Assembly (NCBI GenBank): GCA_017859745.1
Contig: JAFMML010000031.1
Coordinates: forward strand, 1-38,820
Source of the DNA: Planctomycetota bacterium
GTDB lineage: Bacteria; Planctomycetota; Phycisphaerae; Phycisphaerales; SM1A02
Direction of reading: 5' to 3'
DNA: 38,820 nt
Position numbers and translations under genes: made by a program. Below are positions 1 to 38,820 of the stretch, piece after piece (the stretch's first letter is position 1; each line of letters opens with the position of its first letter). A model generated the notes under the pieces. It saw only the letters and a program-made list of their open reading frames with translations, was not told the origin of the DNA and made no database searches.

Positions 1-806
1 CCGGAGATCGATTCGATGGAATCGGCCGTCAACTCCGGAGCAACGGTTCCAAGGGCAACCATTACTGCCGACATCCCGATACGACATCGGCGCTCGGCGC
101 GCGGCCACCCCGACGAAACGACTGGATGGTCCCACCACCGACTGCTCGACTGCATCTTCAGACCTCCGATTCAGCCACTCCGGACATGGCAGAATCGACC
201 CCTCGGCGACGAGAGGAATCCGAACACGGCCCCGATGGTGGCAGTATTCGCAACCCGTTCTCGAGGCCCCATCGCCGGCCGACGGCAGAACCCCCCCTCG
301 CACGTTGCGCCGTGGCCAAGGCCACCCACGCCCGTGCAAACGAGACCGTCCCGCCACCGTCCTTCAACGGTTCGGCGTCGATACCCACCGTGTTGATCGA
401 AGCGAACCCCCGCCCCGATTCGTAGAAGGTAGGGCGTCAGGCCGAGGACGCCAGAGGCAACCCTGAAGTTCGCATTCGACGGTGATGTGGACCGCCCTGC
501 ACGCCCGAGGCCACGACGACTCCAGGCCGACTACAAGTCGATACAAAACACGAGATTGCGCACCACCGGCGGCGAACCGGTGCGCGGCGGGCCGTGCCCG
601 AGGTCTCCCGCGGCCACCGCATGTTCTCTCACCGGCTCGAGCGGATCGCCATCGGGACCGCGCGGCTCGGAGTCAGGGCGGCGAAACTCTCACAATGGAG
701 AACACGCCCGGGGAGGGCAAGGCCGATCGGGCGGCTCGACTGCGATGGTCCCTCCATACGGCCCGCGACCACCAAGGCGTGAACCGCCGACCTCGTCTCC
801 CGATGC
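1..806. other. Left-edge region without a supportable gene
   Basis: All reading frames here were considered, including frames entering from the left edge. None gives a protein with a recognisable family, a plausible signal peptide or a good ribosome binding site. The open frames are short and rich in Arg, Pro and Ser, as expected from out-of-frame reading of GC-rich DNA. The stretch lies downstream of the minus-strand metalloprotease that ends at 807. I found no convincing terminator hairpin with a T-tract for that gene. Confidence 0.6.
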
Positions 807-3800
807 TCAGAGGCACGGTCCCCAGTCGAGCAGCATCAACCCGATGTCCGCGCCGTCGACGACGCCGTCGCCATCGAGGTCGGAGGTCGCGCTGTTCGAT
901 CCCCAGTCGAGCAGCATCAGGCCGATGTCCGCACCGGTGACCTCGCCGTCTCCGTCGAGGTCGGCCGGACACGCCGACACCGGCCAGGCGATCTCGACCG
1001 TACCGGTCTGCTGCTGCGTCTCGCCGCCGGGATAGCCGGCGAACGAGGTGCTTGCGGTCACCGACAACATCTCCTCCGCGCCCGTGGGCACGATCGTGAA
1101 GCGGGCGACCAGCACCCGGCCTTCGGCATCGGTGAATCCCTGAAGATTCGCCGGGTTCGAGTTGTACCACCCCGCTCCGGCCGGAGGCACCGTCGCGGAC
1201 GCGTCGGGGAATCCCGGGTCGAAGGTGGTGGTGTTGGACGACGGGACCGCGAGATCGCCACCCACGGTGACGAACGAGTCGATCCCGATGGTGCTCGGAT
1301 TCGAGAGCATCGGCGACCACGTCCCACCTGCGAAGTCGTTCTGGACGAAGGGGCTGCCAAGCGTGTTCTCGATCGTCGCCGCGTAGACGTTGACGACCTC
1401 GACGCTTGCCGAGTCGAAGGTCGCATAGAGATCGATGCGTGCGTAGGCGACCCCATCCACGGAGGTTTCCACCGCCTCTCCAGCGAAGCCCAGGAACGTC
1501 ACCAGATCCGAGCAGGTCTCGTCGATCTCGCCGTTGCAGTCGTTGTCGAGGCCGTCGCCGCAGATCTCGACGGCGCCGGGCCGGATCGCGGAGTTCCCGT
1601 CGTCGCAATCGAGTCCGTTGTCGACATGGCCCGTGGGCTGCACACATGCCGACGTCGTGGCCGCCGCCGCGTCGCCGTAGCCGTCGCCGTCGGCATCAGG
1701 CCACCAATCGACCGCAGTGGCGTCGTCCACGCCGCAGCCGCACGTTCCAGGCGAAGTCTTGTTCGGATCCGCCGGGCAACCATCGTTGCAGTCGGGTGTC
1801 CCGTCCGAATCGCTGTCTGCATCCGAGACGCCGCAACCGCACGCACCGGGCGAAGTCTTGTTCGGATCCGCCGGGCAACCATCGTTGCAGTCGGGTGTCC
1901 CGTCCGAATCGCTGTCTGCATCCGAGACGCCGCAACCGCACGCACCGGGCGAAGTCTTGTTCGGATCCGCCGGGCAACCATCGTTGCAGTCGGGCGTCCC
2001 GTCGCCGTCGCTGTCTGCATCCGAGACGCCGCAGCCGCACGTCCCGGGCGAGGTCTTGTTCGGATCCGCCGGACACCCATCGTTGCAGTCCGGCGTCCCG
2101 TCGCCGTCGCTGTCGGTGTCTGCAACGCCGCAACCGCACGTTCCGGGCGAGGCCTTGCTCGGGTCGCTCGGACAACCGTCGTCGCAGTCGCCGATCCCGT
2201 CTCCGTCGCTGTCCGCCGCACAGGGATTGGCGTCCTGCGAGATCGAAAGGACCACGGCATCGGCAGCACTCGAGTCGACGGTGATCGTCGCACTGCGAGC
2301 CGAGGCGGTGCCGTTGAGCGCGACATCGAAGGTGACGCCGGCGTCGCCCGATCCGCCGCTCGATGACAACGTGATCCACGACGCGTCACTGGTCGCGGTC
2401 CAGGCGCAACCGGCACCGGTGGCGACTGCGAGGTCGATGCCCGTGCCGCCGTCCGAAGAAAAGCTCGTCGTGGCCGCCGTCGCCCCGAGGTTCGCACATG
2501 GATCGTCGGGCTCGATGCCGAAGACGACGATGCGGACGTTCGCGTAGGAGGTGGCGGGCGCGGAAGTCCAGCCGTTCATGATCTTGAAGGCGAAGGCCTG
2601 TCCAGGCACGATCCCGATCGTCGCCGGCATCGCATCGAGGTAGATGCCGTCTCCCGCCGAGCCGCTGCCGTCGAAGGCCCAGCTGCCGATGCTCGGGTAG
2701 CCGAACGAGGTGTCGTAGCCGCCGACCTCGATCCCGGCGGTTCCGTTGTGGAACGCCGCCACCATGTCGGAAGCCCAGGTTCCACCGCTGCCGTCGTAGT
2801 CCATGGCCAGCGCGAAACCGGTCATGGTCCCGGTGTAGCCCTCGATCATCACGGTCGCCGACTGGCCGCCCGACAGCGTGAAGGAGCCCATGTCGAACAC
2901 GACTCCGTTGCAGTCGAGGGTGCCGTCGCCGTTCCAGTCCGCATCGATCGATCCGCAACCGCAGCTGCCAGAGGCGACCGAGGTGTAGGGATCGTTCGGG
3001 CAGGCATCGTTGCAGTCGACCACGCCGTCGCCATCGCTGTCGCCGTCGGAGACACCGCATCCGCAGGTGCCGGGTTCGGTCTTGTCGGGGTCGTTGGGAC
3101 AGCCGTCCTCGCAGTCGACGACCCCGTCGCCGTCACTGTCGTCGGCGGGGGCGTTGCAGCCGCAAGCGCCGGGCTCGGTGCGATCGGGATCGTTCGGACA
3201 GCCGTCGCATACGTCACCGACTCCGTCGCCGTCCGCGTCGGACTGATCGCCGTTGGCCACGTCGGGGCAGTTGTCGTCGCCGTCGAGGATGCCGTCGCCG
3301 TCGCTGTCGGCGGTGGGGTCGCCGCAGGCCTCGTCGGCAAGACAGGCGGCCCCGGTCGCGAACGCCTCGATGTTCAGCTGCACCCGCGGATGAAACTGCA
3401 GCACGATGTTCGAAAGGCCTCCCGAGCACGTGTGGCAGTAGCTCATGATCGTGCCGCCGTAGGCGCTGCTGCAGTCGCCGAGGCCGCAGCCGTCGATCAC
3501 GGGGTTGTACTGGTCGATGTCGTGGGTGTGGAAGGTCCCGAGGTTGTGACCGAGTTCGTGCGCGAACACGATGATGTCCCAGTTCTGGCTGCTGTGGTCC
3601 TGCAGCGGTGTGGGAAACGAGCCATTGATGTTCGCCGACACCGCGTACGCGTAGCTCGAACAGGCGGCACTCACCCACGCGACGCCACCGCCAAGGCCTC
3701 GTCCCGAGACGAAGTGGGCGAGGTCGCGCTGGACGCTTCCCATGTTGGCCTGCCAGTAGTCGCGAAACTGCGTGAGTTGCGCACTGGTGCCCGAGGCGTT

Positions 3801-4643
3801 CCAGGGATCGGTGCTGTTCCAGAGGCGGGTGTAGGCGATCGTGAACTGGACGTCGGTGTCGCGACGGTAGATCTCGTTCGTTCCGGCGACGAGGGTCTCG
3901 AGATAGCCCTGGGCGGCGGCATCGCTGCCGAAGAGGTTCCGAAACTCCTGGTCGGTCTCGAGGGCGAGTTCGACGGTCTGGCAGACCGTCCCGGCGAGCC
4001 CGCCCTGCGGAGGCTGCGGAGCCATGCCGAGGAACGGCTGCTCGATGCCGTCGGCGCCGCACTCGAACGGAACCCACTTGATGCGTTCGCCCGCCGGGCC
4101 CTCGAGGTCGTAGACGACCGGGATCCGATCGCCCTTGGGATCGCCCGAGGAGATCACGTACTTGCGTCCGTCGTGCTGAACCCACCCGAAGAATCCCGCC
4201 GGAGAGTCGGCGAGGAAGACTCGAGACGCCTCGTCACCCGCGACATGCCCTCGCCAGAATCTCGCCAGACGTGGGATCCGCCGCTCGCGACCATGCTCGT
4301 CGACCACCACCGACTTCACGCCGCGGGCGCCGACCGAGAAGGGCTCGACCACGAGATCGACGTCGGTGGCGAGATCGACCGGCAGATCCTCGATCCGCCA
4401 GCGTCCCGGCCGCGCGATCTCGTCGAGGTCGATCGGGTCGATGTCGAGGGCCATCGCGTCGGCCTGCATCGCCTGAAGATGCGGAAGACGGTGGAACGGC
4501 TTCACGGTTCCCAGAACCGGGCGGTCGTCCACGGCGCCGGGCACTTGCCCGACACTCGTCGAGGTCAGCGCCATCGATCCGACGACGGCGGCGGAACCGA
4601 GACGCGCGAGCAGGCGAGAGGGGCAGATCGAGTTGGTGGTCAT
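807..4643 (-). CDS. Secreted metzincin metalloprotease with TSP3, BACON-like, MopE-like and dockerin-like modules
   Basis: This is a predicted secreted zinc endopeptidase of 1278 residues. A signal peptide lies at about 1-33. A prodomain-like region follows, then the metzincin zinc site HELGHNLGTFH at residues 362-372, with a Met-turn (IMSYCH) at Met400. Downstream, in order, are thrombospondin type-3-like calcium repeats (about 445-580), a BACON-like domain (about 716-800), a second TSP3-like array (about 809-968), a MopE-like metal-binding motif (about 973-1044), a beta-rich domain, and paired dockerin-like repeats (about 1223-1278). The ATG at 4643 was chosen because it begins the signal peptide. 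A GTG at 4742 in the same frame has a purine-rich upstream stretch and would add 33 residues. It is a paralogue of the next gene upstream. Protease function is confident from the motif. Substrate and the role of the C-terminal modules are unknown. Confidence 0.88.
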   Translation of the reverse strand: MTTNSICPSRLLARLGSAAVVGSMALTSTSVGQVPGAVDDRPVLGTVKPFHRLPHLQAMQADAMALDIDPIDLDEIARPGRWRIEDLPVDLATDVDLVVEPFSVGARGVKSVVVDEHGRERRIPRLARFWRGHVAGDEASRVFLADSPAGFFGWVQHDGRKYVISSGDPKGDRIPVVYDLEGPAGERIKWVPFECGADGIEQPFLGMAPQPPQGGLAGTVCQTVELALETDQEFRNLFGSDAAAQGYLETLVAGTNEIYRRDTDVQFTIAYTRLWNSTDPWNASGTSAQLTQFRDYWQANMGSVQRDLAHFVSGRGLGGGVAWVSAACSSYAYAVSANINGSFPTPLQDHSSQNWDIIVFAHELGHNLGTFHTHDIDQYNPVIDGCGLGDCSSAYGGTIMSYCHTCSGGLSNIVLQFHPRVQLNIEAFATGAACLADEACGDPTADSDGDGILDGDDNCPDVANGDQSDADGDGVGDVCDGCPNDPDRTEPGACGCNAPADDSDGDGVVDCEDGCPNDPDKTEPGTCGCGVSDGDSDGDGVVDCNDACPNDPYTSVASGSCGCGSIDADWNGDGTLDCNGVVFDMGSFTLSGGQSATVMIEGYTGTMTGFALAMDYDGSGGTWASDMVAAFHNGTAGIEVGGYDTSFGYPSIGSWAFDGSGSAGDGIYLDAMPATIGIVPGQAFAFKIMNGWTSAPATSYANVRIVVFGIEPDDPCANLGATAATTSFSSDGGTGIDLAVATGAGCAWTATSDASWITLSSSGGSGDAGVTFDVALNGTASARSATITVDSSAADAVVLSISQDANPCAADSDGDGIGDCDDGCPSDPSKASPGTCGCGVADTDSDGDGTPDCNDGCPADPNKTSPGTCGCGVSDADSDGDGTPDCNDGCPADPNKTSPGACGCGVSDADSDSDGTPDCNDGCPADPNKTSPGACGCGVSDADSDSDGTPDCNDGCPADPNKTSPGTCGCGVDDATAVDWWPDADGDGYGDAAAATTSACVQPTGHVDNGLDCDDGNSAIRPGAVEICGDGLDNDCNGEIDETCSDLVTFLGFAGEAVETSVDGVAYARIDLYATFDSASVEVVNVYAATIENTLGSPFVQNDFAGGTWSPMLSNPSTIGIDSFVTVGGDLAVPSSNTTTFDPGFPDASATVPPAGAGWYNSNPANLQGFTDAEGRVLVARFTIVPTGAEEMLSVTASTSFAGYPGGETQQQTGTVEIAWPVSACPADLDGDGEVTGADIGLMLLDWGSNSATSDLDGDGVVDGADIGLMLLDWGPCL
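1751..2245 (-). repeat. Five 99-bp tandem repeats encoding TSP3-like calcium motifs
   Basis: Anchors reading gcgaagtctt or close variants occur at 1751, 1850, 1949, 2048 and 2147, an exact 99-bp (33-codon) period. The copies at 1751-1849 and 1850-1948 read as identical over the whole unit. The other three differ at several positions. Each unit encodes an Asp-rich DSDGDGTPDCNDGC-type motif plus a short Cys-Gly-Cys linker. The two identical copies share the change DSDSDG, which points to a recent duplication. Confidence 0.93.
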
Positions 4644-4833
4644 GGTCGGGGCCTGGCGAGGGTGCTGGGCGGTCTCTTGCGAAGCGGCCGTCGCCGCGGG
4701 ATCGGGAGTTCCCGAACCGGGTCGAAGACCTGCAAGCGTCACAAGGGAACCTAAACCCCTCGTTTCCGACCGGAAGGTGGGTATTCACCCCCATCGAAAC
4801 CGTGGGTTCACGCGGGCCGGACCATCGGCTGGC

Positions 4834-7125
4834 TCAGGGGCACGCCCCCCACTGGTCGAGGACCAGTGCAAGATCGGCGGCGTCCACGAGACCGCTTCCA
4901 TCGAGGTCCGCCGAGGTCTGGCCCGTCCCCCAGTAGATGAGGAAGACTCCGAGATCCTCCCCGTCGACGACGCCGTTGCCGGAGAGGTCGGCCGAACAAC
5001 CACCGCACGGCTCCACACCGTCGTCGGGCTCGGCGAGTCGCAGCGACCACGCGGCGAACTGCCCGGGTTCGCCCGCCGACTCGTCGGCGAGATCGAGTCG
5101 CCACGTGCCGGTCGAGGAGTGTCCGCCGAACACCGCGTCGAGGGAGATCGCCGTGCCCGCGCCGGCGCCCGTTGCGGCATACCGGCCTCCCGGAACCACG
5201 CCGTTGTTGTTGGCGGCGTCGGCCGCGGCCCAGAAGTCGCCGGCGTCGGCATCCGCGAAGACGTAGTCGCCGTCGAGGTTCGAGTTGTCGCCGCCGCCTC
5301 CACCGGTTCGACCGACCCTGACGAACAGCGGCGAGGTTCGTCCGCTCTCGACATGCGTGATGCTTGCCGTCAGATCGCCGAGACGCTCGTGCACAAGACC
5401 CTCGATCCGGACCTCGATCGCCGCCACCTCGAAGTCCGCTGCGACCACGATCGCGCTCGACGCACCGACCGCATCGCCGTCGGGCAGCGGGAACGATTCA
5501 CCGGGCACCAGCGCCGCGCCACCTTCGCAGGCGTCCGCAGTTCCATCGCCGTTGCAGTCGATCGGCGCAATGCCGCAACCGCATGGCGCCGACACCGTCA
5601 GCATCGGATCGTTCGGACAGACGTCGCAGGCATCCGGAATCCCGTCGCCATCGGCATCGAGGTCGCACTCGTCGGGCACGCCGTTGCCGTCGCAGTCGAG
5701 GCTCGAACCGGAGGCGAGATCGAACTCGTCGGACACGCCGTTGCCGTTGCAGTCCTCCACACAGGGACCATCGGAAGCGCATGCGGCACCTCCGACGGTT
5801 GCGGCGATGCGGGCCGACACCTCCGGATGCAGGGAGAGCGAGATGTTCGCGATGCCGCCGCTGCACTGGTGGCAGTAGCTCATCAGCGTGCCGCCGTAGG
5901 CCATCGAACAGGGACCGACCGACTCGCCGATCCAGCAGTCGTCGAGGGGCGGGTCGTAGTGCAGGGTGTCGTGCGTATGCCGACTGCCGAGCGTGTGCCC
6001 GAGTTCGTGGGCGAACACGTAAGGGTCCCAGTTCTGACTGTCGTGATCGGCCATCGGAGTGGGGAAGAAGCCCGTCAGGTTGGCCGACACCCCGTAGGAG
6101 AACGAGGTGCAGAGTCCGCCGATCCAGGCCATGCCGCCACCGAGGTCGCGGCCCGACAGCAGGTGCGCCGAGTCGCGGAACACTCCGCCCATCGAGTTCT
6201 GCCAGTGGTCGCGGAACTGGGTCAACTGGGTCTGCGTCCCGGAGGCGGTCCAGGGGTCGAGCGAACTCCAGAGTCTTGAATAGACCAGTTGCAGTCGGAC
6301 TCCGGCGTCGCGGCCGTGGATCGCATCGGCAGCCGCGACCAGCAGCTCGAGATAGGACTGCGCGGCTTCGAGCGAGCCGCCGAAGAGCTGCAGGAACTCC
6401 TCGTCGGTGTCGATCGCCAACTGGACGACCTGGCAGATCGTTCCCGCAAGCCCACCCTGTTCCGGCGGCACGGTGCCCGCCAAGGCGTCGGGGTGCACCA
6501 GATCCTCGGCCCCGCACTGGAACGGAAGCCACGGGATCTCGGCGACCGTGGGATCGCCAAGTTCGTGGACGACCGGAATCTTCGCGCCCCGGGGGTCGCC
6601 GCTGCTGACGATGGACATGCGGCCATCGATCGTGATCCAGCCGAAGGTGCCCGCGGGCGAATCCGAAAGCAGCACGTCGGAGTCGGGATGACCGACGACC
6701 GAGCCTCGCCAGATCCTGCCCATGCGGCGGATCGGACGCTCGCGGCCATCCGGACCCACCACCACGGATCGAGTGTCGGGTCCCACCGGCGACCAGCGTT
6801 CCAGCTCGAGGTCCACGGATCGGGCGAGATCCAACGGAAGATCCCGGACGCGAAGAGGCACGTCCCCGGCGGCGCGATGCCAGCGGTCCCGTTCACGTTC
6901 GTCGATCGAGAGGGCCACGACGCCCTTCTCGAACGCCTCTCGGTGCATCCGCCGGCCGAACGGCCGGACATCCTCGGTGATCGCCTGCCCGGCACCTGCA
7001 TCACGATCGCCGACCGCACCTTCGGCGATCCGCGAACTCGACACCGACATCGCGCAGACGGCGGCGGTCAGGGCGAACGCGGAGAATCGAATGCGGATTC
7101 CGATCGGCGAGAGTGTCTGAAGCAT
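4834..7125 (-). CDS. Secreted metzincin metalloprotease with P-domain-like and dockerin-like C-terminus
   Basis: This predicted secreted zinc protease has 763 residues and is paralogous to the gene at 807-4643 over the prodomain and catalytic domain. A signal peptide occupies about residues 1-38. The zinc site HELGHTLGSRH spans 373-383 and is followed by the Met-turn LMSYCH. Next come a short TSP3-like calcium stretch (about 456-533), a domain resembling the proprotein-convertase P domain (about 537-698, with a GTWRLDLAD core), and paired dockerin-like repeats (about 708-763). A GTG at 7128 directly precedes the ATG at 7125. The AAGGAG at 7134-7139 is 8 nt from the ATG and only 5 nt from the GTG, so the ATG is preferred. 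Only 190 bp separate its stop from the ATG of the next paralogue, so co-transcription is possible. Confidence 0.88.
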   Translation of the reverse strand: MLQTLSPIGIRIRFSAFALTAAVCAMSVSSSRIAEGAVGDRDAGAGQAITEDVRPFGRRMHREAFEKGVVALSIDERERDRWHRAAGDVPLRVRDLPLDLARSVDLELERWSPVGPDTRSVVVGPDGRERPIRRMGRIWRGSVVGHPDSDVLLSDSPAGTFGWITIDGRMSIVSSGDPRGAKIPVVHELGDPTVAEIPWLPFQCGAEDLVHPDALAGTVPPEQGGLAGTICQVVQLAIDTDEEFLQLFGGSLEAAQSYLELLVAAADAIHGRDAGVRLQLVYSRLWSSLDPWTASGTQTQLTQFRDHWQNSMGGVFRDSAHLLSGRDLGGGMAWIGGLCTSFSYGVSANLTGFFPTPMADHDSQNWDPYVFAHELGHTLGSRHTHDTLHYDPPLDDCWIGESVGPCSMAYGGTLMSYCHQCSGGIANISLSLHPEVSARIAATVGGAACASDGPCVEDCNGNGVSDEFDLASGSSLDCDGNGVPDECDLDADGDGIPDACDVCPNDPMLTVSAPCGCGIAPIDCNGDGTADACEGGAALVPGESFPLPDGDAVGASSAIVVAADFEVAAIEVRIEGLVHERLGDLTASITHVESGRTSPLFVRVGRTGGGGGDNSNLDGDYVFADADAGDFWAAADAANNNGVVPGGRYAATGAGAGTAISLDAVFGGHSSTGTWRLDLADESAGEPGQFAAWSLRLAEPDDGVEPCGGCSADLSGNGVVDGEDLGVFLIYWGTGQTSADLDGSGLVDAADLALVLDQWGACP

Positions 7126-7133
7126 CACAGGCG

Positions 7134-7139
7134 CTCCTT
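7134..7139 (-). promoter_or_regulatory. Shine-Dalgarno AAGGAG fixing the start of the second metalloprotease
   Basis: On the minus strand AAGGAG lies 8 nt before the ATG at 7125 and 5 nt before the adjacent in-frame GTG at 7128. The spacing favours the ATG. Confidence 0.7.
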
Positions 7140-7311
7140 GGCAGGACCGCCGTCGGCGACGTCATCGCGAAAGAGGCGGTCGGGTCCCCAATAGGGTGGC
7201 CGCAACCGTCGTCTGCGCCTCTGGTGAGTTCACCTCAAACGCGTTCGTCAATCGCTCGAACGCCGCATCGGCGTGAGGACAACACCCCACCTCGAGGCCG
7301 CATCGGCGGGC

Positions 7312-7977
7312 TCAGCGCGACGACGCGGCCGCCCGCAGCGACTCGATCGCCTCGCGTCCGAGCATGCTGTCGCTGCGGTAGATCCCGCGACGAGCGGTCG
7401 TCGTCATGCGGGCTTCGGAGGCCCGCACACCGCGCATCCTCATGCACAGATGCTCCGCCTCGACCATCACGGCGCACCCGGCGCACCCAAGGTGCTGGTC
7501 GAGGGCATCGGCGATCTGCTCGGTCAGCCGCTCCTGCAACTGCGGCCGCCGGGCGAAGACCTCGACGGTCCGCGCGAGCTTGGAGAGTCCCACGACCCGG
7601 CCGCCGGACGGCAGATAGACGATGTGGGCGCGACCATGAAAGGGCAGCAGGTGATGCTCGCAGACGCTGTGGAAACCGATGTCGGCCACCAGGACCGGCT
7701 CGTCGGTCGACTGGCTGAAGACCCGCGCGAGGTGCTTGGAGGGACACTGGCTCAGGCCGGCGAAGATCTCGCCGTAGGCCTTGGCCACCCGACGTGGAGT
7801 GTCTTGCAGCCCTTCCCGGTCGGGATTCTCTCCGACCGCGATCAGGATCTCGCGAACCGCACGTTCGAGGCGGCCATGATCGATCGCGGATCGCGAACCG
7901 GAGGGCGACGTCGCGAGGTCGTGTTCGGCCTCGTCGAGATTCGCATCGTCGTGGCAGCAGGGCGAAGAGGTGATCAT
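7312..7977 (-). CDS. folE: GTP cyclohydrolase I
   Basis: It converts GTP to 7,8-dihydroneopterin triphosphate, the first step of folate/pterin synthesis, in the cytoplasm. The 221-residue length fits the family. Signature features are visible: SVCEHHLLPF with zinc ligands Cys106 and His109, the third ligand Cys178 in EHLCMRM, and the KLARTVEVFARRPQLQE segment. The ATG at 7977 gives a normal length with a short variable N-terminus. The open frame continues upstream, but that extension has no family similarity and runs into a tandem repeat. No strong Shine-Dalgarno is visible. The upstream neighbour on the same strand is a small lipoprotein gene, with no obvious functional link. Confidence 0.95.
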   Translation of the reverse strand: MITSSPCCHDDANLDEAEHDLATSPSGSRSAIDHGRLERAVREILIAVGENPDREGLQDTPRRVAKAYGEIFAGLSQCPSKHLARVFSQSTDEPVLVADIGFHSVCEHHLLPFHGRAHIVYLPSGGRVVGLSKLARTVEVFARRPQLQERLTEQIADALDQHLGCAGCAVMVEAEHLCMRMRGVRASEARMTTTARRGIYRSDSMLGREAIESLRAAASSR

Positions 7978-8110
7978 GCGCGAGGTCCAAGGTGCGCCGC
8001 TCGAGATCGACCAGCGCACATGCGAAGTTGAACGAGTCGGCCGCGCAACAGCAGACGGTCTGTCGGCGAACGGTCGTCGGGATGCAGGCCACCGTCGAGG
8101 CCATGCAGCA

Positions 8111-8175
8111 ACCAGGATCAGCAACCAGGATCAGCGACCAGGATCAACAACCAGGATCCCTAACCAGATTCAGCA
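8111..8175. repeat. Five-copy 13-bp tandem repeat upstream of folE
   Basis: Units beginning accaggatc or a variant start at 8111, 8124, 8137, 8150 and 8163, an exact 13-bp period. The first four units keep ACCAGGATC and the last has ACCAGATTC. The array sits between the stop of the small lipoprotein gene (8199) and the start of folE (7977), so it lies in the folE leader or promoter region. A period of 13 is not a multiple of 3, so the array is not a coding repeat. Confidence 0.9.
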
Positions 8176-8198
8176 ATCGTCGCCGAGCGGTCTCGGAT

Positions 8199-8474
8199 TC
8201 ACCGAGAGGGCGGATCGAAGGTCGTCCCGGGCGGGCCATTCCGCTGGTCGTCCATCTGATCGATCAACCGCTGCTGGTACTCGCCGATCCGATCCTCGAG
8301 CTGCTCTGCGGAACGCATGGCGGCACCTGAACTTGTAGCTGGGCCGGGGTCGGTGACCACAGGCGGTCGCGGAGACGAACCGGGGTCCTCACAGGCGTTT
8401 CCGAGAAGGCCGAACGCAAGCAAGACGACGGCGTGGATCCCAGGGCGACGCAACGATTCGGCGTGCTCTCGCAT
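8199..8474 (-). CDS. Small predicted lipoprotein
   Basis: This 91-residue protein has a signal peptide with hydrophobic core [10 protein letters not shown] and a lipobox LGNAC, with the predicted lipidated residue at Cys28. The mature part has a Pro/Ser-rich linker followed by a short charged segment ([20 protein letters not shown]) that is probably helical. I recognise no family. The start is the ATG at 8474, without a clear Shine-Dalgarno. The gene is divergent from the FKBP gene at 8751 and lies upstream of folE on the same strand. The lipobox makes it likely to be real, but it is short and could be lineage-specific. Confidence 0.6.
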
Positions 8475-8736
8475 CGGGGCAGTCTAGATCCTGCTCTCCA
8501 AGATGCGCACCTCCGCCTACCGGGCCCGACGTCGCACGTCGGCCGAACACCCCAAGGCGATCCCAGCGCCGGTGCGTCCGGCGGTTCGCGGCAGGTCGCG
8601 CGCCCCCTGCCTCGGGCGGGGTCGCGTTACCATCCCGACGAGTCCCCACCAGACGTCTCGAACCAACAGATCGAGGCGACCGGCGGCGGCAACCCGACCG
8701 ATCGCATCCCGCGATCTCTTCGCTTCGCTTCCAACC

Positions 8737-8742
8737 AGGAGG
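8737..8742 (+). promoter_or_regulatory. Shine-Dalgarno AGGAGG of the PepSY-FKBP gene
   Basis: A full AGGAGG lies 8 nt before the ATG at 8751. It selects that start over the longer in-frame extension that begins at 8433. Confidence 0.8.
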
Positions 8743-8750
8743 ATCCTCAG

Positions 8751-9632
8751 ATGCCTTCGACGTTCGCCTCCACCCCTCGCCGGAACACGGCTCTGTCCGC
8801 TCTTGCGGCATGCCTCCTGATCGCTCCCGCGACGGTCCACGCCCAGGACTTCTCGACGCTTCCTCCCGAACCCGCGGAGATGGAGCAGCAGCTCTCCGCG
8901 GCGGCGATCACCATGCCCGCCGCGATCGCGGCCGCCGAGAAGTTCGCCGGCGGCGCGGCCGTCGGGGCCACGGCCCGCCCTGCCGCCAACGGGGTCGAGT
9001 ACGAGGTGATGGTCTCCGCCGGCGGCATCGTGCGTCGTGTGACCGTCGACGGTTCGACCGGCGCCTGCAGCGGCGCGATGATGACGCTGCCGCAGGCCAT
9101 TTCCCTCGCCCTTGGCAAGGTGCCGGGCGTCGTCGAGTCGATCGGACTCGATCCCACCGCCGAACCCCCGACCATCACGGTGGTCGTCTACTTCCAGCGA
9201 CAGGTGCACACCATGACCATGAACGCCTCCAACGGCGATGTGATCGACGACTCCGTCCGCGGCCGGTTCCCCGGGACCGGCGCCGACGGCGAACTCATGA
9301 AGAGCGATTCGGGCCTGCAGTGGATCGAGATCGAGGAGGGCACGGGCGCGATGCCCGCGGGACCGCAGGACCGCGTCACCGTCCACTACTCGGGCTACCT
9401 GCTCGACGGCACCAAGTTCGACTCGAGCGTCGACCGTGGCCAGCCCACGACGTTCGGCCTCGGCCAGGTCATCAAGGGATGGACCGAGGGCGTGGGTTCG
9501 ATGAAGGTCGGCGGCAAGCGCAAGCTGATCATCCCCGCCGACATCGCCTACGGCCCCCGCGGACGTCCTCCGGTGATCCCGCCCAACGCCACGCTCGTCT
9601 TCGACGTCGAGCTGATCGAGATCGCCGACTGA
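8751..9632 (+). CDS. Exported FKBP-type peptidyl-prolyl isomerase with PepSY-like N-terminal domains
   Basis: This predicted periplasmic prolyl cis-trans isomerase has 293 residues. A signal peptide covers about 1-31, ending VHAQ. Two PepSY-like units follow (about 55-105 and 111-168), each an alpha-beta stretch ending in a D-G-x-T-G or N-A-S-N-G-D type turn. The C-terminal FKBP domain (about 180-293) carries the expected core elements [26 protein letters not shown] and [13 protein letters not shown]. The start is fixed by AGGAGG at 8737-8742. A strong intrinsic terminator follows at 9669-9702. FKBP identity is confident. The PepSY assignment is by pattern only. This domain pair is unusual to me. 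PepSY units often act as inhibitory or binding modules, so a regulatory or targeting role is possible. Confidence 0.88.
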
Positions 9633-9668
9633 GACCGCTCGTCCGAACGAGCGCTCCGCCACGAACCG

Positions 9669-9702
9669 AACGACCCGAGCATCACGCTCGGGTCGTTTCT
9701 TC
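9669..9702 (+). terminator. Intrinsic terminator of the PepSY-FKBP gene
   Basis: A perfect 12-bp stem (AACGACCCGAGC at 9669-9680 with GCTCGGGTCGTT at 9686-9697) encloses a 5-nt ATCAC loop. The T-rich sequence TTTCTT begins within its 3' end. The T-tract is on the plus strand only, so it serves the upstream FKBP gene. Confidence 0.85.
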
Positions 9703-9768
9703 ATGGGATCGAACTCGGAGGCGACGCGAACAGGCTCGTGGGCTCGCGATGGCGGCCCCGCCCGGGGC

Positions 9769-10242
9769 TCAGTCTCGACTCGCCTCGACCATGCCCATCG
9801 GATCCCGCTCGATCGCGTGCACCTTGTCCAGTCGACGCTGGTGCCGCGGTTCACCGGTGTAGGCCGCCGCGAGAAACGCCTCGCACATCTCGATCGCCGG
9901 CATCTGCCCCACGATCCGCCCTCCGAGGACCAGCACGTTCATGTCGTCGTGCTCGACGCCCTGATGCGCCGAGTAGTGGTCCTGGACGTTGCCGGCGCGA
10001 ATGCCGGGGATCTTGTTCGCGGCGACGCTCGCCCCGATGCCGCTGCCGCACAGGAGGATGCCGCGTTCCGCCCGACCGGAAAGCAGCTCCGCGGCCAGCT
10101 TCACCGCGTAGTCGGGATAGTCCACGGACTCGGGCGAGTGGGTGCCGACGTCGACGACCTCGTGCCCGAGACCGCGAACGTGGTCGAGAAGCACCTGCTT
10201 GAGCTCGAACCCGGCGTGGTCGGATGCCATTGCGACGTTCAT
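9769..10242 (-). CDS. rpiB: Ribose-5-phosphate isomerase B
   Basis: It interconverts ribose 5-phosphate and ribulose 5-phosphate in the pentose phosphate pathway. The 157-residue length matches the RpiB/LacAB family. Visible motifs are ASDHAGFELK at the N-terminus, THSPESVDYPDYA, the catalytic-cysteine loop LLCGSGIGASVAANK, and the DHYSAHQGVEHDDMNVL segment. The ATG at 10242 has GGAG at 10251-10254, 8 nt upstream. The gene follows transketolase on the same strand with a 58-bp gap, so the two probably form an operon. Assignment to the sugar-phosphate family is secure. An allose- or galactose-phosphate variant cannot be excluded from sequence alone but is less likely beside tkt. Confidence 0.94.
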   Translation of the reverse strand: MNVAMASDHAGFELKQVLLDHVRGLGHEVVDVGTHSPESVDYPDYAVKLAAELLSGRAERGILLCGSGIGASVAANKIPGIRAGNVQDHYSAHQGVEHDDMNVLVLGGRIVGQMPAIEMCEAFLAAAYTGEPRHQRRLDKVHAIERDPMGMVEASRD

Positions 10243-10300
10243 GGACAGATCTCCGGCAGGGCGCTCGGCGAGTCGGCAGCGCAGCCTCGCGATCGGACCA

Positions 10301-12457
10301 TCAGGCAAGTCCTCGCGCGGTCTCGGCGATGCGATCGGGCTCGAAGCCGAACTTGTGCATGAGCTCCTCGATGGGCGCGCTCGCGCCGAAGGTGTGCATG
10401 CCGATGCAGGCTCCGCCGTCGCCCACATAGCGATGCCACCCCAGCGTGGAAGCCTCTTCGACGCTCACGCGCCGCGAGACCGAAGCCGGCAGCACCGATT
10501 CGCGATACGCCTGGTCCTGCTCGTCGAAGAGATCGCTGCAGGGCATGCTGACCACGCGGGTCGGCATGCCGGAGGCCTCCAAGGCCTCGCGGGCGGCCAG
10601 GCAGAGATGCACCTCGCTGCCGGTCGCGATCAGGATCGCCTCGGGCGTGCCGCCGCCGGCTTCGGCAAGCACGTAGCCGCCTCGGGTCGCACCGTCGGCG
10701 GAGCAGTGGGTCGTGCGGTCGAGGGTGGGCAGGTTCTGCCGCGAACCGATCATCACCGAGGGCCGCCCCGAACCGAGGGCGACCCGCCAGCATGCGGCGG
10801 CCTCGTTCGCGTCGCAGGGTCGGAAGACCATCAGACCCGGCACCGCACGCAGCGAGGCGAGCTGCTCGACCGGCTGGTGGGTCGGTCCGTCCTCGCCAAG
10901 GCCGATCGAGTCGTGGGTGAAGACGTGGACGACCGGCAGTTGCATCAGGGCGCTCAGACGAATCGAGCCGCGGGCGTAGTCGGAGAAGATCAGGAACCCA
11001 GCACCGAAGGGCCGGAGTCCCGAGAGGGCCATCCCGTTCACGACCGCGGCCATCGCATGCTCGCGAATGCCGAAGTGCACGTTCCGACCCGCCGGCGAGC
11101 AGACGGTCGATGCGGGATCGACGTTCTCCGGGACGGCTGCGGCCCAACGAGGTCCCTGCTGGTCGCCGGCCCCCTCGAAGTCGAGACGGGTCTTGGTCGA
11201 GGGGGTGAGATCCGCGGCGCCGCCGACGATCCACGGAATGACCTGCGCGGCGGCGTCGAGGCACTTTCCGTTCGACACCCGCGTGGCCATGCCCTTCGCA
11301 TCGGTGGCGAATCCGGGCAACGACGCTTCCCAGCCCGCCGGCAAGGTGCCGGCGAAGAGGTGGTCGAGCTGGGCGGCGAGTTCGGGGTGCTCGCGGCGAT
11401 AGGACTCGAAGGTCTTCTCCCACGCCGCCCGCTTCTCCGCGCCGCGTGCCCCCATCACCTCGGCGAAGCGAGCGGGCACCTGGGATGGCACCAGGAACCT
11501 CGCGTCTTCGGGCCAGCCGTAGAACCGCTTGGTGCGCCGAATCTCCTCCTCTCCGAGCGGTTCGCCGTGCGCTGCGCTGGTGTCCTGTCGATCCGGCGCA
11601 CCCCATCCGATGTGGCTGTCCACGATGATCAACGTGGGACGTCGGGTTTCCGCCATCGCGCCGCGATACGCCTCGCCGAGCCGATCGAGATCGTTCGCGT
11701 CGGCGACTCGCAACACGTTCCATCGGTACGCGGCGAATCGTGCCGCGACGTCTTCAGTGAAGGCGAGATCGGTGTGGCCCTCGATCGAGATGTGGTTGTT
11801 GTCGTGGATCCAGCAGAGGTTCGAGAGCTCGAGGTGCCCCGCCAGCGAGGCGGCCTCCGATGCGATGCCTTCCATGAGGCATCCGTCGCCGCAGATCGCC
11901 CACGTCCGCCACGAGAAGAGTTCGTGACCCGGCCGGTTGTAGCGAGCTCCGAGCCAGCGGGCGGCGAGGGCCATGCCGACCGAGGTCGCCACCCCCTGAC
12001 CGAGCGGGCCGGTCGTGGTCTCGACGCCGGTGGTCCATCCGAACTCGGGGTGGCCGGGGCAACGGCTGTCGAGTTGGCGGAATCGCTCGATGTCCTCGAG
12101 GCGGACCGCGGGTTCGTCGGTCGGTCGGCCGGACTCGTCGACCCGCTTCACCCCCGCCAGATGAAGCAGCGAGTAGAGCAGCATCGACGCGTGGCCGTTG
12201 GACAGGACGAAGCGGTCGCGTCCGGGCCAGTGCGGGGCGGCAGGGTCGTAGTCGAGCACCTGCTGCCAGAGCGCATACGCGACCGGGGCCAGCGCCATCG
12301 GGGTGCCCGGGTGCCCACTGGCGGCCGCCTGCACGGCATCCATCGACAGGGTTCGGATCGTGTTGATCGCCAGCGCATCGATCGCTGAGACGTCGCCCGG
12401 CGTCCCGGCGTTGGGAACCCCGGAACCGATGGGAAGTCTTGCGGCCGCGTCGGGCAT
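10301..12457 (-). CDS. tkt: Transketolase
   Basis: This thiamine-diphosphate enzyme transfers two-carbon ketol units in the pentose phosphate pathway. Its 718 residues fit the bacterial transketolase family. The N-terminal SGHPG lies at residues 47-51. The thiamine-diphosphate motif runs from [10 protein letters not shown] to DNNHIS at about 185-215. The pyrimidine-domain segment [14 protein letters not shown] and the substrate-binding [15 protein letters not shown] are both present. The ATG at 12457 is preceded by GGAG (12465-12468) at 7-nt spacing. It lies immediately upstream of rpiB on the same strand and is divergent from the lipoprotein gene at 12696. The 238-bp gap between them must hold both promoters. 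Confidence 0.96.
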
Positions 12458-12695
12458 GTCATGTCTCCAGTCCGTCCGATCCTACCGCGACGTCCGGGAA
12501 CGATGCCCCGAAGACGGCTCGGCGGCGAACTCGGCAGTCAGGAGCGCAGGCACGTCCGGGAAGGCTCGAGACCGGTCTCGACGTGACCGTGCCGGACTCC
12601 CGCGACCGATAGCCTTCCTCCGACCCCGCGACCCCGCCGTTGCGGTCGTCCATCCCGCCCCCTTCGCCCGAGTCGATCGGGCCCGGAGCAGCATC

Positions 12696-13430
12696 ATGAG
12701 CCGCCGATTCCCGCTTCCCATCACCGGCCTCGTCGTCCTCCTCGCGACGGCGGCCTGCACCACGACGCCGCGGACCAGCGAGGTCGCCCCCGGGGCGGTC
12801 TCGGGACTGCGAGCCCAGGACCAGAGCTACGAGATCCCCGGAAAGCCCGAAGCGACCGACGAACAGGCGACGCCCGAAGGCGTCGGGTTCAACCAGCAAG
12901 GCGGCGAACTGAATCCCTACGCCAGCGAGAGCGAGGCGATCAATCGCGTCAACTACCACTTCCACTTCCACGGTCCGCCGCCCGGCGGAGCTCCGGCCGC
13001 CGGAGGCGATTCGACCGAGGTGAAGGGACCCCCCGGACCCGGTGGTCCGCCGGCCGGCTACGCGCCGGCCGTCTGGTCGACCCCGATGGCCATTCAGAAC
13101 TCCCGCGGCGGCGGCTGGGGCGGCGGATACCACTTCCACTTCTATCACGGTGGATACGGTCTCCCCGCGAATCAGGGCAACGCCACGGGCCGCGGTGCCG
13201 GATGGCAGGGCGGCTACGACCAGTCGCGAGGGGCCTACGACCTGCCGGCAAGTCAGGGCAACGCCACCGGCGCCGGCGCGGGCGAGGCGGGCGGGTACGA
13301 CGAGAGCGGCACGAACTACGACATGCCCCGGAGCCAGGGCAATGCCGCGGGACGCGGTGGAGGGTACGGAGGCGGCATCAACTACCACTTCCACTTCTAT
13401 CACCCCCCCGCCGGCAACCCCGGGCCCTGA
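12696..13430 (+). CDS. Predicted lipoprotein with His-aromatic and glycine-rich repeats
   Basis: The protein has 244 residues and I recognise no family. A signal peptide ends in the lipobox ATAAC, with the predicted lipidated residue at Cys21. Three near-identical His-aromatic motifs occur: YHFHFH at 87-92 and YHFHFYH at 145-151 and 230-236. Between the last two are three 27-residue repeats of the form Y(D/G)xPxxQGNAxGxGxG, starting at 154, 181 and 208. A collagen-like GPPGPGGPP segment lies at 111-119. The ATG at 12696 has GGAG at 12685-12688 with 7-nt spacing. A very strong terminator follows, so this looks like a single-gene unit. The clustered histidines suggest metal binding or self-assembly, but that is inference. 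Confidence 0.75.
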   Translation: MSRRFPLPITGLVVLLATAACTTTPRTSEVAPGAVSGLRAQDQSYEIPGKPEATDEQATPEGVGFNQQGGELNPYASESEAINRVNYHFHFHGPPPGGAPAAGGDSTEVKGPPGPGGPPAGYAPAVWSTPMAIQNSRGGGWGGGYHFHFYHGGYGLPANQGNATGRGAGWQGGYDQSRGAYDLPASQGNATGAGAGEAGGYDESGTNYDMPRSQGNAAGRGGGYGGGINYHFHFYHPPAGNPGP

Positions 13431-13459
13431 AGCACCGCGGCGTTTCCTACGACCCGTCT

Positions 13460-13497
13460 CGCGGCGCGGCTCCCTTCGAGCCGCGCCGCGTGTTCGT
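13460..13497 (+). terminator. Intrinsic terminator of the His-aromatic lipoprotein gene
   Basis: A perfect 13-bp GC-rich stem (CGCGGCGCGGCTC at 13460-13472 with GAGCCGCGCCGCG at 13478-13490) has a 5-nt CCTTC loop. It is followed by the moderately T-rich TGTTCGTTCG. It separates the lipoprotein gene from purE. Confidence 0.75.
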
Positions 13498-13580
13498 TCG
13501 GGGCACGGCAGGTCGGCAATTCGCCGTGGAGGCGGTAGTCTCTCCGCTCGACGGGACCACTTCCTGAAGACGGCACACCA

Positions 13581-14123
13581 ATGACCTCTTCCGAACCGAA
13601 AGTCGGCGTGATCATGGGCTCTCGGTCCGACTGGGAGACGATGCGCGGGGCCGTGGAGACCCTGGAGCGGCTCGGCGTCGCCAACGAATGCCGGGTGGTC
13701 TCGGCCCACCGGACTCCGGATCTTCTGTTCGAGTACGCCGAGACCGCCGAGCGACGAGGCCTCGTGGCGATCATTGCCGGCGCGGGTGGGGCGGCCCACC
13801 TGCCGGGGATGACCGCGGCGAAGACGACGGTGCCGGTCCTCGGCGTCCCGGTGAAGAGTCGAGCCCTGCAAGGCGTGGACTCGCTGCTCTCGATCGTGCA
13901 GATGCCTGCAGGCGTGCCGGTCGCGACCTTCGCGATCGGCGAGGCGGGCGCCGTCAATGCGGCGCTCTTCGCCGCGGCGATCGTCGCCGGAAGCGACTCG
14001 AAGGTCCGCGACGCCCTCGCACGACATCGCGCCGATCAGACCGCCGCCGTGCTCGCGAAGCCCGACCCGTCTTCGCCCGAACCGTCTTCGCTCGAACCGT
14101 CTTCGTTCGAACAAGGCTCGTGA
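13581..14123 (+). CDS. purE: N5-carboxyaminoimidazole ribonucleotide mutase (class I PurE)
   Basis: It converts N5-CAIR to CAIR in de novo purine synthesis. The protein has 180 residues. The class I signature [10 protein letters not shown] is at residues 12-21, followed by VSAHRTPD and the [11 protein letters not shown] loop. The neighbouring purK supplies N5-CAIR, which supports the class I assignment. The last residues (about 163-178) are three PSSxE pentapeptides outside the conserved fold, encoded by a 15-bp tandem repeat. The stop TGA at 14121-14123 overlaps a GTG at 14120 in the purK frame. The ATG at 13581 has no clear Shine-Dalgarno. Confidence 0.95.
14067..14111 (+). repeat. Three 15-bp tandem repeats in the 3' end of purE
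   Basis: CCGTCTTCG recurs at 14067, 14082 and 14097, an exact 15-bp period ending in CGAA. It encodes [10 protein letters not shown] and PSSFE at the extreme C-terminus of PurE. The period is a multiple of 3, so copy changes would not shift the frame. Confidence 0.9.
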
Positions 14124-14137
14124 GCGGCGAAGCACCC

Positions 14138-15265
14138 ATGCGGATCGGCGTGCTCGGTGGCGGCCAGCTCGGACTGATGCTGGCCGAGGCCGGTGAACCT
14201 CTCGGATTCTCGTTCCGGTTTCTCGACCCGAACCCCGACGCACCCGCGGGCCGCGGTCGCGAACTCGTCTGCGCGGCATTCGACGACGCCGAAGCGATCG
14301 ACCGGTTCGCGGACGGCCTCGATGTGGCCACGTTCGAGTTCGAGAACGTCGGTCCCGAGACTCTCGCTCGCCTCGAACGTCTCGTCCCGCTGCGCCCCGG
14401 CGTCCGTTCGCTCGAGATGAAGCACGACCGTCTGGTCGAGAAGCGTTTTCTCCAGTCGTGCGGTCTGGAGGTTCCGCGGTACGCCGCCGTCGACTCGGAG
14501 GACGACCTCGCGACCGCGGTTGCCACGGTCGGCTCCAGCAGCATCCTCAAGACCCGCCGCTTCGGATACGACGGCAAGGGTCAGGTTCGGATCGATCGAC
14601 TCGACGAGGCGTCGCTTCGCGCGGCGTGGGAGGAGACCGGTCGGGCGCCGTGTCTGCTCGAGGAACTCGTGGAGTTTCGGCGCGAGCTCTCGGTGGTGCT
14701 CGTGCGCGGACTGGACGGGAAGTGTCGCAACTGGCCGATCGGCGAGAACCTGCACCGCGGCGGCATCCTTCGAAGAACCGTGGCGCCGGTGGAGGGCGTC
14801 GCCGCCGCGACCGAAGCTCGCGCGTGGGCCGAAGCGCTCGCGAACGGTCTCGACCACGTCGGCGTCCTGGCGCTCGAACTGTTCGAACGGACCGACGGCT
14901 CGCTTGCCGCGAACGAGTTCGCTCCCCGAGTCCACAACTCCGGCCACTGGACCATCGAGGGGTCCCAGACCAGCCAGTTCGAGAACCACTTGCGCGCGAT
15001 CGCGGGCCTGCCGCTCGGCTGCACGGAGGCGATCGGCCATGCGGTCATGGCGAACCTGATCGGGGTGTGCCCACCGACGGCTCGGATGCTCGAGGTCGCC
15101 GGCGCGCGGATCCATCTCTACGGAAAGGCGGCCCGTCCGGGGCGGAAGCTCGGCCATGTGACCGCCGTCTCGGCGGATCGCGAGGACGTCCTCGCCGCAG
15201 GGGTCGCCCTCGAAGCCGTGATCGAGGCATCGACGACCATGTCCGCAGTCGGCGAGCGATCCTGA
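14138..15265 (+). CDS. purK: N5-carboxyaminoimidazole ribonucleotide synthase (PurK)
   Basis: This ATP-grasp enzyme carboxylates AIR with bicarbonate and ATP to give N5-CAIR, the PurE substrate. The 375-residue protein begins MRIGVLGGGQLGLMLAEAG, the nucleotide-binding start typical of PurK. Other visible elements are KTRRFGYDGKGQ (ATP-grasp loop) and ANEFAPRVHNSGHWTIEG (metal and substrate site). A GTG at 14120 in the same frame overlaps the purE stop (GTGA) and would add six residues by translational coupling. The ATG at 14138 is chosen because it starts the conserved domain directly. purE and purK clearly form one operon. Confidence 0.95.
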   Translation: MRIGVLGGGQLGLMLAEAGEPLGFSFRFLDPNPDAPAGRGRELVCAAFDDAEAIDRFADGLDVATFEFENVGPETLARLERLVPLRPGVRSLEMKHDRLVEKRFLQSCGLEVPRYAAVDSEDDLATAVATVGSSSILKTRRFGYDGKGQVRIDRLDEASLRAAWEETGRAPCLLEELVEFRRELSVVLVRGLDGKCRNWPIGENLHRGGILRRTVAPVEGVAAATEARAWAEALANGLDHVGVLALELFERTDGSLAANEFAPRVHNSGHWTIEGSQTSQFENHLRAIAGLPLGCTEAIGHAVMANLIGVCPPTARMLEVAGARIHLYGKAARPGRKLGHVTAVSADREDVLAAGVALEAVIEASTTMSAVGERS

Positions 15266-15530
15266 ACCGCAGCAGCGGTTCGTGGAGAACCTGTCGCCAA
15301 CGCGGTGGTGCGACTCGGATCTTCATACGTTTCGACTCCCCCGCGGCGTGTGCCGGCACCGCGCGCCAACGGAGCTTCGCGTCGAGTCCCGGGACCCGAC
15401 CGATGGAGCGATTTCACCGTGGTTGCCGCATCGCCTCCTCCGCGCACCGACTCCACGCCTCGTCCAAGTTCGCCTGCATTTCACGTTTCGTCCTCCCAAC
15501 CACCACCGCATCACCACCCTCGACAACGCC

Positions 15531-16430
15531 ATGCACCCAGCCACCGCCATCCTGCTCGGAGCCGTGCTCCAGGACGTCCCCCCGGTCGCCGATCCCTCCG
15601 CCGCGCCCGAACCGACGCCTGCCAAGATCACGTTGACGACCGGCGAAGTGCTCGAGGGTCGGATCGTCGAGGAGACGCCGGGTGGATATCGGGTTCAGCA
15701 CCCGGTGCTCGGGGAGGTGATGCTCGAGCGTGACGACGTCGCCGGCGTCGAGACGCCCTCCACGGAGCCCGAGCCTCCGAAGAGTCCGTGGACGGGCTCG
15801 CTGTCGTTTGCGATCTCCGGGTACGAGAACGTGAACTCGAATCTCGAGCTTCGCGTCGCCGGCGAGTTGAAGCGGAAGACCGACCTCGACGAGCTGACCC
15901 TGTCGGCGCGGTACTTCTTCGGCGTCACCAACTCCGAGACCCAGAACAACAACTTCCAGACGACGATCGACTACACGCGGGACCTCGCGGATCCCAAGTG
16001 GTTCCTGTTCGGCACCGGCCAGTACGAGTACGACGAGTTCCAGTCGTGGGAGCATCGCCTCAGCGGCTGGGGCGGCGCGGGATACCGGTTCGTGAAGGAC
16101 GAGACGCTGGACCTGACCGGGCGACTCGGCTTCGGTACCAGCTACGAGTTCGGTCCGCCCTCGCGTCTCATTCCCGAGGCGCTGCTGGGCCTCGAGTTCG
16201 AATGGCGGATCAGCGATGCCCAGAAGCTGAAGGGCTTCTTCACCTACTACCCCGACGTCGACGAGATCGGCGAGTTCCGATTCAACACCGGCCTCACCTG
16301 GAATCTGAAGATCGACGGCTGGGAAGGCGTCTCGTTCGAGGCGGGCATCAACGACCAGTACCAGTCGCAGATCACCTCCGGGACCCGAAACGACCTCCGC
16401 TACTTCGCCGGGCTCAAGTACGAGTTCTGA
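15531..16430 (+). CDS. DUF481-like outer-membrane beta-barrel protein
   Basis: The predicted exported protein has 299 residues. A short hydrophobic leader (MHPATAILLGAVL) is followed by a Pro-rich stretch and a small beta domain (about 30-72, ITLTTGEVLEGRIVEETPGG). The C-terminal part from about residue 80 has alternating aromatic/polar beta strands and ends in YFAGLKYEF, a typical outer-membrane strand with terminal Phe. The overall pattern matches DUF481 (YdiY-like salt-induced) proteins. The ATG at 15531 is preferred because it begins the hydrophobic leader, although the open frame extends upstream. The gene converges on and overlaps the methyltransferase gene by 17 bp. Confidence 0.8.
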   Translation: MHPATAILLGAVLQDVPPVADPSAAPEPTPAKITLTTGEVLEGRIVEETPGGYRVQHPVLGEVMLERDDVAGVETPSTEPEPPKSPWTGSLSFAISGYENVNSNLELRVAGELKRKTDLDELTLSARYFFGVTNSETQNNNFQTTIDYTRDLADPKWFLFGTGQYEYDEFQSWEHRLSGWGGAGYRFVKDETLDLTGRLGFGTSYEFGPPSRLIPEALLGLEFEWRISDAQKLKGFFTYYPDVDEIGEFRFNTGLTWNLKIDGWEGVSFEAGINDQYQSQITSGTRNDLRYFAGLKYEF

Positions 16431-17163
16431 GCCGCGGCTCGCCGTCCAGCGATCGAAGGCGATCTTCCGCGACCGCGACCGCCGCCGGATCGACGTCGAA
16501 GCCCCGAGCACGACGCCCCGACGCCACCGCCGCGATCAGGGACGTCCCGCTTCCGAAGCAGGGGTCGAGCACGAGGCCGCCGGGCCGACAGCACGCGCGA
16601 ACCAGAAGATCGAGCAGTTGCAGCGGCTTCTGCGTCGGCCAACCGCACCGCTCGTGCGCCATGTTGTTGAGGGAGGGCACGTCGAGGACGTCGGTGGCCT
16701 TCTTCATGCGACCGCGAAGACGAGCGCTGGTGGCCGGCACCCGGGGCGGTTCGAAGAAGTACTCCGATCCCTTCGCGAAGAAGAGGATGTCGTCGTGCTT
16801 GCGGGCGAACCGACGCGCGGAGCTTCCGCCGAGTCCATATCGCCAGACGATGTGGTTGACGAAGCCCTCCGCGCCGAATCGCTCCTCGAGCCACAGGCGG
16901 AGGCGGTGCACATGCCTCCAGTCGCAGTGCAGCAGGACGATGCCGTGGGGCGTCAGCACCCGATGGATCGCGTCGATCCACGGCCGCATGAACGCCTCGT
17001 AGGCGTGCGGTTCCGAGGCCGCATCGGCGAAGCGGCCTCGAGCGGCCGCATGGGTTCGCCCGGTGCCGAAGGGTGGATCGAGATAGCAGAGATCGACCGA
17101 GCCGCTCTCGAGCGATGCCATGCCGCGGACCGCATCGGAGCGCTCGATCCGCCAGCTCGCCAC
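16414..17163 (-). CDS. Beta-class DNA methyltransferase, apparently without a restriction partner
   Basis: This is a predicted site-specific DNA N-methyltransferase (N6-adenine or N4-cytosine) using S-adenosylmethionine. The catalytic motif DPPF comes first (CYLDPPFGTG). The SAM-binding motif DPCFGSGTSLIAA comes near the end, preceded by GWPTQKPLQLLDLL. That order defines the beta class. The start is uncertain. In this frame there is no ATG or TTG between the xerC stop region and the catalytic motif, so the GTG at 17163 (249 residues) is the best ordinary start. A CTG at 17211 overlapping the xerC stop codon is an alternative. No restriction endonuclease is adjacent, so it may be an orphan methylase. 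Confidence 0.8.
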   Translation of the reverse strand: MASWRIERSDAVRGMASLESGSVDLCYLDPPFGTGRTHAAARGRFADAASEPHAYEAFMRPWIDAIHRVLTPHGIVLLHCDWRHVHRLRLWLEERFGAEGFVNHIVWRYGLGGSSARRFARKHDDILFFAKGSEYFFEPPRVPATSARLRGRMKKATDVLDVPSLNNMAHERCGWPTQKPLQLLDLLVRACCRPGGLVLDPCFGSGTSLIAAVASGRRARGFDVDPAAVAVAEDRLRSLDGEPRLRTRT

Positions 17164-17207
17164 GGGCGCGGCGGTGCTGCCGGATCCGAGGGCGGTGGCG
17201 AGAGCGG

Positions 17208-18206
17208 TCAGGATGCTTCGGCCCGCGGGTGGGCGCGGTCGTACGCGTCGCGCATGCGGGCGTTGGAGAGGTGGGTGTACACCTGGGTGCTCGACAGCGA
17301 CTGGTGCCCGAGCAGTTCCTGAACGGAACGGAGATCGGCGCCGTTGTCGAGCAGGTGCGTCGCGAAGCTGTGCCGAATGGTGTGCGGGCTGATGTTGGGA
17401 TCGAGACCCACCTCGGCGAGGTACTTGGAGACCTTTCGTCGCACCGAGCGGCTGCTGAGCCGACTTCCGTGCTTGTTCACGAACAGCGGGGAGTCCGGCG
17501 CCGCCACCGCTCCGGCGCGGGCGAGGTCCGCGTCGAGCATCGCGAGGTAGTGTCGCAAGGCGGCGAGGGCGTGCGATCCGAGCGGAACCAGACGCTCGCG
17601 GCGTCCCTTGCCCCGAATGACGATCGCCTCGCCGGCCTCGTTGAGATCGCCACGGTCGATGCCGACGACCTCGCTGACACGGATGCCCGTCGAGTAGAGC
17701 GTCTCGAGAATCGCCCGATCGCGGGCACCAAGCAGATCGTTGGGATCCGGAGCGGACAGCAGACGCTCGATCTCGTCGACGCTGATCGCCTTGGGCAGTC
17801 GCTTGGCCTGCTTCGGGGTGCGGATCAGCACCATCGGATTGGAACGAACCAGACCCCGTCGCTCCGCCCACTTGTGGAACGACCGCAGCGTGGCGATCTT
17901 CCGAGCCATGGTGGCGGCGGAGTAGTTCTGCTCGCTCATCCGCACGAGAAAGGCGCGAATGGTCTCGGGATCGGATGCCATCAGCCGACCGGTGGCGGTG
18001 TTCATGAACTCGTCCGCCGACTCGGGTCCGGCGTCGAGGGCGGCCTGCTCGGTCGCCGGGTTCTCGTCGAGACCGAACTCGCCGGTCATGAACTCGATGA
18101 ACTGGCGGAGATCGAGGCCGTAGCAGCGGCTCGTGTAGGGACTGAAGTGCCGTTCGTCGGTCAGGTAGGTCAGGAACTGCTCGACGAGGGGGAGATGCTG
18201 GCTCAT
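17208..18206 (-). CDS. xerC: Tyrosine site-specific recombinase, XerC/XerD type
   Basis: Xer recombinases resolve chromosome dimers at dif sites. The 332-residue protein has the full catalytic set: Arg176 (TGIRVSEV), Lys200 (RGKGRRERLV), His275 and Arg278 (HTIRHSFATHLL), His301 (ELLGHQSLS) and Tyr310 (TQVYTHL). The ending YDRAHPRA resembles XerC more than XerD, but the subtype is not certain. An insertion of about 30 residues (roughly 43-75) sits in the N-terminal core-binding domain, making the protein longer than the usual 295-310. Its ATG overlaps the stop of a possible 32-codon ORF (ATGA). The methyltransferase follows downstream on the same strand. Nothing nearby suggests a phage or integrative element. 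Confidence 0.92.
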   Translation of the reverse strand: MSQHLPLVEQFLTYLTDERHFSPYTSRCYGLDLRQFIEFMTGEFGLDENPATEQAALDAGPESADEFMNTATGRLMASDPETIRAFLVRMSEQNYSAATMARKIATLRSFHKWAERRGLVRSNPMVLIRTPKQAKRLPKAISVDEIERLLSAPDPNDLLGARDRAILETLYSTGIRVSEVVGIDRGDLNEAGEAIVIRGKGRRERLVPLGSHALAALRHYLAMLDADLARAGAVAAPDSPLFVNKHGSRLSSRSVRRKVSKYLAEVGLDPNISPHTIRHSFATHLLDNGADLRSVQELLGHQSLSSTQVYTHLSNARMRDAYDRAHPRAEAS

Positions 18207-18301
18207 GTCTTCGGCCTCGTGTCGGGCACCTCGTGCCCGCTGGGGTCGCTTCCGGGCTCGGCTGCAGATGCGTCGCCGGGAGGGAAATCGTCCGGGGTCA
18301 T
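18203..18301 (-). CDS. Possible 32-codon ORF coupled to xerC
   Basis: An ATG at 18301 is preceded by GGGAG (18308-18312) at 6-nt spacing. The ORF ends in a TGA that overlaps the xerC ATG (ATGA at 18203-18206). The peptide starts MTPDDFPPGDASAAEPG and is acidic and Pro-rich, with no recognisable domain. The same frame is open further upstream to a TTG at 18442. The arrangement fits a translationally coupled leader or small protein, but the sequence could be open by chance in GC-rich DNA. Confidence 0.35.
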   Translation of the reverse strand: MTPDDFPPGDASAAEPGSDPSGHEVPDTRPKT

Positions 18302-18495
18302 GTGGATCTCCCGCCCGATTCCGATATCGGTCCGGAACGACCTTGGGTTGAGCAGACTTATCGGGCAGGTCGGTCGAATCTCGCGAGGATTCCCCGCCGC
18401 CGACGGCGACGCGTCCGAAAAGATCCCCGGTGCCGGTTCCAAGTCGCCGACGGCGACCCCGAACGTGCCTCTGCCCCCTACACTCGTCGTTTCGC

Positions 18496-18568
18496 GATTC
18501 CGTAGCTCAGTTGGCAGAGCAAGCGACTTTTAATCGCTAGGTCCTGGGTTCGAGCCCCAGCGGAATCA
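18496..18568 (+). tRNA. tRNA-Lys(UUU)
   Basis: A complete 73-nt cloverleaf is visible. The acceptor stem is GATTCCG (18496-18502) paired with CGGAATC (18561-18567), with discriminator A. The D stem is GCTC/GAGC. The anticodon stem AGCGA/TCGCT holds loop CTTTTAA, so the anticodon is TTT (Lys). The T stem CTGGG/CCCAG holds loop TTCGAGC. CCA is not encoded. A TACACT box at 18479-18484 could be a -10 element, but no good -35 is seen. Confidence 0.97.
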
Positions 18569-18683
18569 GTGGAGACGGCGGTGCCATGTCCGGCCCGCCT
18601 CCTCTGCGATCCACCGCTTCCTCCGGACTGCGAGTCCCCCGCTCCATGGTCGGCCACCCTCCTCAGGAAGAGCGATTCCCGGC

Positions 18684-21600
18684 ATGATCCTGCACGCGGT
18701 CTGGACCCGCCGACAACTCCATTTCTGGGTCGAAGGACGTCCGGAGGCTGTCGCCCCGCCGGCGGCGGGACCACGGCACCCCCACGCCCGGCCGGCTGCG
18801 GAGATCGCGGACCTCGTCGCCGCCTCGCTGAGAAGCCGGGGGGTCGAATCCACACGGGTCGGCAAGGAGGTCGCCGTCGACCTGCTGCTCCCATGCGCCG
18901 AGGGCGAGGGGGTCCTGCCGAGTCCGAGGATGCTGGCACTCATCGGTGGCGACCCCACCGAGCGGGCGGTGACTCTCGAGTCCATCGAGGTTCCCGCCAT
19001 CGCCATCGATTCCCATCTGGCCGTCCCGACCCTCCTGTCCCTCGAGCATGTCGAGGAGGACCGCCTGATGCTGGGCCACGACCTGCGGTTCTGGACGAGC
19101 CTGGCGCGCAGCACCGCCGAGTGGCTCGGCGATCAGCGGGTGGTCCCCACGCTCGTCGCAGAGGCTCCAGGTCGACTCGATGCGAGTTGGAGCCACTGGG
19201 CCGGAGACCGCGACAGTCGCCACCGACTCGAACTGCTCGCCGCGGGCATGCCGCTGGCCGCGCGATGCGGGCGCGACAGTCCCGGCGACTCGTCGGGCGT
19301 TCTCGAGCAGGCGCTCGCCGCGTGGACCGACGCCCTGGTCCGGCGGATCCTCGAGCAGGAGGACTTCGGCGAAGCTCTCGAACAATGGGAGGGTTCGTCC
19401 GATCCTCACGTCACCTGGCTCCGTGGTCTGCTTGGATCGTCGGGGCGAATCGACGCGGATGGCCTCGAACTCCCCCGCCGGGTTCGCAGTTGGCTCAGTC
19501 GCCTCGAGACCGACGCGCCGACCGGCCGGAGTCGACTGGCGCTGCGCATCGAAGAGCCCGACGCGAAGGAGTCCGACGGCGATCGCTCCGGCGTGCGCTG
19601 GAAGGTCCAATTCGGTCTCGCCGATCCATCGATCACCGACAGCGAGCGTTTCGGGAGTTGGATGGCCGCAGAGGACATCTGGGCGGGCCAGTTCGCCTCG
19701 CCCGCCGGCGGAACCCCTCTCGAGGAGGTCCTGCTGACCGAACTGGCGTCCGCAGCGAGGATCTGGGCACCGATCGAGCGGTCGCTGGCCGACACCTCGC
19801 CCACCGGTCTCGAACTGGCCACGCGCGAGGTCTACGCCCTGCTCAGCGAGCACCGACCGATCCTCGAAGAGGCGGGCATTCGGGTGGAGATTCCCTCGTG
19901 GTGGGGCGATCCCTCCCATCGCCTGGGCGTCAAACTGCATCTCGACGGAGAGGAGTCCTCCAGCGGGTCCGGTCTGGACCGGGTCGTCAACTACCGATGG
20001 GACCTCGTTCTGGGGGGCGAGAGCATCTCGTTCGAGCGGTTCCGAAACCTGGCTGCGGACGGGGTTCCGCTGGTGCGGCTCGATGGTCGTTGGGTGGAGA
20101 TTCGACCCGACGACCTCGCGGCGGCGAAGGCCTTCCTCGAACGCGGCGTCGAAGGGCAGGCGAGCCTTGGCGAAGCGCTGCGCATGGCCCATGGCTTCGA
20201 CGCGGCCGAGTCTGCGCTGCCACGACTGGGTGTCGAGGCCACCGGCTGGATCGCGGACCTGATCGACGGGACCAGCGAGGCCCGCTTCGAGGCGATCGAA
20301 CCACCGCAGGCCTTCCTCGGCGAACTACGCCCCTACCAGCGATCCGGTCTCTCCTGGCTGACCTTCCTCGATCGCCTCGGGCTCGGCGCCTGCCTTGCCG
20401 ACGACATGGGACTGGGCAAGACCATCCAACTGATCGCGCTTCTGCAGCACGAACGCCTGGACGACGCGCAACCGGGTCCGACGCTGATCGTGGCGCCCAT
20501 GAGCGTGGTGGGCAACTGGCAACGCGAGATCGGGCGGTTCGCGCCGGAACTCTCGGTGCATCGCCACCACGGTCTCGATCGCCCGATGGGAGATCGCTTC
20601 ATCGAGATCGCCGGCGAAAGCGACGTCGTGCTGACGACCTACGGCCTGGTGGGCCGCGACCTCGAACTTCTTCAGCGCCAGCACTGGCGTCGGGTGGTGC
20701 TCGACGAAGCCCAGCACGTCAAGAACCCACCGACCAAGCAGGCCTCCGCCATTCGAAGCCTGCCCTGCTCGCAGCGGATCGCCCTCACCGGCACCCCGGT
20801 CGAGAACCGCCTGAGCGAACTGTGGTCGATCATGGACTTCTGCTGCCCCGGCTATCTCGGAACCTCCGGGGACTTTCGACGTCGATTCGCGGTTCCGATC
20901 GAGCGGCATCGCGATCCGATGCAGGCGGAACGCCTCCGTTCGCTGGTGCGCCCGTTCGTGCTGCGTCGACTCAAGACCGATCCCACGGTGATCTCCGATC
21001 TCCCGCCGCTCGTGGAGAGCCGTCAGCAGGTGCCGCTGACCGACGAACAGGCGACGCTCTACGAGTCGGCGGTCTCCGGCATGCTCCGAAACATCGACCA
21101 GTCGACGGGCATGCGGCGCAAGGGCCTCGTCCTCGCCGGCCTCGTGCGCCTGAAGCAGATCTGCAACCACCCGGCGCACTTCCTCGGCGAGCGGGTCGGA
21201 GAGACGACCTCGCCGGACGAGTTCGCGGCTCGATCGGGCAAGATGCTTCGGCTGATGGAGATGCTCGAGGAGATGATCGCGGCCGGCGATCGCGCCCTGC
21301 TCTTCACCCAGTACCGGGAGATGGGGCATCTGATCGCCCCCGTGATCCGCCGGGCCTTCGACATCGACCCGATCTTCCTGCACGGCGGTGTCACCAGCGC
21401 GAAGCGCGAGCAGCTCGTGGACCGGTTCCAGTCCGACGATCCCTCCTGCCCGATCTTCATCCTCTCGCTGCGGGCCGGTGGCGTCGGTCTCAACCTGACC
21501 TCGGCGCGGCACGTCATCCACTACGACCGCTGGTGGAATCCCGCCGTCGAGAACCAGGCCACGGACCGCGCCTTCCGAATCGGGCAGACCCGCACCGTCC

Positions 21601-21785
21601 ACGTCCACAAGATGATCGCCTCGGGCACGCTCGAGGAGCGCATCGACCGCATGATCGAGGAGAAGATCGAACTGGCGAAGCAGGTCATCGGCAGCGGCGA
21701 GTCGTGGCTGACCGAGCTCTCGACCAACCAGCTCCGAAGCCTGCTCGAACTGCGCGACGGGGCTCTGGAGGAGATCGCGACATGA
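18684..21785 (+). CDS. SNF2-family helicase-like ATPase
   Basis: This 1033-residue SF2 ATPase of the SNF2/Swi2 family probably translocates on DNA or remodels protein-DNA complexes. The N-terminal half (about 1-540) lacks clear motifs and corresponds to the bacterial SNF2-associated region. The ATPase core has DDMGLGKT (573-580, Walker A), DEAQH (from 674, Walker B), LTGTPVENRLSELWS, the C-lobe SLRAGGVGLNLTSA (about 928), and QATDRAFRIGQTR. The ATG at 18684 is used, with only a weak upstream purine stretch. Its TGA overlaps the ATG of the SWIM gene (ATGA at 21782-21785). This SNF2-SWIM pairing is known from other bacteria and suggests the two act together. Confidence 0.94.
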   Translation: MILHAVWTRRQLHFWVEGRPEAVAPPAAGPRHPHARPAAEIADLVAASLRSRGVESTRVGKEVAVDLLLPCAEGEGVLPSPRMLALIGGDPTERAVTLESIEVPAIAIDSHLAVPTLLSLEHVEEDRLMLGHDLRFWTSLARSTAEWLGDQRVVPTLVAEAPGRLDASWSHWAGDRDSRHRLELLAAGMPLAARCGRDSPGDSSGVLEQALAAWTDALVRRILEQEDFGEALEQWEGSSDPHVTWLRGLLGSSGRIDADGLELPRRVRSWLSRLETDAPTGRSRLALRIEEPDAKESDGDRSGVRWKVQFGLADPSITDSERFGSWMAAEDIWAGQFASPAGGTPLEEVLLTELASAARIWAPIERSLADTSPTGLELATREVYALLSEHRPILEEAGIRVEIPSWWGDPSHRLGVKLHLDGEESSSGSGLDRVVNYRWDLVLGGESISFERFRNLAADGVPLVRLDGRWVEIRPDDLAAAKAFLERGVEGQASLGEALRMAHGFDAAESALPRLGVEATGWIADLIDGTSEARFEAIEPPQAFLGELRPYQRSGLSWLTFLDRLGLGACLADDMGLGKTIQLIALLQHERLDDAQPGPTLIVAPMSVVGNWQREIGRFAPELSVHRHHGLDRPMGDRFIEIAGESDVVLTTYGLVGRDLELLQRQHWRRVVLDEAQHVKNPPTKQASAIRSLPCSQRIALTGTPVENRLSELWSIMDFCCPGYLGTSGDFRRRFAVPIERHRDPMQAERLRSLVRPFVLRRLKTDPTVISDLPPLVESRQQVPLTDEQATLYESAVSGMLRNIDQSTGMRRKGLVLAGLVRLKQICNHPAHFLGERVGETTSPDEFAARSGKMLRLMEMLEEMIAAGDRALLFTQYREMGHLIAPVIRRAFDIDPIFLHGGVTSAKREQLVDRFQSDDPSCPIFILSLRAGGVGLNLTSARHVIHYDRWWNPAVENQATDRAFRIGQTRTVHVHKMIASGTLEERIDRMIEEKIELAKQVIGSGESWLTELSTNQLRSLLELRDGALEEIAT

Positions 21786-22876
21786 ACCGCCCTCCGCACG
21801 AGCCGTTGCGACCGATGTCGCGGCGAGGCGACGGCCCCCGCAGGGTTCCCGGGGGGCATCGGATCATGCGCGAGTCGGATCACGGTCCGTGGCCGTGGCC
21901 GGCGGAAGGCTGGCATCGCCTGCTGCCGGCCTCGGACTCCGACGAGGCCGCTGCGGGTCTCGCCTACGCCAGGAGCGGCCAGATCGCGACGCTCAAGATC
22001 GAGTCCGGCGTCGTCGCCGCGACCGTGCAGGGGCACGCAGGTCGCCCGTACACGACCACGGTGCGCTGGGCACCGCTGAGTCGTGCCATCGTCGATCGCT
22101 TCGTGTCGCTTCTCGCCGCCGACGGCGCCGTCGCCGGCGCCGTGCTGCTCGACGAACTGCCCCCTCGGGTCGAACTCCTGCTTGCCGAGGCGGGCGCCGA
22201 ACTGCGCCCTCCCGACCCCGAGGCCGGCGCAGTCGCCGACGAGGCCGTTGCGGTGCACTGCTCCTGCGCTCGCGCAACTGGATGCCGCCATCAAGTGGCC
22301 CTTGCCTGGCTGCTGCAGGAACGGTGGGCCGAGGACCCGTGGCGACTGCTCGAACTCCGCGGCCTGTCGCGGGCGGATCTTCAGGATCGCATTCGCCTCG
22401 AGCGACGGGCCGGCACCGAGTCCGCCGAGACCGGCCCCGCCGAGCCGGGAACCGTCTGGACCGCTCCGATCGGCTCGTTCTGGCGCCCCGGTCCGTCGAT
22501 CGGCGAACTCGACGCGATGCCCCCGGCGCACCATGCGCCGCTGGCGATCCTGCGTCGGCTGGGACCGTCGCCGCTGGAAGGCCGATTCCCGCTGGTCGGC
22601 CTGCTCGACAGCGCTCTCGAGGCGATCGCCCAGGAGGGTCGACGTCTGTCGACGATCGGCGACGCCGAGGTGGAGCTGGATCTCGACGAGCACGAGGACG
22701 GAGAGGCCGCCCGCACCGCCTCTGCGAACGCCGACGACGACCCAGCGACCGCCGGAGAGAACTCGACCGATCGCGCTGGGACGATCGAGACGACTCCTGC
22801 CGCAGCCTCGCCGCTTCCCAAGGCCCGCCGTGCGACCGCCAAGCGGATCGATCGCGGCCATCGCGGCACGGCCTGA
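21782..22876 (+). CDS. SWIM zinc-finger protein paired with the SNF2 ATPase
   Basis: This 364-residue protein contains a SWIM-type zinc site CxCx(5)CxH (HCSCARATGCRH), at about residues 158-169, followed by a helix (QVALAWLLQERW). SWIM domains are thought to bind DNA or protein. The N-terminal region contains PWPAEGWHRLLPASD and a repeated alpha-beta pattern. The C-terminus is acidic and then basic (KARRATAKRIDRGHRG) and probably disordered. The ATG overlaps the SNF2 stop by ATGA, so translation is almost certainly coupled. The pair probably forms a complex with the SWIM protein as targeting subunit, which is inference from gene pairing. Confidence 0.88.
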   Translation: MNRPPHEPLRPMSRRGDGPRRVPGGHRIMRESDHGPWPWPAEGWHRLLPASDSDEAAAGLAYARSGQIATLKIESGVVAATVQGHAGRPYTTTVRWAPLSRAIVDRFVSLLAADGAVAGAVLLDELPPRVELLLAEAGAELRPPDPEAGAVADEAVAVHCSCARATGCRHQVALAWLLQERWAEDPWRLLELRGLSRADLQDRIRLERRAGTESAETGPAEPGTVWTAPIGSFWRPGPSIGELDAMPPAHHAPLAILRRLGPSPLEGRFPLVGLLDSALEAIAQEGRRLSTIGDAEVELDLDEHEDGEAARTASANADDDPATAGENSTDRAGTIETTPAAASPLPKARRATAKRIDRGHRGTA

Positions 22877-22912
22877 CCCGAGCGGTCCCGAGCTCGCTCG
22901 AGCGTGCTCTCG

Positions 22913-22931
22913 TCGCAGGCCATGCCTGCGA
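22913..22931. terminator. 19-bp hairpin between convergent genes, possible terminator
   Basis: TCGCAGGC (22913-22920) and GCCTGCGA (22924-22931) form a perfect 8-bp stem with a 3-nt CAT loop. It lies in the 58-bp gap between the convergent SWIM and lipoprotein genes. No T-tract follows on either strand, so intrinsic terminator function is doubtful. Confidence 0.35.
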
Positions 22932-22934
22932 TGC

Positions 22935-23735
22935 TCACTCGCCCGGGCGACGTCGTCTCCACGTTCCCTCGAACATCTCCGACTCGCCCAAGCCGTCGGC
23001 CGATGCCGCCTCGAGGAGGAGCGACCCGCCGAACTCGAAGCGATGGCGCAGCTCGACTTCGCCTGCACCGATCGAAGCGACCCCCGAAGGTTCGGGCACC
23101 ACCGAAACGATCTCGCCCGCCGATGCGTACGTGCCCGCACGACGGGGCGACGTCGAGTCGGCGGCACGGAGTTCGAACCGGCCCGTTGGAAGCAGGCGAA
23201 GTCCGGCACGCTCCCCGCCGTCCTCCACCCTCACCCAGTCGCCCACCAAGGGCGACCAGTCGCAATAGGACTGTTCGCGGGCAACCCAACGCTCCCCGTC
23301 CCGCACCCACTCGTGGGCGATCCGATCGATGGAACGCGCCTCCCCCCGCACCGTGGCGACGCTGGTCACCGTCCGAACCCGGTCGGGACGATGGAACAGG
23401 ACGCTGGTCTCGACGAACTCGACGGAGACGGGTTCGACCGAACGGCCGATCTCCTCGATGAACTCCTCCGCCGACCCATAGGCGAGTCGACCGATCAGAT
23501 GCACCGCTGCCGAAGCGTCGAAGACCTTCGCGGGATCCGCCAGCGGATTCCCGTTCATGGCCTGTTCGAGGGTCTTCAACTGCGCCGCGATCTCCGGGGG
23601 CACCGCCCGATCGGCCTCGTCGCCCCCGGAAGCGCTTGCCCCACCGCATCCGATGCCGAGAAACGACGCCAACAGCACGAGAACGCCCGCGCAGATCTGC
23701 CGCCGTGGACCACTTGCTCCTTCTCGCAGAACCAT
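22935..23735 (-). CDS. Predicted lipoprotein with NTF2-like and C-terminal beta domain
   Basis: The 266-residue protein has a signal peptide with hydrophobic core GVLVLLASFLGIG and lipobox LGIGC, with predicted lipidated Cys30. The first half of the mature part (about 50-150) has a helix-then-strand pattern resembling SnoaL/NTF2-like folds. The second half (about 165-260) begins LVGDWVRVEDGG and has beta strands resembling small lipocalin-like domains ending GTWRRRRPGE. Both fold calls are tentative. The start at 23735 is chosen for the signal peptide, since the frame is open upstream. The tricorn-type protease gene lies upstream on the same strand with a 204-bp gap. No function can be assigned. 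Confidence 0.65.
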   Translation of the reverse strand: MVLREGASGPRRQICAGVLVLLASFLGIGCGGASASGGDEADRAVPPEIAAQLKTLEQAMNGNPLADPAKVFDASAAVHLIGRLAYGSAEEFIEEIGRSVEPVSVEFVETSVLFHRPDRVRTVTSVATVRGEARSIDRIAHEWVRDGERWVAREQSYCDWSPLVGDWVRVEDGGERAGLRLLPTGRFELRAADSTSPRRAGTYASAGEIVSVVPEPSGVASIGAGEVELRHRFEFGGSLLLEAASADGLGESEMFEGTWRRRRPGE

Positions 23736-23939
23736 GGGTGTCCCCCAACCTGGTGCCGATGAACCACCGTGTCCCTGCACGCTATCGGGAGGGATCCACG
23801 CGACCAGCACAAAGCAGGCAAATCGCGCAAGTTCGGGGCGAACTTCCCGTCCGCGGGCCCCCAAGGTTCACACTTGCGGTTGTATGTGGATCCTGTGGCA
23901 CGAATCGGCAACGAACGACCTGTCGCGGGTCCGCCGCAA

Positions 23940-26900
23940 CTACGGCGAACCCGTCTCTCCATCGAGGCGACCAAGCAGGTCCCGGACCGCGGCTTCGAGT
24001 TGGGCATCGCGTCCGGCGACCTCGTCCTCGGGAGTCTGCGGCACCATCAGATCGGGCACGGCGCCGTTGTTCTCCATGTCGGTCCCGTCGGGCAGGTACC
24101 ACCCTCTGAAGGGCATCCGGATCGAACTGCCGTCGAGCAGCGTGTGCCGACCCGTCGAGATCACGCTTCCGTGGGTGGGCATGCCGACCAGGGTGCCGCG
24201 GCCGAGCGTCTTGAACGCGTGCGAGACGATTTCGGCATTGGAATAGCTCTTCTCGTTGCAAAGCATGTTGATCGGGAGGACGTATCGCTGAATGAAGAGG
24301 CGATCCCGGGGGTAGCCGGTGGTCATCGACGGATCGGCACCGCGCGGCACGGTGTAGGCGTGCGGCTGGACCATGATCGAGGAGAGCAGCCGGTCGGCGG
24401 TGAAGCCGCCGCCGTTGTTGCGAACGTCGATCAGCAGCCCCTCGCGCCCATCGGCCGCCGCGAACAGATCGCCCTCGAACGCTTCCAGAGACTCGGTGTT
24501 CATCGAGCGGACATGGGTGTAGCCCAGCCGTCCGCCCGACCACTCCTCGACGAGCTCCGCCGCACGCTGCTGCGTCGCGTCGTAGACCAGATCCCTCAGT
24601 CTTCCGGACGACACCGGCACCAGCAGGCAGGTCGTCTCGACCACCGAGCCATCCTCCCGCTCGCGTCGGATCGAGACGGCGGTCTCCTCGCCGACCCGGC
24701 CCTGCAGTCGCCGCTCGAGGGTGTCGCCGACGGCGAGCGACTCGAACTCGATGCCGGTGACGACATCCCCCACCTCGAGCGGCGTCGTCGACCGTTCGGC
24801 CGGTCCTCCCGGAATGATCTCGAGCACGCGGAAACCGCCGCCTTCGACCGGCTCGCAGATCGCTCCCAGTCTTCCCTGCGACTCGCGGCGCGGCGAGGCG
24901 GGCGATTGCGCGCTCATGCCGAGGTGCGAACCGCTCAATTCGCCGAACAGGCGGTTGACCACCCACTCGAGTTCGTCAGGCGTTCGCGACGCGGCAGCCA
25001 ACTCGCGATAGCGAGCCGACAGTTCCGACCAGTCCAGTCCCTTCTCGGAGGGATCGAGGTAGAAGCCCTCGCCGAGGATGCGAGCGGCCTCGTCGAAGAG
25101 GGCGAGGTTCCGATCGACCCGGTCGATCTCCAGGCGTTCGTCGATCCCGTAGGTCTCGCCGTTTCCGCCGGCCGAGGGCCGGGTCTGTGCCCGCCCACCC
25201 GCGACGGTCACCAGCTTCGCGCCGTCGAGCGAGACGCCGCGGAGATCGGCCATGCCGCCGAGACGCTTCAGATCGCTGCCATCCCAATCGATCGCGTAGA
25301 TCCCCCGGCCCTCGTCGGGTCCCCCGTCGGCGGTGAACACCAGTCGATCGCCGGCCGGCATCAGCAGCAGATCCCGCTCGTCGCCGTCGATCCGCGTCAC
25401 CCGTCGAAGACGTCGGTGGGCGTCCTCGAGATCCTCGCGGTCGAAGGCGGGCTCGGCGGACTCCGGCGCTGACGCGGACGGCGTGCCGGTGTGCTGATCG
25501 GAGTCGTCGGTCGAGTCGCCGGCGGTTGCCTTCGAAGCGTCCTTCGCAGCAAGCGGCTTTCGCTTCTTGACCGCCTTGCCCTGCGCCTCGAAGTAGGCGT
25601 CGAGATCCCGACGGCTCATGCGGTCGAGATCGCGATCCAGAAGAACCATCCACACGTCCCCCTCGTCGCCGGTTCGGTCCGACACGAAGGCCAGGACCTT
25701 GCCGTCGGCGGAGAATCGGGGCTGGGCGTCGGTGTCGGGATGTCGCGTCACGTTGACCGGCTCCCCGTCGCCGTCTGCCGGGTACAGGTGGACGTCGCGG
25801 TTGAAGTCGCGATCGGAGACCGCCACCGCGATCCACTTCGAGTCCGGGCTCCAGACGTACTCGACCCCGGCATCCCAACCCGGCAGCAGCGTCCGAACCG
25901 TTCCATCGCCGAGATCGAGAAGACACACGTCGCCGCGGCCGCGTCGAAACGCCAACGACCGTCCGTCCGGCGAGGGTCTTGGCGTGCGATCCTCGGTCTC
26001 GGCGTCGAGCAGCCCCGAGACCTCGAACGTCAAGGCATCGGCCCATCGTGCCGGGTCTTGCGCCCGATCGGCGTCCGCATCCGCTTCGGCCGCGTCCTCG
26101 TCCGAGGCCGGCTCGTCCACGGAACCTTCGGTGTCTTCCCCGTCTTCTTCTGCAGCGTCGTCGGTGGTCTCAGGCTCGGAAGGCGTCGCTTGGGACTCCT
26201 CGGAGGAGGCGTCCTTCGTCGTCGAGTCGAAGTGGTCGCGAACCTCGCCGCGGGTGCGGTCGACGGTCGCGACGTACAGGCCATCCGTGCCGCTGCGATC
26301 ACTGGTGAAGAAGAGGCGCGTGCCGTCCGGACTCCAGGCGATGCCGTGCTCTCGGGCGATGCCGCGGGTGATCTGACGCGGCGAGCGTCCCTCTTCGGTC
26401 GCACGCACCCAGACATCTCCGTGAGCAACGACGGCCATGGTCTTCCCATCCGGCGAGAGCGCCGCCTCGGTGGCCTCGCGATCGAGATCGACGATGTCGA
26501 CCTGATCGGGGACATCGGCGGGCGCCGAGACCTCGAGGCGTCGCGGCCGCGCGTCGGGATCTCGCAGGTCGAGCGTCCACAGGCCGTCCCAGTTGGCGAA
26601 GACCGCGGTGCCACCGTCGGCACTTGCATCGAACCCGTGGACATCCCGCCCTCGCCAACGCGTCAATGTCGCCGCAGCGGGCATCGCCTTGTCCGGCCCG
26701 GGGATGGACAGCAGGTGGGCGTTCACGGTCTGGCCATCGCGATCCGAGAGGAAGGCGATGGCATCGTTGCCGACCCAGCGGGCGCTTCCGTCGTTGCCTG
26801 CCCAATCCGTCAGCCGGCGGAAGGAGCCGTCCTCACGATCGAAGAGCCACAGTTCCCGCGCGTCGGCACCGCGGTAGTGCCGTCGAATCCACGAGGCGCC

Positions 26901-27461
26901 CCCTCGGGTGAAGGCGATGTGTCGTCCGTCCGGCGACGCGGCCGCCTCGCTGCCGAACGCCCCGTGGACCCGCCTCGGCACGCCGCCCTCGACCGAGATC
27001 TCGTACGGCCGCGGCGATCGGAAGAGATCGCCCTCGAGATAGGCCGAGGCGAAGACGGCCGGGCGACCGTCCGCTCCGGTCCCGAAGGACTCCAGTGCAA
27101 AGGTCAGATCCGCATCGGTCAACTGGCGTAGTCCGCCCCCATCCGGATGCATGAGGTGGATGTTGCGATAGCCGTCGCGCTCGCTCTCGAACGCGATCCA
27201 CCGGCCGTCCGGACTCCACGCGGAGGCCCCTTCCACCGCGGGATGGCTGGTCAGGCGGACCGCCGAACCCCCATCGGACGCCACCTTCCACAGATCGCCG
27301 CGCCAGGAGAACACGATCTCGCGCCCGTCCGGTGAGATGCTCGGATCACGCGGGAGATCGACGGGAACTCCGGCGATCACCCACGAGGCGACGAGCGACG
27401 AGGTTGCCGCGAAGATGGCGTTCAGGGGTCGCGACGCGTGCTTCTGATCGGGACGTGGCAT
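23940..27461 (-). CDS. Tricorn-family protease (S41) with beta-propeller and PDZ domain
   Basis: The 1173-residue predicted exported serine protease starts with a hydrophobic N-terminal segment (about 12-32). PD40/WD40-like propeller repeats follow, with repeated motifs such as SISPDGREIVFSW and AWSPDGRWIAFESERDG. A PDZ-like domain begins near GGFRVLEIIPGGPAERS. The S41 core carries VRNNGGGFTADRLLS and NEKSYSNAEIVSHAF, in which the Ser near residue 1074 is the expected nucleophile. Two charged low-complexity inserts interrupt the propeller (about 415-475, very acidic, and about 620-670). AAGGAG at 27473-27478 lies 11 nt before the ATG at 27461. The family degrades peptides. The precise substrate and oligomeric state here are unknown. 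Confidence 0.92.
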   Translation of the reverse strand: MPRPDQKHASRPLNAIFAATSSLVASWVIAGVPVDLPRDPSISPDGREIVFSWRGDLWKVASDGGSAVRLTSHPAVEGASAWSPDGRWIAFESERDGYRNIHLMHPDGGGLRQLTDADLTFALESFGTGADGRPAVFASAYLEGDLFRSPRPYEISVEGGVPRRVHGAFGSEAAASPDGRHIAFTRGGASWIRRHYRGADARELWLFDREDGSFRRLTDWAGNDGSARWVGNDAIAFLSDRDGQTVNAHLLSIPGPDKAMPAAATLTRWRGRDVHGFDASADGGTAVFANWDGLWTLDLRDPDARPRRLEVSAPADVPDQVDIVDLDREATEAALSPDGKTMAVVAHGDVWVRATEEGRSPRQITRGIAREHGIAWSPDGTRLFFTSDRSGTDGLYVATVDRTRGEVRDHFDSTTKDASSEESQATPSEPETTDDAAEEDGEDTEGSVDEPASDEDAAEADADADRAQDPARWADALTFEVSGLLDAETEDRTPRPSPDGRSLAFRRGRGDVCLLDLGDGTVRTLLPGWDAGVEYVWSPDSKWIAVAVSDRDFNRDVHLYPADGDGEPVNVTRHPDTDAQPRFSADGKVLAFVSDRTGDEGDVWMVLLDRDLDRMSRRDLDAYFEAQGKAVKKRKPLAAKDASKATAGDSTDDSDQHTGTPSASAPESAEPAFDREDLEDAHRRLRRVTRIDGDERDLLLMPAGDRLVFTADGGPDEGRGIYAIDWDGSDLKRLGGMADLRGVSLDGAKLVTVAGGRAQTRPSAGGNGETYGIDERLEIDRVDRNLALFDEAARILGEGFYLDPSEKGLDWSELSARYRELAAASRTPDELEWVVNRLFGELSGSHLGMSAQSPASPRRESQGRLGAICEPVEGGGFRVLEIIPGGPAERSTTPLEVGDVVTGIEFESLAVGDTLERRLQGRVGEETAVSIRREREDGSVVETTCLLVPVSSGRLRDLVYDATQQRAAELVEEWSGGRLGYTHVRSMNTESLEAFEGDLFAAADGREGLLIDVRNNGGGFTADRLLSSIMVQPHAYTVPRGADPSMTTGYPRDRLFIQRYVLPINMLCNEKSYSNAEIVSHAFKTLGRGTLVGMPTHGSVISTGRHTLLDGSSIRMPFRGWYLPDGTDMENNGAVPDLMVPQTPEDEVAGRDAQLEAAVRDLLGRLDGETGSP

Positions 27462-27796
27462 CGGCGGCCGTGCTCCTTGGGACGGTTCGGTGGGATCAGC
27501 GTGACGGGGCTCGGGCGGAATTCGGGGCGGGGATCATCTTCGATTCGATCGGGGTGCCGGACCGCTCGCCTCGTTTCAGGGAGTGGTCCAGGCGCCGCGA
27601 GAGCGAGTGTATCGGTGGCCACCGCCTCGCTGCTCCGAACGGGTTGGCATCCCCTGCCCCGCGACCTGATCCCCCAGATTCACACCGTTCCTGGCTCGTT
27701 GCCGGGGCCGTTTCGCCGCGGTTTGCGTCCGATCTCGTCGATCGATCGCAAGTCCCTCTCAAGTCGAACCGATCCCAAGTCCGAAGGAGCGATTCC
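27462..27796. other. Divergent intergenic region
   Basis: This 335-bp gap separates the tricorn-family gene (minus) from the small ORF at 27797 (plus), so it must hold promoters for both. It contains AAGGAG sites for each gene at its edges. I see no convincing sigma-70 boxes, inverted repeat or additional gene. The frames that stay open here have no coding character. Confidence 0.6.
27784..27789 (+). promoter_or_regulatory. Shine-Dalgarno AAGGAG of the small disordered protein
   Basis: AAGGAG lies 7 nt before the ATG at 27797 and supports that start over upstream in-frame codons. Confidence 0.75.
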
Positions 27797-28120
27797 ATGA
27801 GTCGAGATCAGACATCCTCCGAAGACCGGCTTCAGAAGCTGCGATTGATCCTCCGAACGATGGAGGAGGCGGTCGACGATGCCAAGATTCGCCGCACTTC
27901 GGATGGCGAACCCCTCCCGGAATCCTCGTCGGCGGCCCCGTCACCGACGCTGAGCTCACCCTCGGCCCAGGTCTCGGACGACCGCTCGGCGCCCCCGGCC
28001 GGTCTGCACGGTCGGGGCCGGGACATCCCCGGGCCGGACTCGCTGCCCCGCGCCAAGGCCCGCCCCAAGGGCTTCCAGAGCTACTCGGACGGCGGATCGC
28101 AGCTGGGTCGCACCGGCTGA
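27797..28120 (+). CDS. Small uncharacterised protein, mostly disordered
   Basis: The 107-residue protein matches no family I recognise. An N-terminal charged helix (about 8-33, DRLQKLRLILRTMEEAVDDA) is followed by a Ser/Pro-rich, probably disordered stretch. It ends in a basic Gly-rich tail (RAKARPKGFQSYSDGG). There is no signal peptide, so it is likely cytoplasmic. Good evidence that it is real comes from the signals around it: AAGGAG at ideal spacing upstream and a T-tailed terminator hairpin 34 nt after the stop. It is divergent from the tricorn-family gene. Confidence 0.7.
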   Translation: MSRDQTSSEDRLQKLRLILRTMEEAVDDAKIRRTSDGEPLPESSSAAPSPTLSSPSAQVSDDRSAPPAGLHGRGRDIPGPDSLPRAKARPKGFQSYSDGGSQLGRTG

Positions 28121-28154
28121 AGTCGCGCCACTCGACACTCCTGTCAGAACTCCG

Positions 28155-28189
28155 CACGCTCCACACCGCCGTGGGGCGTGTTGTCTTCT
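28155..28189 (+). terminator. Intrinsic terminator of the small disordered protein gene
   Basis: A 10-bp stem with one T-G wobble (CACGCTCCAC at 28155-28164 with GTGGGGCGTG at 28171-28180) has a 6-nt ACCGCC loop. The T-rich TTGTCTTCT follows. It isolates the small gene from the methyltransferase gene that starts at 28243. Confidence 0.75.
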
Positions 28190-28242
28190 ACACTTTCCCT
28201 CTGCAGTCTTCCCGCCGTCACCGGAGTCACCGCCGAACCGCC

Positions 28243-28953
28243 ATGCTGACGTTTCTCGGACAGGCCGTGCGCAACTTCCACCACGTCGGTTCGGTGTGGC
28301 CCTCCTCGCCCTGGCTCGCCAAGGCCCTCGTCCGCCCGCTTCGGTCCTCGCCCCAACCCCGACGAATCCTCGAGGTCGGCGCAGGAACCGGGGCCATCAC
28401 TCGCGTCATTCTCGCGGCGATGGGCCCGAAGGACGTTCTCGACATCGTCGAGATCAATCCGGTGTTCTGCGAGTCCCTCGAACGACTCGCCGAAGCGAGG
28501 CGGTCCGAGCTGCCCGAGGCGACGATCCGGGTGCATGCCCATCCGATCGAGGAGGCCCCGCTCGAAGGCCCGTACGACTTCGTGATCTGCGGTCTTCCCT
28601 TCAACAACTTCCCACCCGCCCTGATGCGGAGCATCTTCCGTCGCATGCTCTCCCTTCTCGCCGAGAACGGCACCCTGACCTACTTCGAGTACGCAGGTGT
28701 TCGGATCATGCGGTCGGGCATCACCGGGGCGGAGACCCGCCGACGGTTGCGGAGAATCAGCGCGGTCGGAAAGCTCCTGCGACGTCGCCTCTCGGGCCGA
28801 CGCGAACTGGTACTCGGCAACTTTCCGCCGGCGATGGCGATTCGCCTGAATCGCAACGGAACCCTCCATCGCAAGTTCACCGATCCGCACGCGCCCCTGA
28901 TCGAGACCGGTCGTCCGGCGCCCGTCGAGTCGCTTGCCAACTCGAGTCGCTGA
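28243..28953 (+). CDS. Class I SAM-dependent methyltransferase, PmtA-like
   Basis: The 236-residue protein has a class I methyltransferase fold. The SAM-binding motif EVGAGTGAIT is at 44-53, the acidic ribose-binding residue is in DIVEINP (about 68-73), and YDFVICGLPFNNFPP occupies the motif IV position (111-125). The early segment FHHVGSVWPSSPWLA and the GLPFNNFPP motif resemble phospholipid N-methyltransferases (PmtA), which methylate phosphatidylethanolamine. The rRNA dimethyladenosine transferase family is a more distant alternative. The ATG at 28243 starts the conserved region, while the longer in-frame extension would overlap the upstream terminator. dapL follows 105 bp downstream on the same strand. 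Confidence 0.78.
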   Translation: MLTFLGQAVRNFHHVGSVWPSSPWLAKALVRPLRSSPQPRRILEVGAGTGAITRVILAAMGPKDVLDIVEINPVFCESLERLAEARRSELPEATIRVHAHPIEEAPLEGPYDFVICGLPFNNFPPALMRSIFRRMLSLLAENGTLTYFEYAGVRIMRSGITGAETRRRLRRISAVGKLLRRRLSGRRELVLGNFPPAMAIRLNRNGTLHRKFTDPHAPLIETGRPAPVESLANSSR

Positions 28954-29058
28954 CGTCCGGGGTCCCCGTCCGTTCGGTTCGGTCCGCGTCCCACATCTCC
29001 CTCGAACGGCATCGAGGCCGGTGATCCTTTCGATCGAACCACCGAGGACTCCGATCCC

Positions 29059-30297
29059 GTGGCCATCCTCAACGAGCACTTCGACAAGCTGCCCGGGCAG
29101 TACCTGTTCCCCGAGATCGCGAGACGAGTGGCGAGCCGCCTCGAGGCGAATCCAGATCTCGCAACGCGGCTGATCCGCGCAGGAATCGGCGACGTGACCG
29201 AGCCGATCCCCGCGGCCTGTGCCGCCGCGATTCGCCAGGCCGCCGACGAACTCTCGCATCGGGACACGTTCCGCGGCTACGGGCCGGCCGTCGGTCATCC
29301 CTTCGTCCGCGAGGCGATCGCCGCGGGCGAGTACCAGGAGCTCGGCGTCGAGCCCGACGAGATCTTCCTGTCCGACGGATCCAAGGGCGACGCCGGGCAC
29401 GCCCTCGAGATCTTCGCCCCGGGCAATCGAATCGCCGTCGCGGACCCGGTGTATCCGGTCTACGTGGACACCAACGTCCTCGCCGGCCGGACCGGTCCGA
29501 TCGGCGCCGACGGGATCTTCGACGGCATCCTGCCGATCCGGGCGAACGAGGCCAACGACTTCCTGCCGGAACCGCCCGATGCGCCGATCGATCTGGTCTA
29601 CCTGTGCTTCCCGAACAACCCCACCGGCGCGATGATCGATCGGCCCGGACTCGCGTCGTGGGTGGCATGGGCCCTCGAGCGGGACGCGATCATCCTGTAC
29701 GACGCGGCCTACGCGGACTTCGTCGCCGATCCGTCGCTTCCGAAGTCGATCTACGAGTTCGATGGAGCGCGACGATGCGCGATGGAGTTTCGAAGCCTGT
29801 CCAAGAGCGCAGGATTCACCGGCGTCCGCTGCGGATGGACGGTCGTGCCTCGCGAACTCGAGGGGCGTCTCCCATCGGGCGAACGTCGTCCGGTTCACCC
29901 CATGTGGTCCCGGCGCTGGGCGACGCGATCGAACGGCGTGAGCTGGCCGGTTCAACGCGCCGCCGCCGCTGCGTACTCGCCCGAGGGACGTGCTCAGGTT
30001 CGAGAGCTCGTCGAGCTGTATCGAAGCAACGCCGAGCGCCTTCGGGAAGGCGTCGCCGCAGCGGGGCTGCGGGTGTGGGGAGGCCTGCACGCGCCCTACG
30101 TCTGGGTGGGGTGTCCGAACGGCTTGGGAAGCTGGGCGTTCTTCGATCTTCTGCTCGACCAGCTTGCCGTGGTCACGACGCCGGGATGCGGATTCGGCCC
30201 CGGTGGCGAGGGATACGTGCGGATCTCCGGCTTCAACAGCCGCGAACGAGTCGAGGAGATCGTGCAACGCCTCGAGACGCTTCAGGTCCCGGCCTGA
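29059..30297 (+). CDS. dapL: LL-diaminopimelate aminotransferase
   Basis: This PLP enzyme converts tetrahydrodipicolinate directly to LL-diaminopimelate, giving the short route to lysine and peptidoglycan precursors. The 412-residue protein begins NEHFDKLPGQYLFPEIARRV, typical of DapL. It contains IGDVTEPIP, TFRGYGPAVGHPFVREAIA, DPVYPVYVDTNVLAGRTG, the NNPTG turn (186-190), and the PLP lysine Lys249 in SLSKSAGFTGVRCGW. The start is the GTG at 29059, and no better ATG is in frame. GAGGA lies about 10 nt upstream. The 3' end overlaps the convergent rsmA gene by 16 bp. Confidence 0.95.
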   Translation: MAILNEHFDKLPGQYLFPEIARRVASRLEANPDLATRLIRAGIGDVTEPIPAACAAAIRQAADELSHRDTFRGYGPAVGHPFVREAIAAGEYQELGVEPDEIFLSDGSKGDAGHALEIFAPGNRIAVADPVYPVYVDTNVLAGRTGPIGADGIFDGILPIRANEANDFLPEPPDAPIDLVYLCFPNNPTGAMIDRPGLASWVAWALERDAIILYDAAYADFVADPSLPKSIYEFDGARRCAMEFRSLSKSAGFTGVRCGWTVVPRELEGRLPSGERRPVHPMWSRRWATRSNGVSWPVQRAAAAAYSPEGRAQVRELVELYRSNAERLREGVAAAGLRVWGGLHAPYVWVGCPNGLGSWAFFDLLLDQLAVVTTPGCGFGPGGEGYVRISGFNSRERVEEIVQRLETLQVPA

Positions 30298-31118
30298 GGC
30301 GGATCCTGCGCGGCACGCCACCGTTGCAGATCCACCCATTGGGCGACGGTCAGTCGCTCCGGACGCATGTCGGACTCGATTCCGTCGGGGAGGTCTCGTC
30401 CTCGACCGAGGATGGTGCCGAGCTGCTTGCGACGGCGACCGAACACCTCCGACACGAACCGACCGAACGCATCGAGCTCGGATGCCCCGACCAGCGGCGT
30501 CTCGAGAGGCCGCAGACCGACCATGGCGCTGTTCACTTCCGGCGGCGGCCAGAAGCATCCCGGCGGCAGTTCGGCCAGGCGCTCGACCGCGAACCTCGAT
30601 TGCACGACGACCGACAGGGGTCCGTACGCCCTGGTCCCCGGTCGCGCCGCGAGGCGATCCGCCACCTCCCGCTGCACGGTGACGCCCCCACCGAGGAATC
30701 CGTCCATTCCCGCGAGGACCGCCAAGAGCGGAGAAGCGATCGCGTACGGCAGGTTCGCGACGATTCGAAACGGCCGGCCACCGATCGACTCGATCAGCGG
30801 CGGTGACAGCGTCCGCTTGCTCGGCAAGGCGTCACCGACGACGAGGGTGATGCGATCGCCGAACCGATCCGCGACGAGGCTCGCGAGATCCCGATCGATC
30901 TCGCAGGCGATCACCTCGGTGCCGGCCTCCACCAGCAGATCCGTCAGTACGCCCGTGCCGGGACCGACTTCGAGGACCACCTCCCCTGCCGCGACGCCGG
31001 AACGATCCACCAGCGTGCGCAAGTGAACCGGCTCGATCAGGAAGTTCTGACCGAACCGGTGCCGAGGGCGGAGTCCTCGGCCCGCGAGGAGGGCCTTGAT
31101 CTCTCCGAGGGTCTGCAT
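30282..31118 (-). CDS. rsmA: 16S rRNA (adenine1518-N6/adenine1519-N6)-dimethyltransferase
   Basis: RsmA/KsgA dimethylates two adjacent adenines near the 3' end of 16S rRNA during small-subunit assembly. The 278-residue protein has the diagnostic FGQNFL at 22-27, SAM-binding EVGPGTG at 50-56, the acidic CEIDRDL, and the catalytic NLPY at 122-125. The C-terminal segment RRKQLGTIL is also typical. The ATG at 31118 has no clear Shine-Dalgarno. The gene lies 22 bp downstream of the DUF4139 gene on the same strand and may be co-transcribed with it. Its 3' end overlaps the convergent dapL. Confidence 0.95.
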   Translation of the reverse strand: MQTLGEIKALLAGRGLRPRHRFGQNFLIEPVHLRTLVDRSGVAAGEVVLEVGPGTGVLTDLLVEAGTEVIACEIDRDLASLVADRFGDRITLVVGDALPSKRTLSPPLIESIGGRPFRIVANLPYAIASPLLAVLAGMDGFLGGGVTVQREVADRLAARPGTRAYGPLSVVVQSRFAVERLAELPPGCFWPPPEVNSAMVGLRPLETPLVGASELDAFGRFVSEVFGRRRKQLGTILGRGRDLPDGIESDMRPERLTVAQWVDLQRWRAAQDPPQAGT

Positions 31119-31140
31119 GCGACGGAGCGGCGGGATCGCC

Positions 31141-32682
31141 TCACCAGGTGTAGTCGACGCGATAGCGAATCGTCTTCGAGCCTTCGGCGGGGACCTCGAC
31201 GATCCACTCGACGGTCGAGGCGTCGATCTTCCGTTCGGGCACGGTGGTGTCGGCGATCGTCCAGTTCCTCCAGCGGTAGAGTCGCTCCCGCACCGTGACC
31301 TTCTGCGGCGCGTCCTTCTGATTGCGGATCTCGATCTCGATCGTCTCGCTCATCCGCTTCCGGGCCGTGTCCACCGAGAAGTCGGCGATGGTCCGCTCGC
31401 CGACCACGTCGAACGCCTCGCCGAGACGCAGGCGCACCAGCTCGTTGCGTGGGGTGTGGTCGATCATGTCCTCGCCCACGAACTCGAGCGTCCCGTCGCG
31501 TGGATCCTGCTTGAAGACCCGGACCTTCCCCGCAGGCAGGGGCATGCCGAGGCGGTTGTCCTCGCGATTCTCGAACGCCACGAACACCGACGCCTTCCCT
31601 TGGCCGGAGGGGCCGACGTTGGGACGCGTCATCGGATCCCCGAAGGTGCCCATGCCCAAGGTCGGGGCGTAGAGCAGCTCCTTGGAGACCTCGAACCCCG
31701 TGACCGGCGGGAACAGCGCGATCTGCTGGGTGCTGTTCATCGGCAGATCCGTCCGCCGCGGCAGGGTGTACAGGTGGTACTCGAAGAACGCCTGCTGCTC
31801 GAAGCCCGCCGCAGCGCTGTCGGCCATCATCTCGACGGTGCGTCCCCTCATCATCGGCGGACGCGACTGGACCCGCTGCACGTCTCCGGCCACCAGCTTG
31901 AGCCGCGCGTTCTCGAAGGAGATCCCGGACAGGTTCATGAGGCTGACCCATGCCGTCAGATCCGCTCGGGTCTCGTCGCCGGCGAGCACGAGGTTGTAGT
32001 CGCTGCGCCAGGTCATTCCGCCGGTCTGGTAGGTCGCGCGGATCCGGTGGTCGCCGCCCGTCGGCGCCTGCAGGCGCCACACCAGAGCCGGCCTGGTCAG
32101 CAGGCCGCCCGGAAGTTCCGGAAGGGAGACCTGCGAGCCGTCCATCGGGATCACCCGCACGCCATCGGCCGTGCGCAGCACGACCTGTCCCTGGTTCGCC
32201 GAGAGCAGCGTGCCCCGAATCGACTCGATCCGCTGCGGCCCCTCTCGCTCGATCTCGATCTCGCGATCGAGGTACCGCTCGAGCAGCTTCGAGGGGCTGA
32301 CGAGATCGAACCGGAAGGACTGCTCGAGCACCGCCGTCTTCGGGTCGGTCAGATCGGTGAAGCCGACCGTGGTCGGATCGATGAACGCCGCGACGTCGGT
32401 GAACAGCAGTTCGTTCATCCCGGCCTCGAGAGCGACGGTCCGTTCGCTGCGCACGACACCGAAGCCCGGGACGCTCCATGCGAAGCCGCTGTCGTATCCC
32501 TGCCGCTGCTGCGAGACGAACCGCTGGGGATCGAATCCGGCCGGATCGGCCGAGGAGTACACCGTCAGCGAGACCTCGTCGGAAGGGACCTCGGCCGAAA
32601 CGCCGATCGAGGTGCACAAGGCCACCGTCGCGATCGCGGCCGGCAAGTGGTTGGGAGCGAACGGGCAGGGGGAATGGGTCAT
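31141..32682 (-). CDS. Exported DUF4139-type protein
   Basis: The predicted exported protein has 513 residues. A signal peptide covers about 1-31, ending GVSAEV. The body matches the pattern of DUF4139 proteins: an N-terminal beta-rich region with FVSQQRQG, an IRGTLLSANQGQVVLRT segment (about 155-172), and TYQTGGMTWRSDYNLVL leading into a beta-sandwich. The C-terminal part contains NQKDAPQKVTVRERLYRWRNW and ends KTIRYRVDYTW. The start is supported by GAGGAGG at 32692-32698, 9 nt before the ATG. The family's molecular role is not well known, and an envelope or surface role is inferred. The esterase-like gene lies 161 bp upstream and rsmA 22 bp downstream, all on the minus strand. Confidence 0.82.
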   Translation of the reverse strand: MTHSPCPFAPNHLPAAIATVALCTSIGVSAEVPSDEVSLTVYSSADPAGFDPQRFVSQQRQGYDSGFAWSVPGFGVVRSERTVALEAGMNELLFTDVAAFIDPTTVGFTDLTDPKTAVLEQSFRFDLVSPSKLLERYLDREIEIEREGPQRIESIRGTLLSANQGQVVLRTADGVRVIPMDGSQVSLPELPGGLLTRPALVWRLQAPTGGDHRIRATYQTGGMTWRSDYNLVLAGDETRADLTAWVSLMNLSGISFENARLKLVAGDVQRVQSRPPMMRGRTVEMMADSAAAGFEQQAFFEYHLYTLPRRTDLPMNSTQQIALFPPVTGFEVSKELLYAPTLGMGTFGDPMTRPNVGPSGQGKASVFVAFENREDNRLGMPLPAGKVRVFKQDPRDGTLEFVGEDMIDHTPRNELVRLRLGEAFDVVGERTIADFSVDTARKRMSETIEIEIRNQKDAPQKVTVRERLYRWRNWTIADTTVPERKIDASTVEWIVEVPAEGSKTIRYRVDYTW

Positions 32683-32843
32683 GTCGGAAGTCCTCCTCGC
32701 AGCTGGACGCGAGACGCGCCCGGTGGCGTCGACGGCCGACGCTCTCAGATTGAAGGCGCCCGAGGTCCCCGACGTTCGCGCCGATCTTCGCATCGAACGG
32801 TGGTTCCTGCCGTTCGCGCCGTCATCCCCGGGGATTCCGAAGC

Positions 32844-34562
32844 TCAGTCGGCGAGGTCGTGCGCCCTCAGGTGTCGAATCATCTCTCGATAGACCGCGAT
32901 CCTCGAGTTGGGGACCACCGACTCGAAGGTCGCCCCGGACACCAGGCTCACCACGCTTCGCTCCGGTCGAGGAAGGTCGAGGCCCACCGCGAGCTCCGAC
33001 AGCAACTTCTGCAGCGACAGCAGCCCCCGATCCTGCCCGGCCTCGTCGAGACTCCCGACCCAGACGTGGATGCGGCCGGTCCACAGTGGAATCAGACGTG
33101 CCGGCTCGCGAACCAACGCCGCCGCGAGGTCGAGAGGCAGCCACCGGGTCTCGGCAAGTCGCCGGTCGATCCGACCGTTCCCGTCGAACAACGGCGGCGG
33201 ACGATCGCCCGGGACCCGAGGCGGACTTGCCAGCGCGGCCCAGCGATGCCAGCGGTTGCCCGATCGCCCCTCCGGGCTGGCGGTCTCGGCCATCGCCCAC
33301 TCCTGCTCCATCACGGTCCGAACCGCCGTCTCCCTTTCGCCGACGATCTCGCGATAGGCCGGCCGAGGACGTCCCTGCTCGTCGGCGAACGCGTCGAGGC
33401 CGTACGCATCGAGCCAGCCGAGACGACTCAGATCCACGAGTTCCGGAGAGGTCGCGAACGCCTTGGCGAAACGATCGGGATGGTCCAGCAGCAGGCGAAG
33501 GACCGTCCATCCACCTGCTCCATGGCCCAGCAGCAGACGGGCCTCCGCCTCGGGCACGAGGCGATGGCGTCGTTCGAGTTCGGGAACGAACTCCTCCAGC
33601 AGCGCCGTCTCGCGGGGACCGTGGATCCCGGAGTCGGCGAAGTGGTGATGCCCCCAAGGCGACGTCGGATCGATCACCACCCAGACGGCCTGAGGCATCG
33701 CCTCGCGGGTCCGTTCGATGGCGATCGCGTCCCGCAGCGCCTCGGCCTCCGCGCGTCCATCTCCCGCGTGCGGCACCACGTAGACCGTCGGCCACAGACG
33801 CCGAGACGCCCGCAGGTCGTGGTATCCCCTCGGAAACACCACCCACGCCCGATGCCGAGCCGACACGCCACCGGCTCGTTCGAGCATCGGACTCGGCATC
33901 TCCACCTCGATCCAATCCGGCGGTGGATCCTGTCCGACCACACGACGAGCGATCGCGGATGGCGTCGGCGGAGGCTCCAGGACGAGCTCGATCCGATCTT
34001 GGCGATCGTCGGCGAGTTCGACTTCCACGACTCCGCTTCGCCACTCGCCTGCCCCACCGGGCGTGGGATCGGACTCCGGGCGAAAGACCGCCTGCACCCG
34101 AAAGCGACCAGCCAGGGACTCGGGACCATCCGGATACCAGCGTGGCGCGACCGCGCCTGGAAGCCGCTGGGCGATGGTCTCGCTCCCCGCGCCCTCCTCG
34201 CTCGCTGCACTCTCGGAAGCCGCTCGCAACGCCTGCAATGCGTCCGATGGGGTCGCTTCGACGTCCACTTCAAGCGAAAGATCGACGATCTCGCCCAAGG
34301 CCGGGTTCTCGACATCCACGACGCCGAACGGATGCGGACGGTCCCACCAAGGACCGAAGCCGGGCAACTCGGTGCTCGGCCGGGTCGACGGAAGCAGCAG
34401 GACGAACACCGAACCGTCGGGCAGACCGGTCTTCGAGCCCTCCGTCGAAAACCGCACGGAGACTCGATCCGACGGCGAGACGTCCGCCCGGTCGCCTTCC
34501 GCGTGGCCAGCCGAGGAGACGACGGCAAGCACGGCCAACGGAATGGAAAGGACTTGAATCAC
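32844..34562 (-). CDS. Exported esterase-fold protein with degenerate catalytic site
   Basis: The 572-residue predicted exported protein has a putative signal peptide VIQVLSIPLAVLAVVSSAGHA after a GTG start at 34562. The N-terminal part (about 25-210) is beta-rich and unassigned. The C-terminal half resembles the esterase D (PF00756) alpha/beta-hydrolase family, with LWPTVYVVPHAGDG, then LLLGHGAGGWTVLRLLLDHPD. The nucleophile elbow is normally GHSxGG, but here it is GHGAGG, with Gly348 (codon at 33519-33521) replacing Ser. The position expected for the catalytic His near the C-terminus reads SGATFESV, also without His. It is probably not a hydrolase and may be a binding or structural protein. 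An alternative start further upstream is possible, since no Shine-Dalgarno supports the GTG. Confidence 0.75.
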   Translation of the reverse strand: MIQVLSIPLAVLAVVSSAGHAEGDRADVSPSDRVSVRFSTEGSKTGLPDGSVFVLLLPSTRPSTELPGFGPWWDRPHPFGVVDVENPALGEIVDLSLEVDVEATPSDALQALRAASESAASEEGAGSETIAQRLPGAVAPRWYPDGPESLAGRFRVQAVFRPESDPTPGGAGEWRSGVVEVELADDRQDRIELVLEPPPTPSAIARRVVGQDPPPDWIEVEMPSPMLERAGGVSARHRAWVVFPRGYHDLRASRRLWPTVYVVPHAGDGRAEAEALRDAIAIERTREAMPQAVWVVIDPTSPWGHHHFADSGIHGPRETALLEEFVPELERRHRLVPEAEARLLLGHGAGGWTVLRLLLDHPDRFAKAFATSPELVDLSRLGWLDAYGLDAFADEQGRPRPAYREIVGERETAVRTVMEQEWAMAETASPEGRSGNRWHRWAALASPPRVPGDRPPPLFDGNGRIDRRLAETRWLPLDLAAALVREPARLIPLWTGRIHVWVGSLDEAGQDRGLLSLQKLLSELAVGLDLPRPERSVVSLVSGATFESVVPNSRIAVYREMIRHLRAHDLAD

Positions 34563-34891
34563 GGTGGAGCGTTGTTTCGCGGTGGAGGGTGATGGGTCTC
34601 GGAGAGGTGGGCCAGACCGTCGGCCCCGCGTTCGCTTCGGCGGGATGGGCCGTCCGGGGAGCGGAACACGACCCCGCCGATCCATGGATGCTCGCATGGA
34701 GAAGGCGGGTCCGATAGTACGTTTCCACCTCGATCTTCCCCCGAGGCGCCATTCGACCGTACCGTCGGAGGTTCAAAGTTCGAACTGGTGACGCCTCGTG
34801 CCGATAGACCACCGAACGCGGCGCCGCCGCCCATCGCCACCCAACCCGGTCGTCGCCTGCGAGTTCCGCTTCAGGCGGTCGCCGATCCGAG
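34563..34891. other. Divergent intergenic region
   Basis: This 329-bp gap separates the esterase-like gene (minus) from the DUF4097-like gene (plus) and must contain promoters for both. I see no convincing promoter boxes, no terminator-like hairpin with a T-tract and no credible small gene. Confidence 0.55.
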
Positions 34892-35752
34892 ATGCCGAAC
34901 ATGCCGTTCAACGTCCGCTGGCCCCACGTGCTTGCCTTCGCCTGCCTGATGCCGTGCCTGGCCCCGATGGCCTGCGCCCCGAACGAGCCCGATCGCGTCG
35001 TTCTCGACTCGATCGACGGAGTCGGGCAGGCCAGTACGGGAATCCGCTGGCGGATCGACGATCCGATCCTTCTCGCGACGACCGGCCCGGTCTCCATCGA
35101 CGTCGACAACTTCGCCGGCAGCGTCTCGGTCAGAGCGAATCCCACGCTGTCGGACACCCGCGTCGTCGTCGAGCGGGCGAGTCATCGCGGCTGGTTCAAG
35201 TACGAGTCCGCCGGTGAGGAACTCGGCCGCATCGAGTACGTCGTCGGTCTCGATCGAGACCTCAGTGGCGGCGAGGTCGTCACGGTCCGCTCGGATCATG
35301 TGGGCCGAATGAGCGCCTTCGGTCGAGCGAACATCCGCATCGAGACTCCCGAACTGGACGCGGTCAAGGTCCGCACCACCCGTGGCGACGTGATGGTGAT
35401 CGACCAGCGCGGCGAGCTCGACATCCGAACGACTCACGGCGATGTCCGGGTGGCCACGCCGTGGCCGGCTCGCGATGCGGTCTCGATCATGAATCAGGAC
35501 GGCGACGTCGAGTACCGGATCCGCGGCGAGTCGACGGGACGCTTCGATCTCGAGACGATCAACGGCACGGTCAACCATCGCTGCAGGTACGGCACGTGGC
35601 GCGGCATCGGGCCCGACAACCGATCGGACCGGATCGTGGCGGTGCTCAACAACGGCGAGAACCCGATCGTCATCCGAACCACCGAGGGCGACATCGATGT
35701 CGCGGTGGTTTCCGATCCGGTCGGCCTTGGGCCGTTCCTGACGAACCGATGA
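34892..35752 (+). CDS. Exported DUF4097-like beta-helical protein
   Basis: The 286-residue protein has an N-terminal hydrophobic signal (about 12-28) ending MAC, a poor lipobox, so lipidation is possible but not certain. The mature part carries repeated short strands with G-D-V/I turns (TTRGDVMVIDQRGELDIRT, THGDVRVAT, NQDGDVEYRI, TTEGDIDVAV). This is the pattern of DUF4097/DUF2807-type putative adhesin beta-helices. The ATG at 34892 is used, and a second ATG at 34901 is an equally plausible start. rlmE follows 28 bp downstream on the same strand, but there is no obvious functional link. The function is unknown. Confidence 0.72.
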   Translation: MPNMPFNVRWPHVLAFACLMPCLAPMACAPNEPDRVVLDSIDGVGQASTGIRWRIDDPILLATTGPVSIDVDNFAGSVSVRANPTLSDTRVVVERASHRGWFKYESAGEELGRIEYVVGLDRDLSGGEVVTVRSDHVGRMSAFGRANIRIETPELDAVKVRTTRGDVMVIDQRGELDIRTTHGDVRVATPWPARDAVSIMNQDGDVEYRIRGESTGRFDLETINGTVNHRCRYGTWRGIGPDNRSDRIVAVLNNGENPIVIRTTEGDIDVAVVSDPVGLGPFLTNR

Positions 35753-35780
35753 GTCGACACCCGGAACTCGGCGCGATCGC

Positions 35781-36473
35781 GTGAAGGAAGTCCAGGACCA
35801 CTGGTTTCGAGAGGCCAAGGCGAAGGGCTACCGATCCCGCGCCGCCTTCAAGCTCCTCGAGATCGATCGCAAACGCCGCCTCCTGCGGCGTGGCATGCAG
35901 GTCCTCGACGTCGGAGCGGCACCGGGTTCTTGGGTGCAGGTGGCGGCGGCGGCGGTTGGACCGAAGGGACGGGTCGTCGGCGTCGACCTGAAGACGATCG
36001 ACCACGCGGGCATGCCGGATCAGGTGGCGTTGATCGCCGCCGACATGCGTGATCTCTCCCTCGCCGAACTTGGCGGATGCCCCTTCGACCTCGTGCTCTC
36101 GGACATGGCCCCGGACACCACCGGCGATCGCGGGGGCGACCAGGCACGCTCGGCCCGACTCTGCCACGACCTGCTCGACCGTCTCGGCGAGTGGCTCCGG
36201 CCGGGCGGCAATCTGGTCTTCAAGGTCTTCGAAGGTGGCGACTATCCCGAGTTGCTGCAGCGAACCCGATCTCTGTTCGCCAAGGTCAAGGGATTCAAAC
36301 CCCCCGCCTCCCGAGCCGAGAGCGTCGAGATGTACGTGATCGCCGAGGACTGTCAGTCCACGCCCAAGGCCTCGGAGTCGTCGATGGAGTCGAGGGACTC
36401 GCCCTTCCCGATCGCGAAGGAGCGACCGCGTGGATGGGGTGCCGCGGGGCCCGGGCGTCCCGGCCGACGATGA
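35781..36473 (+). CDS. rlmE: 23S rRNA (uridine2552-2'-O)-methyltransferase RlmE
   Basis: RlmE (FtsJ/RrmJ) 2'-O-methylates the A-loop uridine of 23S rRNA late in large-subunit assembly. The 230-residue protein has the K-D-K-E catalytic tetrad: Lys24 (RSRAAFKLLEID), Asp108 (LSDMAPD), Lys148 (LVFKVFEG) and Glu183 (SVEMYVIA). The last three have the same spacing as in the E. coli enzyme. SAM-binding DVGAAPGSW lies at 43-51. The start is the GTG at 35781. A closer ATG at 35749 is out of frame. A basic Pro/Gly-rich tail follows the fold from about residue 190. The stop is one base from the stop of the convergent anti-sigma gene. Confidence 0.94.
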   Translation: MKEVQDHWFREAKAKGYRSRAAFKLLEIDRKRRLLRRGMQVLDVGAAPGSWVQVAAAAVGPKGRVVGVDLKTIDHAGMPDQVALIAADMRDLSLAELGGCPFDLVLSDMAPDTTGDRGGDQARSARLCHDLLDRLGEWLRPGGNLVFKVFEGGDYPELLQRTRSLFAKVKGFKPPASRAESVEMYVIAEDCQSTPKASESSMESRDSPFPIAKERPRGWGAAGPGRPGRR

Positions 36474-36474
36474 T

Positions 36475-36903
36475 CTACTCCGACGTTCCGCGTCGGTAGG
36501 TCATCTCGACGCGGTTCCCCGGCGGCACGTACCGAACGTCGCTCATGTACGCACCCATCAGCATCAGTCCTCGCCCCGATGGAATCTCGATGTTGGCCTC
36601 GTCGGTCGGATCGGGCACCGCGCCGGGGTCGAACCCCTCGCCCTCGTCCTCGACGACGACGAACACCTCGCTCGAGTCGACCCGGCAGGTCAGCGCCACC
36701 CGCTTGTTCGGATCACGACGGTTGCCGTGATTGATGCCGTTGGCGACCGCCTCCTCGACGGCAAGACGAATCGCGAACAGTTCCGACTCCGAGTAGCCGT
36801 GAGCCTCGAGGGCGGCGTCGAGGGTCGCCTCGAAGTCCGCGAGACCGTCCGCCTCCGGGCCGAACGATGCGGTCGATTCGAAGGGCAACGGCGTTTCGGT
36901 CAT
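36475..36903 (-). CDS. ATP-binding anti-sigma regulatory factor, RsbW/SpoIIAB-like
   Basis: The 142-residue protein has the GHKL ATPase fold of serine-protein-kinase anti-sigma factors. The N box EEAVANGINHGN is at 50-61, the G1 box DEGEGFDPG from 86, and the G2 box GRGLMLM at 110-116. Family members bind a sigma factor or another partner and phosphorylate a STAS antagonist. A STAS gene lies directly upstream on the same strand (98-bp gap), fitting a partner-switching pair. No sigma factor or PP2C phosphatase is seen in the window. The ATG at 36903 has a weak purine-rich site upstream. Confidence 0.9.
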   Translation of the reverse strand: MTETPLPFESTASFGPEADGLADFEATLDAALEAHGYSESELFAIRLAVEEAVANGINHGNRRDPNKRVALTCRVDSSEVFVVVEDEGEGFDPGAVPDPTDEANIEIPSGRGLMLMGAYMSDVRYVPPGNRVEMTYRRGTSE

Positions 36904-37001
36904 CGTTCGAACGACCCTTCCCAGACGCGCGTCTCGGCGAGGACGGCGGTCGACGGCGTCGAAACCGCCCCGAAGGAGACCTCCGCCTCCGGTCGCGGCG
37001 A

Positions 37002-37361
37002 TCAGAACCCCTTGAGGGCGTCCTCGACGGAGTCGTGGATGTCGAACAGCGAGTGGAGCTTGGTGATCTTGAACATCTGATAGATGTCCGGCTTGATCTC
37101 CGCGAGCCGCAGCTTGCCGCCCTTGGACTTCACTCGGGTGTTGACGCCGATCAACATGCTGAGCGCGGCCGAGGACAGGAAGTCCACGTTGCGGAACGAG
37201 AGCAGCACGCGGGGCTTGGTCTCGGCGTCGACGGCCTTGCCGATCTCCTCGCCGATCTGCTGGATCACCAGGGCGTCGCTGATCCGCTTCTCGGCGAACC
37301 CGATCTGAAGCACTCCGGTGTCGCGATTGCGGATGTTGATGCGAGCGGTGCCGGCGGACAT
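37002..37361 (-). CDS. STAS-domain anti-sigma factor antagonist
   Basis: The 119-residue protein is a single STAS domain of the SpoIIAA/RsbV type, which relieves inhibition by binding an RsbW-like kinase. The phosphorylation region reads RNVDFLSSAALSMLI (57-71), with Ser63 and Ser64. Aligned to SpoIIAA (DSSGL), the residue at the known phosphoserine position is Ala65, so which Ser is used is unclear. GAGGAG at 37371-37376 lies 9 nt before the ATG at 37361. It sits 58 bp downstream of the secretin gene and upstream of the RsbW-like gene, suggesting one transcript. Confidence 0.92.
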   Translation of the reverse strand: MSAGTARINIRNRDTGVLQIGFAEKRISDALVIQQIGEEIGKAVDAETKPRVLLSFRNVDFLSSAALSMLIGVNTRVKSKGGKLRLAEIKPDIYQMFKITKLHSLFDIHDSVEDALKGF

Positions 37362-37419
37362 GTCGTGGGACTCCTCGTCGTGCGTGTGCCGCGATGCCTC
37401 GGCCGCGGAAAGGTCTCGA

Positions 37420-38820
37420 TCAATATCCGACGTACGCGCCGGAGCCGATGCGGTCGGAGAGGCCCTTGAACAGACGGTCCTCCTCCTCGCTTTGGATGAT
37501 GATCTCCGGACGGATCAGGAGCAGCGTGGTGACCTCTTCCTTCTCCGTCGCCCGATTCGTGAAGAACCGATTGAGCCACGGCACCTTGGAGAGGACCGGA
37601 ACACCCGCCTCGACCTCGATCTCCTCGACGGTGCGCTGACCGCCGAGCAGGATCGTCCCCTTGTCGGGAACCGAGACGGTGGTGTTGATCTGGGTGCCCT
37701 GAAGCTCGGGCAGCTGGATGACGCCCTCGAAGGTCGAGGCCCGACCGGCACCGAAGTCCCCACCACCCGCAGCACCCGTCACCGGGATGTTGGTGAAGGT
37801 GACGTCCTCGTTCAGACCGAACTGCACGGTCATGGTCACGTAGCGACGATCGGCGGAGATGACCGCCTCGACGTCGAGCACGAATCCCTGGTAGACGACG
37901 CCAGGCTGCGGATCGAAGGCACCGGACGAGTCGCCCGTCACCGGCGTGAGCGAGGCGATGTAGGTGATTGCCTTCGCCACGCTGATCCACGACCGCTGAC
38001 CGTTGAAGAGCGTGAGACGTGGCGCCGTGAGCACCACGCTTCGCTGGTCGGCCTGGGTGGCCTGGATCAACAGGTCGACCTGGATGTCGTCGAGGAAGCT
38101 CAGGCCGACGGTGAGTGCGGGATTGCCGAGAGCGGCCGCGCTGACCGCGGTCTTGAAGGCACCCTGCGCGATGGTGTCGACGAGGCCCGTCGAGTCCTGC
38201 ACCACGCCGATGGGCGCCCAGCCGTTCGAGCCGTTGACCCCGCGACGCTGACGCGCGATCGGCGAGCCGACCGGACCGGTGATGTACTCGATGGTCGTGC
38301 CATCGGCGCTGGGGACGCCCGTGGCCGCACCGGTCGCCGTCGTGTTGGCGAAGTCGGCGTTCTGGCCGAAGGCATCGAAGACGACCGGATTCTTCAGGGT
38401 GCCGTTGGCGTTCGCGCTGCCGTCGGGCTGGCCGGAATAGAAGAAGTCGCTCAGCTGGAAGTTCGGATCCGCCGCGAGCGCCTGGTTGTACATGGCGTCG
38501 TTGGTGTTGAAGTAGACGTCGAGGTCGACGCCGATCTGCTCGAACCACTCCATCGAGACGTTGATCAGTCGAGCCTCGACGTTGACCTGCAACGCCCGGA
38601 TGGTGCGAAGCTGGCTCAGCAGTCCCTCGATCTCCCGGTGGTTCCGCGGGGTGTTGGTGATGATCAGGTTGCCGTTGAGCTCCTGGATCATGCCGGTGTC
38701 GCCACCGAGGTCGCGCCAACCCTCGGGATCGACCTGCTCCTGAATGATGGTGACGATCTGCTCGATCAGCTCCTCGCGACTGCGACGCTCCGGCTCCTCG
38801 CCGGCCTCGCCGAACGGGGC
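37420..38820 (-). CDS. Secretin (type II/III/IV pilus-type outer-membrane channel), 5' end beyond window
   Basis: The frame is open from 37420 to the right edge, so this is a C-terminal fragment of at least 466 residues. The true start lies outside. The N-terminal visible part ending MIQELNGNLIITNTPRNHREI has the pattern of a secretin N-domain. The C-terminal secretin domain is clear: VQVDLLIQATQADQRSVVLTA-like strands, GTQINTTVSVPDKGTILLGG, GVPVLSKVPWLNRFFTN and EVTTLLLIRPEII. A Gly/Asn-rich stretch (about 38150-38450) sits between them. Secretins form the outer-membrane gate for type II secretion or type IV pili. The subtype cannot be fixed from this fragment. STAS and RsbW-like genes follow on the same strand. 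Confidence 0.92.
   Translation of the reverse strand, partial: APFGEAGEEPERRSREELIEQIVTIIQEQVDPEGWRDLGGDTGMIQELNGNLIITNTPRNHREIEGLLSQLRTIRALQVNVEARLINVSMEWFEQIGVDLDVYFNTNDAMYNQALAADPNFQLSDFFYSGQPDGSANANGTLKNPVVFDAFGQNADFANTTATGAATGVPSADGTTIEYITGPVGSPIARQRRGVNGSNGWAPIGVVQDSTGLVDTIAQGAFKTAVSAAALGNPALTVGLSFLDDIQVDLLIQATQADQRSVVLTAPRLTLFNGQRSWISVAKAITYIASLTPVTGDSSGAFDPQPGVVYQGFVLDVEAVISADRRYVTMTVQFGLNEDVTFTNIPVTGAAGGGDFGAGRASTFEGVIQLPELQGTQINTTVSVPDKGTILLGGQRTVEEIEVEAGVPVLSKVPWLNRFFTNRATEKEEVTTLLLIRPEIIIQSEEEDRLFKGLSDRIGSGAYVGY

Follow-up and report, generated by a model that had tools for sequence, protein, structure and literature searches.

A Lineage-Restricted Planctomycete Protein Family with Alternating Histidine/Aromatic Strands, Encoded Head-to-Head with Transketolase

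The Locus and Its Gene

The window, a stretch of 38,820 nucleotides from a planctomycete of the Phycisphaerales (contig JAFMML010000031.1), carries a small gene arranged head-to-head with transketolase (tkt), whose product contains three clusters of alternating His and aromatic residues. The features of the locus are as follows.

8748-9632, strand not given: PepSY-FKBP fusion (Pfam PF03413 and PF00254)
9769-10245, minus strand: rpiB, conserved in the block (Pfam; synteny)
10301-12457, minus strand: tkt, conserved head-to-head neighbor (Pfam; synteny)
12458-12695, no strand: intergenic region between tkt and the gene, presumed divergent promoter region, 238 nt for a tkt start at 12457
12685-12688, plus strand: GGAG, Shine-Dalgarno-like, read directly
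12696-13430, plus strand: coding sequence of the His/aromatic, probably exported protein, 244 aa plus stop (homologues, dN/dS)
12696-12758, plus strand: predicted signal peptide and lipobox, residues 1-21, ending LLATAAC (by rule and eye)
12954-12974, plus strand: cluster 1, YHFHFHG, residues 87-93, at the place of the family-wide (V/I)HYHYH strand
13128-13148, plus strand: cluster 2, YHFHFYH, residues 145-151, aligned to SWHLY of genus g42 and WNWHYY of homologue G047
13155-13235, plus strand: 27-aa repeat, copy 1
13236-13316, plus strand: 27-aa repeat, copy 2
13317-13376, plus strand: 27-aa repeat, partial copy 3 of 20 aa
13383-13403, plus strand: cluster 3, YHFHFYH, residues 230-236, C-terminal
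13460-13490, plus strand: 13-bp hairpin, terminator-like, downstream of the gene

It can be observed that GGAG ends 7 nt ahead of the ATG, so that the gene has a Shine-Dalgarno-like sequence of its own, as a preliminary description of this DNA had stated. The 13-bp terminator of the same description stands in part: the hairpin is present and is the sole terminator-like site within 12300-13700, where shuffles lead one to expect 0.4, while its tail, TGTTCGTTCG, contains no clean T run. Long overlapping open reading frames are held by both strands, as would be expected if the frame were a spurious product of GC-rich DNA. That explanation is scarcely credible, since homologues occupy the same location in 11 genera and purifying selection is evident. 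Two congeners carry the gene, with 69% and 61% identity over the matched parts. The dN/dS of the window gene against these two is 0.23 and 0.34, the remaining pair within the genus gives 0.32 and one pair in another genus 0.18, and in each of the four pairs changes are most frequent at the third codon position. A shadow ORF was dropped on these grounds, and 12696-13430 is a real gene under codon-level selection.

Clusters, Repeats and Export Signal

The clusters, in which YHFHF starts at residues 87, 145 and 230, hold all nine histidines of the window protein. When the mature sequence was shuffled 200,000 times, no shuffle contained three YHFHF and 4 contained at least one. In the 3.24-Mb genome the DNA pattern TAYCAYTWYCAYTWY for YH(F/Y)H(F/Y) gave 3 matches, all in the window gene, with 0 for the reversed control. 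The form YHFHF(Y/H)H, formerly ascribed to all three clusters, fits clusters 2 and 3, while cluster 1 ends in HG. A linker separates the signal peptide from the clusters, and between clusters 2 and 3 the Gly/Asn-rich 27-aa unit noticed earlier is indeed present, as two full copies and a 20-aa partial copy with a period of 81 nt. The number of repeats varies, with one congener (G002) possessing one full unit more than the window protein. The overall composition is rich in Gly, Pro and Asn. A collagen-like protein, for which many Gly-X-Y triplets are required, was dropped; the collagen-like segment of the preliminary description was overstated, being a lone short GPPGPGGPP stretch.

Regarding localization, the lipobox reads ATAAC|TTT by rule and inspection, and its Cys is kept in both congeners (LLGC and AVGC), in agreement with the lipoprotein proposed previously. 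Judging from these signals, the protein is probably exported and lipid-anchored in its genus. Across 40 members of the family described below, a lipobox was recognized in 17 and none was seen in the other 23 by a simple rule plus inspection, with an implausible rule hit in G170b discarded and, in G015, a later LTAC read in place of the rule's earlier Cys. Because 23 of the 40 are without it, the lipid anchor belongs to some genera, the window's among them, and is not family-wide.

Genomic Neighborhood

Synteny was compared in 20 stretches from 49 matched genomes, picked so that 11 genera were represented. The gene lies head-to-head with tkt, with rpiB next, in 18 of these; in G050 and G027, the two exceptions, it lies head-to-head with rpiB, and tkt was unmatched in the stretch. 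Past rpiB, an FKBP gene in either orientation is found in 19 of the 20, and the twentieth (L071) stops just after rpiB. The far side of the gene is not conserved, with purE and purK matched in the window's genus only. The window gene displays both marks of the tkt-linked family, namely a head-to-head tkt or rpiB and a conserved H-x-H core. With the start codons chosen, 238 nt separate the starts of tkt and the gene in the window, and the distance ranges from 48 nt (in G047) to 258 nt over the 17 cases measured. Since 48 nt is hardly room for two promoters, a shared divergent promoter is suggested; a search of the window intergenic region for a sigma-70-like site found none. Among the eight window neighbors scanned with Pfam no metal-homeostasis gene was found, and sugar-phosphate and purine enzymes are present.

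Some further observations concern gene surroundings. In three of the four g42 stretches (L068, L069 and L070, not L085), GCATACCCT ends 7 nt ahead of the ATG; the Shine-Dalgarno sequence is unclear in these three, as if the transcripts were leaderless. Elsewhere in the window, a DNA methylase gene (PF01555; 16414-17190, minus strand) adjoins an ORF at 17208-18206 that by eye resembles a tyrosine recombinase, and the two congeners gave matches to each of them. The adjacent large ORFs at 807-4742 and 4834-7128 (minus strand) contain, by eye, HELGHxLGxxHTHD zinc-protease-like motifs and Asp-rich repeats.

Extent of the Homologue Family

A six-row profile gave matches in 44 of the 181 genomes of the taxonomic family, in 10 of its 45 genera. 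The order and class search added genus g7 and a position-guided search genus g14, for a total of 12 genera in one taxonomic family. Thirty-six of 350 genomes matched in the order and 12 of 347 in the class, with a profile that misses divergent members, and every match lay inside family f1. Because divergent members overlooked by the profile were found by position, the lack of the gene outside f1 is unproven.

The position-guided search examined the region upstream of tkt. Of 101 relatives, 31 gave a tkt match; ten of these loci were already in hand, G022 was left out and 20 were taken. Two of the 20 (G042 and G036) possess a different tkt, of 50% and 48% identity. From the other 18, four gave a family member. 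Three of these (G008, G015 and G052), carrying HHVVHHVHY, had been missed by the sequence searches, which therefore understate the size of the family, and the fourth (G053, with IHYHVHYH) already had a profile match with E 5.1e-4, its contig being cut before the C-terminus of the protein. Twelve of the 18 were without a member by the search pattern, including G027, where the member sits next to rpiB on a separate contig, and two more without a member (L089 and L096) were ended by the contig at 1.3 kb or less. The His motif was itself part of the search pattern, which favors finds that carry it. Scans of public genome contigs gave 566 pattern stretches with one relative (L038), and scans of viral contigs gave 41 with none; they reach close relatives only, because they look for short peptides identical to those of the window protein. 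Gene copies may also be multiple within one genome: two adjacent copies are present in two genomes of genus g39 (L084 and L125, from G170 and G172), and G163 and G171 have two matches each.

Motif Conservation Across Members

In the 29-row alignment, a shared order is seen, consisting of PxGVGFNxxGG, (V/I)HYHY, GYA and then, in most members, a C-terminal (W/F)xP(Y/W)AxxGTG. Mean column identity is 26%, reflecting fast evolution outside the short motifs. At the core, His alternates with aromatic residues in a strand that reads (V/I)HYHYH or YHFHF. All 29 aligned members keep the central His of this strand and 26 keep the HxH partner, the other three having Arg there, so that the histidines, whose conservation had been proposed as a check, are conserved. 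At the Val and Tyr positions of the motif, different codons are used for unchanged residues, indicating that the constraint acts on the protein. The second core His, the central one, is encoded by CAC in 29 of 29 members, at GC3 as low as 0.43, and the adjacent Tyr codons vary.

When 11 members read from genome stretches are added to the 29 rows, His-hydrophobic-His occurs in 37 of 40 members, where shuffling their sequences would give 2.4, and strict five-residue alternation in 31, where it would give 0.11; the 40 are not independent cases, because three were found with the His pattern, the motif forms part of the profiles and the members share ancestry. The expression for the C-terminal motif missed 10 of the 40, including all three members of the window genus and one cut by its contig, and that for GVGFN likewise missed 10. 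The absence of each end motif, by expression, from a quarter of members counts against a fixed architecture.

Alternating strands are multiplied in more than one form. Three alignable strands, with strands 2 and 3 matched across genera partly by eye, are found in g42 (HYHYY, SWHLY, NFYI), G047 (HYHLW, WNWHYY, YHIHNY) and G044 (HYHVM, NWHYH, HWHFY). Near-perfect YHFHF at three positions is seen in the window's genus only, in all three of its genomes, the one exception being YNFHF in cluster 2 of G002. Longer single runs occur elsewhere, such as IHYHYHVHNHYH in G132, THYHYHYHYY in G040 and HYHYHVHNHH in members from g33 and g38. At the DNA level, an HYHYH pattern gave 37 matches in 29 of the 181 genomes, versus 68 for the reversed control by count of the listing, and is thus not enriched genome-wide. 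By coordinate comparison and ORF inspection, 27 of the 37 were placed in the family gene. ORF inspection covered nine of the other ten, all but G133 C499; eight of these lie outside open frames of more than 60 codons, and the ninth in a low-complexity frame.

Comparison with Known Families and Structures

The check for a known structural family, also proposed earlier, returned no significant match in Pfam, NCBIfam or PDB. In Pfam-A, none of 29 members matched at E 0.1 and the window protein had no match at E 10. The best PDB value was E 0.87 with phmmer; a profile search reached 0.092, to 9jwb_Z, a match that is at chance level and was dropped. NCBIfam gave weak matches only. HpnL (NF033704) matched 4 of 29 members, the window protein being unmatched, over 20-27 residues around the His stretch. 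In a scan of six members it scored 18.4 and 16.2 bits in two and did not match four; the best score is far under the cut-off of 35, and HpnL was dropped. Lactococcin 972 (TIGR01653) matched one of 29 members weakly (E 0.017). HpnL, a nickel-binding protein of Helicobacter, is His-rich and small like the family members; it is cytoplasmic and is not known to have aromatic alternation. By description alone, the family may also be likened to the suckerins and beak proteins of animals, which are His-rich structural proteins with beta-forming His segments between Gly-rich spacers. AlphaFold2, run on the window protein and L038 as the only two input sequences, did not yield a usable model (pLDDT 29.1, pTM 0.17), and the low pLDDT fits disorder and, equally, a two-sequence alignment. 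Five strands appear in the model, two of them on clusters 2 and 3 and none on cluster 1.

Literature searches, judged by titles and the starts of abstracts, brought up no paper on the family, nor on planctomycete His-rich or amyloid proteins resembling it. The preliminary description, which could not place the protein, is right in that no known family matches significantly, yet the protein does belong to a family, one without a name and spread over 12 genera. The family is real, undescribed and lineage-restricted, and its chemistry would be of a known kind.

Discussion

The closest likeness of the core is to designed peptides. As in HYHYHYHY, IHIHIQI and IHIHIYI, runs of 5-9 residues in the family strictly alternate His with an aromatic or hydrophobic residue, and homologue G040 contains exactly HYHYHYHY, a designed catalytic amyloid peptide. 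According to excerpts of the published reports, HYHYHYHY peptides form cross-beta fibrils (PMC8508955, PMC9656882), which gel at pH 8, flow at pH 4 and possess esterase and oxidase activity (PMC8508955), the esterase activity being metal-independent (PMC9656882). IHIHIQI/IHIHIYI fibrils are reported to perform Zn-dependent ester hydrolysis (PMC8431744), and fibrils of heptapeptides with alternating Tyr to hold Cu, Ni, Co and Zn without any His (PMC10510724). The designed peptides are short and synthetic, whereas in the family the strand makes up little of a natural, probably exported protein known from its sequence, and the likeness is one of pattern only. Moreover, since HY-peptide esterase activity, as so reported, needs no metal, the likeness alone is no argument for metal.

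We tentatively favor, with a probability of roughly 0.4, an exported and largely disordered sticker-and-spacer protein, lipid-anchored in the window genus, whose strands would bind divalent metal and self-associate. Each short strand would present His on one face and Phe/Tyr on the other; aromatic faces may pack strand to strand, the His face may bind Zn, Cu or Ni, and the 27-residue Gly/Asn repeats would act as flexible spacers between strands, presumably at the cell surface. This reading is suggested because all nine His lie in three alternating clusters, because HxH is kept across members, because genera reach many alternating His by different routes, and because designed peptides with the same pattern, in the excerpts cited above, form cross-beta fibrils, some metal-bound. 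It is weakened by the unusable AlphaFold2 model, by the absence of metal-homeostasis genes from the eight neighbors and by the HpnL score of 18.4 against 35 bits. RYHYY in three g42 members, with a single His in the core, and YNFHF in the congener count against it as well.

The conservation of HxH, among the most conserved elements of the family, together with the long His runs of g33 and g38, would also suit a periplasmic metal buffer or scavenger, soluble or membrane-tethered, which holds one metal ion per HxH strand as a monomer with no assembly. We regard this as rather unlikely, given that the aromatic/aliphatic alternation, superfluous for simple chelation, is kept along with His, and that none of the eight scanned neighbors is metal-related. 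Alternatively, metal may be irrelevant, and the product may be a structural or adhesive low-complexity surface protein that self-associates through its aromatics, with His serving as a pH switch or as hydrogen-bond donors. The Gly/Pro/Asn-rich composition, the variable repeat number, the fast evolution outside short motifs, and the pH-dependent gelling and metal-independent esterase activity described in the excerpts on HY peptides (PMC8508955, PMC9656882) agree with such a protein. The protein is small, however, and His is seldom lost from the core (HxH in 37 of 40), so that this explanation appears unlikely, a little more so than the buffer.

Quite improbable is a small domain, folded from a few beta strands and missed through shallow alignments, in which His and aromatics are core or ligand-binding residues and the function is unrelated. 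Many members retain the order GVGFN, strand, GYA, (strand), WxPYANxGTG, each end motif is found in 30 of 40, and a profile match to 9jwb_Z exists, albeit at chance level (E 0.092). Opposed to this are the highly variable linkers, the loss of the C-terminal motif in the window genus and the pLDDT of 29, which comes from two sequences only.

Beyond the sticker-and-spacer protein favored here, the analogy with designed fibrils admits a bolder proposal that must be considered very improbable, a natural catalytic amyloid. The family would then be an envelope family forming a metallated cross-beta surface with hydrolase/oxidase activity, whose lineages raise the number of strands or His independently. 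Were the favored sticker-and-spacer reading confirmed, an unnamed, lineage-restricted family would be using in cells the alternating His/aromatic strand known from man-made metal-binding and catalytic fibrils, would offer a natural system for testing designed-fibril chemistry, and would represent a conserved gene kept next to a gene of central carbon metabolism.
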